From Caryophanales bacterium UBA6768 (GTDB lineage Bacteria; Bacillota; Bacilli; Bacillales_D; Amphibacillaceae), in NCBI GenBank assembly GCA_002453315.1, contig DKGO01000090.1, positions 1-57,100 of the forward strand: DNA of 57,100 bases. Reading direction: 5' to 3'. Shown in pieces: positions 1-57,100 of this stretch. Positions within the stretch are counted from its first letter, which is position 1, and the number at the start of each line of letters is the position of its first letter. Made by a program: the position numbers and the translations under genes. The notes beneath the pieces were generated by a model. It saw only the letters and a program-made list of their open reading frames with translations. It had not been told where the DNA came from and did no database searches.

Positions 1-1
1 C

Positions 2-1315
2 ATTCGTGATGGTGCTACTTGGACAAATGGGGATCCAGTAACAGCCGGAGATTTTGAATACGCATGGAAATGGGTACTAGACCCTGACAATCCAGTAGAC
101 TATTCATATCAACTTTATCCAATTAAAGGTGCAGAAGCAGCTGATGGTGGTGAGGGATCATTGGATGATGTTGGTATTACTGTTGAAGACGATCAAACTT
201 TAGTTGTTGAGTTAGAACAACCGACAAGCTATTTCTTAGAATTAACAGCATTCCATACTTACTATCCTTTAAACCAAAGTGTTGTTGAAGGAAACGATGA
301 ATGGGATTTAGATGCAGGCGACGATTATGTGTCAAACGGACCATTTAAATTAGTTTCATGGGATCATAAAGACAAAATTGTCATTGAGAAAAATGATGAT
401 TATTGGGATGCAGATACAGTTAAATTACAAACTGTTAACATGCATATGATCGGTGAAGAAAGTACAGAACTACAAATGTATGAAAATGGAGATTTAGATT
501 GGGCTGGTGACCCAACAGGTTCAATTCCATTAGCAGCAATTCCTTCTATGAAAGCTGACGGAGAACTTGAAATTTCAAACCGTGCAGGAACATATTACTA
601 CACACTAAATCATGAAGATGAAATCTTTAAAAACGTTAATATTCGTAAAGCATTTTCTTTAGCAATGGATCGTACAGCGATTGTTGAAAACATTACACAA
701 GGTGGACAAAAACCAGCAATGGGCTTCGTACCACCATCAATGTTCCCAGAAAATGAAGATGGATATTATGAAGATAACGATGTTGAAGGTGCAAAAGAAT
801 ATTTACAAAAAGGTTTAGAGGAATTAGGCTTAGATGAACTTCCTACTGTATACTTATCATATAATACAGATGAAGGACATGAAGCAATTGCTCAAGCTGT
901 TCAAGATATGTGGAAAAAATCATTAGAAGTTGATGTTGAGTTAAGTAACGAAGAATGGAACGTTTACCTAGACTCATTAGGAAACGGAGATTACCAAATC
1001 GGACGAATTGGTTGGATTGGTGACTTTAACGATGCGATTAACTTCTTAGAAATCTTTGAAACAGTTGGTGGAAACAACTATACTAACTGGGAAAGTTCTG
1101 AATATCAGGACTTATTAAAAGCTGCACGTGAAGAGCTTGATCCTGATAAACGTTATGAGCATATGAGAGCTGCAGAAGAGATATTTATGGATGAAATGGT
1201 AGTGGCTCCTGTTTACTACTACACTAATGTTTATACACATAAAGATTATGTGAAAAACATTAAAGTAGGCCCACTCGGTGTTATCCAATTCAAATGGGGT
1301 TACATTGAGCATTAA
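2..1315 (+). CDS. oppA: Oligopeptide ABC transporter substrate-binding protein, 3' part
   Basis: Extracellular solute-binding protein of family 5, which captures oligopeptides outside the membrane and hands them to the OppBC pore. The 5' end, with the signal peptide and lipobox, lies before the window; the frame is open from base 2. The reading GDPVTAGDFEYAWKW near the left edge is the usual family motif for the start of the second lobe, and about 437 residues remain of a protein normally near 550-600. It is the first gene of an oppABCDF operon. A perfect hairpin separates it from oppB, as is common where the binding protein is made in excess. No lesion is seen. Confidence 0.95.
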   Translation: MRDGATWTNGDPVTAGDFEYAWKWVLDPDNPVDYSYQLYPIKGAEAADGGEGSLDDVGITVEDDQTLVVELEQPTSYFLELTAFHTYYPLNQSVVEGNDEWDLDAGDDYVSNGPFKLVSWDHKDKIVIEKNDDYWDADTVKLQTVNMHMIGEESTELQMYENGDLDWAGDPTGSIPLAAIPSMKADGELEISNRAGTYYYTLNHEDEIFKNVNIRKAFSLAMDRTAIVENITQGGQKPAMGFVPPSMFPENEDGYYEDNDVEGAKEYLQKGLEELGLDELPTVYLSYNTDEGHEAIAQAVQDMWKKSLEVDVELSNEEWNVYLDSLGNGDYQIGRIGWIGDFNDAINFLEIFETVGGNNYTNWESSEYQDLLKAAREELDPDKRYEHMRAAEEIFMDEMVVAPVYYYTNVYTHKDYVKNIKVGPLGVIQFKWGYIEH

Positions 1316-1343
1316 TTAGTAAAACAGATTTATTCTTTATGTG

Positions 1344-1377
1344 AAATAAGAGGTGAAATATATTTCACCTCTTATTT
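1344..1377 (+). terminator. Perfect 17-bp hairpin between oppA and oppB
   Basis: Two 17-base arms, 1344-1360 and 1361-1377, are exact reverse complements; the 3' arm ends in TTATTT. It probably acts as a leaky terminator or RNA-stabilising stem that keeps oppA message above that of oppBCDF. There is no long T tract after it, so complete termination is not expected. Confidence 0.7.
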
Positions 1378-1417
1378 TCATTGGTGGATATTTATTTTAC
1401 ATTGGAGGTGTAGTCAG

Positions 1418-2356
1418 GTGTTCAGTTATTTGCTTAAACGTCTCTTATATATTGTTATTTCTTTGTTCTTTATTGTGACCATCACATTTGCTCTCATGAA
1501 ATTTGCGCCAGGTGGGCCATTTACTTCAGAAAAAAAGCTCCCACCAAAGATTGAAGAACAAATGAATGAAGCATATGGATTAAATGACCCAGCCCACATA
1601 CAATATTTTCGTTATATCAAACAAATTGTTAAATGGGATTTCGGTCCATCGTATAAATATAAAGGACAAAGTGTTAACGATATTATCAATCGAAGTTTTA
1701 AATATTCTTTCATACTAGGAATGGAAGCGATTTTTCTTGCATTATCCATCGGTATTTTACTCGGGGTCATCGCCGCACTCTATCATAATAAATTCGGGGA
1801 TTATGCCGCCATGATTATTGCCGTTCTCGGTATATCTGTACCAAGCTTTATATTGGCAACCATATTACAGTACGTATTTGCCTTGGAACTAAAGGTCCTG
1901 CCGATAGCCAAGTTTGATTCCTTTGCACATAGTGTATTACCCGCTATTGCACTTGCCACTACTCCATTAGCATTTATTGCCCGTTTAATGCGTGCAAGCA
2001 TGTTGGATGTATTAAATTCAGATTATATTAAAACGGCAAAAGCAAAAGGGTTAAATGCTCGGGTGACCATTTATCGACACGGAATCCGTAATGCTATTTT
2101 ACCAGTCGTCTCCTATTTAGGTCCGTTAGTAGTCGCTATTTTAACGGGGAGTTTTATTATTGAAAAAATCTTTGCCATACCAGGTTTAGGAAATGAATTT
2201 GTTGAAAGTGTGACTAACCGTGACTATACAGTCATCATGGGAACGACAGTATTTTTTAGTATTCTTTTATTAATATCTATTTTATTAGTCGATATAATCT
2301 ATGGATTGATAGATCCCCGCATGAAAATTATCGGTAAAGAAGAGGGGGATCTGTAA
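1418..2356 (+). CDS. oppB: Oligopeptide ABC transporter permease OppB
   Basis: Membrane subunit of the oligopeptide importer (BPD_transp_1 family), 312 residues. The N-terminal segment [18 protein letters not shown] is the typical first helix, and several more hydrophobic segments follow. The cytoplasmic EAA loop, which docks on the ATPases, is seen around [20 protein letters not shown]. The GTG start is chosen because GGAGGTG lies at 1404-1410. The stop is directly followed by the oppC ATG, so the two are translationally linked. It pairs with OppC to form the pore. Confidence 0.95.
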
Positions 2357-3280
2357 ATGTCAAAAGTTCAATTAGATCAGGCTGACTTTGAACCAATTTC
2401 AATGAAGCAAGCTGATGCTGAGAAAATTTCAGGTGAGAGTACCTCTTTCCTAAAAGATGCCTGGCGTCGATTTCGAAAAAACAAATTAGCGATTGCGAGC
2501 ATTGTGTTTATTTTGTTTTTAGCATTTATGGCTGCATTTGGAACAGTCATTTCCGGACAAAATTATTTTGATAATGATTTAATTAATGCCAACAAACCAG
2601 TATCAGCGGAGCATTGGTTTGGAACAGACAACCTAGGTCGTGACCTATTTGCCAGAACATGGTATGGGGCGCGGATTTCATTATTTATCGGTTTAATGGC
2701 TGCATTTATTGATCTCATTGTTGGGGTGATTTGGGGCTCTGTATCCGGCTATGTCGGTGGAAAAGTAGATGAGTATATGATGCGGATTGCTGATATTTTA
2801 ACGAGTGTTCCATATTTACTCGTCGTTATTTTATTACTAGTTATCATGCCGAAAGGGCTTTGGACGATTATCTTTGCCATGACAATTACTGGTTGGATTA
2901 ATATGGCACGGATCGTACGGGGACAAGTCATGCAATTGAAAAGTGAAGAATATGTCCTCGCGGCAAGGTCGTTGGGCGCAAAAGGCATGCGTATTATGTG
3001 GAAGCATTTGATTCCTAATACATTAGGACCGATATTAGTTACGTTAACGTTAACAGTGCCAACAGCTATTTTTACAGAAGCATTTTTAAGTTTCTTAGGG
3101 CTTGGCGTTCCACATCCAAAAGCGAGCTGGGGTACAATGACATCAGATGCATTGGATGCTTTACGTTTTTATCCATATCAATTATTTTTCCCAGCATTTT
3201 TCATCAGTATTACGATGTTGGCATTTAATATCATTGGTGATGGATTACGAGATGCATTTGATCCAAAAGACCGCCGATAG
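2357..3280 (+). CDS. oppC: Oligopeptide ABC transporter permease OppC
   Basis: Second pore subunit of the Opp importer, 307 residues. A cytoplasmic N-terminal tail of about 45 residues precedes the first helix, as in OppC/DppC, and the motif HWFGTDNLGRDLFARTWYGAR is the family signature. The EAA loop reads AARSLGAKGMRIMWKHLIPN. The ribosome site AGAGGGGG sits inside the end of oppB. The gene is followed 17 bases later by oppD. Ordinary in all visible respects. Confidence 0.95.
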   Translation: MSKVQLDQADFEPISMKQADAEKISGESTSFLKDAWRRFRKNKLAIASIVFILFLAFMAAFGTVISGQNYFDNDLINANKPVSAEHWFGTDNLGRDLFARTWYGARISLFIGLMAAFIDLIVGVIWGSVSGYVGGKVDEYMMRIADILTSVPYLLVVILLLVIMPKGLWTIIFAMTITGWINMARIVRGQVMQLKSEEYVLAARSLGAKGMRIMWKHLIPNTLGPILVTLTLTVPTAIFTEAFLSFLGLGVPHPKASWGTMTSDALDALRFYPYQLFFPAFFISITMLAFNIIGDGLRDAFDPKDRR

Positions 3281-3297
3281 TAGGGAGGTAAACATAA

Positions 3298-4329
3298 ATG
3301 GAAAAGAAAGTATTAGAAGTCAATAATTTATCAGTGTCATTCCATACCTACGGTGGTGAGGTACAAGCAGTTCGTGATGTGAGCTTCCACTTAAATGAGG
3401 AAGAGACACTTGCCATAGTAGGGGAATCTGGATCAGGAAAAAGTGTGACAGTACAATCAATTATGAGATTAATCTCAATGCCTCCTGGGGAGTTTAAATC
3501 GGGTTCAGTTTTATTAGATGGGGAAGAACTGATTGAAAAATCAGATAAACAAATGGAACAAATTCGCGGAAAAGAGATGGGGATGATTTTCCAAGATCCG
3601 ATGACATCTTTAAACCCAACGATGAAAATTGGCCGGCAAATAACAGAAGGCCTTTTAAAACATCATGGATTATCAAAATCAGAAGCGAAAAAGCGTGGAA
3701 TTGAGTTATTAAAATTGGTTGGGATACCTAATGCCGAAAGACGTATTAATCAATATCCGCATGAATTTTCTGGCGGAATGCGGCAAAGAGCAATGATTGC
3801 TATAGCCCTTTCCTGTAATCCACGAATTTTAATAGCTGATGAACCGACAACAGCGCTTGATGTAACGATTCAAGCACAAATTTTAGACTTATTAAAGGAT
3901 ATACAAAAAGAAACAAAAACAGCGATCATTCTCATTACTCACGATTTAGGTGTTGTTGCCAATGCAGCATCACGTGTCGCTGTCATGTACGGTGGAAAAA
4001 TCATTGAAACTGGCACAGTAGATGAAATATTTTATTATGCGAAACACCCATATACATGGGGATTATTAGGGTCAATGCCTAAATTAAATGATGAAAATAA
4101 AGAATTAAAATCTATTCCAGGATCTCCACCAGATTTGAAAGATCCACCGAAAGGCTGTCCATTCGTCGCCCGTTGTCCTTATGCGATGAAAGTATGCGAA
4201 GGAAATATGCCGGAATACACAGAAACGTCCGATACACATAAAACTGCGTGTTGGTTACTTGACGATCGGGCGCCCAAAGTATCTCCACCCGAAGATATTT
4301 TAGCAGGAGGGGTGAGAGAAGATGAGTGA
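3298..4329 (+). CDS. oppD: Oligopeptide ABC transporter ATPase OppD
   Basis: ATP-binding subunit of the importer, 343 residues, cytoplasmic face of the membrane. Walker [10 protein letters not shown]-loop region [10 protein letters not shown], signature FSGGMRQR and Walker B ILIADEPT are all present, then the H-loop in LITHDLGVV. The C-terminal oligo_HPY domain keeps four cysteines ([15 protein letters not shown] and TACW), the positions that bind an iron-sulfur cluster in related peptide importers. Start has AGGGAGG upstream. The stop overlaps oppF by 8 bases. Confidence 0.95.
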
Positions 4330-5314
4330 TCAACGGGAAAAACTAGTCGAGGTAAAGGATCTAAAGAAGCACTTTAAAATTAGTCGTAAAGAGATTTTAA
4401 AAGCTGTTGATGGAATTAACTTTGATATATATAAAGGGGAAACCTTTGGACTTGTGGGAGAGTCGGGTTGTGGGAAATCTACTGCAGGTAGAACAATCAT
4501 GAGGTTGTACCAAGCCACAGACGGTGAGGTAGATTTTAAAGGTGAGCGGGTTCACGCTGAAAAAACCGCCAAACAACTACAAGAATTTAATCAGACAATG
4601 CAAATGATTTTTCAGGATCCATATGCATCCCTTAATCCACGGATGACGGTTCTAGATATCGTTGCAGAGGGGCTAGACATTCATGGACTGGCAAAATCTA
4701 AAAAGGCTCGGAGAGAGCGTGTCATAGAATTATTAGAAACAGTTGGTTTGGATAAATCACACGTCAATCGTTACCCACACGAATTTAGTGGCGGACAAAG
4801 ACAACGAATTGGTATTGCACGAGCATTAGCGGTTGATCCAGAGTTTATTGTAGCTGATGAACCAATTTCAGCGCTTGATGTTTCTATACAAGCCCAAGTG
4901 GTAAATTTAATGAAAAAATTACAAGAGGAACGTGGGCTCACTTACCTTTTTATTGCTCATGATTTATCGATGGTTCGACATATTAGTGACCGTGTCGGAG
5001 TGATGTACTTAGGGAATATGATGGAAATAGCAACAAGTAAGGATTTATATGAAAATCCTCTCCATCCGTATACCCGGGTATTATTAAGTGCAGTACCTGT
5101 TCCGGACCCACAAGTTGAGCGTTCACGGGAAATTATTCAGGTAACGGGAGAATTACCAAGCCCAATTGACCCACCAAGTGGTTGTGTATTTAGGACTAGG
5201 TGCCCGTTTGCAACAGACATTTGTGCAGAGGTGAAACCTGCTTTCCAAGAATATGAAGATAACCATTGGGCAGCATGCCACATGTTAGACGATAAATATA
5301 AACACTTATTTTAA
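4322..5314 (+). CDS. oppF: Oligopeptide ABC transporter ATPase OppF
   Basis: Second ATPase subunit, 330 residues, forming a heterodimer with OppD. Walker A GESGCGKS, signature FSGGQRQR, Walker B FIVADEPI and the H-loop FIAHDLSMV are visible. The C-terminal HPY region has four cysteines (SGCVFRTRCPFATDIC and AAC). The ribosome site GGAGGGG lies within the end of oppD and the genes overlap, so translation is coupled. It is the last gene of the operon; a terminator follows at 5323-5368. Confidence 0.95.
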   Translation: MSDQREKLVEVKDLKKHFKISRKEILKAVDGINFDIYKGETFGLVGESGCGKSTAGRTIMRLYQATDGEVDFKGERVHAEKTAKQLQEFNQTMQMIFQDPYASLNPRMTVLDIVAEGLDIHGLAKSKKARRERVIELLETVGLDKSHVNRYPHEFSGGQRQRIGIARALAVDPEFIVADEPISALDVSIQAQVVNLMKKLQEERGLTYLFIAHDLSMVRHISDRVGVMYLGNMMEIATSKDLYENPLHPYTRVLLSAVPVPDPQVERSREIIQVTGELPSPIDPPSGCVFRTRCPFATDICAEVKPAFQEYEDNHWAACHMLDDKYKHLF

Positions 5315-5322
5315 TATATAGT

Positions 5323-5368
5323 AAGCATAGTAATCCTGGGGGAATTTTTAGGGGAACTGTGCTTTTTT
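5323..5368 (+). terminator. Terminator of the opp operon
   Basis: The arm AAGCATAGT (5323-5331) pairs with ACTGTGCTT (5356-5364) with one G-U pair, and a run of T follows to 5368. It lies just after the oppF stop. Confidence 0.8.
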
Positions 5369-5635
5369 GTTTGGGAAAATCTGGGCTTATTCGGAAAAAT
5401 TAAAGCCTTAGAAAATTTGGAGTGATCTTTGTGGACGAATTTGCGGCGATAGTCGAGGGTGGTTTGATACAAATTTATCATTTGAGTGGAAATTACACGA
5501 TAGAAATCATTAAAATATTACAATTTTATAGGACTAAAGCATTATATTTTGGTGAAATATGTCGAAATTGTGGACATCTAGTCATATTTATGTGTATTGT
5601 TAGTATATAATACTGTATAATATTTGACAAGTGAA

Positions 5636-5722
5636 TCGATAAAGGCAAACCTATCGAAAGATAAGGACGCAAAACTACGAGCCTAAAGCAATATTGCTAT
5701 GGCAGTCGGGTTACCGAAGGAA
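5636..5722 (+). ncRNA. Cyclic di-GMP-I (GEMM-I) riboswitch
   Basis: The core features of the class are present in order: GGCAAACC, a GAAA tetraloop closing a short helix (5652-5661 region), GGACGCAAA, the GCCTAAA tetraloop-receptor segment, then ATGGCAGTCGGGTTACCGA. This RNA binds c-di-GMP and controls the downstream message. A hairpin with a T run follows at 5741-5768 as expression platform, so control is by transcription termination. Whether ligand turns the gene on or off cannot be read with certainty. The genes below it are an EAL phosphodiesterase and a PilZ protein, so the switch likely closes a c-di-GMP feedback loop. A -10-like TATAAT lies at 5616-5621. Confidence 0.93.
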
Positions 5723-5740
5723 ACTATTACGTTCTAAAAA

Positions 5741-5768
5741 GCGAACCATATTTTCTTTGGTTCGTTTT
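5741..5768 (+). terminator. Riboswitch expression-platform terminator
   Basis: GCGAACCA (5741-5748) pairs with TGGTTCGT (5757-5764, one G-U pair), flanked by A residues on the left and a T run on the right. It sits between the c-di-GMP aptamer and the EAL gene, so it is the likely switching element. Confidence 0.85.
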
Positions 5769-5820
5769 TTTGATGTGTTTCTTACTTGCAAGAAAACTAT
5801 TATAAGAAGGGAGGCTTACA

Positions 5821-6537
5821 ATGTCTTTCACCTGTTTTCTCAGGAAGGAAAAATTTCACCATTATTTTCAGCCGATTTACAATTTGCATACGTTTGAAAA
5901 GTTAGGTAAAGAGGCACTAATTAGATCCTCCAGTTATCCTAATCCGGAAATGATTTTTCAAAAGGCTAAAATAGAAGAGAGTCTTTATGAATTAGATTCA
6001 CGGTCAATAAATAAAGCTATTTCAACCTATCAATCAGCAACTCAATCGACGGACAATGAGTATCTTTTTTTAAATGTTTTACCATCTACTATTTTAAATC
6101 ACGATTTTCCGGCCTTTCTCGATCTCAAGATTCATGAGACGCAAATTAATAGTAAACAAATTGTCCTTGAGATTTCTGAATCTGAAACAATTGAAGATTT
6201 TGATACATTTAAAACATGTCTCTCTAAAATTAAAAGCTTAGGATTTTTAATTGCGATAGATGATGTTGGCGTTGGCTATACAAATGTTAAATCATTGATT
6301 GAACTAGAAGCGGATTATTTAAAGTTGGATGGCTACTTTTCGCAAAATTTAAATGTTTCAAGAAAAAAACAATCTTTTATTGCCTTTTATGTGAATTATT
6401 GTAAGCAATATAAAAGTAAGCTAATTATCGAGGGATTAGAAACAATAGAAGACTTAGCGATGGCAAAAAGGCTAGGAGTCGATATTGGTCAAGGATATCT
6501 TCTGGGCAAACCAGCTATGATAAAGAAATCGATTTAA
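5821..6537 (+). CDS. EAL-domain c-di-GMP phosphodiesterase
   Basis: Stand-alone EAL domain, 238 residues, which hydrolyses c-di-GMP to pGpG in the cytoplasm. The catalytic and metal residues of active EAL enzymes all appear: E31 of EAL, N85, E117, D147-D148, K168, E204 and Q224. There is no GGDEF, PAS or membrane part, so the domain is almost the whole protein. The ATG has GGGAGG 8 bases upstream. A c-di-GMP riboswitch with terminator stands before it and a PilZ receptor gene follows after 13 bases, so expression of this enzyme is tied to the level of its own substrate. Activity is inferred from the conserved residues. Confidence 0.92.
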   Translation: MSFTCFLRKEKFHHYFQPIYNLHTFEKLGKEALIRSSSYPNPEMIFQKAKIEESLYELDSRSINKAISTYQSATQSTDNEYLFLNVLPSTILNHDFPAFLDLKIHETQINSKQIVLEISESETIEDFDTFKTCLSKIKSLGFLIAIDDVGVGYTNVKSLIELEADYLKLDGYFSQNLNVSRKKQSFIAFYVNYCKQYKSKLIIEGLETIEDLAMAKRLGVDIGQGYLLGKPAMIKKSI

Positions 6538-6550
6538 GGGGGTGAACTCT

Positions 6551-7087
6551 ATGTTATTTATTGTGGTTTTGCAAACTGTATTAATCGTAATGTTAATAGG
6601 TTTGTTTTTTTATAAAACCTTTCTTGCCAAGGAAAAAAGTCAGAACTCAGCGGAGAAAGTAAATAGGGGGGGGGACGGGGTAACTACACGGAATTATATT
6701 GGTGCTAATTATAGAAGAACGTTTCGTGTAGGTGTAGATAAAAAAAATTGTTTAGTGAAGTTTGTGGAATTTGAAAATAATAAGTTCAATAAGTTGAAGG
6801 ACAGGGAATTTGAATGTTATATTGAAAACATTAGTATCGGTGGTTTGAAATTAGTTTGTCAATATGATATTCCAATTAAACAAAGCATTATCATTAAAAT
6901 AACTTTCAGTTTAAAGGAACAAGAGTTTTGCCTCACAGGAAAGATTGTAAGAAAGGAAAATTATCAGCATAACCAATTAGTATCTTACGGTGTTCAATTC
7001 CAGGAAATGTCCATGGATGAGGAGAGAAAGTTAACAAAAGTATTAAACCAAATTGTTGTGGAAACAAAGCAAAGACAAAGTGTGTAA
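6551..7087 (+). CDS. Membrane-anchored PilZ-domain c-di-GMP receptor
   Basis: About 178 residues: one N-terminal membrane helix (roughly residues 1-24), a short linker, and a PilZ domain. The PilZ ligand motifs are visible as RRTFR (about residues 55-59) and NISIGG further on, so binding of c-di-GMP is likely. Start ATG 6551 is preferred to the upstream GTG because AAGGGGGTG lies just before it. The gene shares a transcript with the EAL enzyme. The linker is encoded by a run of nine G at 6666-6674, in an otherwise AT-rich gene; slippage there would remove the PilZ domain. The output target is unknown. Confidence 0.88.
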   Translation: MLFIVVLQTVLIVMLIGLFFYKTFLAKEKSQNSAEKVNRGGDGVTTRNYIGANYRRTFRVGVDKKNCLVKFVEFENNKFNKLKDREFECYIENISIGGLKLVCQYDIPIKQSIIIKITFSLKEQEFCLTGKIVRKENYQHNQLVSYGVQFQEMSMDEERKLTKVLNQIVVETKQRQSV

Positions 7088-7222
7088 TAAATTTTACAGG
7101 TATGGGAAAGTTGAATTTATTATCGTCTGGATTAAGATGACTGAAGGGATCTTAACAAGGTAAAAATTAAAAATTAGGGTTTATTACATTCGAATAGGTG
7201 TTTTATCACACCATATTATTAC

Positions 7223-7260
7223 AAGCATAGTTCTAGGGAAACTTTGCTTTTTTATTTTTT
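7223..7260 (+). terminator. Terminator after the PilZ gene
   Basis: AAGCATAGTT (7223-7232) pairs with AACTTTGCTT (7240-7249) with one mismatch, followed by a T-rich tract. Its 5' arm is the same sequence as that of the opp terminator at 5323, hinting that the two were copied from one another. The rest of 7088-7509 shows no gene. Confidence 0.75.
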
Positions 7261-7509
7261 AAAAGGTAAGGCTTGATTTTTAATTAGTAGCGATTTAATG
7301 AGTCCTATGAATTATAGTTGTTAATATGACAAATGTTGTTTACCATTATTTATATGAAAAGGGACAATTTATGATAGGGAATAGGTACACTTTTATAAAG
7401 CTTTAATAAAATAAGAGTACACTATTTGAGTCAATGCGAATTAATCGATGATTCATTAATTAAGTGAAATCTATTTAGGTGGAATATCACTTTTTTCGGG
7501 GGAACTATT

Positions 7510-8724
7510 TTGGACGTACAAACATTAACTAAGGAAAAGAACAACAAAATATTCAGAATTTTATCGGTAGTGGCAATTATTTTTATCGCTATTAATTTGC
7601 GACCGGCCATTACTTCGATAGGGCCACTCATTGGCATTATTCGTGATGATGTTGGTTTTTCTAATTGGAGTGTTGCTTTTCTGACAAGCCTCCCCCTTAT
7701 AGCCTTTGCTATGATCTCACCAATTGCCCCTAAAATAGCGAATAGATTATCAAACGACAAGGCAATCACTTTAGGGTTATTTGGATTAATGATAGGTATC
7801 GCATTACGGTCAATTTCAATGGTGTTTTTTATTTTTTTAGGGACTTTTTTGCTAGGGGCAGGCATTGCCATTTGTAATGTTCTATTACCTGCCTTAATTA
7901 GAGAAAAGTTTCCAAACAAAATGGCATTAATGACAAGTATTTATACGACTGGAATGGGAGTGATCGCCACTTTGGCAACAGCGGCAAGTGTGCCATTGTT
8001 GGGTGTATTCAATGGAAATTGGCAATTTTCACTACTCGTTTGGATTAGCCCAGCCATTATCGGAGTAATATTTTTTGTCATGACTAGTTTGAAAACTAAA
8101 AAGGCGACTAAAAATAGGGTGGGAATTTATGAACAAAGGAGTAGTAGCGCCATTTGGAGGTCACCATTGGCTTGGAAAATTGCTATTTTTATGGGTTTTC
8201 AATCATTATTGTTTTATGTGATGATTTCGTGGTTACCAGAAATATTAATCGATGCTGGAATGAGTCGAACGATGGCGGGATATATGCTTTCTTACATGCA
8301 ATTAATCGGAATTCCAATTAGTTTTATTATTCCTATCATTGCATTGAAAATGAGATCACAAAGTCCATTAGTCATCATGGTGAATGCATTGTATATCTTC
8401 GGATTTATCATATTAATTTTCAAACCATCAATGTTCGTGACGGTCATGATTGTCACTTTTGCGGGATTTGCCCAAAGTGCCAATTTTGCCCTAGCATTTG
8501 TGTTATTTTCCGTCCGTGGAAAAACCGCAAAGGATGCTGCCGAGCTTTCGGGAATGGCCCAATCGATTGGCTATGTATTAGCTGCATCTGGTCCAATCTT
8601 CGTTGGGGCAATTTTTGATATTTCCAAGTCATGGACGATTCCGCTCATTATTTTATCGGGTATGGCTATCATTGTCATTGTGATGGGAATGGGTGCAGGG
8701 AAAAACAAGTATGTGTTTGAGTGA
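7510..8724 (+). CDS. CynX/NimT-family MFS transporter
   Basis: Major facilitator protein of 404 residues with about twelve hydrophobic segments. The N-terminal stretch INLRPAITSIGPLI is characteristic of the CynX/NimT family (cyanate and 2-nitroimidazole transporters and the Bacillus YycB group). A TTG start at 7510 is used because CGGGGGAA lies 6 bases upstream; the next in-frame methionines would cut into the first helix. It stands alone between a terminator and an empty region. The substrate cannot be told from sequence. Confidence 0.85.
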   Translation: MDVQTLTKEKNNKIFRILSVVAIIFIAINLRPAITSIGPLIGIIRDDVGFSNWSVAFLTSLPLIAFAMISPIAPKIANRLSNDKAITLGLFGLMIGIALRSISMVFFIFLGTFLLGAGIAICNVLLPALIREKFPNKMALMTSIYTTGMGVIATLATAASVPLLGVFNGNWQFSLLVWISPAIIGVIFFVMTSLKTKKATKNRVGIYEQRSSSAIWRSPLAWKIAIFMGFQSLLFYVMISWLPEILIDAGMSRTMAGYMLSYMQLIGIPISFIIPIIALKMRSQSPLVIMVNALYIFGFIILIFKPSMFVTVMIVTFAGFAQSANFALAFVLFSVRGKTAKDAAELSGMAQSIGYVLAASGPIFVGAIFDISKSWTIPLIILSGMAIIVIVMGMGAGKNKYVFE

Positions 8725-9298
8725 TAGATTTGCTTCAATACCGCCAATTAAAAATGGCAATGGGGATAAAACTTTTTAGGTGGATGATTTTATTCCTTTG
8801 TGGATTAAAAAAAGCCTGACTATATTTGATGTTTTTAGACGAGATTCTGTTATTAAGTTTTATTGTCGCAATTATTTATAAACCCTACTAAATCGCGCAA
8901 TTTAAGAATTTATCACAAGCGTTTCTTCGAGAAGAAACCACATTCCTAGAAAATCATGAAATTATCAAACACCAATAGAGTGTTTCATCGAACATGCGGG
9001 AAAAGAAATAGTGTCGCGCTTAACTTGATAAATCAAAATATTAAAGTTAATTTTTTTGATGTGATTTTGCCGGTACGCAGACAATGCGTATAACCTTTGA
9101 CTATCGTCACTATTCAGAGATCAAAGTCTTAGTCTTCTTGCATGAAAATATTTAATGTTCAATCTCAGTCATTATAATTCGTTATTTCGGTATCAGATAA
9201 GATGAGATATATAAGTAATTATAGGCAGGGATAAATGTTATTTCAGGGAATTTAATAAAAATCACCAAACTGAAATAAAGTTTAAGAAATGCTTAAAT
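8725..9298. other. Gene-free stretch with one palindrome
   Basis: No open frame with a ribosome site is seen. The only clear structure is an 18-base inverted repeat at 8921-8938, with arms GTTTCTTC and GAAGAAAC around GA; it has no T tract and may be a protein site or chance. Confidence 0.5.
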
Positions 9299-10825
9299 TT
9301 ATAACTTTGTATCAATAGTTTTTGATTCCAACTCCAACAAAATGCTTTCAATTTCTTCATCGCCACCAAAAAGTGGGTTTATTCTTCTTAATTGTTGCTT
9401 TGCTGTTTTCCACTCCCCATTTTTGATTAACCATTTCCCCATCCATACTGATAAATTGATGAGATCACTTTCTATTTTGTTTCGTAATTGAAGAAACCAA
9501 TCATCAGATATTTCTATTAAATATCCCGGTGTAATTAATTGACTAAAGGCTTCTTGTGTTAGTTTATATTTTGTGTGTTCACATTCTTCATCAATCGCTT
9601 GTTGAACCTTGGATATTAATGATAATACATCGCTAGTTATATGCCCATTTAAGTAAACGCTATTTCGATCAATTACTAGGACAGGATCATGCAAAGAGTG
9701 ATTGTTAATCAAACGTTTTAAATGATATAAATATACCCTCAAATTGCTTCTTGAATTATTTAAGGGGTTGTTAGGCCACAAGTGTTCACAAAGTTGATCA
9801 CGACTTGCTGTTTGATGAAATACTAAATAGATTAGTAGTTGTTTAGCATAACGTTGATTCCAACCGTATACAATTTTTTCCCCATTAACTATTGCTTGAA
9901 AAGAATAAAGAAAATCAACTTGGATCGTATTAACTTCTTTCTTGTTTTTTGAACCCTTCTTATAGATACCTTCTGTGTAAACACGTATATTTTCAAAGAT
10001 TTCATTTGTAATTATATCTTCTGAATAACGCCCTTGATCCCCCGTTATCAAAAATTCATACATTAATTGAGTGCATATTTCTGGTTGATCAATCATTAAA
10101 AAAGAAGAAGAATTCGGGACAACAGTATAATGAAAGTTATCTAAATAACTTGCAGCAAACTTCAATAAATTTTGTGGGAAAACAATTTCTTTTTCTGCAG
10201 ACAAAATTAAAGTTTGTTTTATAGTTTTTTCCATGAATGGAATTGGATTCGTAAATAATGTTAAATCCATAATTTTTTTATAAAGAGAAATAGGTACCCT
10301 ACTTATCATCTGGTGCAGACGTTCATATTCTGGATTGTCGGTTGTTAAGCTTGTTACTTTTTTAATTAATGTATCTACAGGGATTTTTGTGTAGCCTTCA
10401 CTCACTTTTCTGCGATGAGATTTTACAAAATCATAAGATTCCTTAGGGAAACAGGCCATTGTCATTAAGACCAGTTTTTTTACTAAGTCCTGATATAATA
10501 TGCTAAATTTGAGAGCGATTAATCCACCAAATCCATAACCAGCTATGTGAACGGATTCTAATCTTAATGATTTTATTAAAAATTTTAAATCATTGACATA
10601 TAAATCAAGGGTCAATTCTTTACTACCTTGCTCACTTAAACCAAATCCACGAAGATCATAGGTGACCACATGAAAATTCTTATTTAATAATGGGATTATA
10701 GAATCAAAGATAGTGTGGTCCATAATATTCGTATGAATTAAAATTATTGTATCGGCTTCTCTCCTACATTTTGCGGGTTTATTTATATAAAATATTCTAT
10801 CATTTTTTTTCTGCAAAAATGGCAT
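9299..10825 (-). CDS. Alpha/beta-hydrolase-fold sensor fused to a BTAD (SARP-like) activator
   Basis: A 508-residue one-component regulator. Residues about 1-265 have the alpha/beta hydrolase fold (VVTYDLRGFGLSE, then HIAGYGFGGLIALK). The nucleophile elbow GxSxG reads GYGFG, with glycine at position 98 in place of serine, and the usual C-terminal GH motif reads SSSF, so catalysis looks lost. Residues about 300-395 match the winged-helix half of SARP/BTAD regulators (QLCEHLWPNN, SNLRVYLYHLKRLI, DRNSVYLN), and the rest is a helical BTAD/TPR region. I infer a small-molecule sensor that activates transcription. The gene diverges from the WxL surface locus, whose two promoters carry paired heptamers of SARP type. 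Start ATG has AGAGGGGG upstream. Confidence 0.82.
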   Translation of the reverse strand: MPFLQKKNDRIFYINKPAKCRREADTIILIHTNIMDHTIFDSIIPLLNKNFHVVTYDLRGFGLSEQGSKELTLDLYVNDLKFLIKSLRLESVHIAGYGFGGLIALKFSILYQDLVKKLVLMTMACFPKESYDFVKSHRRKVSEGYTKIPVDTLIKKVTSLTTDNPEYERLHQMISRVPISLYKKIMDLTLFTNPIPFMEKTIKQTLILSAEKEIVFPQNLLKFAASYLDNFHYTVVPNSSSFLMIDQPEICTQLMYEFLITGDQGRYSEDIITNEIFENIRVYTEGIYKKGSKNKKEVNTIQVDFLYSFQAIVNGEKIVYGWNQRYAKQLLIYLVFHQTASRDQLCEHLWPNNPLNNSRSNLRVYLYHLKRLINNHSLHDPVLVIDRNSVYLNGHITSDVLSLISKVQQAIDEECEHTKYKLTQEAFSQLITPGYLIEISDDWFLQLRNKIESDLINLSVWMGKWLIKNGEWKTAKQQLRRINPLFGGDEEIESILLELESKTIDTKL

Positions 10826-10929
10826 ATTTCCCCCTCTTTTCTATATGGTAATTTCCAAATAAAACTTATGTAAATTTTAATTTATAGTTATTATTAGTTT
10901 TCGGTTAATAATTAATGAAACAATTTAGC

Positions 10930-10962
10930 GTAACGTTATCGTAACGGGCAGTGTCGTATAAT
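10930..10962 (+). promoter_or_regulatory. Heptamer-repeat operator and -10 box, copy 1
   Basis: GTAACG occurs at 10930-10935 and again at 10941-10946, exactly 11 bases apart, and TATAAT follows at 10957-10962. The spacing of an 11-bp direct repeat ending about 9 bases before the -10 box is that of SARP-activated promoters. The flanks (AATTTAG before, GTGTCG between, GTCA after) are shared with the copy at 11651. It lies between the divergent BTAD regulator and the small genes at 11127-11606. Confidence 0.72.
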
Positions 10963-11126
10963 GTCAAAATAAGTATTATCATAAATAAGTATACATTGTT
11001 TTTTAAAAAATAAAAATAAACCTATTAGCTTAGGGTCATGATTTAGATGAAATAGATTCATAGCTAATTTGTTCAGAAATAGATCCTGAAATATTAGAGA
11101 CTTTTATCACAGAAGAGGGGAAGTAA

Positions 11127-11249
11127 GTGGAGTGGTTTAAAAAAATTATTAAATGTAAAATACGTGGTATTCATAAACTATCTTATCATAGTGAATATTG
11201 TATTCGGTGTGGAAAAAAGGTGAGAAAATTGGATTGGAAGCGTAGGTAA
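11127..11249 (+). CDS. Small zinc-ribbon-like peptide
   Basis: A 40-residue basic peptide, MEWFKKIIKCKIRG at its start and CIRCGKKV further on, with a single CxxC pair (C25, C28) plus C10 and nearby histidines. Small peptides of this style (such as DUF1660-like phage peptides) bind zinc, but family membership is not certain. GTG start with GAGGGGA 7 bases upstream. It is the first gene after the copy 1 operator and is followed by the STAS gene 45 bases on. Function unknown. Confidence 0.55.
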   Translation: MEWFKKIIKCKIRGIHKLSYHSEYCIRCGKKVRKLDWKRR

Positions 11250-11294
11250 CATTTAGTCATAGAGAATGATCTTATATATAGGGGATAATATAAA

Positions 11295-11606
11295 TTGTTA
11301 CAAATTGCAAAGATGGATAATGATAAGTTAGGTAAACTAAATTCATATTTAAGTGGGAGATTGGATGATTTAACAATATCTTATTTTCAAGAAACAATTG
11401 AAAGAGTCAGCAAAAATAAATTACTTGAAGAAATTGTAATAAATCTCTCTGATGTAGTAAGCATTGACCCCGTAGGTATTAACAAAATTAAAAATATTAT
11501 AATTCTATTAGACAAGAAAAATATATATCTAAAACTAGAAGGTTGTACTGAAGTATTTGATGCACTATTAAATCATTACAAGATTAATGATTTATCTGAT
11601 TATTAG
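11295..11606 (+). CDS. STAS-domain protein without the phosphorylated serine
   Basis: A 103-residue single STAS domain of the anti-sigma-factor antagonist type (SpoIIAA/RsbV fold): EEIVINLSDVVSIDPVGIN, then a helix and KNIYLKLEGC. In family members that are switched by phosphorylation the segment reads IDSTG or IDSSG; here it is IDPVG, so the serine is a proline and the usual switch cannot work. TTG start (11295) with GGGG upstream; ATG 11313 is the alternative. It probably shares the promoter at 10930 with the small peptide gene. Partner unknown; no anti-sigma kinase gene is nearby. Confidence 0.7.
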   Translation: MLQIAKMDNDKLGKLNSYLSGRLDDLTISYFQETIERVSKNKLLEEIVINLSDVVSIDPVGINKIKNIIILLDKKNIYLKLEGCTEVFDALLNHYKINDLSDY

Positions 11607-11650
11607 ATGTTCTCTGTAATTTAATGTAAGTGATTAGTTTTTAATTTAGT

Positions 11651-11683
11651 GTAACGATACCGTAACGCCTAGTGTCGTATAAT
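11651..11683 (+). promoter_or_regulatory. Heptamer-repeat operator and -10 box, copy 2
   Basis: GTAACG at 11651-11656 and at 11662-11667, again 11 bases apart, with TATAAT at 11678-11683. All distances equal those of copy 1 and the surrounding bases match over about 40 positions. It lies 117 bases upstream of the first WxL gene, so it is the likely promoter of the surface-protein operon. Confidence 0.75.
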
Positions 11684-11799
11684 GTCATAAATATACAGGG
11701 GTCTATGGAACTATGTTTTTAATGCGAAGTAGATGATTCAAATAACTCATTTTTGCTTATTCCACCAAAGTAAACCCTTATGGAAAGGAGAATTAACCA

Positions 11800-12384
11800 A
11801 TGGTGCATGTAAAGAAAATGTTGGTGACAGGATTAATAATTATCATGGGGCTTGAACTTGTAGCAGGGGTATTGGCAGAAGCTGCAACAGAAGTTGATGT
11901 GGTAAATGCAAAAATAAAAAGTGGGGGTTTTGATTTAACAACTTCACCGATTGATAGCTTTGGAGACATTACAATCAAATTAGATGACGAAGAATATTCA
12001 ACTGGATTTGAAAGGGATTTTGTAATTAAAGACTTACGTGGTCTTGATGATAACTGGCAATTAACGGTTTCAGCTACACCACTACAGAGTTTAGATCACG
12101 CACACCACGTCTTTTCTAATGTGTTGAGTATTTCACCATTAGATAGGATTGTAAGGGTAGGTAATACAACCTATACGGTTACTCCAGATAAAGCACTAAG
12201 TCAAGAAAGCGTTTTAGATGATGGAGATGTACTTATTGCAAAATCTGAAAACGGTTCAGGTTTAGGGCAGTTTTCCTTAACTTTTCCAGATGAAGCAGTT
12301 CATCTCATGGTAACACCTTTTATGAAAGAAGGAGATTACAAGTCTACTTTAACCTGGAACTTAATGTCCGTACCATCAAACTAG
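11800..12384 (+). CDS. WxL-domain surface protein 1
   Basis: A 194-residue secreted protein consisting of a signal peptide (to about residue 28) and one WxL domain. The two family motifs are NWQLTVSA in the middle and STLTWNLMSVP at the C-terminus, with the conserved DLRGLDD before the first. WxL domains bind peptidoglycan without a covalent link and act in complexes with WxL-interacting proteins; such a protein is encoded at 16073. ATG start with AAAGGAG upstream. First gene of the operon behind the heptamer promoter. It differs more from the other WxL copies than they do from each other. Confidence 0.85.
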   Translation: MVHVKKMLVTGLIIIMGLELVAGVLAEAATEVDVVNAKIKSGGFDLTTSPIDSFGDITIKLDDEEYSTGFERDFVIKDLRGLDDNWQLTVSATPLQSLDHAHHVFSNVLSISPLDRIVRVGNTTYTVTPDKALSQESVLDDGDVLIAKSENGSGLGQFSLTFPDEAVHLMVTPFMKEGDYKSTLTWNLMSVPSN

Positions 12385-12413
12385 AAAATTTAATTTCGAA
12401 GGAGAAGTGCTGA

Positions 12414-12995
12414 ATGATGAAAGTATTAAACTTGAAGAAGTTTTTTGCCACAGGGTTAGTTTTAGTCGTTTCATTGACAATGGCAACCGGAGTATTTGCA
12501 GACACAAAAACAAAAACAAATGATGTAGATATTAATGTTCAGGCGGGGGAATTTAGTGTAACGACATCAAACATTGATTCTTTTGGAAGTATTACGTTAG
12601 ACGCAACACCTCAAACGTACCAAACATCTTTTGAAAAAGAGTTTACCGTAAAAGATTTACGAGGTTCACAAGATGGGTGGCGCTTAGATGTTGAAGCGAG
12701 TCCATTTACGAGTGGGGCAAATACACTTCCGAAAGGTTCATTAACGCTAGATCCAATTTTTGAAATCAATCGAGTCGGAACTGGTTCAGGAAATCCACCT
12801 ACAAAGAGCACAACTACAAATGTAGTTATTGATGATGGGAAGATAGAGATTGCAAGAGCAGGTGCAGGTGAAGGAATGGGTGTATTTGAAATTACATTTC
12901 CTAACGATGCACTTTCCCTTGTCGTAGATGCAACAACGGCAAAAGTTGGAACGTACGAATCGACATTAACATGGACTCTAGTTACGGCGCCATAA
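12414..12995 (+). CDS. WxL-domain surface protein 2
   Basis: A 193-residue secreted WxL protein: signal peptide ending near GVFADT, then one WxL domain with DLRGSQDGWRLDVEA and the C-terminal STLTWTLVTAP. Its last 45 residues are nearly the same as those of the broken gene ending at 18379, showing recent duplication. Starts 29 bases after WxL protein 1, with AAGGAGA upstream; ATG 12417 is an equal alternative start. Expected to sit on the cell wall as part of a WxL complex. Confidence 0.87.
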   Translation: MMKVLNLKKFFATGLVLVVSLTMATGVFADTKTKTNDVDINVQAGEFSVTTSNIDSFGSITLDATPQTYQTSFEKEFTVKDLRGSQDGWRLDVEASPFTSGANTLPKGSLTLDPIFEINRVGTGSGNPPTKSTTTNVVIDDGKIEIARAGAGEGMGVFEITFPNDALSLVVDATTAKVGTYESTLTWTLVTAP

Positions 12996-13073
12996 AAGAT
13001 AAATCCTCACTCATTAATTATGTAATGTGAGCAGTAAATTACAAGTTAAGAAAAAGTATAAAGGGGGGCTTTT

Positions 13074-15221
13074 ATGGGTAAAAGAACAATCTATTTACTA
13101 ATTATTCTATTCCTACTGAATGGAATTATCCATACGACTTCTTTTTCTGTTAATGTACAAGCAAATAGTGAATTTGCGGGTGGTTCAGGTCGATCAACTG
13201 ACCCATATATTATTACGACTCCTACACAATTAGAACGTGCAATTAAAAATTCTGGAACTAGTCATTATTCTTTAGGTAATGACATCGATTTATCCACTTT
13301 CGGGAATTGGAATGTTTCCCCACAATTTTTTGGAGGAACATTTGATGGACGAGGATATAAAGTAACAGGATTACAAGGATCTACTGGACTATTTGCTTAC
13401 GTAACTGGAGAAGTCCGTAATGTAGGAGTAGAAAACTTTCATGTTCGTGGGAATGTCGTTGGTGCTTTAGTGAATCAAGTATGGGAAGGAAGTGGCGTAA
13501 TTAAAAATTCATACGTAGCTTCCGGAACGGTAGAAAACACAAATAATACCGCAGGAGGAGCAGCTGGGGCCAATAGAAATATAATGGAGAATATTTATGC
13601 CCTTAATGTAGATGTTAAAGGTCCCATTCCTCGTGGCGGCCTGATAGGAGTACTTAGTGGAAAGCTTTCTAATAGTTATGTTGCTAATGGTCGTGTTCAT
13701 GGGGGAGGTTCTCAATCAGGAGGGATTGCAGGTAAAAATAACGATTATTCTGGTACTGGAGTTGTAGAAAATTCATATTGGAATACAACATGTGTTTCGT
13801 GTAGCTTTGGTTTTTCGATGGGTGAAGAAAAGACTTCTGCTGAATTGAAGCAGCAAAACACGTTTAGTGGTTGGGGTTTTGGTAGTATTTGGGATATCGA
13901 TCCAAATATAAATGATGGGTTTCCATTTTTACGGACTCCGAAATATAAGGCTAATCTAAATACTCTTGAATTGAATGATCAATCGATTTCTGGTTTTCGT
14001 GGAGATACGTACGATTATGATGTATTTCTTGAGGAAGGTGTAGATTCAATCAAATTTAATGCGACTACTGCAGATAGTAGGACAAGCATAATAGTTAATG
14101 GAAGTGTACATTCTAACGAAGAAACTCTCACACTTCAACCAGGTTATAACAAAATAAGCATCCAGACGATCGTTGCGGATGGCGGTGAAGATCAGACAGT
14201 CAATTATACGGTAAACATTACGGTTAAGGATCCACCTAAAGTTCCACGAAATGTGTCTATAATCGACTTACAACCAGCATATAAAGGAGATACTCAAGTT
14301 TCCTTAACTTGGGATGAACCAATTAACTGGGGGAGTCATCCAAGTTCGAAAAAATACATCATTGAATTTAGTAAAGACGGAAATAATTGGGATCAATTAG
14401 CGTCAAACCATTTAAATACAACATTTAATTATACTTTACCAACTGATATCAATACGAATGAAGCTAGATTTCGAGTAAAGAGTGTCACGAACGACGGTGA
14501 ATCAAATTATGTCGAGTCAGATACGTTTATCATCGACAATACGAATCCATCATTAACGATTACACCTAGTACAGTAGATACAACGCATGAGGACATAACG
14601 TTAACGGTTAGTGGATCAGATGAACATAGTGGAATCAAACGAATAAAAACACCTGCTGATCAGTGGATAGATGATTCAGAGATTACGTATACTGTTAAAA
14701 CAAATGGTACATATGAATTTGTCGTTGAAGATAACGTAGGAAATACAACAACAAAGTCGATCACGATTAATAATATTGACAAAACCATTTCATTTGATCA
14801 ACCAACGATCGGTAGTTTTGAGCCGATTGTTTTGCAAGACCAACCAATAGCGATGACAACAAATATATCGCCAATAACGATTAAAGATTGGCGTGACGGA
14901 TCAAATGAGTGGCGATTAGATGTTTCGGCAAGTCCATTGACATTAGTTGAAGAATCTTTTTCCTTACCAGCAGGTACAATGAAATTAAAATCGGTATCTG
15001 TTAATAGCGTGAGTGGTAGTGGAGAATTACCAAAACAAGGATTTACGACAACTGAAGAAATTGACAACGGACAACGAACAGTTGTAACTAGCGATGACTC
15101 AAGAGGCGAATACAAAATTATATTCCCATCTGGTGGATTAGAAATTACGATTGATCCAACAACAGCAAAAGTTGGGCAATATAAATCGACCATTACGTGG
15201 AAACTTGTAAATGCTCCGTAA
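13074..15221 (+). CDS. Large multidomain WxL surface protein with GLUG repeats
   Basis: A 715-residue secreted protein. Order of parts: signal peptide (1-31); a region of GLUG-type beta repeats (about 40-285: GTFDGRGYKVTGL, GLIGVLSGKLSNSYV, GGIAGKNN); a cadherin-like beta sandwich (about 295-385); a fibronectin type III domain (about 388-495, TQVSLTWDEP); an Ig-like domain (about 497-575); and a C-terminal WxL domain with NEWRLDVSA and STITWKLVNAP. It is built like an adhesin, held on the wall by the WxL part. ATG start behind AAGGGGGG. No sortase signal of its own. The ligand is unknown. Confidence 0.83.
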   Translation: MGKRTIYLLIILFLLNGIIHTTSFSVNVQANSEFAGGSGRSTDPYIITTPTQLERAIKNSGTSHYSLGNDIDLSTFGNWNVSPQFFGGTFDGRGYKVTGLQGSTGLFAYVTGEVRNVGVENFHVRGNVVGALVNQVWEGSGVIKNSYVASGTVENTNNTAGGAAGANRNIMENIYALNVDVKGPIPRGGLIGVLSGKLSNSYVANGRVHGGGSQSGGIAGKNNDYSGTGVVENSYWNTTCVSCSFGFSMGEEKTSAELKQQNTFSGWGFGSIWDIDPNINDGFPFLRTPKYKANLNTLELNDQSISGFRGDTYDYDVFLEEGVDSIKFNATTADSRTSIIVNGSVHSNEETLTLQPGYNKISIQTIVADGGEDQTVNYTVNITVKDPPKVPRNVSIIDLQPAYKGDTQVSLTWDEPINWGSHPSSKKYIIEFSKDGNNWDQLASNHLNTTFNYTLPTDINTNEARFRVKSVTNDGESNYVESDTFIIDNTNPSLTITPSTVDTTHEDITLTVSGSDEHSGIKRIKTPADQWIDDSEITYTVKTNGTYEFVVEDNVGNTTTKSITINNIDKTISFDQPTIGSFEPIVLQDQPIAMTTNISPITIKDWRDGSNEWRLDVSASPLTLVEESFSLPAGTMKLKSVSVNSVSGSGELPKQGFTTTEEIDNGQRTVVTSDDSRGEYKIIFPSGGLEITIDPTTAKVGQYKSTITWKLVNAP

Positions 15222-15243
15222 TGACAAGTGAGGGGTGAAAATT

Positions 15244-16017
15244 GTGTTTAAAAAAGGAATTATAAGCATAGCAGTAATGATAGCCTTAGGTTTTTTTGTA
15301 AATCCCGTCTCTTTTTCTTATGCCGATGATGTTCAGCAAACTAATAAAATAGACGTAAAATTTACACTGGATGAATCATTAGTTGATCTGCCGTTGGATG
15401 AGCTAAAAAAGAAAGACATTACGATTTACAAGAACAAAAAAGGGAGATATATCGTTTTTGTCATTAGGGATGATGGTCAACAAAAAATGCAAGTAATCAC
15501 TGGAAATGAAGTGCAACAATTGGGCTATATTGAAAACATCGTCGACAATCTTCCGCAAAATCTAGTCGTCATCATTGAAAAAGATTCAGTGCATCAATTT
15601 ATCACTACAATAATTGACCGTCAAGGAAATGAAGTAAAACAAGTCATTAGTGAAGTTGAAGCGGTTCAGCTAGGTTACCGTGAAGATTTTATAAACTTAC
15701 CTAAAAGTAAAAATTTTATCATTGAAAAAGCCAAAGATGATCGATATTTAATCACTCTTACAGAAGAAAATGGGACAATCGTAAAACAAGTGATCACAAA
15801 AGAAGAAGCGCTAAAATTAGGATTTGTTGAAAATGAAAGTAGTAGCGACATAGCGCAAGTTGGCTCCAAAGACAGTGCTAAACAATCAGGACTCCTACCA
15901 GAAACAGCAACAAATTTCTATAATATTTTACTAATCGGTTGGCTGTTGTTCATTCTTGGTTTAGCATTATTTTTTGCTAGACGTAAAAAATCATCTAATG
16001 GTTCTGGTCGAACATGA
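15244..16017 (+). CDS. Repeat-containing surface protein with LPETA sortase-type anchor
   Basis: About 257 residues: signal peptide (to about residue 28), three copies of a roughly 50-residue repeat (each with an IIEK or IYKN strand, a charged turn, then KQVI..EA..LGY), and a C-terminal LPETA, membrane helix and RRKK tail. This is the layout of sortase substrates; LPxTA forms are used by class D sortases of Bacillus. No sortase gene is in the window. GTG 15244 is chosen because AGGGG lies 8 bases before it. It lies between WxL genes and the WxL-interacting gene, so it probably belongs to the same surface assembly. Confidence 0.78.
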   Translation: MFKKGIISIAVMIALGFFVNPVSFSYADDVQQTNKIDVKFTLDESLVDLPLDELKKKDITIYKNKKGRYIVFVIRDDGQQKMQVITGNEVQQLGYIENIVDNLPQNLVVIIEKDSVHQFITTIIDRQGNEVKQVISEVEAVQLGYREDFINLPKSKNFIIEKAKDDRYLITLTEENGTIVKQVITKEEALKLGFVENESSSDIAQVGSKDSAKQSGLLPETATNFYNILLIGWLLFILGLALFFARRKKSSNGSGRT

Positions 16018-16072
16018 ATTATTTCAATTTTTATTTTAAAATGGAAAAATGGATTCAATGGGAGGAATATTT

Positions 16073-17140
16073 TTGAAAATTATTAGAAAAATAAGTTTCT
16101 TCTTTTTGATATTTATTTTTATCATTAACATTGAAGCAAACAATATATTCGCTGATTCAAATGGACTTCCGTTTTCAGTTGAACCTGTTCTACCTAAGAA
16201 CCAAGACGAGGATGTGAGAAGTTATATTTCGGTATCGTCGACAGAAAAATCCTTCAACCAACAGGTTGAATTTAAACTAACAAACCAAAGTGATCAAGAA
16301 CAAAACATTAAAATAAATATAGTAGATGCTTATACCTCACCAAATGGAGTTATCCAATATGTACAAGAAGAATCAGAAAACAGCAAAATTATAAATGATA
16401 AGTACAAACTATCTCACTACTTAGAGAGCAACAACGATATCATTACGCTTAAAAAAGGTGAAACAAGAATGATTTCTACGTCTTTAAATGTTGATTCCCT
16501 TGAAGGAGTACTACTAGGTGGCGTTAGCTTTAGTGCCATTGAAGAAGCACAAGAACAAAAAGAAGAAGGAAACAGCACTTTCCAAATTAATAATGAAATC
16601 AATATGGTAATCGGTGTCATGGCCAGTTTTGATACAGACAAAGATGCAGAATTTATTATAGGGGAACCTTTTATTGACCCAATGCCTGCTTATTTTGCTA
16701 TTCGACTACCTGTAACTTTGGATGCACCCGTATTACAACAAAATGTGTCTATCGACTATCAGGTTATGCATCAAAATAAACAACTATTCGGAAATCAAAA
16801 AGAATTCAATTTTGCACCATACACGAAAACAAACGTGTCCATTCCTTATGAACATGATGAAATTAAAGAAAATGAGAACTACATCATAAAAGGCGAATTG
16901 ACCTATCGAAATCAGCATGGAAATGAATTCGTCAAAGAATTTGAAGAAACATTTATCTATGAGAAAGACAAAAATGTAAGTACAGTTATGAACACATTAA
17001 AAGCGCCAATTGAAAAAGGTGGATCCCCTTTGTGGATGACACTATTACTGATCGTTCCAATAGCATTAATCATTGCGTGGATGATTCACAAAAAAAAGAA
17101 GAAAAATATCGAAACATCAGATGCCATTTCAATCAAGTAG
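16073..17140 (+). CDS. WxL-interacting protein (DUF916-DUF3324)
   Basis: About 355 residues: signal peptide, a DUF916 peptidoglycan-binding domain (FSVEPVLPKNQ, VEFKLTNQSDQEQNI, LEGVLLGGVSFSA), a second beta-rich domain of the DUF3324 type, then a C-terminal membrane helix and KKKKK tail. In enterococci and lactobacilli this protein is the obligate partner of WxL proteins on the wall. TTG 16073 is preferred because GGGAGG sits 8 bases upstream; the ATG at 16049 lies before that site. Its presence confirms that the neighbouring genes form a WxL locus. Confidence 0.88.
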   Translation: MKIIRKISFFFLIFIFIINIEANNIFADSNGLPFSVEPVLPKNQDEDVRSYISVSSTEKSFNQQVEFKLTNQSDQEQNIKINIVDAYTSPNGVIQYVQEESENSKIINDKYKLSHYLESNNDIITLKKGETRMISTSLNVDSLEGVLLGGVSFSAIEEAQEQKEEGNSTFQINNEINMVIGVMASFDTDKDAEFIIGEPFIDPMPAYFAIRLPVTLDAPVLQQNVSIDYQVMHQNKQLFGNQKEFNFAPYTKTNVSIPYEHDEIKENENYIIKGELTYRNQHGNEFVKEFEETFIYEKDKNVSTVMNTLKAPIEKGGSPLWMTLLLIVPIALIIAWMIHKKKKKNIETSDAISIK

Positions 17141-17167
17141 ATGAATAAATCATTAAAGGAGAAAGTT

Positions 17168-18379
17168 ATGTAAAAACTGACGGTATTAATATTTCTACTC
17201 TTGAGTATGATCATCTTATGCCCTACTATTTTTGCAAGTGAAACTGATTATACATGGGTGGATAACGGTGATGATACTGCCACGATAACGGGATATACAG
17301 GTACAAGCAAAGAAACAATCATTCCTAATGAATTGGGCGGTTTAACGGTTACAACAATCGGAGAAAAAGCTTTTGATCACCAGAATAAGGATGAAAAACA
17401 GTTTACTAGTGTTATCATCCCTGACAGTGTGACAACCATTGGGGAAAATGCGTTTCAATATAATCTTCTTACGAAAGTTTTCATTCCAGATAGTGTAACG
17501 AGTATAGGTAAAGGCGCCTTCTACCAAAATCGGCTTGAGGAAGTTATTATCTCTGAAAATATTACAATTCTTGAAGAATTTGTTTTTGGTGATAACAATC
17601 TTACTGAAGTCATCATTCCAGATAAAATAACACATATAAAAGGGTATGCATTCTTTGAAAACAATCTTAAAGAAGTGATTATTCCAGAAAATGTCACCAC
17701 TATTGATTCGTGTGCATTTAGTGGCAATAGTTCATTGGAAGAAATAACAATGTTAAATCAAAACGTCTCTATTGCTGGAACAGCTTTTGGTGAAAATAAC
17801 ATATTAACCATCTATGGGTAAGATCCATCAACAGCGAAAAGCTACGCCGAACATTATATTCACCATTTCGTTCCATTACAAGCAAAAAATCCATCGACAG
17901 AAAACACTGTAACGGCGAATGTATTATCGGGTGGACTTTCACTATTAGCTCCACCGATTCAGACTTTTGGCCAGGTGACATTACAAGATTCAGCACAGGT
18001 TTACCACACTTCATTTGACCAGGCGTTTCAAATTAAAGATTTACGTGGATCACAAGAAGGCTGGAGATTAGACGTATCAGCCAGCCCATTTTCAAATGGA
18101 GATCATGACCTTCCAAGCGGATCGTTAGGGTTAGTACCACTAGATAGTATAGTTCGGGTGGGCGCAGGTTCGGGGGGATTGCCATCCAATAGCATGACAG
18201 GTGAGATGATCATAGATGCAGGAACAATAGAAGTTGCAAAAGCAAATGTAGGTTCAGGAATGGGGGCATTTGATCTAACGTTCCCAAGTGGTGCCCTTTC
18301 ATTAGTAGTAGATGCAACAACGGCTAAAGTAGGAACATACGAATCTACTTTAACCTGGGACCTAGTGGCTGCCCCATAA
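17168..18379 (+). pseudogene. BspA-type leucine-rich repeat WxL protein with two in-frame stops
   Basis: One continuous frame of 404 codons with two TAA stops. It begins ATG TAA AAA CTG (codon 2 is a stop, 17171-17173), behind GGAGAAAG; the rest of the signal peptide LTVLIFLLLSMIILCPTIFA follows in frame. Then come BspA-like repeats (TTIGENAFQYN, TSIGKGAFYQN, HIKGYAFFENN). The second TAA (17819-17821) falls after TIYG, where family members have tyrosine. The frame then runs through a WxL domain (GWRLDVSA, STLTWDLVAAP). No frameshift is present. It is likely a recent pseudogene, or read through under unknown conditions. A short product from the TTG at 17201 is possible but would lack a good signal peptide. 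Confidence 0.85.
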
Positions 18380-18773
18380 ATCGTTTGCAAAACGGCAATA
18401 AAGGTTTATTTCTTGGATCATATAAATGTAAAATTAGATTACTACATTACTTTTGTTATTTCCATACTCAAAATTTTGGGAGTGGCTCTTTTTTTACCAA
18501 AAAAGGAATTTAAAATTAATATTTTCCATATGGGGATTTGTGGATCTTATCATTACTATACCTTTGTTCTAAAGCTTTATATCCTTTACCCTGAACACTA
18601 TGTTTTAATATTACAAATAGGCACATGCATGTTTTTTTCATAGAATAGTTTAAAATAAAAAGTTAATAAATTAATACTAAATTCAAGAAATTCCCTTTTC
18701 CCTACTGGATATTTAGGAAATATGGATTATGATAATATGTAAAGAGCAATTAAATCAGGGGTAAGGGGAGCAT
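18380..18773. other. Intergenic stretch after the WxL operon
   Basis: No convincing gene. An open frame at 18413-18643 starts from ATG without a ribosome site and has no recognisable features. No strong terminator is visible; AATAAAGGTTTATT near 18405 is only a weak stem. Confidence 0.4.
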
Positions 18774-19985
18774 ATGAGAACTTTTAGGCTATGGTCAAAG
18801 GATTTTATCATTATTTCTGCCATTAACTTCCTTATGTCATTAATATTTTACATTTTAATGGTTACTATTGTAGTATTTACATTAGAAGAATATGGTGTAG
18901 TGCTTAATAAGGCGGGTTTAATTACAGGCATTTTTGTTATTGGTGCATTAGTTGGTAGACTATTTATTGGACAATTTATTGATTCATTTAATCAAAGGCG
19001 AACTTTACTTTTTGGTTTGCTCTTTTTTACGTTGGCAACACTTTTATATTTCGTAAATATTAGCTTTTATTTTCTTCTTTTTAGTCGATTTATACATGGG
19101 TTTACAATAGGGGTGTCAAGTACAGTAGCGGGAACGATTGCGGCTAAAGTTATTCCGAAATCACAAGTAGGGGAGGGTATCAGCTATTATAGTATGAGCA
19201 AGACATTCGCAACTGCTGTTGGGCCGCTTATAGGATTATTAATGAGCCAATATACTAGTTATCCTTTAATTTTTATTACTTGCTTCTTTCTAGGAGTCAT
19301 CAGTATTATAACGGCCAGTTTCATTTCTAATCTATCAGTTGATATCTCTAGTGGTAATGCCTCTAAAGAAGTATCTTTGGGAAGAGGGTCCAGTAAATTT
19401 AAATTATCTAATTTTATCGAAGCAAATGTTTTGCCGATTGCTATCATAGTGTTGGCTATTTCTTTTTGTTATTCAAGTATCCTTTCTTTTATAAATATGT
19501 ATGCAATTGAAATTGGATTAATGAAAGCGGCCTCTTTCTTTTTTGTAGTTTATTCAATAACTGTATTACTTTCTCGCCCGTTCACAGGAATTTTGATGGA
19601 TAAAAAAGGTGCAAATTTTATCATGTATCCGGCTTTTTTAATCTTTTGTTTGGGAATGCTTTTATTAGGTTTAGCAAATAGTTCCGTATCTTTATTAATT
19701 TCTAGCATTTTAATTGGCCTAGGATTTGGAAATATGCAATCAATTACTCATGCTATTACAGTTAAATTAGCATCAGCAAATCGTATTGGAATAGCAATCT
19801 CAACATATTTCGTTTTTGTACAATTAGGTCTTGGATTTGGCCCATACTTGATTGGAAAGATTATTACATTAACTGGTTTTAGAAATTTTTACGTTATAAT
19901 CAGTATATTAGTTTTTTTAACTGCTTTTCTGTACTATTTTCTCCATGGGAGGAAGGAAAGCATCCAAATCCAAGGAAATTCTTGA
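18774..19985 (+). CDS. MFS transporter
   Basis: Major facilitator protein of 403 residues with about twelve membrane helices. The loop after helix 2 reads GRLFIGQFIDSFNQRR, the family's conserved charged loop. The most likely role is efflux of a small compound, but the substrate is not visible. ATG start behind AAGGGGAG. It is a single gene: a WxL locus lies before it and decayed DNA after it. Confidence 0.85.
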   Translation: MRTFRLWSKDFIIISAINFLMSLIFYILMVTIVVFTLEEYGVVLNKAGLITGIFVIGALVGRLFIGQFIDSFNQRRTLLFGLLFFTLATLLYFVNISFYFLLFSRFIHGFTIGVSSTVAGTIAAKVIPKSQVGEGISYYSMSKTFATAVGPLIGLLMSQYTSYPLIFITCFFLGVISIITASFISNLSVDISSGNASKEVSLGRGSSKFKLSNFIEANVLPIAIIVLAISFCYSSILSFINMYAIEIGLMKAASFFFVVYSITVLLSRPFTGILMDKKGANFIMYPAFLIFCLGMLLLGLANSSVSLLISSILIGLGFGNMQSITHAITVKLASANRIGIAISTYFVFVQLGLGFGPYLIGKIITLTGFRNFYVIISILVFLTAFLYYFLHGRKESIQIQGNS

Positions 19986-20043
19986 TACTATGGGTTAAAT
20001 AAGTTAAAAGAGTTAAGCAAAAAATACAAGAAATAGCTATCCT

Positions 20044-20610
20044 GGCATTTGTCTGTATTTCGGAAAAGGAACTGTATATACAACTTTGCAAAACACAAAT
20101 GGTGAAATTCAACCCGCAACCGAATGGAAGAGTGAATTTTTACCCTGATGTGAGGAAAATAAGTGCAAAAGACGAACAAGGCAAAAAAATGAAGCATACG
20201 AACTGCTTCTGGGCGAAGGTGTCATCTAATCGGTAGGTGTATAGAAGTATTGGAATTTACCAAGGGTACCGGGCTGTGGCTAGATGACTGACAATGGGAA
20301 GACAGTATTTTATTTTTTGTAACATCGGAGAAAAACCAGGTCCAAACGATATCAAATATTGGTTACGTAATTATGCGACCCAAGGGAATCATTTTTGGCA
20401 AACCTCAAGATGGGGCGTATGATGAGGAATACAAACGGAAATATTAACAGTGATGAGGAAATATGGGGAAGAACATCTACCGATATTATACACTTTAAAT
20501 TTTGACCATACGGAACCGATGTTTATTTTACCATATCGCACAATGGATGAGATTAATTGTGAATGGAGGAGCTATTCTGTTTTAGATAGTGGTGTTGAGT
20601 AGAAGTAGGA
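20044..20610 (+). pseudogene. Degraded coding remnants of unknown type
   Basis: Short open pieces in different frames read like protein but are broken by stops and shifts, for example a run containing KFNPQPNGRVNFYPDVRKI (near 20110-20165) and one reading FDHTEPMFILPYRTMDEIN (near 20500-20555). I do not recognise the family. The pieces could be parts of one gene. No ribosome site is placed sensibly. Confidence 0.35.
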
Positions 20611-20866
20611 AATTACCTTTTTAGGAAGCATCAGGAAAGTTTTATATCAATTGCTGCTAGGGACAGATAAAAAAGACTTAAATTATTAGATGATGAGTGA
20701 AAACTTGTAAATTATCTGTCGTTTTGTATGGGTCTATGAATAGTTAGGTATCAGATATGCTTGGATTCAAAATAGTTTCCTATTTTTCATAGTCATTTGT
20801 GAATTTAGGGGATTAATATATGATTTATTTGATAACACAATATTTAAAAAAGTGTGGTGACTATCA

Positions 20867-21271
20867 ATGATTATAATTGAGTATGTTGTTTTCTTTTCGC
20901 TCCTATTGATTAGTTTCATCTTGGCGATTGTGTATTGGCCACCACAACAGGAATTTTCATCAATACCTGATATAGAAAAGTGCGGATCTTCTATAGAAAG
21001 ACGTGTTTATTACGGACTATTATGTGATGGATTACACGCCACACCACAATATCGGCTGGGTGGGGAGATATAGAATTGATCTTGCATTTCCACACCACAT
21101 GGTAGCAGCGGAATATGATGGAAAGGAGTGGCATTCAACAACGAAATAAAAAGCTTCTGATCGAGAGAGATAAATGTTAATAAAAAAGGGTTGGACAGTA
21201 TTAAGATTTAGTGGAAGTAAAATTGTTCGAAACTTGCTAAGTGTTGTTGAAAAGATTAAAACCGATCCTTA
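20867..21271 (+). pseudogene. DUF559-type endonuclease-fold protein, broken
   Basis: The first part has a membrane segment (MIIIEYVVFFSLLLISFILA), then IEKCGSSIERRVYYGLL and TPQYRLG, the start of a DUF559/Vsr-like nuclease domain. The frame then ends at 21073. After one inserted base in the G run near 21063, the next frame continues with RYRIDLAFPHHMVAAEYDGK, then a TAA in place of a glutamine or lysine codon, another stop, and finally KKGWTVLRFSGSKIVR, the domain's end. At least three lesions make it a pseudogene. Confidence 0.7.
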
Positions 21272-21551
21272 AGGTTAAAATATATTTTATTCGCCTTAAG
21301 AAATGCTTTGTTTAACATACTTGGAATTTCCTAAAATAGTTTTAATTAGTCTACTTACTTCGGAAAACCCTATCGTTTAGGTTAATTATATTAGTAAAAT
21401 TCAATTAACAATTTGTTTTTATATTTTCATCACTATTGTGCTTTTATTACGATTATAAGATTGAATTGATGTACGTCAATTTATTATTGTCCATATGAAT
21501 TTACAATAAAAATGGATGACCTTTTATTAAAAAGCAAACAAAGGAAGGATA

Positions 21552-23537
21552 ATGATGGGGAAAATTTTAGAAGTAGAAGATTTGAGAGTATCTTTCAACA
21601 CAACTGAGGGAGAAATACAAGCTGTACGAGGAGTAAACTTCGATGTTAAAAGGGGCGAAACAATAGCCATAGTTGGGGAGTCAGGCTCTGGAAAAAGTGT
21701 CACAGCACAATCAATATTGAAAATTATTCCAACCCCACCGGCAGAGATCAAAAGTGGCACAATTTTGTTTAATGAGGAAAATTTATTAACAAAATCCGAA
21801 AATCAAATGCAAAAAATCCGGGGAAAAGAAATTGGGATGATTTTTCAGAATCCAATATCTTCATTAAATCCAGTATTTACTATTGGCTACCAAATTATGG
21901 AGTCGTTGCAAATACATCTTAAAATGTCCAAACAAGAAGCAAGAATACGCGCGATTGAACTACTAGATTTAGTCGGGATTACAATGCCGGAAAAGCGAAT
22001 TAACCAATACCCACATCAATTTAGTGGCGGGATGTGCCAAAGGGTAATGATTGCCATGACATTAGCCACCAATCCTAAGTTATTAATCGCTGATGAGCCA
22101 ACAACTGCATTAGATGTTTCCATTCAGGAACAAATTTTAGACCTACTGAAAGATTTACAAAATAAATTGAACATTTCTATTATATTTATTACCCATGACC
22201 TAGGTGTAGTCGCTAGGATAGCGGATCGGGTTGCCGTTATGTACGCAGGGAAAATAATTGAAATTGGTCATGCAAGTGATATATTTTACAATTCGAAACA
22301 TCCATATACAAAAGGATTATTATCGTCCATGCCTAATCTTGATAGTTCGAAAAATATAGCGTTGCCTGTGATTCCAGGTTTACCACCAAATTTGTTGAAC
22401 CCGCCAAAAGGGGATGCTTTTGCCTTACGCAATCCCGACGCATTGCCAATAGATTTTGAAAAGGCACCACCGATGTTTAAAGTGTCGGACACCCAATATG
22501 CCGCAACATGGCTGTTAGATCCAGATAAATCGCACGTAAAAAAAGTAAATTCTGATAAACGTGGAAAAGAAAAATCTACTTTTTCGTATACAGAAAATAG
22601 TAGCCCCAAAAAGAGAAAGAAATTATTAGAAATAAATCACTTGGAAAAATATTATCATAAAAATGAAAAAAATGAGGTTCGGGCTGTTGACGATATATCC
22701 TTCAGCATCTATCAAGGTGAAACGTTAGGGTTGGTTGGAGAATCAGGAAGCGGAAAATCAACAACAGGTCGTACCATTGTTCGTCTTGAACAACTTACAG
22801 GTGGAGAAATCCTCTTTAATGACGAAAACATTTATGCGAAAAGATCAAGAAAAGAACGAAATGAATTGTCTAGGAAAATCCAGATGATCTTCCAGAATCC
22901 ATATTCGTCACTCAATCCCCGAATGAAAGTTGCGAAGATTATTTCAGAAGGAATTAAGGTCCATGGACTAATAAGAAACCAACGTGAGCTGATGGATAGG
23001 GTTTACGAATTACTTAGGGATGTGGAACTAGCCCCTTCACTAGCACATCGTTACCCACATCAATTGAGTGGTGGCCAGCAGCAACGGGTGGGAATTGCTA
23101 GAGCCTTGGCGTTAAATCCGGAAGTGATCATTGCCGACGAACCAATTTCTGCATTAGATGTTTCCATACAAGCACAAATAGTGAACTTATTAAAACGTCT
23201 GCAAGTGGAAAAAGGATTAACATTTTTATTTATTGCTCATGACTTGTCAATGGCAAAATATATTAGTGATCGAATTGCCGTTATGCGAGCTGGGAAAATT
23301 GTTGAATTAGCGGAGAGTGAGGAGCTTTACAGCAATCCATTGCATCCATACACTAAATCTTTGTTATCCATTATTCCAAGGCCAGATCCAAAATCAGAAC
23401 GCAACAAAGAAAAGCTCATTTATCATGAGGGTAATGAAATAAATCACGGTGCTGGTGAGGACATGTCTTTTAAGGAAGTGACACCGGGACATTTTGTTAT
23501 GTGTGCGGAAGCGGAATCTACTATGTTTATTTCATAA
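21552..23537 (+). CDS. Fused OppD-OppF peptide ABC transporter ATPase
   Basis: A 661-residue protein with two complete ABC ATPase modules. Module 1 (about 1-310): [24 protein letters not shown]. Module 2 (about 355-640): [24 protein letters not shown]. Such fusions serve peptide or glutathione importers. The oligo_HPY tail of module 1 has kept its outline but lost every cysteine (GDAFALRNPDAL where [12 protein letters not shown] stands in the opp copy at 3298), and module 2 keeps only one, so an iron-sulfur cluster is unlikely. No permease or binding-protein gene is next to it. ATG behind AAGGAAGG. Its upstream DNA is decayed, so the rest of its operon may have been lost. Confidence 0.88.
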   Translation: MMGKILEVEDLRVSFNTTEGEIQAVRGVNFDVKRGETIAIVGESGSGKSVTAQSILKIIPTPPAEIKSGTILFNEENLLTKSENQMQKIRGKEIGMIFQNPISSLNPVFTIGYQIMESLQIHLKMSKQEARIRAIELLDLVGITMPEKRINQYPHQFSGGMCQRVMIAMTLATNPKLLIADEPTTALDVSIQEQILDLLKDLQNKLNISIIFITHDLGVVARIADRVAVMYAGKIIEIGHASDIFYNSKHPYTKGLLSSMPNLDSSKNIALPVIPGLPPNLLNPPKGDAFALRNPDALPIDFEKAPPMFKVSDTQYAATWLLDPDKSHVKKVNSDKRGKEKSTFSYTENSSPKKRKKLLEINHLEKYYHKNEKNEVRAVDDISFSIYQGETLGLVGESGSGKSTTGRTIVRLEQLTGGEILFNDENIYAKRSRKERNELSRKIQMIFQNPYSSLNPRMKVAKIISEGIKVHGLIRNQRELMDRVYELLRDVELAPSLAHRYPHQLSGGQQQRVGIARALALNPEVIIADEPISALDVSIQAQIVNLLKRLQVEKGLTFLFIAHDLSMAKYISDRIAVMRAGKIVELAESEELYSNPLHPYTKSLLSIIPRPDPKSERNKEKLIYHEGNEINHGAGEDMSFKEVTPGHFVMCAEAESTMFIS

Positions 23538-23736
23538 AGAATATGATTTATCTACAGAGGAGGGTTCCCTCTCCCCATGGAGATTTACTATATAATATCA
23601 AATCAATAACTAACCCTCCAGATATAGCAAAAGAAGGAACAAATAGATCAAACAATTGTACAAATGGCGATAGGGAAGAGTAGTTGTTGTTGAATTACCC
23701 TTATGCATATTTAAAAGTAATATTTAATAACTATTT

Positions 23737-23769
23737 TTGCATAGCATTTTTTTGCTGTGCAATTTTTTT
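23737..23769 (+). terminator. Terminator used as intron insertion site
   Basis: TTGCATAGCA (23737-23746) pairs with TGCTGTGCAA (23753-23762, one G-U pair), then seven T. The group II intron begins two bases after this tract, the usual target of group IIC introns. Confidence 0.85.
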
Positions 23770-23770
23770 C

Positions 23771-25658
23771 GTGCGCCCGGCATGGGTTATAACTTGGTGG
23801 TGAAAGTCCACTACAGACTTTGCAGTAGGAACTGTTAGCGAAAGGCAAGGGTGTCTTGGGTGACCAAGAATCTGAAGGAAGCCGGACGCAAAATCCCGAA
23901 CTGACGAACAGAAACTGTATATAAGGCTGACTTGGAATGGATGAGTTTGCGAAACAAAACAAAGTCCGATACTGCACGAGTTCCATCCAGTAAATACAGC
24001 AGTTACATGGGAGGAAGGTTATAGCTCTTACCCGGGGAGGTCTCATAAGGGTTATTTAATTAACAATCATGTTAGTGATAATATGATGAATTATGAGAAG
24101 TCAGCAGACGTCATAGTAATTCCCAAGGGAATGAAGGACAGAACAATCTTAAATCTTGGAAAACAAGGAGGTGCAGACATCGCCGCCTAAACACCGAAAA
24201 TCATCGTGGCATTTGCCGGAGAGATGACTACCTATGGAGAGATAAGCTGGAAGCGAAAGGGTAAATAGGAGAGTGTAGGGATGTCGCCTAGATATGAAAG
24301 AACAAGATGGTACCAACAATCTAATCAATCGTGTTATCACACGCGAAAATTTATGGGATGCATGTAAGAAAGTAAAGAAAAATAAGGGAGCACCGGGAGT
24401 AGATGGGATAACGGTATATGAACTGGAAGGCCATATGATGAAGTATTTTAATCCATTACAACGGAAATTAAAAGAAGGAACATATGAACCACAACCAGTA
24501 AAACGGGTACCTATTCCGAAACCAGATGGAACCAAGAGATACTTAGGTATTCCGTGTGTACTAGACAGGGTTGTCCAACAAGCAATCCTGCAAGTTATCA
24601 ACCCATTGATTGACCCACATTTTTCTGAAAATAGTTATGGATTCCGTAAAGGAAGAGATGCACATCAAGCAATAAAGCAAGCAAAGGTTTACTACAAAGA
24701 AGGTTATCGTATTGTGGTGGATTGTGACTTAAAAAGCTATTTTGACACCATCCATCATCATAGAATAAGGGACTACTTGGAATATTTCATCAAAGATAAA
24801 ATTGTATTAAAACTAATATGGAAATTCCTACGTTCAGGAATCCTAGACAAGGATATCTATATTGAAACGACAGAAGGCGCACCGCAAGGTGGTCCACTCT
24901 CGCCAATCTTAGCAAATATCTACCTAAACATGTTAGATATGGAACTAGAGAAAAGAGGACATCGTTTCATCAGATATGCGGATGATTTTGTAGTTTATGT
25001 TAGGAGTAAGCGTGCGGGGGAAAGGGTGATGGCAAGTATCACTGAATACCTTGAAAAAGATTTAGCACTTACAATTAACCGAAAGAAAAGCAAAGTATCC
25101 GCAATAACAAAATCAACATTTCTAGGATTCAACATACACAATTCTATGGGAAAGTCGGTAGCCGACCAAGTAAGTCGGCAAAACAACGATTTAAAGATAA
25201 TCTAAGAGCAAAAACAAGTAGGAAACAACGAGGTACATTTCATGATATTGTTGTCAAAATAAATCAAGTAACAAACGGATGGATTAACTACTATGGAATT
25301 ACATTTATGAAGAAATTCATGGAAGAAACCCAAGCATGGTTAAACCACCGTTTAAGACAATTAATATGGAAAAGATGGAAAGTGCCACGTACTAAATACC
25401 GAATGCTTCGTAAATATGGTATTGACCATGATGATGCAATGAAATTAGCTAATTCTCGTAAGGGGTATTGGCGTATTTCAAAAAGTGAGATAATACACAG
25501 AGCGTTAACAAAAGAGAAACTCATAAAATGGGGATTAAAAGATATGACCCTACTTTATGAGAAAAGGTACTTAAAAGGTTGAACCGCCGTATACGGATCC
25601 GTATGTACGGTGGTGTGAGAGGACGACTAGCCAATTAATGGATAGTCTCCTACTCGAT
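23771..25658 (+). mobile_element. Group IIC intron
   Basis: The 5' end GTGCGCCCGGCATGGG begins at 23771 and domain I sequences follow (GAAAGTCCACTACA, GTTAGCGAAAGGCAAGGG). Domains V and VI lie at about 25582-25658 (CCGCCGTATACGG, GGTGTGAGAGG), ending in TACTCGAT. The encoded reverse transcriptase is of the class C type and the intron sits right behind a terminator hairpin. The ribozyme looks whole, but the reverse transcriptase frame is broken, so the element could splice or move only with help in trans. The ends are placed by family pattern and may be off by a few bases. Confidence 0.85.
24294..25582 (+). pseudogene. Group II intron reverse transcriptase/maturase, frameshifted
   Basis: The first frame (24294-25205) has the reverse transcriptase motifs KNKGAPGVDGI, IPKPDGTKRYLGIP, YGFRKGR, APQGGPLSPILANI and the catalytic RYADDFV. 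After IHNSMGK, near 25151, one A is missing from an A run. The next frame continues with VGSRPSKSAKQRFKDNLRA, INQVTNGWINYYG and the thumb/domain X ending (LANSRKGYWRISKS) to 25582. One base would restore a protein of about 430 residues. As it stands the product ends at 25205 without the maturase domain. Confidence 0.88.
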
Positions 25659-25793
25659 TGGGAACTTAAGAATTGATGGGAAATTATTGTTGCATTTTTT
25701 TAAAAGTTAACCGACACTTAACCTTCTTCATGTACAGTGAACAAAAGAAGGAATGATTAATTTGTTCCTGTAAAACAAGGAGGTATAAATTCC

Positions 25794-26483
25794 ATGAAAA
25801 GATTAATATTATTACTTATAGCGGTAACGGTATTTTGTGTTCTGTCTGCTTGTAATATATCGTTTTCCTCTAATGCGAATAATGAGGGACTAACCGATAA
25901 TTCTGAAGCGAATGAAGGACAAAAGGAACTAAATAATTCAGAAGAATCGTCGGATAATGGGACAGATGAATCGGAAAATGTGGAACAAGAAGATGAAGGG
26001 GAACCAGTGATGAAAGAGGCTGGGGAAGATGAAATTACCATTATATATTCTGAAGCGGCTTTTAAGCATTTGACGGCGGATGAGGTCATTGCTAATTTTA
26101 AGGAGCAAGGGATTGAGGGCGTCACAGCAAATGAGGATGGTTCTTATCAGGTAACGATGCCGAAAGCGTTCCATGAACAAACCCTAGAAAGTATCAGAGC
26201 TGAAGTAGAGCGTGAATTGTCTGGTATTATGAACGGATATGAGTTAAAAGCGATTCAAGAATTGAAGTTTAATGATACTTTTACCGAACTTATCGTTGTG
26301 GTGAATCAAGATTTACCTGATGATGGATTAGAGGATTGGATTTTAGAGCAGTTTGCTGAAACCGCATTTGCTTATCAGATGCAGAATGGTGTCAAAGGAG
26401 AAGAATTTATATTTGATATCGTATATGTTGATCATAAAACAGGGAAAGAGTTCAATCGTCGGTCAGGCCTTGATAATTGGTGA
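25794..26483 (+). CDS. Putative lipoprotein of unknown function
   Basis: A 229-residue protein with a lipoprotein signal (LSAC, cysteine near residue 20), then a Ser/Asn/Glu-rich acidic linker to about residue 80, then a mixed alpha/beta domain with no motif I recognise. It is probably anchored on the outer face of the membrane. ATG with AAGGAGG upstream. It stands alone between the intron and a terminator. I cannot name a function. Confidence 0.75.
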   Translation: MKRLILLLIAVTVFCVLSACNISFSSNANNEGLTDNSEANEGQKELNNSEESSDNGTDESENVEQEDEGEPVMKEAGEDEITIIYSEAAFKHLTADEVIANFKEQGIEGVTANEDGSYQVTMPKAFHEQTLESIRAEVERELSGIMNGYELKAIQELKFNDTFTELIVVVNQDLPDDGLEDWILEQFAETAFAYQMQNGVKGEEFIFDIVYVDHKTGKEFNRRSGLDNW

Positions 26484-26493
26484 AAAATCTCGG

Positions 26494-26527
26494 AATAGCA
26501 GCTATTTTAGCATTCGCTATTTTTTTT
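26494..26527 (+). terminator. Terminator after the lipoprotein gene
   Basis: AATAGC (26494-26499) pairs with GCTATT (26516-26521), followed by a T run to 26527. Confidence 0.7.
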
Positions 26528-26810
26528 GGTTTTTAACCTTTTGTTAAATATACTTAAAGTTTTGTCCATGGATAGGAAAAAGATAACCGTAATAATGTAA
26601 GGGATGAATGAATTACATGCACCCTATATGAGCATTTATTAGTTTTATTAATTGCCAAGAACATCCGTGAACTTAGTTGTGGAAGGTTCATTAAATAATT
26701 TGAACATCTATTAATTGATAAAGGATATATTTGATTAATTTTCAACCAAAAATTAATCCCCAATACTCTTATCCTTATTAACTCACAACAAATAAAAGTG
26801 GAATTTAAAA

Positions 26811-26844
26811 TCGCTGTACTACACTATAATAAGGTGTACAGCGA
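26811..26844. terminator. Hairpin next to the tRNA-Ala remnant
   Basis: TCGCTGTAC (26811-26819) and GTACAGCGA (26836-26844) form a 9-bp stem. It lies just beyond the 3' end of the tRNA-Ala remnant. If the remnant marks an insertion at the tRNA gene, this is the best candidate for the tRNA's original terminator. The rest of 26528-26810 holds no gene I can support. Confidence 0.5.
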
Positions 26845-26856
26845 ATTTAAGAATAA

Positions 26857-26897
26857 TGGAGCATACCGGGCGAATCGGTGAACTCTTGTCTGCCAGA
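26857..26897 (-). pseudogene. 3' half of a tRNA-Ala gene, decayed
   Basis: From 26857 this stretch matches the tRNA-Ala(GGC) gene at 37374, starting at the discriminator base and running through the T arm to the anticodon loop. There are two mismatches and a 2-base deletion in the T loop. The match stops right after the anticodon region; the 5' half is missing. It has the same orientation as the intact gene 10.5 kb away. This is what an att repeat left by insertion at a tRNA 3' end looks like. Confidence 0.75.
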
Positions 26898-26925
26898 AAT
26901 ATAAGAACTTTCCAGATTCGCCTAC

Positions 26926-27036
26926 CTAAGTTTGCCCCCAATCATATTGACCACTCAAATATCCTCTTATTAGTGTAATACTTGTAAAACCCATAATCAT
27001 TCCAAATATTACGCCACAAATTCCCTTATATCCCAA
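26926..27036 (-). CDS. Possible membrane peptide or gene remnant
   Basis: On the minus strand a 36-residue frame reads GICGVIFGMIMGFTSITLIR in its middle, a convincing membrane helix, and ends QYDWGQT. The TTG start has AAGGGGAG only about 3 bases away, too close for efficient starts. It may be the tail of a lost membrane protein gene at the edge of the island. 27037-27316 shows no gene. Confidence 0.25.
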   Translation of the reverse strand: MGYKGICGVIFGMIMGFTSITLIRGYLSGQYDWGQT

Positions 27037-27316
27037 AAACTCCCCTTGTTAAAAAGTAATATTATTAATTATAATATTATAAAATTGCTAATGGTTATGT
27101 TTAACAATATTCTCTAACCTTTTATATTTACACTATTATAAATCCCTCAAAAATGGCTACACTTATTTTAAAAATACAATCCGGATTTTTTCCTTTTAAA
27201 GGGGAATACCAATTCTTCCAAACCTGGAAGTGATGACATTACTATAAGTATAAGAGTAAACAAATAGATTTCATGATATATTATTATTATAACTACATTT
27301 AGGTGGGGTGATAGGA

Positions 27317-28936
27317 ATGAGTATATCCCTTAGAGAAGCAATGAAATTTGGTAAATTTAATGAGTGTAAAGTAGTTGCCGGTGAAGAAGGGATGGATAGA
27401 GTAATTGAAAACATCACAATAATGGAAGTCCCGGATATTGTTAAATGGCTAAAGGAAAAGGAATTAATCATAACGTCATTATTCGCGATTAAGGATGATA
27501 CTGATGCGCAAAATTTATTAATTCATCGATTATTTTATGCCGGGGCTACTGCATTAGCTGTTAAACCATTTGAAACATTGGAGGGGATTCCAAAAACAAT
27601 TATTGATAATGCTAATAAACTTGATTTCCCCGTTATTGAGGTCCCTAATCAAGTGAAATATTTAGATATATTGTCTCCAACTATGCATCAAATCTTTAAT
27701 AAAAAAGTTGTACTCCAGGAAGACCTAGAACGTGCCACAAACATTCTCCAGGAAATTGCATTAAATTCACATGGAATGGAAGCATTTGTTGAAAGTCTCC
27801 ATTCTATTACACAAAATATGGTGACAATTGAAAGTGAATGGCCTATTATAAAAACCCCTGAACCATCATACCCGATTATACCTTTAACAGATGAACAAAA
27901 GCATGAACTTTCTGTTTTAAAAAGACCTGTTCGTTATACAAGAATATATCAAAATGAGAATATTGATTGTATAGTTGCCCCTATAATTGTAGACCACCAA
28001 TATTATGGAAATATAACTAGTTGGGGGGTACACAGTAATCATATTTCTATGGATATCGCTGTTTTGGAACAGGCTTCTTTCTTTGTATCATTAGAGTTTT
28101 TGCGATTAAAGGTAAGACATGATACTGAGCAACAGTATAAAAGTGATTTTATGAGAGAATTACTTTTTAATAACAATATAACTAAAAACGACATGTTAGA
28201 GTGGGGTGGTAAATATTATATAACCGAACATATGAAATATACCTGTATACTAATACAGATAGAAAAAGAAAATGAATCACAATCTGATGTGATGAAATTA
28301 ATTAATGAAGTGTATTTAATATTACAAAACAAATATCATAATGTACTATTAGGAATTGTAAGAGGAAAAATTTGTATCATTCAACAAACAAAAAATTTGA
28401 GTCAATTAAAACAGGATCTTAGCATAATGAAATCTATTATTAATGAAAAAAGATCAATTTTTACTACAGTATGTATTGGTGTTGGGGATACACAATTGGG
28501 GATTAAGGGTATACGTAGTAGCTTTAATCAGGCAGAGCAGGCAGTTAAATTAGCATTAATCACTAAAGGGACTCAAAATATTGTTTTTTATAAGGAGTTA
28601 GGCATTTACTGTCTGTTAGAACCACTAAAAAGTACAGACCAGCTAATGGAGTTTTTTGAGAATACTCTAGGAAAATTAATAAAAGATAAGGGAAAGAAGG
28701 AACTTATCCATACATTACAAGAATATTTTAATGAAAATGAGGTATTAACAAAAACTGCTGATAAATTATTTATACATGTTAATACGCTTAAATACCGATT
28801 AAAACAAATTGAAAACATTACATCATTAAGTTTTAAAAGTTCAGAAGACAAATTTTCCATATTTTTGGGTTTGAAAATCTATAATTTAATAAAAGGCAAC
28901 AATTCTAATTTGTTAGATGTTTATGGTGATCGGTGA
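27317..28936 (+). CDS. PucR-family transcriptional regulator
   Basis: A 539-residue regulator with the PucR layout: N-terminal ligand domain (SLREAMKFGKFNECKVVAG, MEVPDIVKWLKEKELIITS), a central GGDEF-like region, and a C-terminal HTH_30 helix-turn-helix (TKTADKLFIHVNTLKYRLKQIENI). Relatives control purine or other nitrogen-source breakdown. ATG 27317 is chosen because AGGTGGGG lies before it; the GTG at 27308 is inside that site. It comes first in the island and faces the TRAP and pyrimidine-ring genes, which it probably controls. Confidence 0.88.
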   Translation: MSISLREAMKFGKFNECKVVAGEEGMDRVIENITIMEVPDIVKWLKEKELIITSLFAIKDDTDAQNLLIHRLFYAGATALAVKPFETLEGIPKTIIDNANKLDFPVIEVPNQVKYLDILSPTMHQIFNKKVVLQEDLERATNILQEIALNSHGMEAFVESLHSITQNMVTIESEWPIIKTPEPSYPIIPLTDEQKHELSVLKRPVRYTRIYQNENIDCIVAPIIVDHQYYGNITSWGVHSNHISMDIAVLEQASFFVSLEFLRLKVRHDTEQQYKSDFMRELLFNNNITKNDMLEWGGKYYITEHMKYTCILIQIEKENESQSDVMKLINEVYLILQNKYHNVLLGIVRGKICIIQQTKNLSQLKQDLSIMKSIINEKRSIFTTVCIGVGDTQLGIKGIRSSFNQAEQAVKLALITKGTQNIVFYKELGIYCLLEPLKSTDQLMEFFENTLGKLIKDKGKKELIHTLQEYFNENEVLTKTADKLFIHVNTLKYRLKQIENITSLSFKSSEDKFSIFLGLKIYNLIKGNNSNLLDVYGDR

Positions 28937-29247
28937 TTAGTCATGTTATGTGATAGGAGATATCCCAAAAATCTGCTTATTCTTCCGTGTTCGAATTATG
29001 GACATAAAAACAAGGAAGTAAGCGGGACGCATCTTAGGTTCTAAACTAATTACCACAAGAACTGAGAGGATAAAGTGACAAGTTTGTATATTATTCAAGG
29101 ACCAATATGTCTGAACAGACAATTTTAAATCTCCTTTTTGTCTTAATAGACTATTGAATTCCGGTAATATGTATCATATATTTGAATAAATGAATGCGTT
29201 TTCAATTTTAGGGGTTAGTTTCAGTTTATTATAAAAGGAGGGGCAAA
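28937..29247. other. Control region before the TRAP operon, with a hairpin
   Basis: No gene is seen. GCTTA...CTTCC (28975-28986) can pair with GGAAG TAAGC (29014-29023); there is no T tract, so this may be a regulator site or RNA stem rather than a terminator. Confidence 0.4.
29154..29182 (+). promoter_or_regulatory. Likely sigma-A promoter of the TRAP/orotate operon
   Basis: TTGAAT (29154-29159) and TATATT (29177-29182) are separated by 17 bases. They lie 66 bases before the binding-protein gene. Confidence 0.5.
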
Positions 29248-30360
29248 ATGAGAAGTTGGAAATTTTTTTTAGTCATAGGGTTAATGTTTTTGTTAGTTTT
29301 AGGTGCATGTGGCAATGCCAATAATGAAAGTGGAGGAGATTCCGAGAACGAGAATAATACGGGGGAAAATAACGCAGCAGTAGATAATGACAATGATGTA
29401 ACTGGGGACGATGATGCTGATTATGAGGAACTTACAATTACTTTTAGTCATAATCAACCAATTGATAGCCCAGAAGGTATAGGGGCAGCAAAATTCCAGG
29501 AAATTGTTGAAGAGAAATCTGGTGGAAAAATAAAAGTTGATATGTTCCCAGCTTCACAATTAGGAAGTCTTCGTGAACAAGTAGAAGGTACACAATTGGG
29601 CGATATAGATATTACAATGCAACCAAGTGCATATATCACACCTTTTGTAGATGATGTTAAGGTTCTTGATTTGCCATATCTGTGGCCAGCTGACTATGAA
29701 TTACTTTATGAGGTGTTAGACAGTGAAGCAGGTGAAGCGGTATTGGATGTCCTTGAACAAGGAGGATTTAAAGGGCTTGGTCATTGGCCTGGTGGATTTA
29801 AATTAATAACAACAAATAAACAGGAAATCCATGAGCCAGCAGATTTTAAGGGACTAGATATCAGAGTAATGACTTCACCTTTATTAGAAGGACAATACAA
29901 ACTGTGGGGGGCAAATCCAACAATTATTGAGTATGCAGAAGTTTATAATAGTTTGCAACAAGGGGTCGTAGATGGACAGGAAAATCCATTACAAACCATT
30001 TATTTAAACAATTATCATGAAGTACAAGATAATGTAATTGAAAGTTATCATGGAATCATGTCCTATATGTTAATTGCAAATAAATCTTGGTATGATGGAC
30101 TTCCTGATAATACAAAGGCATTAATTAAAGAGGCTGAAGAAGAGGGGAGAAAAGCCGGAAGGATCGCCTTAGAAGAAACTGAGGATAACTATCGTCAAGA
30201 TATTATTGATTCTGGCATAAATTACTATGAATTAACTGAAGAAGAAATTGGCAAGTTCAAAGAAATTTCAGAACCGTTCCATAAGGAAGTATATGGTGAA
30301 CCACATCAATTGGAAATTTTACAAAAAATTTATGATAAAATAGACGAAGTTTCTCAGTAA
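29248..30360 (+). CDS. TRAP transporter solute-binding lipoprotein (DctP type)
   Basis: A 370-residue DctP-family protein. Lipobox LVLGAC near residue 24, an acidic Asn-rich linker, then the binding domain starting ITFSHNQPIDSPEGIG. The segment FKGLDIRVMTSPLL carries the arginine that grips a carboxylate group in this family, and NSLQQGVVDGQENP is the second signature. The ligand should therefore be a carboxylic acid; from the neighbours I infer orotate. ATG with AAAGGAGGGG upstream. A terminator-like hairpin follows, so it is probably made in excess over the membrane subunits. Confidence 0.9.
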   Translation: MRSWKFFLVIGLMFLLVLGACGNANNESGGDSENENNTGENNAAVDNDNDVTGDDDADYEELTITFSHNQPIDSPEGIGAAKFQEIVEEKSGGKIKVDMFPASQLGSLREQVEGTQLGDIDITMQPSAYITPFVDDVKVLDLPYLWPADYELLYEVLDSEAGEAVLDVLEQGGFKGLGHWPGGFKLITTNKQEIHEPADFKGLDIRVMTSPLLEGQYKLWGANPTIIEYAEVYNSLQQGVVDGQENPLQTIYLNNYHEVQDNVIESYHGIMSYMLIANKSWYDGLPDNTKALIKEAEEEGRKAGRIALEETEDNYRQDIIDSGINYYELTEEEIGKFKEISEPFHKEVYGEPHQLEILQKIYDKIDEVSQ

Positions 30361-30384
30361 TAACCTCGAGAATATACTTTTGAC

Positions 30385-30425
30385 CAAGGGAGTAGTTTGT
30401 AATCTTTCGACTAGTCCCTTGTTTT
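30385..30425 (+). terminator. Hairpin between the TRAP binding protein and membrane genes
   Basis: CAAGGG (30385-30390) pairs with CCCTTG (30416-30421), extended by TAGT/ACTA inside, followed by TTTTA. It is probably leaky, letting some message reach the downstream genes. Confidence 0.6.
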
Positions 30426-30566
30426 ATTGCTTCTAAACGGAACTAGATGCAATACAGAGGCGTAATTAATTAGATTTTTAAAATGGTATAAATCCATAAT
30501 AAGAAAGCCCAAACGTTATTTGACATTTTATGATCAACAATTCAGTAAGGGAGAAAGGAGAAAGAC

Positions 30567-31055
30567 ATGAAAATATTTTACAAATTTGAGGAATTTATTA
30601 TTGGATTTTCAATGATTATGGTACTTTTTATATTATCTTTGAATATCATCTTGCGTTTTTTCTTTAGTTCTGGAATTACTTGGGCTGAGGAATTAATAAG
30701 ATATTCGATTATTTATATCACATTTATCGGTGGGGGAGTTTGTTTTCGGAAAGGAATACACGTTGGTGTAGACGTGCTTTTGGAATCCTTGAATAAGACC
30801 GGTAGAAAAACATTACAAATTATTATCCATTTGTTGGGGATTCTTTTCATGTTGTTTTTAATCAAATATGGGACAGATCTAGTTCTGTTTACTAAAGGTA
30901 CCGGACAATTAGCAGCAGCATTGCAAATTAAAATGTTTTGGGCTTATTTAGCGATTCCATTAGGGGCTTTCCTTTCACTAATTCACTTGATAATTCGAAC
31001 TGTAAAATTAGTTCGTGGTTATGAAGAGTTCGAACACCAAGGAGGGATTAGTTAG
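30567..31055 (+). CDS. TRAP transporter small membrane subunit (DctQ type)
   Basis: A 162-residue protein with four membrane helices and the family motif ITWAEELIRYSIIYITFIGGG. It pairs with the DctM subunit. ATG with GAAAGGAG upstream. The gene ends two bases before the DctM start. Confidence 0.88.
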   Translation: MKIFYKFEEFIIGFSMIMVLFILSLNIILRFFFSSGITWAEELIRYSIIYITFIGGGVCFRKGIHVGVDVLLESLNKTGRKTLQIIIHLLGILFMLFLIKYGTDLVLFTKGTGQLAAALQIKMFWAYLAIPLGAFLSLIHLIIRTVKLVRGYEEFEHQGGIS

Positions 31056-31056
31056 G

Positions 31057-32331
31057 ATGATTGCAATATTACTTGGCTTTATCATCATTTTACTACTAGG
31101 GAGTGTACCAATATATGTCTCGCTAGGAATAGCTACATTTGTGGTGACAATTTTTCTAACAGATATCCAGCCCATGTTATTAGTTCAAAGGTTATTTGCG
31201 GGTCTAGATCAGTTTGCATTAATGGCGTTGCCATTGTTTATACTGGCAGCCAATATCATGGATGGAGGGGGACTGTCTGAAAGAATTCTAAAATTTGCCC
31301 GGGCGCTCGTTGGTCATCTAGCTGGTGGTGTAGCAATGACTACTCAGGTAGCAAGTATGTTTTTTGGAGCACTTTCAGGTTCAGGGCCAGCTACTGTTAT
31401 TGCGATTGGTAAAATTATGACTCCTGAATTATCCCGTGGGGGTTATAGTAAATCATTTTCATCTGGGCTGTTAGCATCAGCAGGGGCAGTCTCATTAATT
31501 ATCCCCCCAAGTATTACATTGATAATTTATGGATCGGTTACCGGTGTTTCAGTGGGAAGTTTATTTATCGCTGGAATTGGAGCGGGTATTGTATTCGGCC
31601 TTTCTTCCATTTTATACATCATTTATTACGCCCGAAAATATAATATTCCACGTGATAAAAAGGCGACTAAAAGAGAATTATGGAATTCGACAAAAAGAGC
31701 TGGTTGGGCTTTAATGATTCCAGTAATTATTTTAGGTGGAATTTACTCGGGAGTATTTACCCCAACAGAGGCGGCTGGGGTATCTGCTGTTTATGCATTA
31801 TTGATTAGCTTTTTTGTATATAGGGAAATGAATTTAAAAAAGTTTTACAAAATATGTGTCGATTCCTCAATAACAACCGCCCAAGTATTAGTATTAGTTG
31901 CAGCAGCACAGGTATTAGGTTGGCTATTAACAAAAGGTCAAGTACCTCAATTGATTGCAACATTCATTGCTGAAAATATCTCCGTACCATTTTTGTTTCT
32001 ATTACTATTTAATATACTTTTACTTGTGTTAGGAATGTTCATTGAAGGTGTTGCAGCCATAATTATTGTCGCACCATTAGTGTTTTCGGCTGCGATTTCA
32101 CTTGGGATTGACCCAGTGCATCTGGGAATAATCATGATTGCTAATTTAGCTATTGGTATGTATACTCCTCCATTCGGTCTAAATATATTTGTGACACAAA
32201 CAATTACTAAAATTAATATGAAAGAGATGTTACCAGGACTTATGGCTTTTTTGTTATTTAACCTTTTTGGGCTAATTATCATAACTTATGTTCCAGATGT
32301 GTCATTGTTTTTATTGAAAATTTTAAAATAA
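31057..32331 (+). CDS. TRAP transporter large membrane subunit (DctM type)
   Basis: The sodium-coupled transport subunit, about 424 residues with some twelve helices. Family motifs are visible: MALPLFILAANIM, SGSGPATVIAIG, ASAGAVSLIIPPSI and the repeat-2 equivalent IANLAIGMYTPPFGLNIFV. Start ATG 31057 is chosen because AAGGAGGG (31039-31046) precedes it and the DctQ stop lies one base before. Together with DctP and DctQ it forms a complete secondary importer for a carboxylate. Confidence 0.9.
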   Translation: MIAILLGFIIILLLGSVPIYVSLGIATFVVTIFLTDIQPMLLVQRLFAGLDQFALMALPLFILAANIMDGGGLSERILKFARALVGHLAGGVAMTTQVASMFFGALSGSGPATVIAIGKIMTPELSRGGYSKSFSSGLLASAGAVSLIIPPSITLIIYGSVTGVSVGSLFIAGIGAGIVFGLSSILYIIYYARKYNIPRDKKATKRELWNSTKRAGWALMIPVIILGGIYSGVFTPTEAAGVSAVYALLISFFVYREMNLKKFYKICVDSSITTAQVLVLVAAAQVLGWLLTKGQVPQLIATFIAENISVPFLFLLLFNILLLVLGMFIEGVAAIIIVAPLVFSAAISLGIDPVHLGIIMIANLAIGMYTPPFGLNIFVTQTITKINMKEMLPGLMAFLLFNLFGLIIITYVPDVSLFLLKILK

Positions 32332-32382
32332 GTATAATACAAAAGTGTAATTCAGCTCATCATTTATATGGAGGGAATAAAA

Positions 32383-33609
32383 ATGAGCCTTCATCGAATA
32401 GAAAATATATTGAATATGTTAAATGCGATTGGATATACCTGTAAAGGTATGAATAGGTTAGCCTATTCTGAGAATGAATTAAATGTTAAAGAAAATTTCT
32501 CGAAAATTTGTGAAGGAATGGGGTTGGTGGTCCGGGTAGATGAAGGTGGAAATTATATTGCCCGGAGGAAAGGCATATTAGATGAATCTCCTCCAGTTTT
32601 AGTCGGATCCCATTTGGATACAGTGATTAATGGAGGTAAATATGACGGAACAGTTGGGATAGTTGCTGGATTAGAGTTGATAAGTCGGCTCAACGAAAAA
32701 AAGGTTAAGACTCTAAATCCGATAGAAATAATTTGTTTTGCTGGTGAGGAATCTTCAAGATTTGGAATTTCAACGATAGGTAGCCAGTTAATGGCGGGGA
32801 AATTAAATAAACAAGAGATTAGTAATATTGTAGATAAAAACAATATTACTTTAAGAGAATCCTTTAAAAATGTAGGTCTGGATATTGAATTAATAGAAAT
32901 GGCTTCCAGAAAAGAGGAGCAATTAAAGGCATTTTTTGAAGTTCATATTGAACAAGGACCAGTATTGGAAGGGGAAAATATTTCAATAGGGATTGTAACT
33001 GGTATTGCGGCTCCTACTAGATTAATTTTGACCGTAAAAGGGAAATCTGGTCATTCGGGGTCTACACCAATGAACTTAAGAAAGGATGCATTTTTAGCGG
33101 CATCTGAATTGGCATTATTTTTAGAAGAAATGGCAAACTTGGAGTCTGACAAGGGAACTGTGGCTACAGTTGGTGATTGTGTTGTTGCCCCAGGTGCAAT
33201 GAATGTCATACCGGGAAAAACGGAAATGAAAATTGATATAAGAAGTCCCGATATGAATTCGAAAAATTTTATATTAAAACAGATAAAAGAAAAAATAATA
33301 GATGTTGAAAAGAAAAGAGGCTTATCAATTAATTGTGAAATTTTGACACATGAGGACCCTGTCGTGTTAGGCAAAGACATGATAAAATCTCTTATTCAAT
33401 CATGTGAAAAATTAAATATTTCATATAAAAAAATGCCTAGCGGTGCAGGACATGATGCCATGAATATGGCAGGGATATGTCCGACGGGATTGATATTTAT
33501 TCCATGTAGGGATGGTTTAAGCCACCATAAGGATGAATATACATCGATAGAAAATATAAAAATTGGCTGTGATATTTTAGAAGAGGAAATATTAAAGTGG
33601 GCAACATGA
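32383..33609 (+). CDS. M20 carbamoyl-amino-acid amidohydrolase (ureidosuccinase-like)
   Basis: A 408-residue hydrolase of the M20 AllC/HyuC/beta-ureidopropionase family, which removes the carbamoyl group as CO2 and ammonia. The metal ligands are in place: H in GSHLDTV, D in YDGTVG, the EE of AGEESSRFG, H in FEVHIEQG and H in LSHHKDEYT. ATG 32383 has TGGAGGGA just before it, so the ATG at 32368 is too early. With a dihydroorotase-type gene downstream, the likely substrate is N-carbamoyl-L-aspartate, giving aspartate. Other ureido acids (allantoate, ureidopropionate) remain possible. Confidence 0.85.
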   Translation: MSLHRIENILNMLNAIGYTCKGMNRLAYSENELNVKENFSKICEGMGLVVRVDEGGNYIARRKGILDESPPVLVGSHLDTVINGGKYDGTVGIVAGLELISRLNEKKVKTLNPIEIICFAGEESSRFGISTIGSQLMAGKLNKQEISNIVDKNNITLRESFKNVGLDIELIEMASRKEEQLKAFFEVHIEQGPVLEGENISIGIVTGIAAPTRLILTVKGKSGHSGSTPMNLRKDAFLAASELALFLEEMANLESDKGTVATVGDCVVAPGAMNVIPGKTEMKIDIRSPDMNSKNFILKQIKEKIIDVEKKRGLSINCEILTHEDPVVLGKDMIKSLIQSCEKLNISYKKMPSGAGHDAMNMAGICPTGLIFIPCRDGLSHHKDEYTSIENIKIGCDILEEEILKWAT

Positions 33610-33706
33610 ATTTAAGGGAGTAAATCATTCGTTTTTTCCGAAGAGTAACAAAATGAATGTTTTAGTGGCTACAATATATCCCTGAACTGTTAAAGGAGGA
33701 ATACTT

Positions 33707-34492
33707 TTGAAGGATTATAATTTACCGATACTTTCTAACGATAAAGTGAGTAATCGTTATTGGCACATGGTATTAGATGCTACAAAAATTAAAGAAACAA
33801 TCGATCCCGGACAATTTTTTAATATTCAAACAACAGAATATGGGAGCTATTTTCCTCTGTTAAGAAGGCCATTTAGTATTTTTCGTATCTTTCATGATAC
33901 TTTGGAATTTCTGTATAAAGTTGATGGAGCAGGTACACAAAGTTTAAAAGAATATCGGCCAAATGACACGATTAATATACTAGGACCAGCTGGGTTTCCT
34001 TTTACAATAAGGGATAATAGTCAAAATATTTTATTATTAGCGAGAGGGGTAGGTATAGCCACTTTAGCGGCTCTTGCCCAAAGGGCCGCCCAGGAGAAAA
34101 GGAATATTTATGCAATTTTAAGTGCAAGAACAAAAAATGATTTATTAGCGGTAAAAGAATTAGAAAATTATTGTACAAAAATATACGCTGTAACAGAAGA
34201 AGAACAAACGAGCGATGTGAATAATGTAAGACAGATTGTAAATAAATTAATTTTTGAAAATAATATTGATGCAGCATATACATGTGGTTCAAGGAGACTT
34301 TCAATTTTGTTACAAGAAATTACGAATGAACAGAAAATCTTCAGTCAAGTGGCACTAGAAGAATACATGGCGTGTGGGATTGGTGTTTGTTATTCGTGTG
34401 TATGTAAAGTGAAAAAAGATGATGGAATTCATATTGTAAAATCTTGTGAGGAAGGGCCAGTATTTTCCTTAAAGGAGGTTATTTTTGAATGA
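33707..34492 (+). CDS. Dihydroorotate dehydrogenase electron-transfer subunit-like (PyrK type)
   Basis: A 261-residue flavoprotein with the ferredoxin-reductase fold. RRPFSIF binds FAD, LLARGVGIATLAAL is the NAD-side glycine loop, and ACGIGVCYSCVCKV with a later SCEEGPVF supplies the four cysteines of a [2Fe-2S] cluster, exactly the PyrK pattern. It passes electrons between NAD(H) and the PyrD-type partner, whose gene overlaps it by 4 bases. TTG start behind GGAGGA. Here it most likely drives orotate reduction with NADH rather than pyrimidine synthesis. Confidence 0.88.
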   Translation: MKDYNLPILSNDKVSNRYWHMVLDATKIKETIDPGQFFNIQTTEYGSYFPLLRRPFSIFRIFHDTLEFLYKVDGAGTQSLKEYRPNDTINILGPAGFPFTIRDNSQNILLLARGVGIATLAALAQRAAQEKRNIYAILSARTKNDLLAVKELENYCTKIYAVTEEEQTSDVNNVRQIVNKLIFENNIDAAYTCGSRRLSILLQEITNEQKIFSQVALEEYMACGIGVCYSCVCKVKKDDGIHIVKSCEEGPVFSLKEVIFE

Positions 34493-35433
34493 AAGTACTA
34501 AAGAATAAATTAGAGGTGGATATTGGAAGGCTGAAAATACAAAATCCTGTAATGCCTGCTTCAGGGGCCTTTGGAGAGGGGATGGATAAAGTATTAGATT
34601 TTAATCTGTTGGGTGCATTAATTCCTAAAAGTATCACTAAAAAACCCCAACCAGGAAATAAAAACCCAAGAGCCTGTGAAACAAAAGGGGGAATGATCAA
34701 CTCTATAGGGATTCAAAGTAAGGGTTTAGAATATTATTTAAATACAATGATACCATATTATAGTCAATACGATGTCCCGCTAATTTCTAGTATATCAGCC
34801 GAATCTATTGAAGAATTTGTAGAAATGTCAAAGGTAATTTCTTCGTCAGAAAATGTAGCAGCTATTGAACTAAATATTTCATGTCCTAACCTAAAGAACA
34901 ATGGTCAAGCATTTGGAATGAGTGAAGAAATCACTTATGATTTAACATCCCAAGTTAGAAATGCTGTAGAAAAACCGATTTTAGTTAAGTTAACACCTAA
35001 TGTGACAAATATCCAGTCCATTGCCCTAGCAGCAGAGAAAGCAGGTGCGGATTCTTTAGTAGTTGCCAACACTCCACTTGCAATGGCGATAGATATCCAA
35101 TCACGTAAACCTAAAATTGCTAATATAATGGGGGGGCTTTCTGGCCCAGCAATTAAGCCAATTATTGTAAGGCAAATATTTCAGGTAAATGAAGTCTGTT
35201 CCATTCCAATTATAGGTTGTGGTGGAATAATGGATGCTGCTGATGCTATTGAATTGATACTTGCGGGGGCAACAGCAGTACAAGTAGGAACAGCAAGCTT
35301 TGTTAATCCTACAGCAATGATTGATATTATTCATGGTATTGAATCGTATTTAGATGAACATCAATTTAAAAGTGTTAATGAAATTATCGGGAATATCATT
35401 ATCGAAAATAAACCCAAAGATGATTATAGTTAA
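34489..35433 (+). CDS. Dihydroorotate dehydrogenase 1B-like (PyrD type)
   Basis: A 314-residue FMN barrel enzyme of the class 1B family. The motif ELNISCPNLK contains the active-site cysteine (C132); NPVMPASGAFG, KPILVKLTPN, ADSLVVANT and the phosphate-binding IPIIGCGGI are present. It acts as a heterotetramer with the PyrK-type protein, whose gene overlaps its ATG. In a biosynthetic operon it would oxidise dihydroorotate. Next to a TRAP importer and a carbamoyl hydrolase it is more likely to run in the reducing direction, orotate to dihydroorotate. A dihydropyrimidine dehydrogenase role is the alternative. Confidence 0.88.
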   Translation: MKVLKNKLEVDIGRLKIQNPVMPASGAFGEGMDKVLDFNLLGALIPKSITKKPQPGNKNPRACETKGGMINSIGIQSKGLEYYLNTMIPYYSQYDVPLISSISAESIEEFVEMSKVISSSENVAAIELNISCPNLKNNGQAFGMSEEITYDLTSQVRNAVEKPILVKLTPNVTNIQSIALAAEKAGADSLVVANTPLAMAIDIQSRKPKIANIMGGLSGPAIKPIIVRQIFQVNEVCSIPIIGCGGIMDAADAIELILAGATAVQVGTASFVNPTAMIDIIHGIESYLDEHQFKSVNEIIGNIIIENKPKDDYS

Positions 35434-35463
35434 ATTAAGTGTTGGAAGGGGTGTGCTTTAAAA

Positions 35464-36858
35464 ATGAAGTGGGATCATGTGATAAAAAATGGTATCGTTA
35501 CTTCAACAGAACATTGTTTTAAAGGTAATTTATATATTAAAGATGGTAAAATTGCTGCAATTACAACGAAGGATGTTATTGAAGATGCTCGTGAAATAAC
35601 CGATGCTTCAGGATGTCATGTATTACCCGGTTTAATGGATATTCATATTCATTCTAGGGACCCTAGTTCAACCTACAAAGAGGATTTTTATCACTCAACT
35701 CTGGCTGCAGCTGCGGGGGGTGTGACACTTGTATTTGAAATGCCAAATACGAATCCACCAATTAATAATGTTGAGAATTTTCAAAAACAAGTAAGTAATT
35801 TTTCTAGTAAAGCCAACGTAGATTTTGCTATTTGGGGAATTTGTTTAGGAGACCTTAATTTGGAAAGTATCAAATTACTTTCCGAGGTCGGAGTCATTGG
35901 ATTTAAATTCTTTTGGGGATATGCAATAAATAAAGATACTTATGAATTGGTTTATAATTACGATGCTGAAATGGAAAATATTATACCTCCTCTAAGTGAT
36001 GGAGAAGTTTATAAAATTTTTAAAGAGGTTGCAAAAACAGGAAAAGTTTTATCCATCCATGCAGAAAATAATGAACTAATTGAGATTTTAACGAATGAAA
36101 TAAAGAAATCAGGTAGAACAGATTATGACGCATTCATTGAGGCTAGACCAGATTTAGCTGAATTAACAACGATTCAAACAGGTATTTCATTTGCAGAGAA
36201 GGCGGGGACTAAATTACACATTCTTCATGTTACTTCAGCAAAGGGAGTTAATGCAATAAGTGAGGCGCAAAAAAGAACAAATCAAATTACAGCTGAGACT
36301 TGTCCCCAATTTTTGTTTTTAAATGCTGATGATTATGATGATGTAGGCCCAATGATGAAGGTTTATCCACCAACAAAATATAAAGGAGACCAAGACAGAC
36401 TTTGGGAAGGTATAGATGATGGAACAATTTCAATTGTTTGTTCTGATCATGCACCACATACCGAGGAAGAGAAAACGGGTGATCTTTGGTCCATACCGGC
36501 AGGAATGTGTGGAGTTGAAACTTTAGTTCCACTGATGTTAAATGCAGTAAATGAAAATAAAATAACGATACAACAATTAGTTTCTCTTTTGTCATCAAAT
36601 CCTGCAAAGCAATTTGGTTTATATCCAAGAAAAGGGTCACTACAAGTTGGTACTGATGCCGATATTACTATTGTAGATTTGAACCAACCATTTAAAATTA
36701 AAAGGGAAAATTTGCATAGTAAAAGCAAAGTAACAGCCTTTGATGGATTTACTGGAAAAGGAAACCCTGTAGCAACCATTGTTAGGGGTAAGACTGTAAT
36801 GAAGGATGGGAAGATAATTGTAGAAAATCATGGGAAATTAGTTAGACCAATATCGTAA
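35464..36858 (+). CDS. Dihydroorotase/allantoinase-family cyclic amidohydrolase
   Basis: A 464-residue metal-dependent ring-opening enzyme. Metal ligands: H61 and H63 of HIHSR, K148 of GFKFF (the carbamylated lysine), H199, H255 and D328 in CSDHAPHTEEEK. Two details favour a dihydroorotase: HxHxR, whose arginine (R65) holds the substrate carboxylate, and MPNTNPP (93-99); dihydropyrimidinases and allantoinases differ at both places. It would open dihydroorotate to N-carbamoylaspartate, the substrate of the M20 hydrolase upstream. Start ATG 35464 behind GGAAGGGG. Its overall length and N-terminal part are closer to allantoinase, so the assignment is likely, not proven. Confidence 0.82.
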   Translation: MKWDHVIKNGIVTSTEHCFKGNLYIKDGKIAAITTKDVIEDAREITDASGCHVLPGLMDIHIHSRDPSSTYKEDFYHSTLAAAAGGVTLVFEMPNTNPPINNVENFQKQVSNFSSKANVDFAIWGICLGDLNLESIKLLSEVGVIGFKFFWGYAINKDTYELVYNYDAEMENIIPPLSDGEVYKIFKEVAKTGKVLSIHAENNELIEILTNEIKKSGRTDYDAFIEARPDLAELTTIQTGISFAEKAGTKLHILHVTSAKGVNAISEAQKRTNQITAETCPQFLFLNADDYDDVGPMMKVYPPTKYKGDQDRLWEGIDDGTISIVCSDHAPHTEEEKTGDLWSIPAGMCGVETLVPLMLNAVNENKITIQQLVSLLSSNPAKQFGLYPRKGSLQVGTDADITIVDLNQPFKIKRENLHSKSKVTAFDGFTGKGNPVATIVRGKTVMKDGKIIVENHGKLVRPIS

Positions 36859-37033
36859 GATTCATCTGTTAAATAGCTAAGAGAATATTCAGAAAACTTG
36901 CTTCTGTGAAAATTAAGATATATCATTAATCTATCATGATTTCATATTTAAAGTGTAAATTTCACAAAGAAATTACTTTTTATTCATCCATCCATGATTT
37001 TCAAAATAGATTAAAATTAAAGGAGTGGCCCCT

Positions 37034-37219
37034 ATGGGTAAGGTCGAAAAAACGAAAGCTTTTAGTAAGCTGTATGATTTATTAATATATTATTCGGAAA
37101 ATCGAGACCAGCCAATTGATAATAACTTTAACTTTATGGAAGAAGTGGAGAAACTTTGTGATATCCTAGATTTAGATGTTGAAATGATAAAAGAGGAATT
37201 TAAATTAAACGCATTTTAG
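37034..37219 (+). CDS. Small acidic hypothetical protein
   Basis: A 61-residue, mostly helical, charged protein with no cysteine and no membrane segment. ATG 37034 has AAAGGAG 9 bases upstream; the earlier GTG lies inside that site. Not recognised. It is the last gene before the tRNA edge of the island and is followed by a bidirectional terminator. 36859-37020 shows nothing else. Confidence 0.6.
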   Translation: MGKVEKTKAFSKLYDLLIYYSENRDQPIDNNFNFMEEVEKLCDILDLDVEMIKEEFKLNAF

Positions 37220-37334
37220 TGAATATTAAAAGTTTACCGGGAAGATTTTGAGTTGATTGTAATTTTAGCCATTTTTTGGGATATTGTAGGGTTTTAAAAT
37301 TTGCTACTTTGAAAAATATAAAAAGGGAAATATT

Positions 37335-37369
37335 AAACGTCCAGTCAATTAGTTGATCTGGACGTTTTT
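37335..37369. terminator. Bidirectional terminator beside tRNA-Ala
   Basis: AAACGTCCAG (37335-37344) pairs with CTGGACGTTT (37358-37367), with T residues on the plus strand and an A/T-rich tract on the minus strand. It can end the tRNA transcript from the right and the small gene's transcript from the left. Confidence 0.75.
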
Positions 37370-37373
37370 AGGA

Positions 37374-37446
37374 TGGAGCATACCGGGCTTGAACCGGTGA
37401 CCTCTTGTCTGCCAGACAAGCACTCTCCCAACTGAGCTAATGCCCC
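37374..37446 (-). tRNA. tRNA-Ala (anticodon GGC)
   Basis: 73 bases without an encoded CCA. The acceptor arm pairs in full with the alanine identity pair G3-U70 and discriminator A. The D arm contains AGCTCAGTTGGGAGAG, the anticodon stem CTTGT/ACAAG encloses the loop CTGGCAG (anticodon GGC), and the T arm reads CCGGTTCAAGCCCGG. It is transcribed leftward. A promoter is seen on the minus strand: TTGCTA (37505-37510), 16 bases, TATAAT (37483-37488). A decayed 3' half copy lies at 26857. Confidence 0.97.
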
Positions 37447-37482
37447 TGAAAAGAAATTGGATATAAAATGACACTAATCAAT

Positions 37483-37510
37483 ATTATATATTTTTTCAGG
37501 GAATTAGCAA
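37483..37510 (-). promoter_or_regulatory. Probable promoter of tRNA-Ala
   Basis: Read on the minus strand, TTGCTA (37510-37505) and TATAAT (37488-37483) with a 16-base spacer, about 37 bases before the mature tRNA 5' end. Confidence 0.55.
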
Positions 37511-37617
37511 ATGATTTAAGTCGATAAGAGACTTTTGATAGATTTGGTAAAAATAATAGAGTGAAGAAATTCTTACGGACAAATACTCTCATTTTAATGA
37601 TAAAAACTGATAATAAT

Positions 37618-38900
37618 AAAATCTTGAGGTCGTCAAAAGGATATTTTAAACAAAATGATTACTCCAATGAGTGCCTTGCTGCCCTAGGAGTATCATTTTC
37701 ATTGAAATGATTACCACAAGAAAATCTTAAGGTCGTCAAAAAGGAATTTTAAACAAAATGATTACTTCAAGGAGGGCCTTGCTGCCCTAGGAGTATCATT
37801 TTCATTGAAATGGTTACTACAAGAAAATCTAAAGGTCGTTAAAAGGATATTTTAAACGAAATGATTACTCTGAGAAGGGCCTTGCTGCCCTAGGGATATC
37901 ATTTTCATTGAAATGGTTACCACAAGAAAATCTTAAGGCCACCAAAAAGGAATTTTAAACAAAATGATTACTTCAAGGAGAGCCTCGCTGCCCTAGGGAT
38001 ATCATTTTCATTGAAATGGTTACCACAAGAAAATCTTAAGGCCACCAAAAAGGAATTTTAAACAAAATGATTACTTCAAGGAGAGCCTTGCTGCCCTAGG
38101 GATATCATTTTCATTGAAATGATTACCACAAGAAAATCTTAAGGCCATCAAAAGGATATTTTAAACAAAATGATTACTTCAAGAAGGGCCTTGCTGCCCT
38201 AGGAGTATCATTTTCATTGAAATGGTTACTACAAGAAAATCTAAAGGTCGTCAAAAAGGAATTTTAAACAAAATGATTACTTCAAGAAGGGCCTTGCTGC
38301 CCTGGGGATATCATTTTCATTGAAATGATTACCACAAGAAAATCTTAAGGCCGTCAAAAAGGAATTTTAAACAAAATGATTACTTCAAGAAGGGCCTTGC
38401 TGCCCTAGGGATATCATTTTCATTGAAATGATTACCACAAGAAAATCTTAAGGCCATCAAAAGGATATTTTAAACAAAATGATTACTTCAAGGAGAGCCT
38501 TGCTACCCTAGGGATATCATTTTCATTGAAATGATTACCACAAGAAAATCTTAAGGCCATCAAAAGGATATTTTAAACAAAATGATTACTTCAAGAAGGG
38601 CCTTGCTGCCCTAGGGATATCATTTTCATTGAAATGATTACCACAAGAAAATCTTAAGGCCACCAAAAAGGATATTTTAAACAAAATGATTACTTCAAGG
38701 AGTGCCTTGCTACCCTAGGAGTATCATTTTCATTGAAATGGTTACCTCAAGAAAATCTTAAGGCCATCAAAAGGATATTTTAAACAAAATGATTACTTCA
38801 AGGAGAGCCTTGCTACCCTAGGAGTATCATTTTCATTGAAATGGTTACTACAAGAAAATCTAAAGGTCGTCAAAAAGGAATTTTAAACAAAATGATTACC
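37618..38900. repeat. Tandem array of a 103-bp repeat, 12 copies plus part
   Basis: Twelve head-to-tail copies; the marker TTGCT (or TCGCT) recurs at 37676, 37779, 37882, 37985, 38088, 38191, 38294, 38397, 38500, 38603, 38707 and 38810. Every step is 103 bases except one of 104. A partial thirteenth copy ends near 38900. Each unit has an inverted repeat (AAAATGAT ... ATCATTTT) enclosing GGGC...GCCC, and a second small palindrome after it. The unit itself seems to be two related halves of about 52 and 51 bases, both with AAATGATTAC..CAAGAA. There is no open frame through it and no spacer, so it is neither coding nor CRISPR. Confidence 0.97.
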
Positions 38901-38988
38901 ATAAGATAATTTTTGATGAATTCAACTACACAATAATTCCATTGACAATAAATAGTATTATAAACGATAAATAAGCTAGTTAATAAGA

Positions 38989-39900
38989 TTAAACCAGTTT
39001 GTAGTAGCTGAATTTGCCATTGGGTGTATGAAAAAATGATAGTTTGAGGTACTTAGCTACTGTTTTCCTATTAAAAAGCCTGTCAATCCAAAGATAGATT
39101 TTGTGTGCTGTAATAGATTCATTAGGAAATAATGTAGAATATTCAATAGTGTTTTTCGCTATAATCTCTTCAACTGTAAATTTATATTGGCACGAACTAC
39201 ATTCTACATAAATGTTATTTTTAACATTGATGCGGTGTGAACAATGCTCACAAAAAATCCCCTTCTTCAATTCATCGTATGTGTAATCGGGCAATACTTC
39301 ATGAGGGAGTTTTTTTACATGGGAGTCAAGAAGTAATTTATAGATATCTGCATGTGTAAAATTTTTTGAAGCAGTTTGATTTAAATCCTTAAAAAACCGT
39401 TTAATTTGGTTAGGGAAAATGGTTTGGCGATTTATCGGCGCATAATATAAATGGAATTGGGGGTGAACGAATATAGTGAAGGATTTCACCTCTAAATTAA
39501 TTTGGTGTTGTTTCAGAAAATTCATCATTAATCGATTAGCACGTGTTGTTTGAAGTGTAGGCTGATTAATTTGTTGATTAGATGCTAAACGATACCAGTT
39601 ATTGTCTTTGATATAATAATCACCACTAAGATTTTTCACTTCAAAATGTAACATCGTATCTTTCATGAATAGAAGGGAATCATATTGTGCCGTACTTCCA
39701 CTGACCGATAAATTTAAATCGAAAATTTTATGGTGGGTCGGGTCCATATATTTTGCTAGAACCCTTGAAAAAACTACTTCACCCTCATAACCCTTTTTAA
39801 GGCTTTGGAATTTAATCATTTCGTCATGTGACAATGTTCTTCTTTTATTTAAAATTTCAAAAATCTGAAGTGATAATGATTTGCGTGGTTGTTTAAACAT
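38989..39900 (-). CDS. NERD-domain protein with zinc ribbon
   Basis: A 303-residue protein with an N-terminal NERD domain (LKKGYEGEVVFSRVL, AQYDSLLFMKDTMLHFEVKNLSGDYYI), a fold related to Holliday-junction and restriction nucleases. The D and the ExK of that core are visible. A zinc ribbon follows (CEHCSHRI ... CSSCQYKF, about residues 215-240). The role of NERD proteins in Bacillus is not settled; DNA processing is inferred. ATG with AAAGGGG upstream. It reads leftward into the tandem repeat array. Confidence 0.82.
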   Translation of the reverse strand: MFKQPRKSLSLQIFEILNKRRTLSHDEMIKFQSLKKGYEGEVVFSRVLAKYMDPTHHKIFDLNLSVSGSTAQYDSLLFMKDTMLHFEVKNLSGDYYIKDNNWYRLASNQQINQPTLQTTRANRLMMNFLKQHQINLEVKSFTIFVHPQFHLYYAPINRQTIFPNQIKRFFKDLNQTASKNFTHADIYKLLLDSHVKKLPHEVLPDYTYDELKKGIFCEHCSHRINVKNNIYVECSSCQYKFTVEEIIAKNTIEYSTLFPNESITAHKIYLWIDRLFNRKTVAKYLKLSFFHTPNGKFSYYKLV

Positions 39901-40236
39901 TGAATACCCCTTTCATTTTTAAACATCATATAGCAGTTTGAAAAATTTGTAAAAGGAGTAAAATTTAAATTTAAAGGGACCAGGGAGGTCGAAAACAAGA
40001 AGATACCTAGTAGAAAATAGGGAATTATGTACAATTAGTTTTAACAAAATGAAACATTACTAGATTTAAAAATCTCCTTAAATATTTTTTAATCATAATT
40101 CTTGATTGCAGATAATCCTCCATGCAACGGCAACAACTGATAGTAGGATTTAAAATTGTAACTTCCTATCAAATCTTGTAAAATAGAGTCAATTGAAAAA
40201 ACCAACCACCAAGAAAAAAGAAGGTGTCAAACAACG
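39901..40236. other. Divergent intergenic stretch
   Basis: Promoter space between the NERD gene (left) and the PAP2 gene (right). No gene or clear repeat is seen. Confidence 0.4.
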
Positions 40237-40914
40237 ATGAGAAATAAACGATTTTTAATTGTATCAGCAATTTTTCTAGTACTATTTTTTTTCATAGCAC
40301 TTTTGACTTCGGGAACTCAAGGGTTTTTATTTGATGAAAAAGTTTCCTATTGGGCAGAACAAATGAAGGAAGGCATCCTTTACCAAATGATGAAGGGCGC
40401 AACTTTAATTGGTAAAAGTGAAGTCATTTTAATTATTACTGTTTTGATTGGTTTTATTTTTTTAGTGAAAAGAAATTGGCAGCAATTTTTCTTTTTCTTC
40501 ATATTATCCGTTGGCGGGGTTATTTTAAATTTTGTGTTAAAAATGGGGATACAACGGGAGCGGCCCGGAGATGAAGTGAAGTACATAGATGTATTTAACG
40601 TAAATTTAGAACTGCAGTCATATAGTTTTCCAAGTGGACATGCGATGCGTGTGACGATTTTAATGTTATTTTTAATGTATTTGGCTCATTTATATTTACG
40701 GAATAGTGGATTAAAATTGATTGCATTCATTGTTGCTATTGTGGTACTTCTGTTTGTGCCGTTGAGCAGAATTGTGTTAGAGGCCCATTATGCAACAGAC
40801 GTCATTGCAGCTATATTTATTTCTGCATCATGGTTCTTTCTCAGTCTGTATTTTTTCCATGTTCGGAGGAGGAGTATTTACAGAATTTATAAGCGAGAAA
40901 GCCCATTCCTTTAG
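40237..40914 (+). CDS. PAP2-family membrane phosphatase
   Basis: A 225-residue integral membrane enzyme with five or six helices. The three active-site motifs are present: KMGIQRERP, PSGH (SFPSGHAMR) and SRIVLEAHYATD, whose histidines carry the reaction. Relatives dephosphorylate phosphatidic acid, phosphatidylglycerol phosphate or undecaprenyl pyrophosphate on the outer face of the membrane. Which of these applies is not visible. ATG with GAAGGTG upstream. Single gene. Confidence 0.9.
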   Translation: MRNKRFLIVSAIFLVLFFFIALLTSGTQGFLFDEKVSYWAEQMKEGILYQMMKGATLIGKSEVILIITVLIGFIFLVKRNWQQFFFFFILSVGGVILNFVLKMGIQRERPGDEVKYIDVFNVNLELQSYSFPSGHAMRVTILMLFLMYLAHLYLRNSGLKLIAFIVAIVVLLFVPLSRIVLEAHYATDVIAAIFISASWFFLSLYFFHVRRRSIYRIYKRESPFL

Positions 40915-40970
40915 GTGTGGGATGAAAGCGTATCTATATTAAATTCCTTTTGCTAGAATAGCTTCCCAAA

Positions 40971-41012
40971 CGAACAAATGTTTGATATAATTAACCTACA
41001 AACAAATGTTCC
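40971..41012 (+). promoter_or_regulatory. Two LexA-like boxes around a -10 box, before tnpB
   Basis: CGAACAAATGTTTG (40971-40984) fits the Bacillus LexA/DinR consensus CGAACRNRYGTTYG at every position. TATAAT follows at 40986-40991. CAAACAAATGTTCC (40999-41012) is a second near match. The layout would let LexA block transcription of tnpB until DNA damage. The -35 region (TTCCCA near 40963) is weak. Confidence 0.55.
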
Positions 41013-41035
41013 CTAAGGAGGTGTTCTGTGAAAAT

Positions 41036-42127
41036 ATGGCCATTATTTCGCTGAAATTGGAGTTGTTGAACCCAACGAAATCAAAACAAGGAATGTATGA
41101 AAAAATGACTGAAATAAATACGGGGTTTTCCAATTGGTTGTTGGGTTTAACTAGTTTATCAAAAATAACTTCTAAGATTTTTAAAGATTTTTCTGATGAA
41201 AGGTTTCCTTCTGCTATTGTGAACCAAACCATTCGTGAAGTAAACTCTAAAAAGAAACATCAAAAGGCAACATTATTCAAAAAATTTTGGTGTGGTTTTA
41301 ATAACCAAAATTGCAAAATTGAACTAGAAAATAACTTATATAAATTTTCCTTTCCAACATTGAAAAAAAGAATTGCTGTACCTGTTGTTGCTAAAGACTA
41401 CCAACAATACTGGTTAGACAAGCTGCTTAGTGGGAAAGCAAAACAAGGTAAAACGGAATTATATAAAAAGCGTGGGCGTTGGTTTGTTGCTGTAGCTATT
41501 AGTTTTGAAACAGAAAAGCTTAAAATTGTATCCCTTCACCCTAAAATAATGGGAATTGATGTGGGCCTTAGAAACATTGCCACATGCAGTTTGGGAACGA
41601 AAAACTTAATCTTTAAAGGTAACGGTGTTTCCTTTAAAAGAAGAAAGTTCGCTTCCAAAAGAAAAAAACTCGGCCAACTTAAAAAGTTATCAGCCATTAA
41701 AAGATCCAAAAATAAAGAATCCCGATGGATGAAAGATGTCAATCACAAAATCAGTCGTCAAATCATTCATTTTGCTATTTCCAACGGTGTTGGAGTCATC
41801 AGAATGGAAGATTTAACAGGTATTCGTATGGCAAAGTCTAAAAAAGAGGCAGGAAGAAATCTTCATCACTGGAGTTTCTATCAACTTCAAAAATTTATCG
41901 AATACAAAGCAGATATGAAAGGGATAAAAGTTGACTATGTAAAACCTGCCTATACTTCACAAACATGTAAATGTGGCCATTGCCATAAAGATAATCGTCA
42001 TTATTTAAATTTTAAATGTAAAAAATGTGGTTATAAAAATCATGCTGATGTTAATGCAAGTATCAATATTGCCAAAGCAATTTCCGGTTTTTCAGAAACA
42101 AAAAATAAAACGAAAACATCGGCTTGA
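41036..42127 (+). CDS. tnpB: TnpB RNA-guided nuclease of an IS200/IS605-type element
   Basis: About 363 residues. The RuvC-like catalytic triad is present: D175 in IMGIDVGLRN, E258 in IRMEDLTGI and D338 in NHADVNASINIA. The zinc finger CKCGHC ... CKKCG lies between the last two. TnpB cuts DNA guided by the omega RNA made from the element's right end. Start ATG 41036 is chosen, with AAGGAGGTG at 41015-41023; the ATG at 41006 lies inside a LexA-like box. There is no tnpA partner, so the element needs a transposase in trans. The frame is whole and likely active. Confidence 0.92.
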   Translation: MAIISLKLELLNPTKSKQGMYEKMTEINTGFSNWLLGLTSLSKITSKIFKDFSDERFPSAIVNQTIREVNSKKKHQKATLFKKFWCGFNNQNCKIELENNLYKFSFPTLKKRIAVPVVAKDYQQYWLDKLLSGKAKQGKTELYKKRGRWFVAVAISFETEKLKIVSLHPKIMGIDVGLRNIATCSLGTKNLIFKGNGVSFKRRKFASKRKKLGQLKKLSAIKRSKNKESRWMKDVNHKISRQIIHFAISNGVGVIRMEDLTGIRMAKSKKEAGRNLHHWSFYQLQKFIEYKADMKGIKVDYVKPAYTSQTCKCGHCHKDNRHYLNFKCKKCGYKNHADVNASINIAKAISGFSETKNKTKTSA

Positions 42128-42330
42128 AAACTAGTGTTGTGGTCATAGCAACACCGCCTGTTGTGGTACAAACATATTCTTTGAGAATATTATAATACAA
42201 CAGGATGGGGTGATGACACCCCCCTTAACTCAAGGCTTGTTTGAAACAGAAATGGACTGAAAACGTTAAAGCACTTGAGAATCCCACTATATGAAACGTA
42301 GCTTGTGGCTTTAGCCATGGGAGTGTCAAC
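42128..42330 (+). ncRNA. Right end of the TnpB element and likely omega RNA
   Basis: After the tnpB stop comes a structured stretch of about 200 bases. It ends in nested hairpins (CCCA...TGGG outside, TGGC TTTA GCCA inside) and GTCAAC at 42325-42330, the usual right-end form of these elements. The omega RNA scaffold should lie here, perhaps starting inside the gene, with the guide in the next 16-20 flanking bases from 42331. The left end was not located. Confidence 0.6.
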
Positions 42331-42408
42331 AGCCAAGGTATCTTCATAGATAAGAAAAGGAGTGAAAACCATTGTGGTCTATCACTCCATAATTATGTTT
42401 ACAAAGCT

Positions 42409-42933
42409 TTATTGTGATGCTAATACATCGGCAAAAACCTTCATATATTGGGGTAAATCAGGTGGCCGACGACTGGAAATAATATGCCCGTCTGTGACAA
42501 CAGGTTCATCAACCCATGTTGCCCCAGCATTTGTCATGTCATCTTTAATCCCCGGGGTGCTCGTTACTGTCCGACCTTGTAAAATATGTGCCGAAATTAG
42601 TACCCATCCAGCATGACAAATTTGTCCAATTGGTTTTTCTGCTTGATCCATCGTTTTAATAAAGTTGATTACTTCAGGATATCGACGTAATTTATCCGGT
42701 GCCCAACCTCCTGGAACGAGGATAGCATCATATTCTTCAATTTTAACATCGGAAAAAGCAAGATCCGTTTGTGCGGGCACACCGTACTTTCCGTAATAGG
42801 TTTTATTGCCAGTCTCTCCAACTAAATCCACTTGGGCTCCTTCTTCACGAAGTCGATATACTGGATACCAGTGTTCTAAATCTTCAAAATCATCATCAAC
42901 GAGAGCAATGACTTTCTTGTTTTGCAATCGCAT
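42409..42933 (-). CDS. DJ-1/PfpI-family protein
   Basis: A 174-residue class I glutamine amidotransferase-like protein. The nucleophile cysteine is seen in IGQICHAGW, in the usual C-H pair, and an acidic residue for it in DDFEDLE. Relatives act in stress defence as proteases, deglycases or glyoxalase-like enzymes; the exact reaction is not known. ATG behind GGAGAGGGTGG. It faces the TnpB element from the right. Confidence 0.9.
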   Translation of the reverse strand: MRLQNKKVIALVDDDFEDLEHWYPVYRLREEGAQVDLVGETGNKTYYGKYGVPAQTDLAFSDVKIEEYDAILVPGGWAPDKLRRYPEVINFIKTMDQAEKPIGQICHAGWVLISAHILQGRTVTSTPGIKDDMTNAGATWVDEPVVTDGHIISSRRPPDLPQYMKVFADVLASQ

Positions 42934-43118
42934 TTTTACCCACCCTCTCCTTTTATACAGTGTATCAGATGATCATTTCGTTATCAAAACAGGAATTTTC
43001 GGGAGGGTTTATTTTCGTTGTAAAAAGTTAGCCCCTAGTGAATTTTTAAATGTGCTTTTTCATTTTTTGATATGGAATGTTATTAAAAATTCAATTTTGG
43101 CTATGGTAATTTGGGGTT

Positions 43119-43271
43119 TTACATTCCTTTACCGGCATCATTACGTTGCCGTCCTTGTTGTTTCATTTTGTCCTGATGGGATCCACTTAATGGTTCTCCA
43201 TAAGGTTGTTTTGGACTTTTTGGCAAATTTGGTTTTTCCTGTTGTTTTGGTCCTTTTGGTTTCCCGCCCAC
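43119..43271 (-). CDS. Small acid-soluble spore protein, SspP-like
   Basis: A 50-residue basic peptide whose centre reads QPYGEPLSGSHQDK and whose tail is rich in Lys, Arg, Gln and Asn, the pattern of small spore proteins of the P type (EPLSGS core). GTG start with AAAAAGGAG upstream. The start codon shares one base with the stop of the upstream zinc-ribbon gene (TAGTG), so translation is coupled. It would be made in the forespore and stored in the spore. The assignment rests on a short motif. Confidence 0.7.
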   Translation of the reverse strand: MGGKPKGPKQQEKPNLPKSPKQPYGEPLSGSHQDKMKQQGRQRNDAGKGM

Positions 43272-43531
43272 TATACATGCTCCTTTTTATTAGAATATGT
43301 TGCATATTTTGTAAACAATGTTTCATCTTCTAGCAAACCGCAAACGCCACATTGTACTTTATAAGGTGGACCCTTGTATTGCATATGAAAAGGTTCTATC
43401 GTTTCGGGATTTAGTTCTGAAACAATATCGCCTGTTGAAGCATCTAATTTAACAATTTTTGCATGTTGTTCAATAAGATTAAACCTCGTTCGATTCGTTT
43501 TACAATTCGGACAATGATACGGATCCGACAT
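43271..43531 (-). CDS. Two-CxxC zinc-ribbon protein, unknown function
   Basis: An 86-residue protein with CPNCKTN near the start and CGVCG near residue 65, so it probably folds round one zinc ion. The middle (FNLIEQHAKIVKLDASTGD) is not recognised. Start ATG 43531 has AAAGGAGG 8 bases before it; a TTG two codons earlier is less likely. Overlaps the spore protein gene and may share its timing. Confidence 0.7.
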   Translation of the reverse strand: MSDPYHCPNCKTNRTRFNLIEQHAKIVKLDASTGDIVSELNPETIEPFHMQYKGPPYKVQCGVCGLLEDETLFTKYATYSNKKEHV

Positions 43532-43805
43532 AATCAACGCCTCCTTTTAAAATTAAAATTTTGTATATTTATTCAGTAGCCCTTAGTTTGTAATTCTGGT
43601 ACCAATTTTAAGTTTTCAACAACAATCCTATTAGGAAGTTTGTAATTTAGAAAAACTAGCTCTCACTTTTGATCTTTTCTTAGTGGCATTTATAGGGTGT
43701 ATCGGTTTTGGTTAATTATGCGTTTTTGTTCGGAACATTTGTAAATGGGTGGTAGGAACTTTAAAATAAAATAAATGGTTTATATGAAAGGTAGGCAAAT
43801 AAATA

Positions 43806-44786
43806 ATGGGAAGAAAAATAAAAGTTGGGATTATTGGGTACGGGAATTTAGGTCGTGGTGCAGAAGCGGCAATTAAACAACAACCTGACATGGAATTAGT
43901 GGCTGTTTTTTCACGAAGAGGTGCAGTTGAAACCATTGATCCCCAAATAAAAACACTTCATATTGATGAAGTGCGATCTTATAAAGAGGAGATTGATGTG
44001 ATGGTTTTATGTGGAGGATCGAAATCGGACCTGCCTGAACAAACTCCCTATTTTGCGTCTATGTTTAATACGGTAGACAGTTTTGATACACATGCAAAAA
44101 TCCCGGAATTTTTTGAATCAGTAAATGATGTCGCGGAAAAAAGCGGTTTTGTTAGTATTATTTCCGTCGGCTGGGACCCAGGTCTATTTTCTATCAATCG
44201 GGTGATGTCTGAAGCAGTTTTGATTGACGGAAATACCTATACCTTTTGGGGAAAGGGTTTGAGTCAAGGACATTCCGATGCTGTTAGACGAGTCGAAGGG
44301 GTAAAATCCGGAGTTCAATACACGATTCCTTCTGAAGATGCAATTGCCCGTGTGAGAAAAGGAGAAAATCCTAGATTATCAACAAGTGAAAAACATCGTC
44401 GTGAATGTTTTATCGTCCTAGAAGACGGAGCAGATCCCCAAAAAGTAGAAAAGACAATCATAGAAATGCCTGATTATTTTGTCGATTATGATACTACTGT
44501 CCATTTTATTTCCCAGGAAATATTACAAAAAGAGCATCAGGCAATGCCACATGGGGGATTTGTCATTCGAAGTGGAAAAACTGGAGATGACAACAATCAA
44601 ATTGTCGAATTTAGTTTAAAATTAAATAGTAACCCCGAATTTACATCTAGTGTACTCGTTGCCTATGCCCGTGCTGCTTATCGATTGCATTCAGAAGGAC
44701 AAAAAGGAGCAAAAACAGTATATGATATTGGCCCAGGGTATATCCATCCATCCTCAGCAGCTGATTTGCGGAAAAATTATTTATAA
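43806..44786 (+). CDS. ddh: meso-Diaminopimelate dehydrogenase
   Basis: A 326-residue NADP enzyme that makes meso-diaminopimelate in one step from tetrahydrodipicolinate, for lysine and peptidoglycan. The nucleotide loop is GIIGYGNLGRGAE, and the family motifs FDTHAKIPE, SVGWDPGLFSINR, GKGLSQGHSDAVRR and MPHGGFVIRSG are all present. Length fits the family. ATG with AAAGGTAGG upstream. Single gene. Only some Bacillaceae and Planococcaceae use this route. Confidence 0.95.
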   Translation: MGRKIKVGIIGYGNLGRGAEAAIKQQPDMELVAVFSRRGAVETIDPQIKTLHIDEVRSYKEEIDVMVLCGGSKSDLPEQTPYFASMFNTVDSFDTHAKIPEFFESVNDVAEKSGFVSIISVGWDPGLFSINRVMSEAVLIDGNTYTFWGKGLSQGHSDAVRRVEGVKSGVQYTIPSEDAIARVRKGENPRLSTSEKHRRECFIVLEDGADPQKVEKTIIEMPDYFVDYDTTVHFISQEILQKEHQAMPHGGFVIRSGKTGDDNNQIVEFSLKLNSNPEFTSSVLVAYARAAYRLHSEGQKGAKTVYDIGPGYIHPSSAADLRKNYL

Positions 44787-44860
44787 ATTTAGTAAAAGGG
44801 GTTTGACTGGGAATGTTACTTCGCATAAACGTGGCGGGGCTGCTTATAAATCGTGATTAT

Positions 44861-44992
44861 CGCACATAAAAGCAGTGGCACCGCACATAAACCGAGTCCA
44901 CCGCACATAAAAGCTGTGGACCGCACATAAATCGTGATAATCGCACATAAACCTTGATTTACCGCCCTTTTAAAGGAACTGCCGCTCATAAA
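44861..44992. repeat. CGCACATAAA array with 20-bp spacing
   Basis: CGCACATAAA occurs exactly at 44861, 44882, 44902, 44922 and 44942. Weaker versions follow near 44963 (CGCCCTTTTA) and 44983 (CGCTCATAAA), keeping the 20-21 base step; a related CGCACATATA lies near 45149. The bases between differ. The step equals two helical turns, so all copies face one side of the DNA. It lies between ddh and the small peptide gene. 45000-45329 holds nothing else that I recognise. Confidence 0.8.
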
Positions 44993-45329
44993 ATATTTAT
45001 TGTTCCCGGAAAAAGTCAATTGGCAGGGCAACGTCATTTACAAATAATCCAATTGGATCAGTTTTTACGTAAGTAAAAACTATCCTAATGAAGTTTATTT
45101 AATTGCATAAAATATAGTTCGGATGCTATTAATCATTGACATTCCACCGCACATATACCTTAATTTACCGCTCTTAAATAAAGACATGTGACAGTCCCTT
45201 GGGACGGTATCATTCAAGTCATGATATTAGGTCACAGAAATTTCTAGCAAATAAATTTCATTATCCGCCCGGTTTAATTATTTCTCCTATTGGGTAAATA
45301 ATAGATATATTCTAAGGGAGGGAATTGGA

Positions 45330-45572
45330 ATGGTAGACGAAAATACTAATTTACAATTAAGGATATCTAGTATGATTAGTGAAGGTGGGATTGGGGCTGA
45401 TGCTTATTATTTTTATATCCTTGATCCGGGATTGGAAAATAAAAGTGAGAGACGTGAGGCGGCAATGGTTGATGAGGGTGGTATAGGTGCTGAAATTTAT
45501 TATCGGGAAGATGAGAAGATAGCTAAGAGGTCCTCCGAAAAGAGGAACGATGGTTCGGCACATTTACATTAA
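45330..45572 (+). CDS. Small protein with twin EGGIGA motifs
   Basis: An 80-residue protein without signal peptide or membrane helix. It holds the same motif twice, MISEGGIGADAYY and MVDEGGIGAEIYY, about 33 residues apart, joined and followed by charged linkers. ATG with AAGGGAGGG upstream, so it is surely translated. The doubled motif suggests a peptide precursor or a two-site binding protein. It lies just before a secreted subtilase gene. I do not recognise a family. Confidence 0.65.
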   Translation: MVDENTNLQLRISSMISEGGIGADAYYFYILDPGLENKSERREAAMVDEGGIGAEIYYREDEKIAKRSSEKRNDGSAHLH

Positions 45573-45622
45573 TTTTTCGATAAAAATTTCTTCATCAATC
45601 ACAAATATAATAATAGATGAAT

Positions 45623-45667
45623 AAAACGCCCTATTTAATAAAAACTAATTGGAAAAGGGGGCGTTTT
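45623..45667 (+). promoter_or_regulatory. Hairpin covering the subtilase ribosome site
   Basis: AAAACGCCC (45623-45631) pairs perfectly with GGGCGTTTT (45659-45667). The 3' arm takes in the end of the AAAAGGGGG ribosome site and a T run (45664-45669) follows. It could act as a terminator or as a stem that hides the ribosome site of the gene starting at 45668. Confidence 0.6.
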
Positions 45668-47878
45668 TTGTTGCGGTTTTATATTGGTCTGTTGACTCTT
45701 TTTCTTATAGTATTTCCTGTTTCTCCTGATAAAATTATTGCTGATAAAAATGACATTGCTATTATTGTTGAGGTAGATCAAGATCCGAGTGAAGTCCATC
45801 GTTACATAAATAGTTATTGGCCAACGGTTGAGGTCGTGGCAACATACACGGAGTTATTTCGTGGTTTGGCTTTAAAGGTCCCGGCTAAAAAATTGAACAA
45901 CATGATTGCTGAACCATTTGTTCAAGGGGTTCATCCAGTGAAAACTTATGAAATGTTACCGCTAGAAAATATACATGACAATCATTTTATAAGTAAAAGT
46001 CAATTTTCGGCCCCGCAAAAGTTCAAAAATGAATTTTCGACAAAATTTCAACTGCATAACGCTGTGTTGCCAGTGAATTTTAACAAAACGAAGTTTACTG
46101 GAAAAGGTGTGAAGGTAGCTGTTATTGATACAGGAATTGATTGGCAGCATCCTGATTTAAAGAAAAATTTCAGTGGTGGTTTCGATCTTGTCGATCTGGA
46201 TGCTGATCCAATGGAAACGACACTTGAACAAGGTATCCCGACTTTTCATGGGACCCATGTGGCTGGGATTATTGGGGCAAATGGCACTATGAAGGGTGTG
46301 GCACCAGATAGTGAATTGTACGTTTATCGGGCGTTGGGACCAGGGGGAATTGGGACGTCGATTCAAGTAATTGCAGCGATGGAAGAAGCGGTTAAGGAGG
46401 GTGTCGATATTATTAATATGTCACTTGGGGCATCAGTAAATGGACCAGATTATCCGACGAGTAAGGCGGTCAATGAAGCATCGAAACGGGGCATCGCTGT
46501 CGTTGTTGCTAATGGGAATACAGGTCCAAACAGATGGACAGTTGGGGCACCGGCAACAGCTACTTCTTCCATTTCTGTCGGTGCTTATGAATCAGCACGT
46601 AAAATCCCTTATTTGTATGAACCTAATCAACAAAAGAAAATACCATTATCGGCCCTGCCAAATCATCAAAATTGGAATTTTCAGCGTGATGATATCATCA
46701 CTACTTCCCTTAACAGTGAAGTATTAAATGGAAACATCTGGCTAATGACTGATGAAAATGTCAATATAAACCAATTGGTGGATGATGGAGCAAAAGCGAT
46801 GATTATCCCTAGAAAATTCGCATCGTTTTTTTCAGCGATTGATCCGGAAATAGCAATCCCGATTGCATTTATTTCTGATGAAGATGCCAACTGGTTAAAT
46901 GAAAATAAGTCACCATATTTCCAACACAAGTTCGAGGAAAGGGCTGCGGCGACGGCTCTGTTTAGTTCCCGGGGCCCGGTAAATGGGAATTGGGATGTAA
47001 AACCAGACATGATTGCCCCAGGGGTTAACATTTTAAGTACTATCCCTGGCGGATATTCCATTTTGAGTGGTACGAGCATGGCGGCCCCGCATGTGGCAGG
47101 GGCGATAGCGGTGATGAAGGAGGCAAAGCCATTCTGGTCGCATGAAAAAATTATCGGTGCTTTACAAACGACTGCAATACGAATGACGAATGAGGATGAC
47201 ACAAATGAATCACCGACTGACCAAGGGGCAGGGCTCATACAAATTAAAGATACAATAGATACAGACACAATCATTTACAATCCAATGCTTACGTTAGGAA
47301 AAACGCAAAACCGGCTCGAACGAAAAAACACCCATATTACCATTGAAAACACAACTGAACAAGAACAACATTACACATTCGAACAACCGAAGAAAATCAA
47401 AGGTATCCAATGGCAACTACCATTGTCATTTACTTTACATCCCCATGAAAAAAAACGTATACCGATTAAAGTGACGATAAATGACCAATTAGTAGATGAA
47501 GCGATGAACCAAAATTATTTAACATTGCGACAGAAAAATCATACCTATCATTTACCTTTTTTAGTCGTCACAAATGAAGTGGACAATCCAACAATCGCAG
47601 GATTTTCCTTAGAACCAAAAGAGTGGGATGACGACATGTACCAATACGAATTGTACATTACTGAACCGGTCCAATCCGTTCAAATTCAGCTATATGATCC
47701 AGACACGATGTTGAATAAAGGCGTCCTTTGGAAGTGGACCGACTTAAAAGAAGGCATGAATGGAGGGGAAATTCCCCGTGTGGAAATTAAACAACGTGGT
47801 TTATATGATGGTCTAATCATCATTCAGCTAGAAAATGGTGAAATCGTTAATGAATTTACGGAAATTTTCATTCAATAA
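45668..47878 (+). CDS. Secreted subtilisin-like serine protease (S8, Vpr-like)
   Basis: About 736 residues: signal peptide (FYIGLLTLFLIVFPVSP), I9 propeptide (IIVEVDQDPSEVHRYINS), then the catalytic domain with D in VAVIDTGIDWQHPDL, H in HGTHVAGIIGANG and S in LSGTSMAAPHVAGAIA. A protease-associated insert lies between H and S (about 330-430), and a beta-rich C-terminal part follows, as in Vpr. TTG 45668 is chosen because AAAAGGGGG (45653-45661) precedes it; TTG 45671 is equal, and the in-frame ATG at 45617 has no ribosome site. It degrades proteins outside the cell. Confidence 0.87.
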   Translation: MLRFYIGLLTLFLIVFPVSPDKIIADKNDIAIIVEVDQDPSEVHRYINSYWPTVEVVATYTELFRGLALKVPAKKLNNMIAEPFVQGVHPVKTYEMLPLENIHDNHFISKSQFSAPQKFKNEFSTKFQLHNAVLPVNFNKTKFTGKGVKVAVIDTGIDWQHPDLKKNFSGGFDLVDLDADPMETTLEQGIPTFHGTHVAGIIGANGTMKGVAPDSELYVYRALGPGGIGTSIQVIAAMEEAVKEGVDIINMSLGASVNGPDYPTSKAVNEASKRGIAVVVANGNTGPNRWTVGAPATATSSISVGAYESARKIPYLYEPNQQKKIPLSALPNHQNWNFQRDDIITTSLNSEVLNGNIWLMTDENVNINQLVDDGAKAMIIPRKFASFFSAIDPEIAIPIAFISDEDANWLNENKSPYFQHKFEERAAATALFSSRGPVNGNWDVKPDMIAPGVNILSTIPGGYSILSGTSMAAPHVAGAIAVMKEAKPFWSHEKIIGALQTTAIRMTNEDDTNESPTDQGAGLIQIKDTIDTDTIIYNPMLTLGKTQNRLERKNTHITIENTTEQEQHYTFEQPKKIKGIQWQLPLSFTLHPHEKKRIPIKVTINDQLVDEAMNQNYLTLRQKNHTYHLPFLVVTNEVDNPTIAGFSLEPKEWDDDMYQYELYITEPVQSVQIQLYDPDTMLNKGVLWKWTDLKEGMNGGEIPRVEIKQRGLYDGLIIIQLENGEIVNEFTEIFIQ

Positions 47879-48344
47879 GGGGGAATTTTTAGTTTTGCGG
47901 GAAAAAATGATATCCCACCTAGCAAAAGAAACGGCAATTTTTCCAGACAGTTTAGGAAAAATAAAACAGTCAACCCAATAAACTCCATAGCAATTTTTGC
48001 AAAAATTTACACATCTAATTGGGTTAAAAATGCAACTCGATTTGTTCATAAAAATGTCAAGATTTAGCGAAAGATAAATGCTATCAATCTAAAAGTGAAA
48101 ACTTTCACATAAAAACGACAATAAACGGATAAAACATTCATTAATTAAATTGACATCCTATAAGTGCTAATGTAAAATTCATCGTATGGAATCATTTATG
48201 TATAATAAGCAAATTATGTGCTTTTTCCTATAAATGACCCGATTTTATAACTACATATTGTATTGTTTTTCCTCAAACAAAGGTGGTAACATTCACATAG
48301 GTAATTTTGTTTGTTCGGTTTAAAAACAATACGAAAGTGAGCGA
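47879..48344. other. Intergenic region between protease and atp operon
   Basis: No gene. AACCCAAT (47972-47979) and ATTGGGTT (48018-48025) may form a terminator stem with a long loop, followed by AAAAA and no T tract, so it is weak. The atp promoter lies near the end. Confidence 0.45.
48150..48178 (+). promoter_or_regulatory. Sigma-A promoter of the atp operon
   Basis: A perfect TTGACA (48150-48155), a 17-base spacer, and TAAAAT (48173-48178). The leader to atpI is about 160 bases. Confidence 0.75.
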
Positions 48345-48707
48345 ATGATGTCAGATTATCAATTGATGGCTAATCGACAACGAATATGGATGCTCGTCAT
48401 TTTTATAGCATCAGCTGTTAGTGTGTTTTTAACTGCCAAATCTGCATTTTCATTAGGTTTAACATTAGGCATCACTGTAAGTTTTTATAACTTATGGTTG
48501 TTGCAAAGAAAGGCAAACCTATTAGCAGAAGCGGCGGAAAAAGAAGGTAAGCGAATTGGTATTGGAACAATTTCTCGCCTAGCTGCAGCCGCCCTAGGCG
48601 TATTAATTGCGATAAAATACGACTTGCATATCGTTGCCTTTGTCATCGGACTTATGTCGTCTTATGTAGTTATCATGCTAGACTTTTTACTATTTAATAG
48701 GAAATAA
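48345..48707 (+). CDS. atpI: ATP synthase accessory protein AtpI
   Basis: A 120-residue protein with four membrane helices; AtpI helps assemble the c ring. The pair of helices joined by NLWLLQRKANLLAE is typical. It is the first gene of the atp operon. The ribosome site before ATG 48345 is weak (GAAAGTGAG), which fits its low need. Confidence 0.88.
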   Translation: MMSDYQLMANRQRIWMLVIFIASAVSVFLTAKSAFSLGLTLGITVSFYNLWLLQRKANLLAEAAEKEGKRIGIGTISRLAAAALGVLIAIKYDLHIVAFVIGLMSSYVVIMLDFLLFNRK

Positions 48708-49454
<747 letters not shown>

Positions 49455-49514
49455 TCAACCAGCTTTATCGAAATAAATCTGGAAATGATAAAACATCACT
49501 ATTATATTTTTTGA

Positions 49515-49742
<228 letters not shown>

Positions 49743-49833
49743 TTAAATATTTAACCGTAAAGGCGAAGCAATCATCTAAAACTTTGCCAACATTTATGTA
49801 ACGAGATATTTTTATCCGAAAGGAGTGACGTGT

Positions 49834-50325
49834 GTGCTAGGTGGATTTCATGTAATCGATATGGTTGTTATGTTAGTTTTATTCGTTTTACTCGTTTATT
49901 TAGTTGGAAAATTCGCTTGGGGTCCAGTCATGGACATGATGAAAAAGCGTGAAGACTACGTAGCAAGTGAAATTAATGCTGCTGAACAAAGTCGGGCTGC
50001 AGCGGAAAAGGCGCAAAAAGAGTCGGAAGAAAAACTAACACAAACAAAACAGGAAGCACAGCAAATTATTGAAGAAGCCAAAAATGCTGGTACAAAACTA
50101 GAAGAAGATATCGTTGCTTCAGCAAAACAAGAAGCAGAACGAATTAAACAATCAGCAAAAGAAGAAATTCAAAATGAAAAAGATAAAGCATTACAAGCAT
50201 TACAAGAACAAGTTTCTTCACTTTCCGTATTAATAGCAAGCAAAGTGATTGAAAAGGAAATTAGCGCACAAGATCAAGAAGAGTTGATCGCGGACTACAT
50301 TAAACAGGTAGGAGAAGAGCAATGA
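49834..50325 (+). CDS. atpF: ATP synthase subunit b
   Basis: Peripheral stalk, about 163 residues: one N-terminal membrane helix ([15 protein letters not shown]) and a long charged coiled coil. GTG 49834 is preferred because AAAGGAG lies 8 bases before it; the GTG at 49825 is part of that site. The stop overlaps the atpH ATG by 4 bases. Confidence 0.93.
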
Positions 50326-50861
50326 GTATAGTTGTTGCGAAACGATATGCAGATGCTCTTTTTAAGCTTGCCACGGAAAAAAACCAAGCAGAAACAATTC
50401 AACAGGAACTGACGATTGTTCAAGAAGTTTTTGCTAACAACCCAAAATGGGCGACGATGTTAAACCATCCACGGGTTAGTAAAGATGAGAAAATGGACAT
50501 GATTAATAAAGCCTTTGAAAAAACAAACCAACAAATTGTCAATATGATTAAATTACTTATTGAACGTAATCGTATCGAATCAATTCAAGCAGTTATCGGT
50601 CATTATGATGAGTTATATAATGAAGCAAATGGTATGGCCCATGCGACAGTTTACTCAGTTCGTTCATTAACGAGTGAGGAAAAAACACAATTAGAAACAT
50701 CTTTTAAAAAACAGTTAAATAAAAAATCAATGACAATCGATAATGTCGTTGATCCATCGATCATCGGTGGGATGAAAATAAAAATTGGTAACACGATATA
50801 TGACGGTTCGATTAGTGGAAAATTAAATCGATTAAAAAACAGTCTTGTTTCCGTTAGTTAA
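50322..50861 (+). CDS. atpH: ATP synthase subunit delta
   Basis: A 179-residue protein that joins the b stalk to the top of the F1 head. It begins with [14 protein letters not shown] and ends with [20 protein letters not shown], both typical. Overlaps atpF and is translationally coupled to it. Confidence 0.96.
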
Positions 50862-50876
50862 TAAAGATAGGGGTGA

Positions 50877-52388
<1,512 letters not shown>

Positions 52389-52451
52389 TTGGATGGCGAG
52401 AAAAGTTTTCGAGTCATTCAGTTGTAACATTTAAGTGCGACATGAAAGTGA

Positions 52452-53342
<891 letters not shown>

Positions 53343-53406
53343 TGACATGAATTTTGGATAAATTTTTCCAAATGGGTTTGGAAGGATTTTATACGAGTAA
53401 GAGTAA

Positions 53407-54843
<1,437 letters not shown>

Positions 54844-54858
54844 AAGAAATCGAAGACA

Positions 54859-55334
<476 letters not shown>

Positions 55335-55357
55335 ACATTGCGAAATTGCAGAAGTTA

Positions 55358-55384
55358 GGAGCCAATATTTTATTGGCTCCTTTT
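55358..55384 (+). terminator. Terminator of the atp operon
   Basis: GGAGCCAATA (55358-55367) pairs perfectly with TATTGGCTCC (55371-55380), followed by TTTT. Confidence 0.92.
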
Positions 55385-55390
55385 CGTTGT

Positions 55391-55555
55391 GTGCGGGGCA
55401 TGCACATATTCTATAGGGTTGAAGTCCCGAGCCGTGAAGGCAATAGTTGCGGTTAGCTTAAGATAAGGGTGTCCATCGTGAGGTGGAATCCATACCGAAC
55501 GGTACGTACTGGTGGTGTGAGAGGACGGGAGTTAATCACCCCCTCCTTACTCGAT
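55391..55555 (+). mobile_element. Internally deleted group IIC intron remnant
   Basis: It begins GTGCGGGGCATGC and has domain I-like pieces (GTTGAAGTCCCGAG, GGTTAGC, AAGGGTGTC, CGTGAGGTGGAATC), which run straight into a domain V/VI end (GGTACGTACTGGTGG, TGTGAGAGGACGG, ending TACTCGAT near 55555). Everything between, including the reverse transcriptase, is missing, leaving about 165 bases. It sits six bases after the T tract of the atpC terminator. The end segment resembles that of the intron at 23771. Confidence 0.75.
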
Positions 55556-55666
55556 TGGATTATTGTTCAGCCCCTTTGTCGAATAGTATTGGTGGAAAAT
55601 TTTAGGTTAATATGCAAGTTTTGAGGTAGCAAGTCTACTTCCCCCCTAGTATAATAGAAATTTTGG

Positions 55667-56458
55667 TTATATAACATAGATAGTCATCCTAACCACATTA
55701 AATATATTTAATATCAGAATTAGTAAAACTACAATAGTAAAGAAGCCTTCAACACCTTTATGATTGATTTTAGATAACAAATTGCTACCGATTAATCCCC
55801 CGACAACCCCTCCCAAAATAATATAGGGAAGTAAATCCAATTTAAATGGCCCATATCCCGTAGTGGCTTGCGTAGTCAAAAGGGATGCAATTTGTGAAAA
55901 AAAAATGATAAATAGCGAGTTAATACTTGCATTCTTCGAATTCATTGAAAATCCAAGAGTTAAAACGGCCACATTAAATGGCCCTCCGCCTATTCCTAAA
56001 AACGCTGAAATTACACCGAGGATAATTCCAACTGAAAATATAAGGAACGAATTTTGTAAATTGTACATTTTTATCAAATTTTTATTTTTGTAATAGACAG
56101 AGATTACTAGCATTAATAAAGCTAGAATTACTGACTGTAAAAGGGAAACTACATCTAAAGTCCGCATAAAGCTTACTAAAATGTTGAATAAAATTTTTCC
56201 AATTATGCCACCAATAATAGAGGAGAGAGCAAGTATGATGGAAATTTTTAATTTTAATTTTAATTTTGATAATGCTATCTTAATCAAAGAAACACTAGAC
56301 ATCGAAAACACTGTGGCAGCCGATAATATCGATATTGTTGATATGTCATAATGTCCGTGAAAATCGAGGATGGGCTTAATAATTACTCCCCCCCCAATTC
56401 CTGCAATGGCACCAAATATGGAGGCAATTAGACCAATTAAAAAGTATGAAATTTCTAT
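55667..56458 (-). CDS. TauE/SafE-family membrane permease, unusual start
   Basis: About 264 residues with eight or so hydrophobic segments in two halves, each with a family motif: SIFGAIAGIGGGVIIKP near the start and SAFLGIGGGPFNVAV in the second half. Relatives export sulfite or organosulfonates. The frame is open upstream of the GTG at 56311, and the first half motif lies before that GTG, so the GTG cannot be the true start. Upstream there is no ATG, GTG or TTG in frame; GGGGGG (56465-56470) is followed by ATA AAC ATA, and ATA 56458 is the best-placed candidate. The motif is encoded over a run of eight G. Confidence 0.7.
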   Translation of the reverse strand: MEISYFLIGLIASIFGAIAGIGGGVIIKPILDFHGHYDISTISILSAATVFSMSSVSLIKIALSKLKLKLKISIILALSSIIGGIIGKILFNILVSFMRTLDVVSLLQSVILALLMLVISVYYKNKNLIKMYNLQNSFLIFSVGIILGVISAFLGIGGGPFNVAVLTLGFSMNSKNASINSLFIIFFSQIASLLTTQATTGYGPFKLDLLPYIILGGVVGGLIGSNLLSKINHKGVEGFFTIVVLLILILNIFNVVRMTIYVI

Positions 56459-57100
56459 GTTTATCCCCCCATAATTATAAAATAGTCTCTCGGGTGATTT
56501 TGAAACGGAATCAACATCAGAAGTACCTTTTACCTTTATGATGTTTTTAACTAGCTCTGATTAGAACCCCTTTTTCAAATCCTAGTACTGTTTGAAAAAT
56601 TGGTGCAAAGTTTACCCGAAAAAGGTAAACCGGAAATGAGATTGCCATCGTCAATCCCTGATGCAAACCTAGGTTGGAATAGCGCTTGTAACAGGAATTT
56701 TCATGGTTAAATTTAGGTTATGGTCAATCAAAAATAATTCATGGTTATTACATGTGTGAAACATGATAGTACAGAATGCGGTGTACGTAATGAATTCCGT
56801 ACTGGGACTGAACGATTTATGGAATGCGGAAAACTTATTATAACCTAAAAGGATATTGTGGACAATGCTCTCGTAAACATAGGCCAAAATGCATATAGTT
56901 GATAAAAGAGGGTGAAAAATATCTATTAAAGAAGTAAAAGTAAAATAAATTTTATTCAATTGGTTTTTTGAAATATAAAATATTTTGAATTTATATTAGT
57001 TTGATTTATTTGTTTGTATTTTTAAATAATATTGCAAGTAATTTTTATACTACTATTAATATTCAGGAATTTTAGGGACAGCTAGTTAATTTCCGAATCC
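56459..57100. other. Right-edge stretch without a supported gene
   Basis: GTTTACC and GGTAAAC near 56609-56630 form a small stem. No frame with a ribosome site and recognisable protein is seen; the longest open frame (minus strand, 56669-56959) has neither. Confidence 0.4.

Follow-up and report, generated by a model that had tools for sequence, protein, structure and literature searches.

A predicted orotate breakdown operon in Bacillus relatives and its likely dihydroorotase, named allantoinase in databases

The window, a 57,100-nucleotide stretch of contig DKGO01000090.1 from Caryophanales bacterium UBA6768, carries on its + strand (27308-36858) eight same-facing open reading frames encoding PucR, DctP-Q-M, M20, PyrK, PyrD and a cyclic amidohydrolase (AHD), and the question raised by this locus is which compound these genes act on. 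An earlier note had described a PucR regulator, a TRAP importer, a PyrK/PyrD-like pair, a dihydroorotase-type enzyme and an M20 hydrolase lying together in one direction and had read them as an orotate breakdown set; the open reading frames and family models confirm this layout. From sequence, the cluster is very probably a catabolic operon for orotate, an intermediate on the way to RNA and DNA building blocks, which would be broken down to aspartate. The proposed steps are those of the orotate fermentation of Clostridium (Zymobacterium) oroticum, in which orotate is converted via dihydroorotate and N-carbamoylaspartate to aspartate, CO2 and NH3. To our knowledge, that fermentation is old biochemistry without genes, whereas the window cluster is a gene set that includes an importer and a regulator and is found in Bacillus relatives. 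A literature search of open-access papers, a body that leaves most subscription papers outside, returned no description of such an orotate cluster.

The PucR-family regulator (27308, GTG start, or 27317, ATG start, to 28936, + strand) displays PF07905 (104.6 bits) and PF13556 domains, both above cut-off, and probably turns the operon on in the presence of the substrate. A promoter and terminator scan gave sites no commoner than in shuffled sequence (58 versus 57.1; 7 versus 5.9), and hence no regulatory site is claimed. The TRAP transporter consists of the solute-binding lipoprotein DctP (29248..30360, +), the small permease DctQ (30567..31055, +; PF04290, 115.2 against a cut-off of 28.3) and the large permease DctM (31015..32331, +; TIGR00786, 428.4 against 268.45), with all three domains above cut-off, adjacent and on one strand. 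Within DctP, R206, Y229 and N246 are invariant, and R206, the TRAP arginine that the earlier note had singled out, is found in all 99 aligned DctP sequences including that of the window. The remark in the same note that no well-characterised TRAP system for orotate was known has to be qualified: a homologue, the TRAP binding protein Desal_2161 (4NN3), is reported to have been crystallised with orotic acid (PMC11668362; review PMC5812351), so that there is a precedent for orotate binding by a TRAP protein. The best sequence matches of DctP are other TRAP proteins, C4-dicarboxylate binders among them, and in the structural comparison 4NN3 was tied with ectoine and other binders, being one among several equally close TRAP proteins. 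The DctP model was built from the 99-row alignment, a single-sequence model being poor (pLDDT 36.6) and set aside. The match of DctP K185 to 4NN3 was also dropped as an orotate mark, because the closest TRAP proteins, including C4-dicarboxylate binders, have a Lys there as well. We infer that DctP binds orotate and that the transporter would import it.

The next step, reduction of orotate to L-dihydroorotate with NAD(P)H, is assigned to the PyrKD pair, whose enzyme class comes from sequence and whose direction is proposed. PyrD (34489..35433, +) is a class 1B dihydroorotate dehydrogenase catalytic subunit (PRK07259, 371.5 against 269), a putative orotate reductase, and the orotate-site motifs NISCPN and MINSIGIQ are kept in 23 of 23 cluster PyrDs. 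Its partner (33707..34492, +, TTG start) is an FAD/2Fe-2S electron-transfer subunit (PF10418, 58.6 against 23.9) that lies below every PyrK equivalog cut-off (best PRK00054, 156.9 against 314), so that PyrK-like is the fitting term. The pair resembles the class 1B structures 1ep1, 1ep2 and 1ep3 (PyrD, E 9.2e-74 to 1ep1; PyrK, E 3.9e-27), with which it has the orotate-site motifs in common, but it forms a separate paralogue lineage. Cluster PyrDs stand apart from the biosynthetic paralogues (mean identity 43% versus 64%, the former being that to biosynthetic PyrD), and at sixteen positions, part of them within the orotate loop, the two groups show near-fixed differences. The nucleotide-binding motif of PyrK is altered as well, reading ARGVGIAT in the window and (A/G)RGVG(I/V)AT in all 23 cluster PyrKs versus GGG(I/V)G(V/I)PP in biosynthetic PyrKs (17 rows listed of 22). 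Among the relatives, every genome with a cluster PyrD has a second, biosynthetic class 1 PyrD (22 of 22), while a single class 1 PyrD was found in each of the 10 genomes searched of the 12 that have AHD without cluster PyrKD. In the clusters described by Barba et al. 2013 (PMC4016543), the PyrD-homologous dehydrogenase X1 also has cyclic amidohydrolase and M20 neighbours, as in the window; X1, however, branches near PreA/PydA and accompanies ygeW, xdh and carbamate kinase homologues, whereas the window PyrD is of class 1B and comes with PyrK.

AHD (35464..36858, +), which carries the database name allantoinase AllB, displays the substrate residues of a dihydroorotase. The motifs quoted in the earlier note are present, namely HIHSR (from residue 61), MPNT (93) and SDHAPHT (327), and R65, N95, K148, D328 and H332 are aligned in 38 of 38 AHD sequences. 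For MjDHOase, Arg60, Asn89, Asp302 and His306 are given as substrate or catalytic residues, and R65, N95, D328 and H332 of AHD equal them in 38 of 38 sequences (PMC12809426). The solved allantoinases 3hm7, 3e74 and 8hfd instead display HxHx(N/S) lacking the Arg, MPL in place of MPN, and SDHSP; AHD lacks this active-site pattern and has HxHSR, MPNT and SDHAPHT, and the Arg and Asn of AHD are missing from the aligned L-hydantoinase as well as the three allantoinase chains. With class I (4yiw) and class II PyrC, AHD has the HxHxR, MPNT and DHAPH substrate and metal residues in common, although over its ~460 residues it is closer to hydantoinase and allantoinase, the L-hydantoinase 1gkr and allantoinases being nearest and dihydroorotases coming behind. 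At the position where the carboxylated-Lys types have their Lys, AHD has it too, whereas the bacterial type I dihydroorotase has an Asp (PMC12809426). It scores above the pyrC_multi model TIGR00857 (342.8 against 279.05), barely, by 0.35 bits, above AllB TIGR03178 (358.2 against 357.85) and below the PyrC equivalog cut-off (best model PRK09357, 276.0 against 575), which indicates that AHD is no orthologue of the standard PyrC. That AHD is a dihydroorotase despite its name, converting the L-dihydroorotate ring to N-carbamoyl-L-aspartate, is a strongly supported prediction.

The last proposed enzyme, M20 (32368..33609, +), belongs to the hydantoinase/carbamoylase family (TIGR01879, 423.4 against 204). 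It is above the subfamily model PRK09290.1-5 (461.0 against 399), named allantoate amidohydrolase, which is a subfamily name and not a tested substrate, and it is below the AllC equivalog TIGR03176 (281.1 against 597.75). Its metal and catalytic motifs are kept among the commonest variants listed for 29 aligned M20s. From its neighbours only, we propose that M20 is the N-carbamoyl-L-aspartate hydrolase (ureidosuccinase, EC 3.5.1.7), which would release L-aspartate, CO2 and NH3. The same pairing of a cyclic amidohydrolase with an M20 enzyme occurs in ergothioneine utilisation, where ErtD and ErtE process a cyclic ureide whose side chain bears a carboxylate; however, AHD and M20 of the window are below the ErtD/ErtE cut-offs (325.9 against 650; 380.6 against 520), and PyrKD is not known to us from the ergothioneine route. 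An ergothioneine reading was set aside.

Other genomes show the same arrangement, with protein identities of 36-75%, which places it beyond chance. Among 37 AHD loci in the genomes of 34 relatives, all eight genes are found in 13, with PucR identity of 36-42% across these full clusters; M20-PyrK-PyrD-AHD together with an MFS carrier and an IclR regulator in nine; and the PyrKD-M20-AHD set in 22 altogether, PyrKD being absent from the other 15. Gene order was read from simple ORF calling and BLAST rather than curated annotation, and the 5.3 kb contig of one locus (L067) is too short for judgement. M20 and AHD occur without PyrKD in L065, L076, L077 and L023, and likewise in L062, where the genes are further apart. 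Aspartase adjoins AHD in L023 and L062, the latter also having an aspartate-dehydrogenase-family gene; the aspartate formed would enter nitrogen and carbon metabolism. An OMP decarboxylase homologue is present within one full cluster (L031). Many clusters are accompanied by nitroreductase and CapA-like genes. A single-protein scan of genome contigs gave six loci, L001 having the same cluster and L002-L006 being weak matches (28-34%).

Counterparts were also found on plasmids, where the contexts of PyrK/PyrD matches were read in seven regions. A related MFS-PyrK-PyrD-M20 set is carried by 53 Klebsiella plasmids with a class II dihydroorotase in AHD's stead (TIGR00856, 411.3 against 292.95); a search of the E. 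coli genome collection did not return this set. According to the record annotations, PyrE adjoins TRAP-PyrK-PyrD-M20 in Nitratireductor and MFS-PyrK-PyrD-M20 in Roseomonas, and PyrF adjoins PyrK-PyrD-M20 in Agrobacterium; no dihydroorotase lies within the stretch examined in these three Alphaproteobacterial sets. Two further plasmid loci have related PyrKD pairs with xanthine-dehydrogenase-type genes, so that a PyrKD pair alone is no proof of orotate. At the DNA level, the window has no close match on the plasmids except two short dctM pieces.

A further line of evidence comes from pyrimidine synthesis. Canonical pyrC is absent in 18 of the 34 AHD genomes; in each of these the gap falls after pyrB and before the car genes or the reverse, flanked by the two, and the pyr operon is otherwise complete in 17 of them. 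Within the sampled order, pyrC is absent in 18 of 25 AHD genomes versus 5 of 372 without AHD, although the Fisher test ignores relatedness; no AHD was found at E 1e-30 in G296, G318, G344, G393 and G429, the five that lack both enzymes. In the reference L123, order, size and opening residues served to name the pyr genes, with its PyrC and PyrD confirmed, and the CarB, PyrF and PyrE types are backed by Pfam in L060 only. On the AHD tree, which is a gene tree and not a species tree and in which the window row was placed without a pyrC label, five changes of the label are required, four of them being forced by well-supported branches. The AHD dihydroorotase seems to have taken over from the normal PyrC in many relatives. 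The earlier statement that a biosynthetic role is unlikely therefore stands in part: the catabolic reading is supported, but in pyrC-less relatives AHD probably also serves biosynthesis by supplying dihydroorotate for UMP. We lean, by a small measure, towards AHD being a second, independent Bacillus-type dihydroorotase lineage, systematically misnamed allantoinase, that is an orotate-operon enzyme and has several times become the sole dihydroorotase after pyrC loss. The claim that each step of the orotate pathway has a fitting gene gains support from the AHD residues, the pyrC gaps, the second PyrKD copy and the Klebsiella class II dihydroorotase.

Other readings share part of this evidence. 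If dihydroorotate, ureidosuccinate or a similar acid were imported, PyrKD could work oxidatively and supply pyrimidine salvage with orotate. Both dihydroorotase and class 1B enzymes are in principle reversible; the five loci with M20 and AHD lacking PyrKD and the PyrE genes of two Alphaproteobacterial sets would agree with this. Such salvage is nevertheless improbable, as an N-carbamoyl hydrolase would destroy its intermediate, a biosynthetic PyrD is already present in 22 of 22 hosts of cluster PyrKD, and aspartate-consuming genes adjoin AHD in two loci. We regard it as quite improbable that the true substrate is a close analogue (a substituted orotate or other cyclic ureide acid), orotate being incidental: the PyrD orotate-site motifs are kept, AHD is linked to pyrC loss and PyrE or PyrF genes accompany related sets, against which stand the near-fixed PyrD differences, some of them in the orotate loop, and the nitroreductase and CapA-like neighbours.

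The names of the genes would favour breakdown of allantoin or hydantoin, with AHD as allantoinase or hydantoinase and M20 as allantoate amidohydrolase, since AHD just passes the AllB cut-off, the M20 subfamily model bears that name and PucR is named after purine catabolism. This is very unlikely, given that the aligned allantoinases and L-hydantoinase lack AHD's Arg and Asn, that PyrKD is superfluous in allantoin routes and that both the link to pyrC loss and the Klebsiella class II dihydroorotase would be left unaccounted for. Reductive uracil or thymine breakdown by dihydropyrimidine dehydrogenase, dihydropyrimidinase and beta-ureidopropionase follows the same reaction logic with homologous enzyme families (PMC4016543), but PyrD is far below the PreA cut-off (PRK08318, 140.9 against 335) while above that of class 1B, 8 of 22 hosts of cluster PyrKD have a separate PreA-like gene, and AHD keeps carboxylate-binding residues that are needless for dihydrouracil; we consider it extremely unlikely.

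Read as an orotate operon, the cluster provides a long-known breakdown route with a full set of genes, importer included, that can be tested, and it predicts a gene for ureidosuccinase. The Klebsiella and Alphaproteobacterial plasmid sets point to orotate as a nutrient whose use repays plasmid carriage. For the AHD lineage, we argue that the label allantoinase AllB, common in databases, should become dihydroorotase, an activity that would explain pyrimidine synthesis without pyrC in the 18 sampled genomes. If this is true, pyrC-less hosts of the full operon would use one enzyme for both UMP synthesis and orotate breakdown, and the regulator and the carbamoylaspartate hydrolase would set the direction of flow.

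Eight co-directional ORFs at 27308-36858 encode a PucR regulator, the TRAP proteins DctP, DctQ and DctM, an M20 amidohydrolase, a PyrK-like protein, a PyrD and a cyclic amidohydrolase of 464 residues (AHD, 35464-36858); with their family scores they match the earlier note, which had claimed these families on one strand. The ORFs of PyrK and PyrD (PyrKD) overlap, as do those of DctQ and DctM, which indicates an operon-like layout. Family scans identified the PyrD as class 1B (371.5 vs a cut-off of 269), a 2Fe-2S domain in PyrK (58.6 vs 23.9) and the M20 protein as a member of TIGR01879 (423.4 vs 204) and of a subfamily whose model bears the name allantoate amidohydrolase (461.0 vs 399), although it did not reach the AllC equivalog cut-off (281.1 vs 597.75). 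AHD exceeds the cut-offs of both AllB (358.2 vs 357.85) and pyrC_multi (342.8 vs 279.05), so that its allantoinase name hangs on a margin of 0.35 bits. Upstream of the cluster, group II intron RNA pieces (23854-25658) surround a 303-residue ORF (24294-25205), by eye a short-looking reverse transcriptase; 0.5 kb past the end of AHD lies a minus-strand tRNA-Ala (GGC; 37374-37446), and the ORF at 41006-42127 by eye suggests an IS605-type TnpB protein. Within 5634-7087 the window also holds a c-di-GMP-I riboswitch (85.0 vs 35), which closely precedes genes for an EAL-domain and a PilZ protein.

In the M. jannaschii dihydroorotase, Arg60, Asn89 and His306 bind the substrate alpha-carboxylate and Asp302 touches the carbamoyl group, and the same source describes all four as invariant among dihydroorotases (PMC12809426). 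Their counterparts R65, N95, D328 and H332, together with K148, are present in 38/38 AHDs (the window and 37 mapped loci), and the aligned dihydroorotase 4yiw has the same residues (HVHLREP, MPNT, DHAPHT). The Arg and Asn are absent from the allantoinases 3hm7, 3e74 and 8hfd and from the L-hydantoinase 1gkr in this alignment; against this stands the overall similarity of AHD, which is highest to 1gkr and 3hm7. These residues argue for AHD being a dihydroorotase, the best supported step of the proposed pathway.

With a threshold of E <= 1e-130, AHD orthologues were found in 10/193 genomes taken to represent the family of Bacillus sp. MRMR6 (G001, which carries locus L001) and, with 28 matches, in 25/397 genomes sampled from its order, giving 34 genomes and 37 loci with G001 counted once, all 37 of which were mapped. 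The strongest test of AHD as a dihydroorotase came from missing genes. Of the 22 genomes whose cluster has PyrKD, 14 encode canonical PyrC (462-517 bits) and 8 lack it; among the other 12 AHD genomes, 2 encode it and 10 lack it. In the pyr operon of all 18 PyrC-less AHD genomes, pyrB is directly followed by carA (by carB in locus L120 of genome G522, where carA was also not called), while pyrC sits between pyrB and carA in G001 and G418. The genes pyrB, carA, carB, pyrK, pyrD, pyrF and pyrE are all kept in 17/18 of these operons, and pyrP is absent from several. No class II dihydroorotase exceeded its cut-off in 20 genomes searched, the 18 included, with weak matches below it in 9/20. As a control, taking the 397 genomes of the order to be the same as those searched for AHD, canonical PyrC was found in 374 and was absent from 23, among them, by deduction, G534, G538 and G571, whose best scores lie under the threshold. 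AHD occurs in 18 of these 23, and it was not found in the other five (G296, G318, G344, G393, G429); PyrC is thus absent from 18/25 genomes with AHD vs 5/372 without it (Fisher p 2e-21, which ignores relatedness). Mapping presence or absence of pyrC onto the AHD tree takes 5 changes, and well-supported branches force 4 of these.

The full set of DctP, DctQ, DctM, PucR, M20, PyrK, PyrD and AHD is found at 13/37 loci (L001, L026, L031, L059, L064, L070, L072-L075, L078-L080). Nine others (L024, L025, L027-L030, L060, L069, L071) lack close TRAP or PucR genes, and there M20, PyrK, PyrD and AHD are accompanied by an IclR regulator and an MFS carrier; the MFS of L024, the sole one scanned, scores highest with a model for aromatic acid/H+ symporters but stays under the cut-off (320.9 vs 418.55). 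The remaining 15 loci lack PyrKD. M20 shares the stretch with AHD in 5 of them, about 1 kb away or less in L023, L065, L076 and L077 and about 5 kb away in L062, a more distant M20 (32%) lies about 3 kb from AHD in L061, and AHD stands alone among the compared genes in 9. One AHD clade (L061, L063, L065-L069, L071; sister L060) has a flagellar-rod gene cluster beside AHD in 7/8 loci, L067 lying on a 5.3 kb contig too short to judge cluster content, and mreB- and fabZ-type genes too in 6/8, with gene families read in L066 and extended to the others by clustering. Because of these shared neighbours, AHD of this clade probably occupies a single chromosomal site. In this clade, the MFS cluster persists in L069 and L071, L065 has lost PyrKD, and AHD remains in L061, L063, L066 and L068, where PyrKD and a close M20 are absent, a pattern as expected, we infer, from decay of a catabolic set with retention of the sole dihydroorotase.

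The cluster PyrD is an extra copy beside the biosynthetic one. Exactly one further strong class 1 PyrD is encoded in 22/22 genomes with cluster PyrKD (PF01180, 309-358 bits vs 246-268 for the cluster copies), 8 of which also encode a PreA-like protein (120-135 bits), whereas each of the 10 genomes searched among the 12 that have AHD but no cluster PyrKD encodes a single class 1 PyrD. Mean PyrD identity is 64% among cluster copies (window and 22) and 67% among the 22 biosynthetic ones, vs 43% between groups (maximum 47%), which are separated by 16 near-fixed differences; NISCPN and MINSIGIQ are present in 23/23 cluster PyrDs. Likewise, 23/23 cluster PyrKs have an (A/G)RGVG(I/V)AT motif where the 17 biosynthetic rows printed (of 22) all have GGG(I/V)G(V/I)PP, and in the variants printed the two types of PyrK (window copy at 33707-34492) differ at three nucleotide-site motifs: ARGVG(I/V)AT vs GGGxGxPP, SARxxxDLL-type vs LGF-type and CGSxRL vs CGPxxM. 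Judging from these motifs, the nucleotide-binding region of cluster PyrK is altered, and the coenzyme (NADH or NADPH) may differ between the two types.

A tblastn search of plasmids with the window PyrD reached Klebsiella plasmids, and the two records opened (L135:6533-13363, CP120874.1; L136, NZ_CP056151.1) encode a weakly porin-like protein, MFS, PyrK, PyrD, M20, a class II PyrC (411.3 vs 292.95 for the equivalog; just 33.5 with the class I model) and a helix-turn-helix regulator. Their PyrD is 51-55% identical to cluster vs 42% to biosynthetic copies and is cluster-type at 12, biosynthetic-type at 1 and neither at 3 of 16 diagnostic sites; their PyrK, with the ARGVG motif, shares 39-40% with its best cluster matches vs 30.6% with the best-scoring biosynthetic one, and the MFS 46-48% with its three best matches in mapped loci; the M20 identity is 28-32%. 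By sequence, a dihydroorotase of an accepted family takes the role of AHD here, an independent swap, and the set probably represents orotate utilisation on plasmids. Among 72,556 plasmid records, 53, all Klebsiella, match no less than 80% of the span from MFS to regulator with 99% identity or higher. Related sets lie in three of five alphaproteobacterial plasmid regions opened (names as annotated): TRAP-PyrK-PyrD-M20-PyrE in Nitratireductor (L137), PyrF adjoining PyrK-PyrD-M20 in Agrobacterium (L138) and MFS-PyrK-PyrD-M20-PyrE in Roseomonas (L139), with no dihydroorotase gene within the opened stretches. In Roseovarius (L140) and Paroceanicella (L141), a related PyrKD adjoins xanthine-dehydrogenase-type genes and the orotate-loop Asn of PyrD is changed; this PyrKD probably acts on another substrate, suggesting that the pair can be recruited for substrates besides orotate.

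Neighbours at 4/37 loci illustrate substrate and product without statistical weight. An orotidine-phosphate-decarboxylase homologue (219.0 vs 208) lies between PucR and M20 in the full cluster of L031, the L060 cluster directly adjoins a de novo pyr operon that has a separate PyrK and PyrD, and an aspartase adjoins AHD in L023 (737.4) and L062 (761.0; cut-off 681.2), the latter with an aspartate-dehydrogenase-family gene as well. Two further families recur at the mapped loci and have no match in the window. A PGA_cap (CapA-like) family occurs at 15/37 loci (11/13 TRAP clusters, 3/9 MFS clusters and L062); its member L001:11401-12696 best matches, below cut-off, an NCBIfam lasso-peptide epimerase, and racemase would be a guess at its function. 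An NfsA-type NADPH nitroreductase family (L070:14590-15348 and 13 other ORFs, typed from one scanned member) lies directly downstream of AHD in 9/13 TRAP clusters.

From the families, residues and gene linkage that the sequences show, we infer substrates, direction and regulation as follows: DctPQM would import orotate, PyrKD would reduce it, AHD would open the ring of dihydroorotate and M20 would yield aspartate, CO2 and NH3, under putative control by PucR. Orotate specificity of the importer is the least supported step. The earlier proposal of orotate import and reductive breakdown holds on the AHD residues, the pyrC gap, the extra PyrD and the Klebsiella swap. The pathway is the one known from Clostridium oroticum, and a gene cluster of this kind was not described in the open-access literature searched; the cluster is new at the gene level, the pathway itself being already known. 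The more surprising part is that a misnamed dihydroorotase, AHD, accompanies the loss of PyrC.
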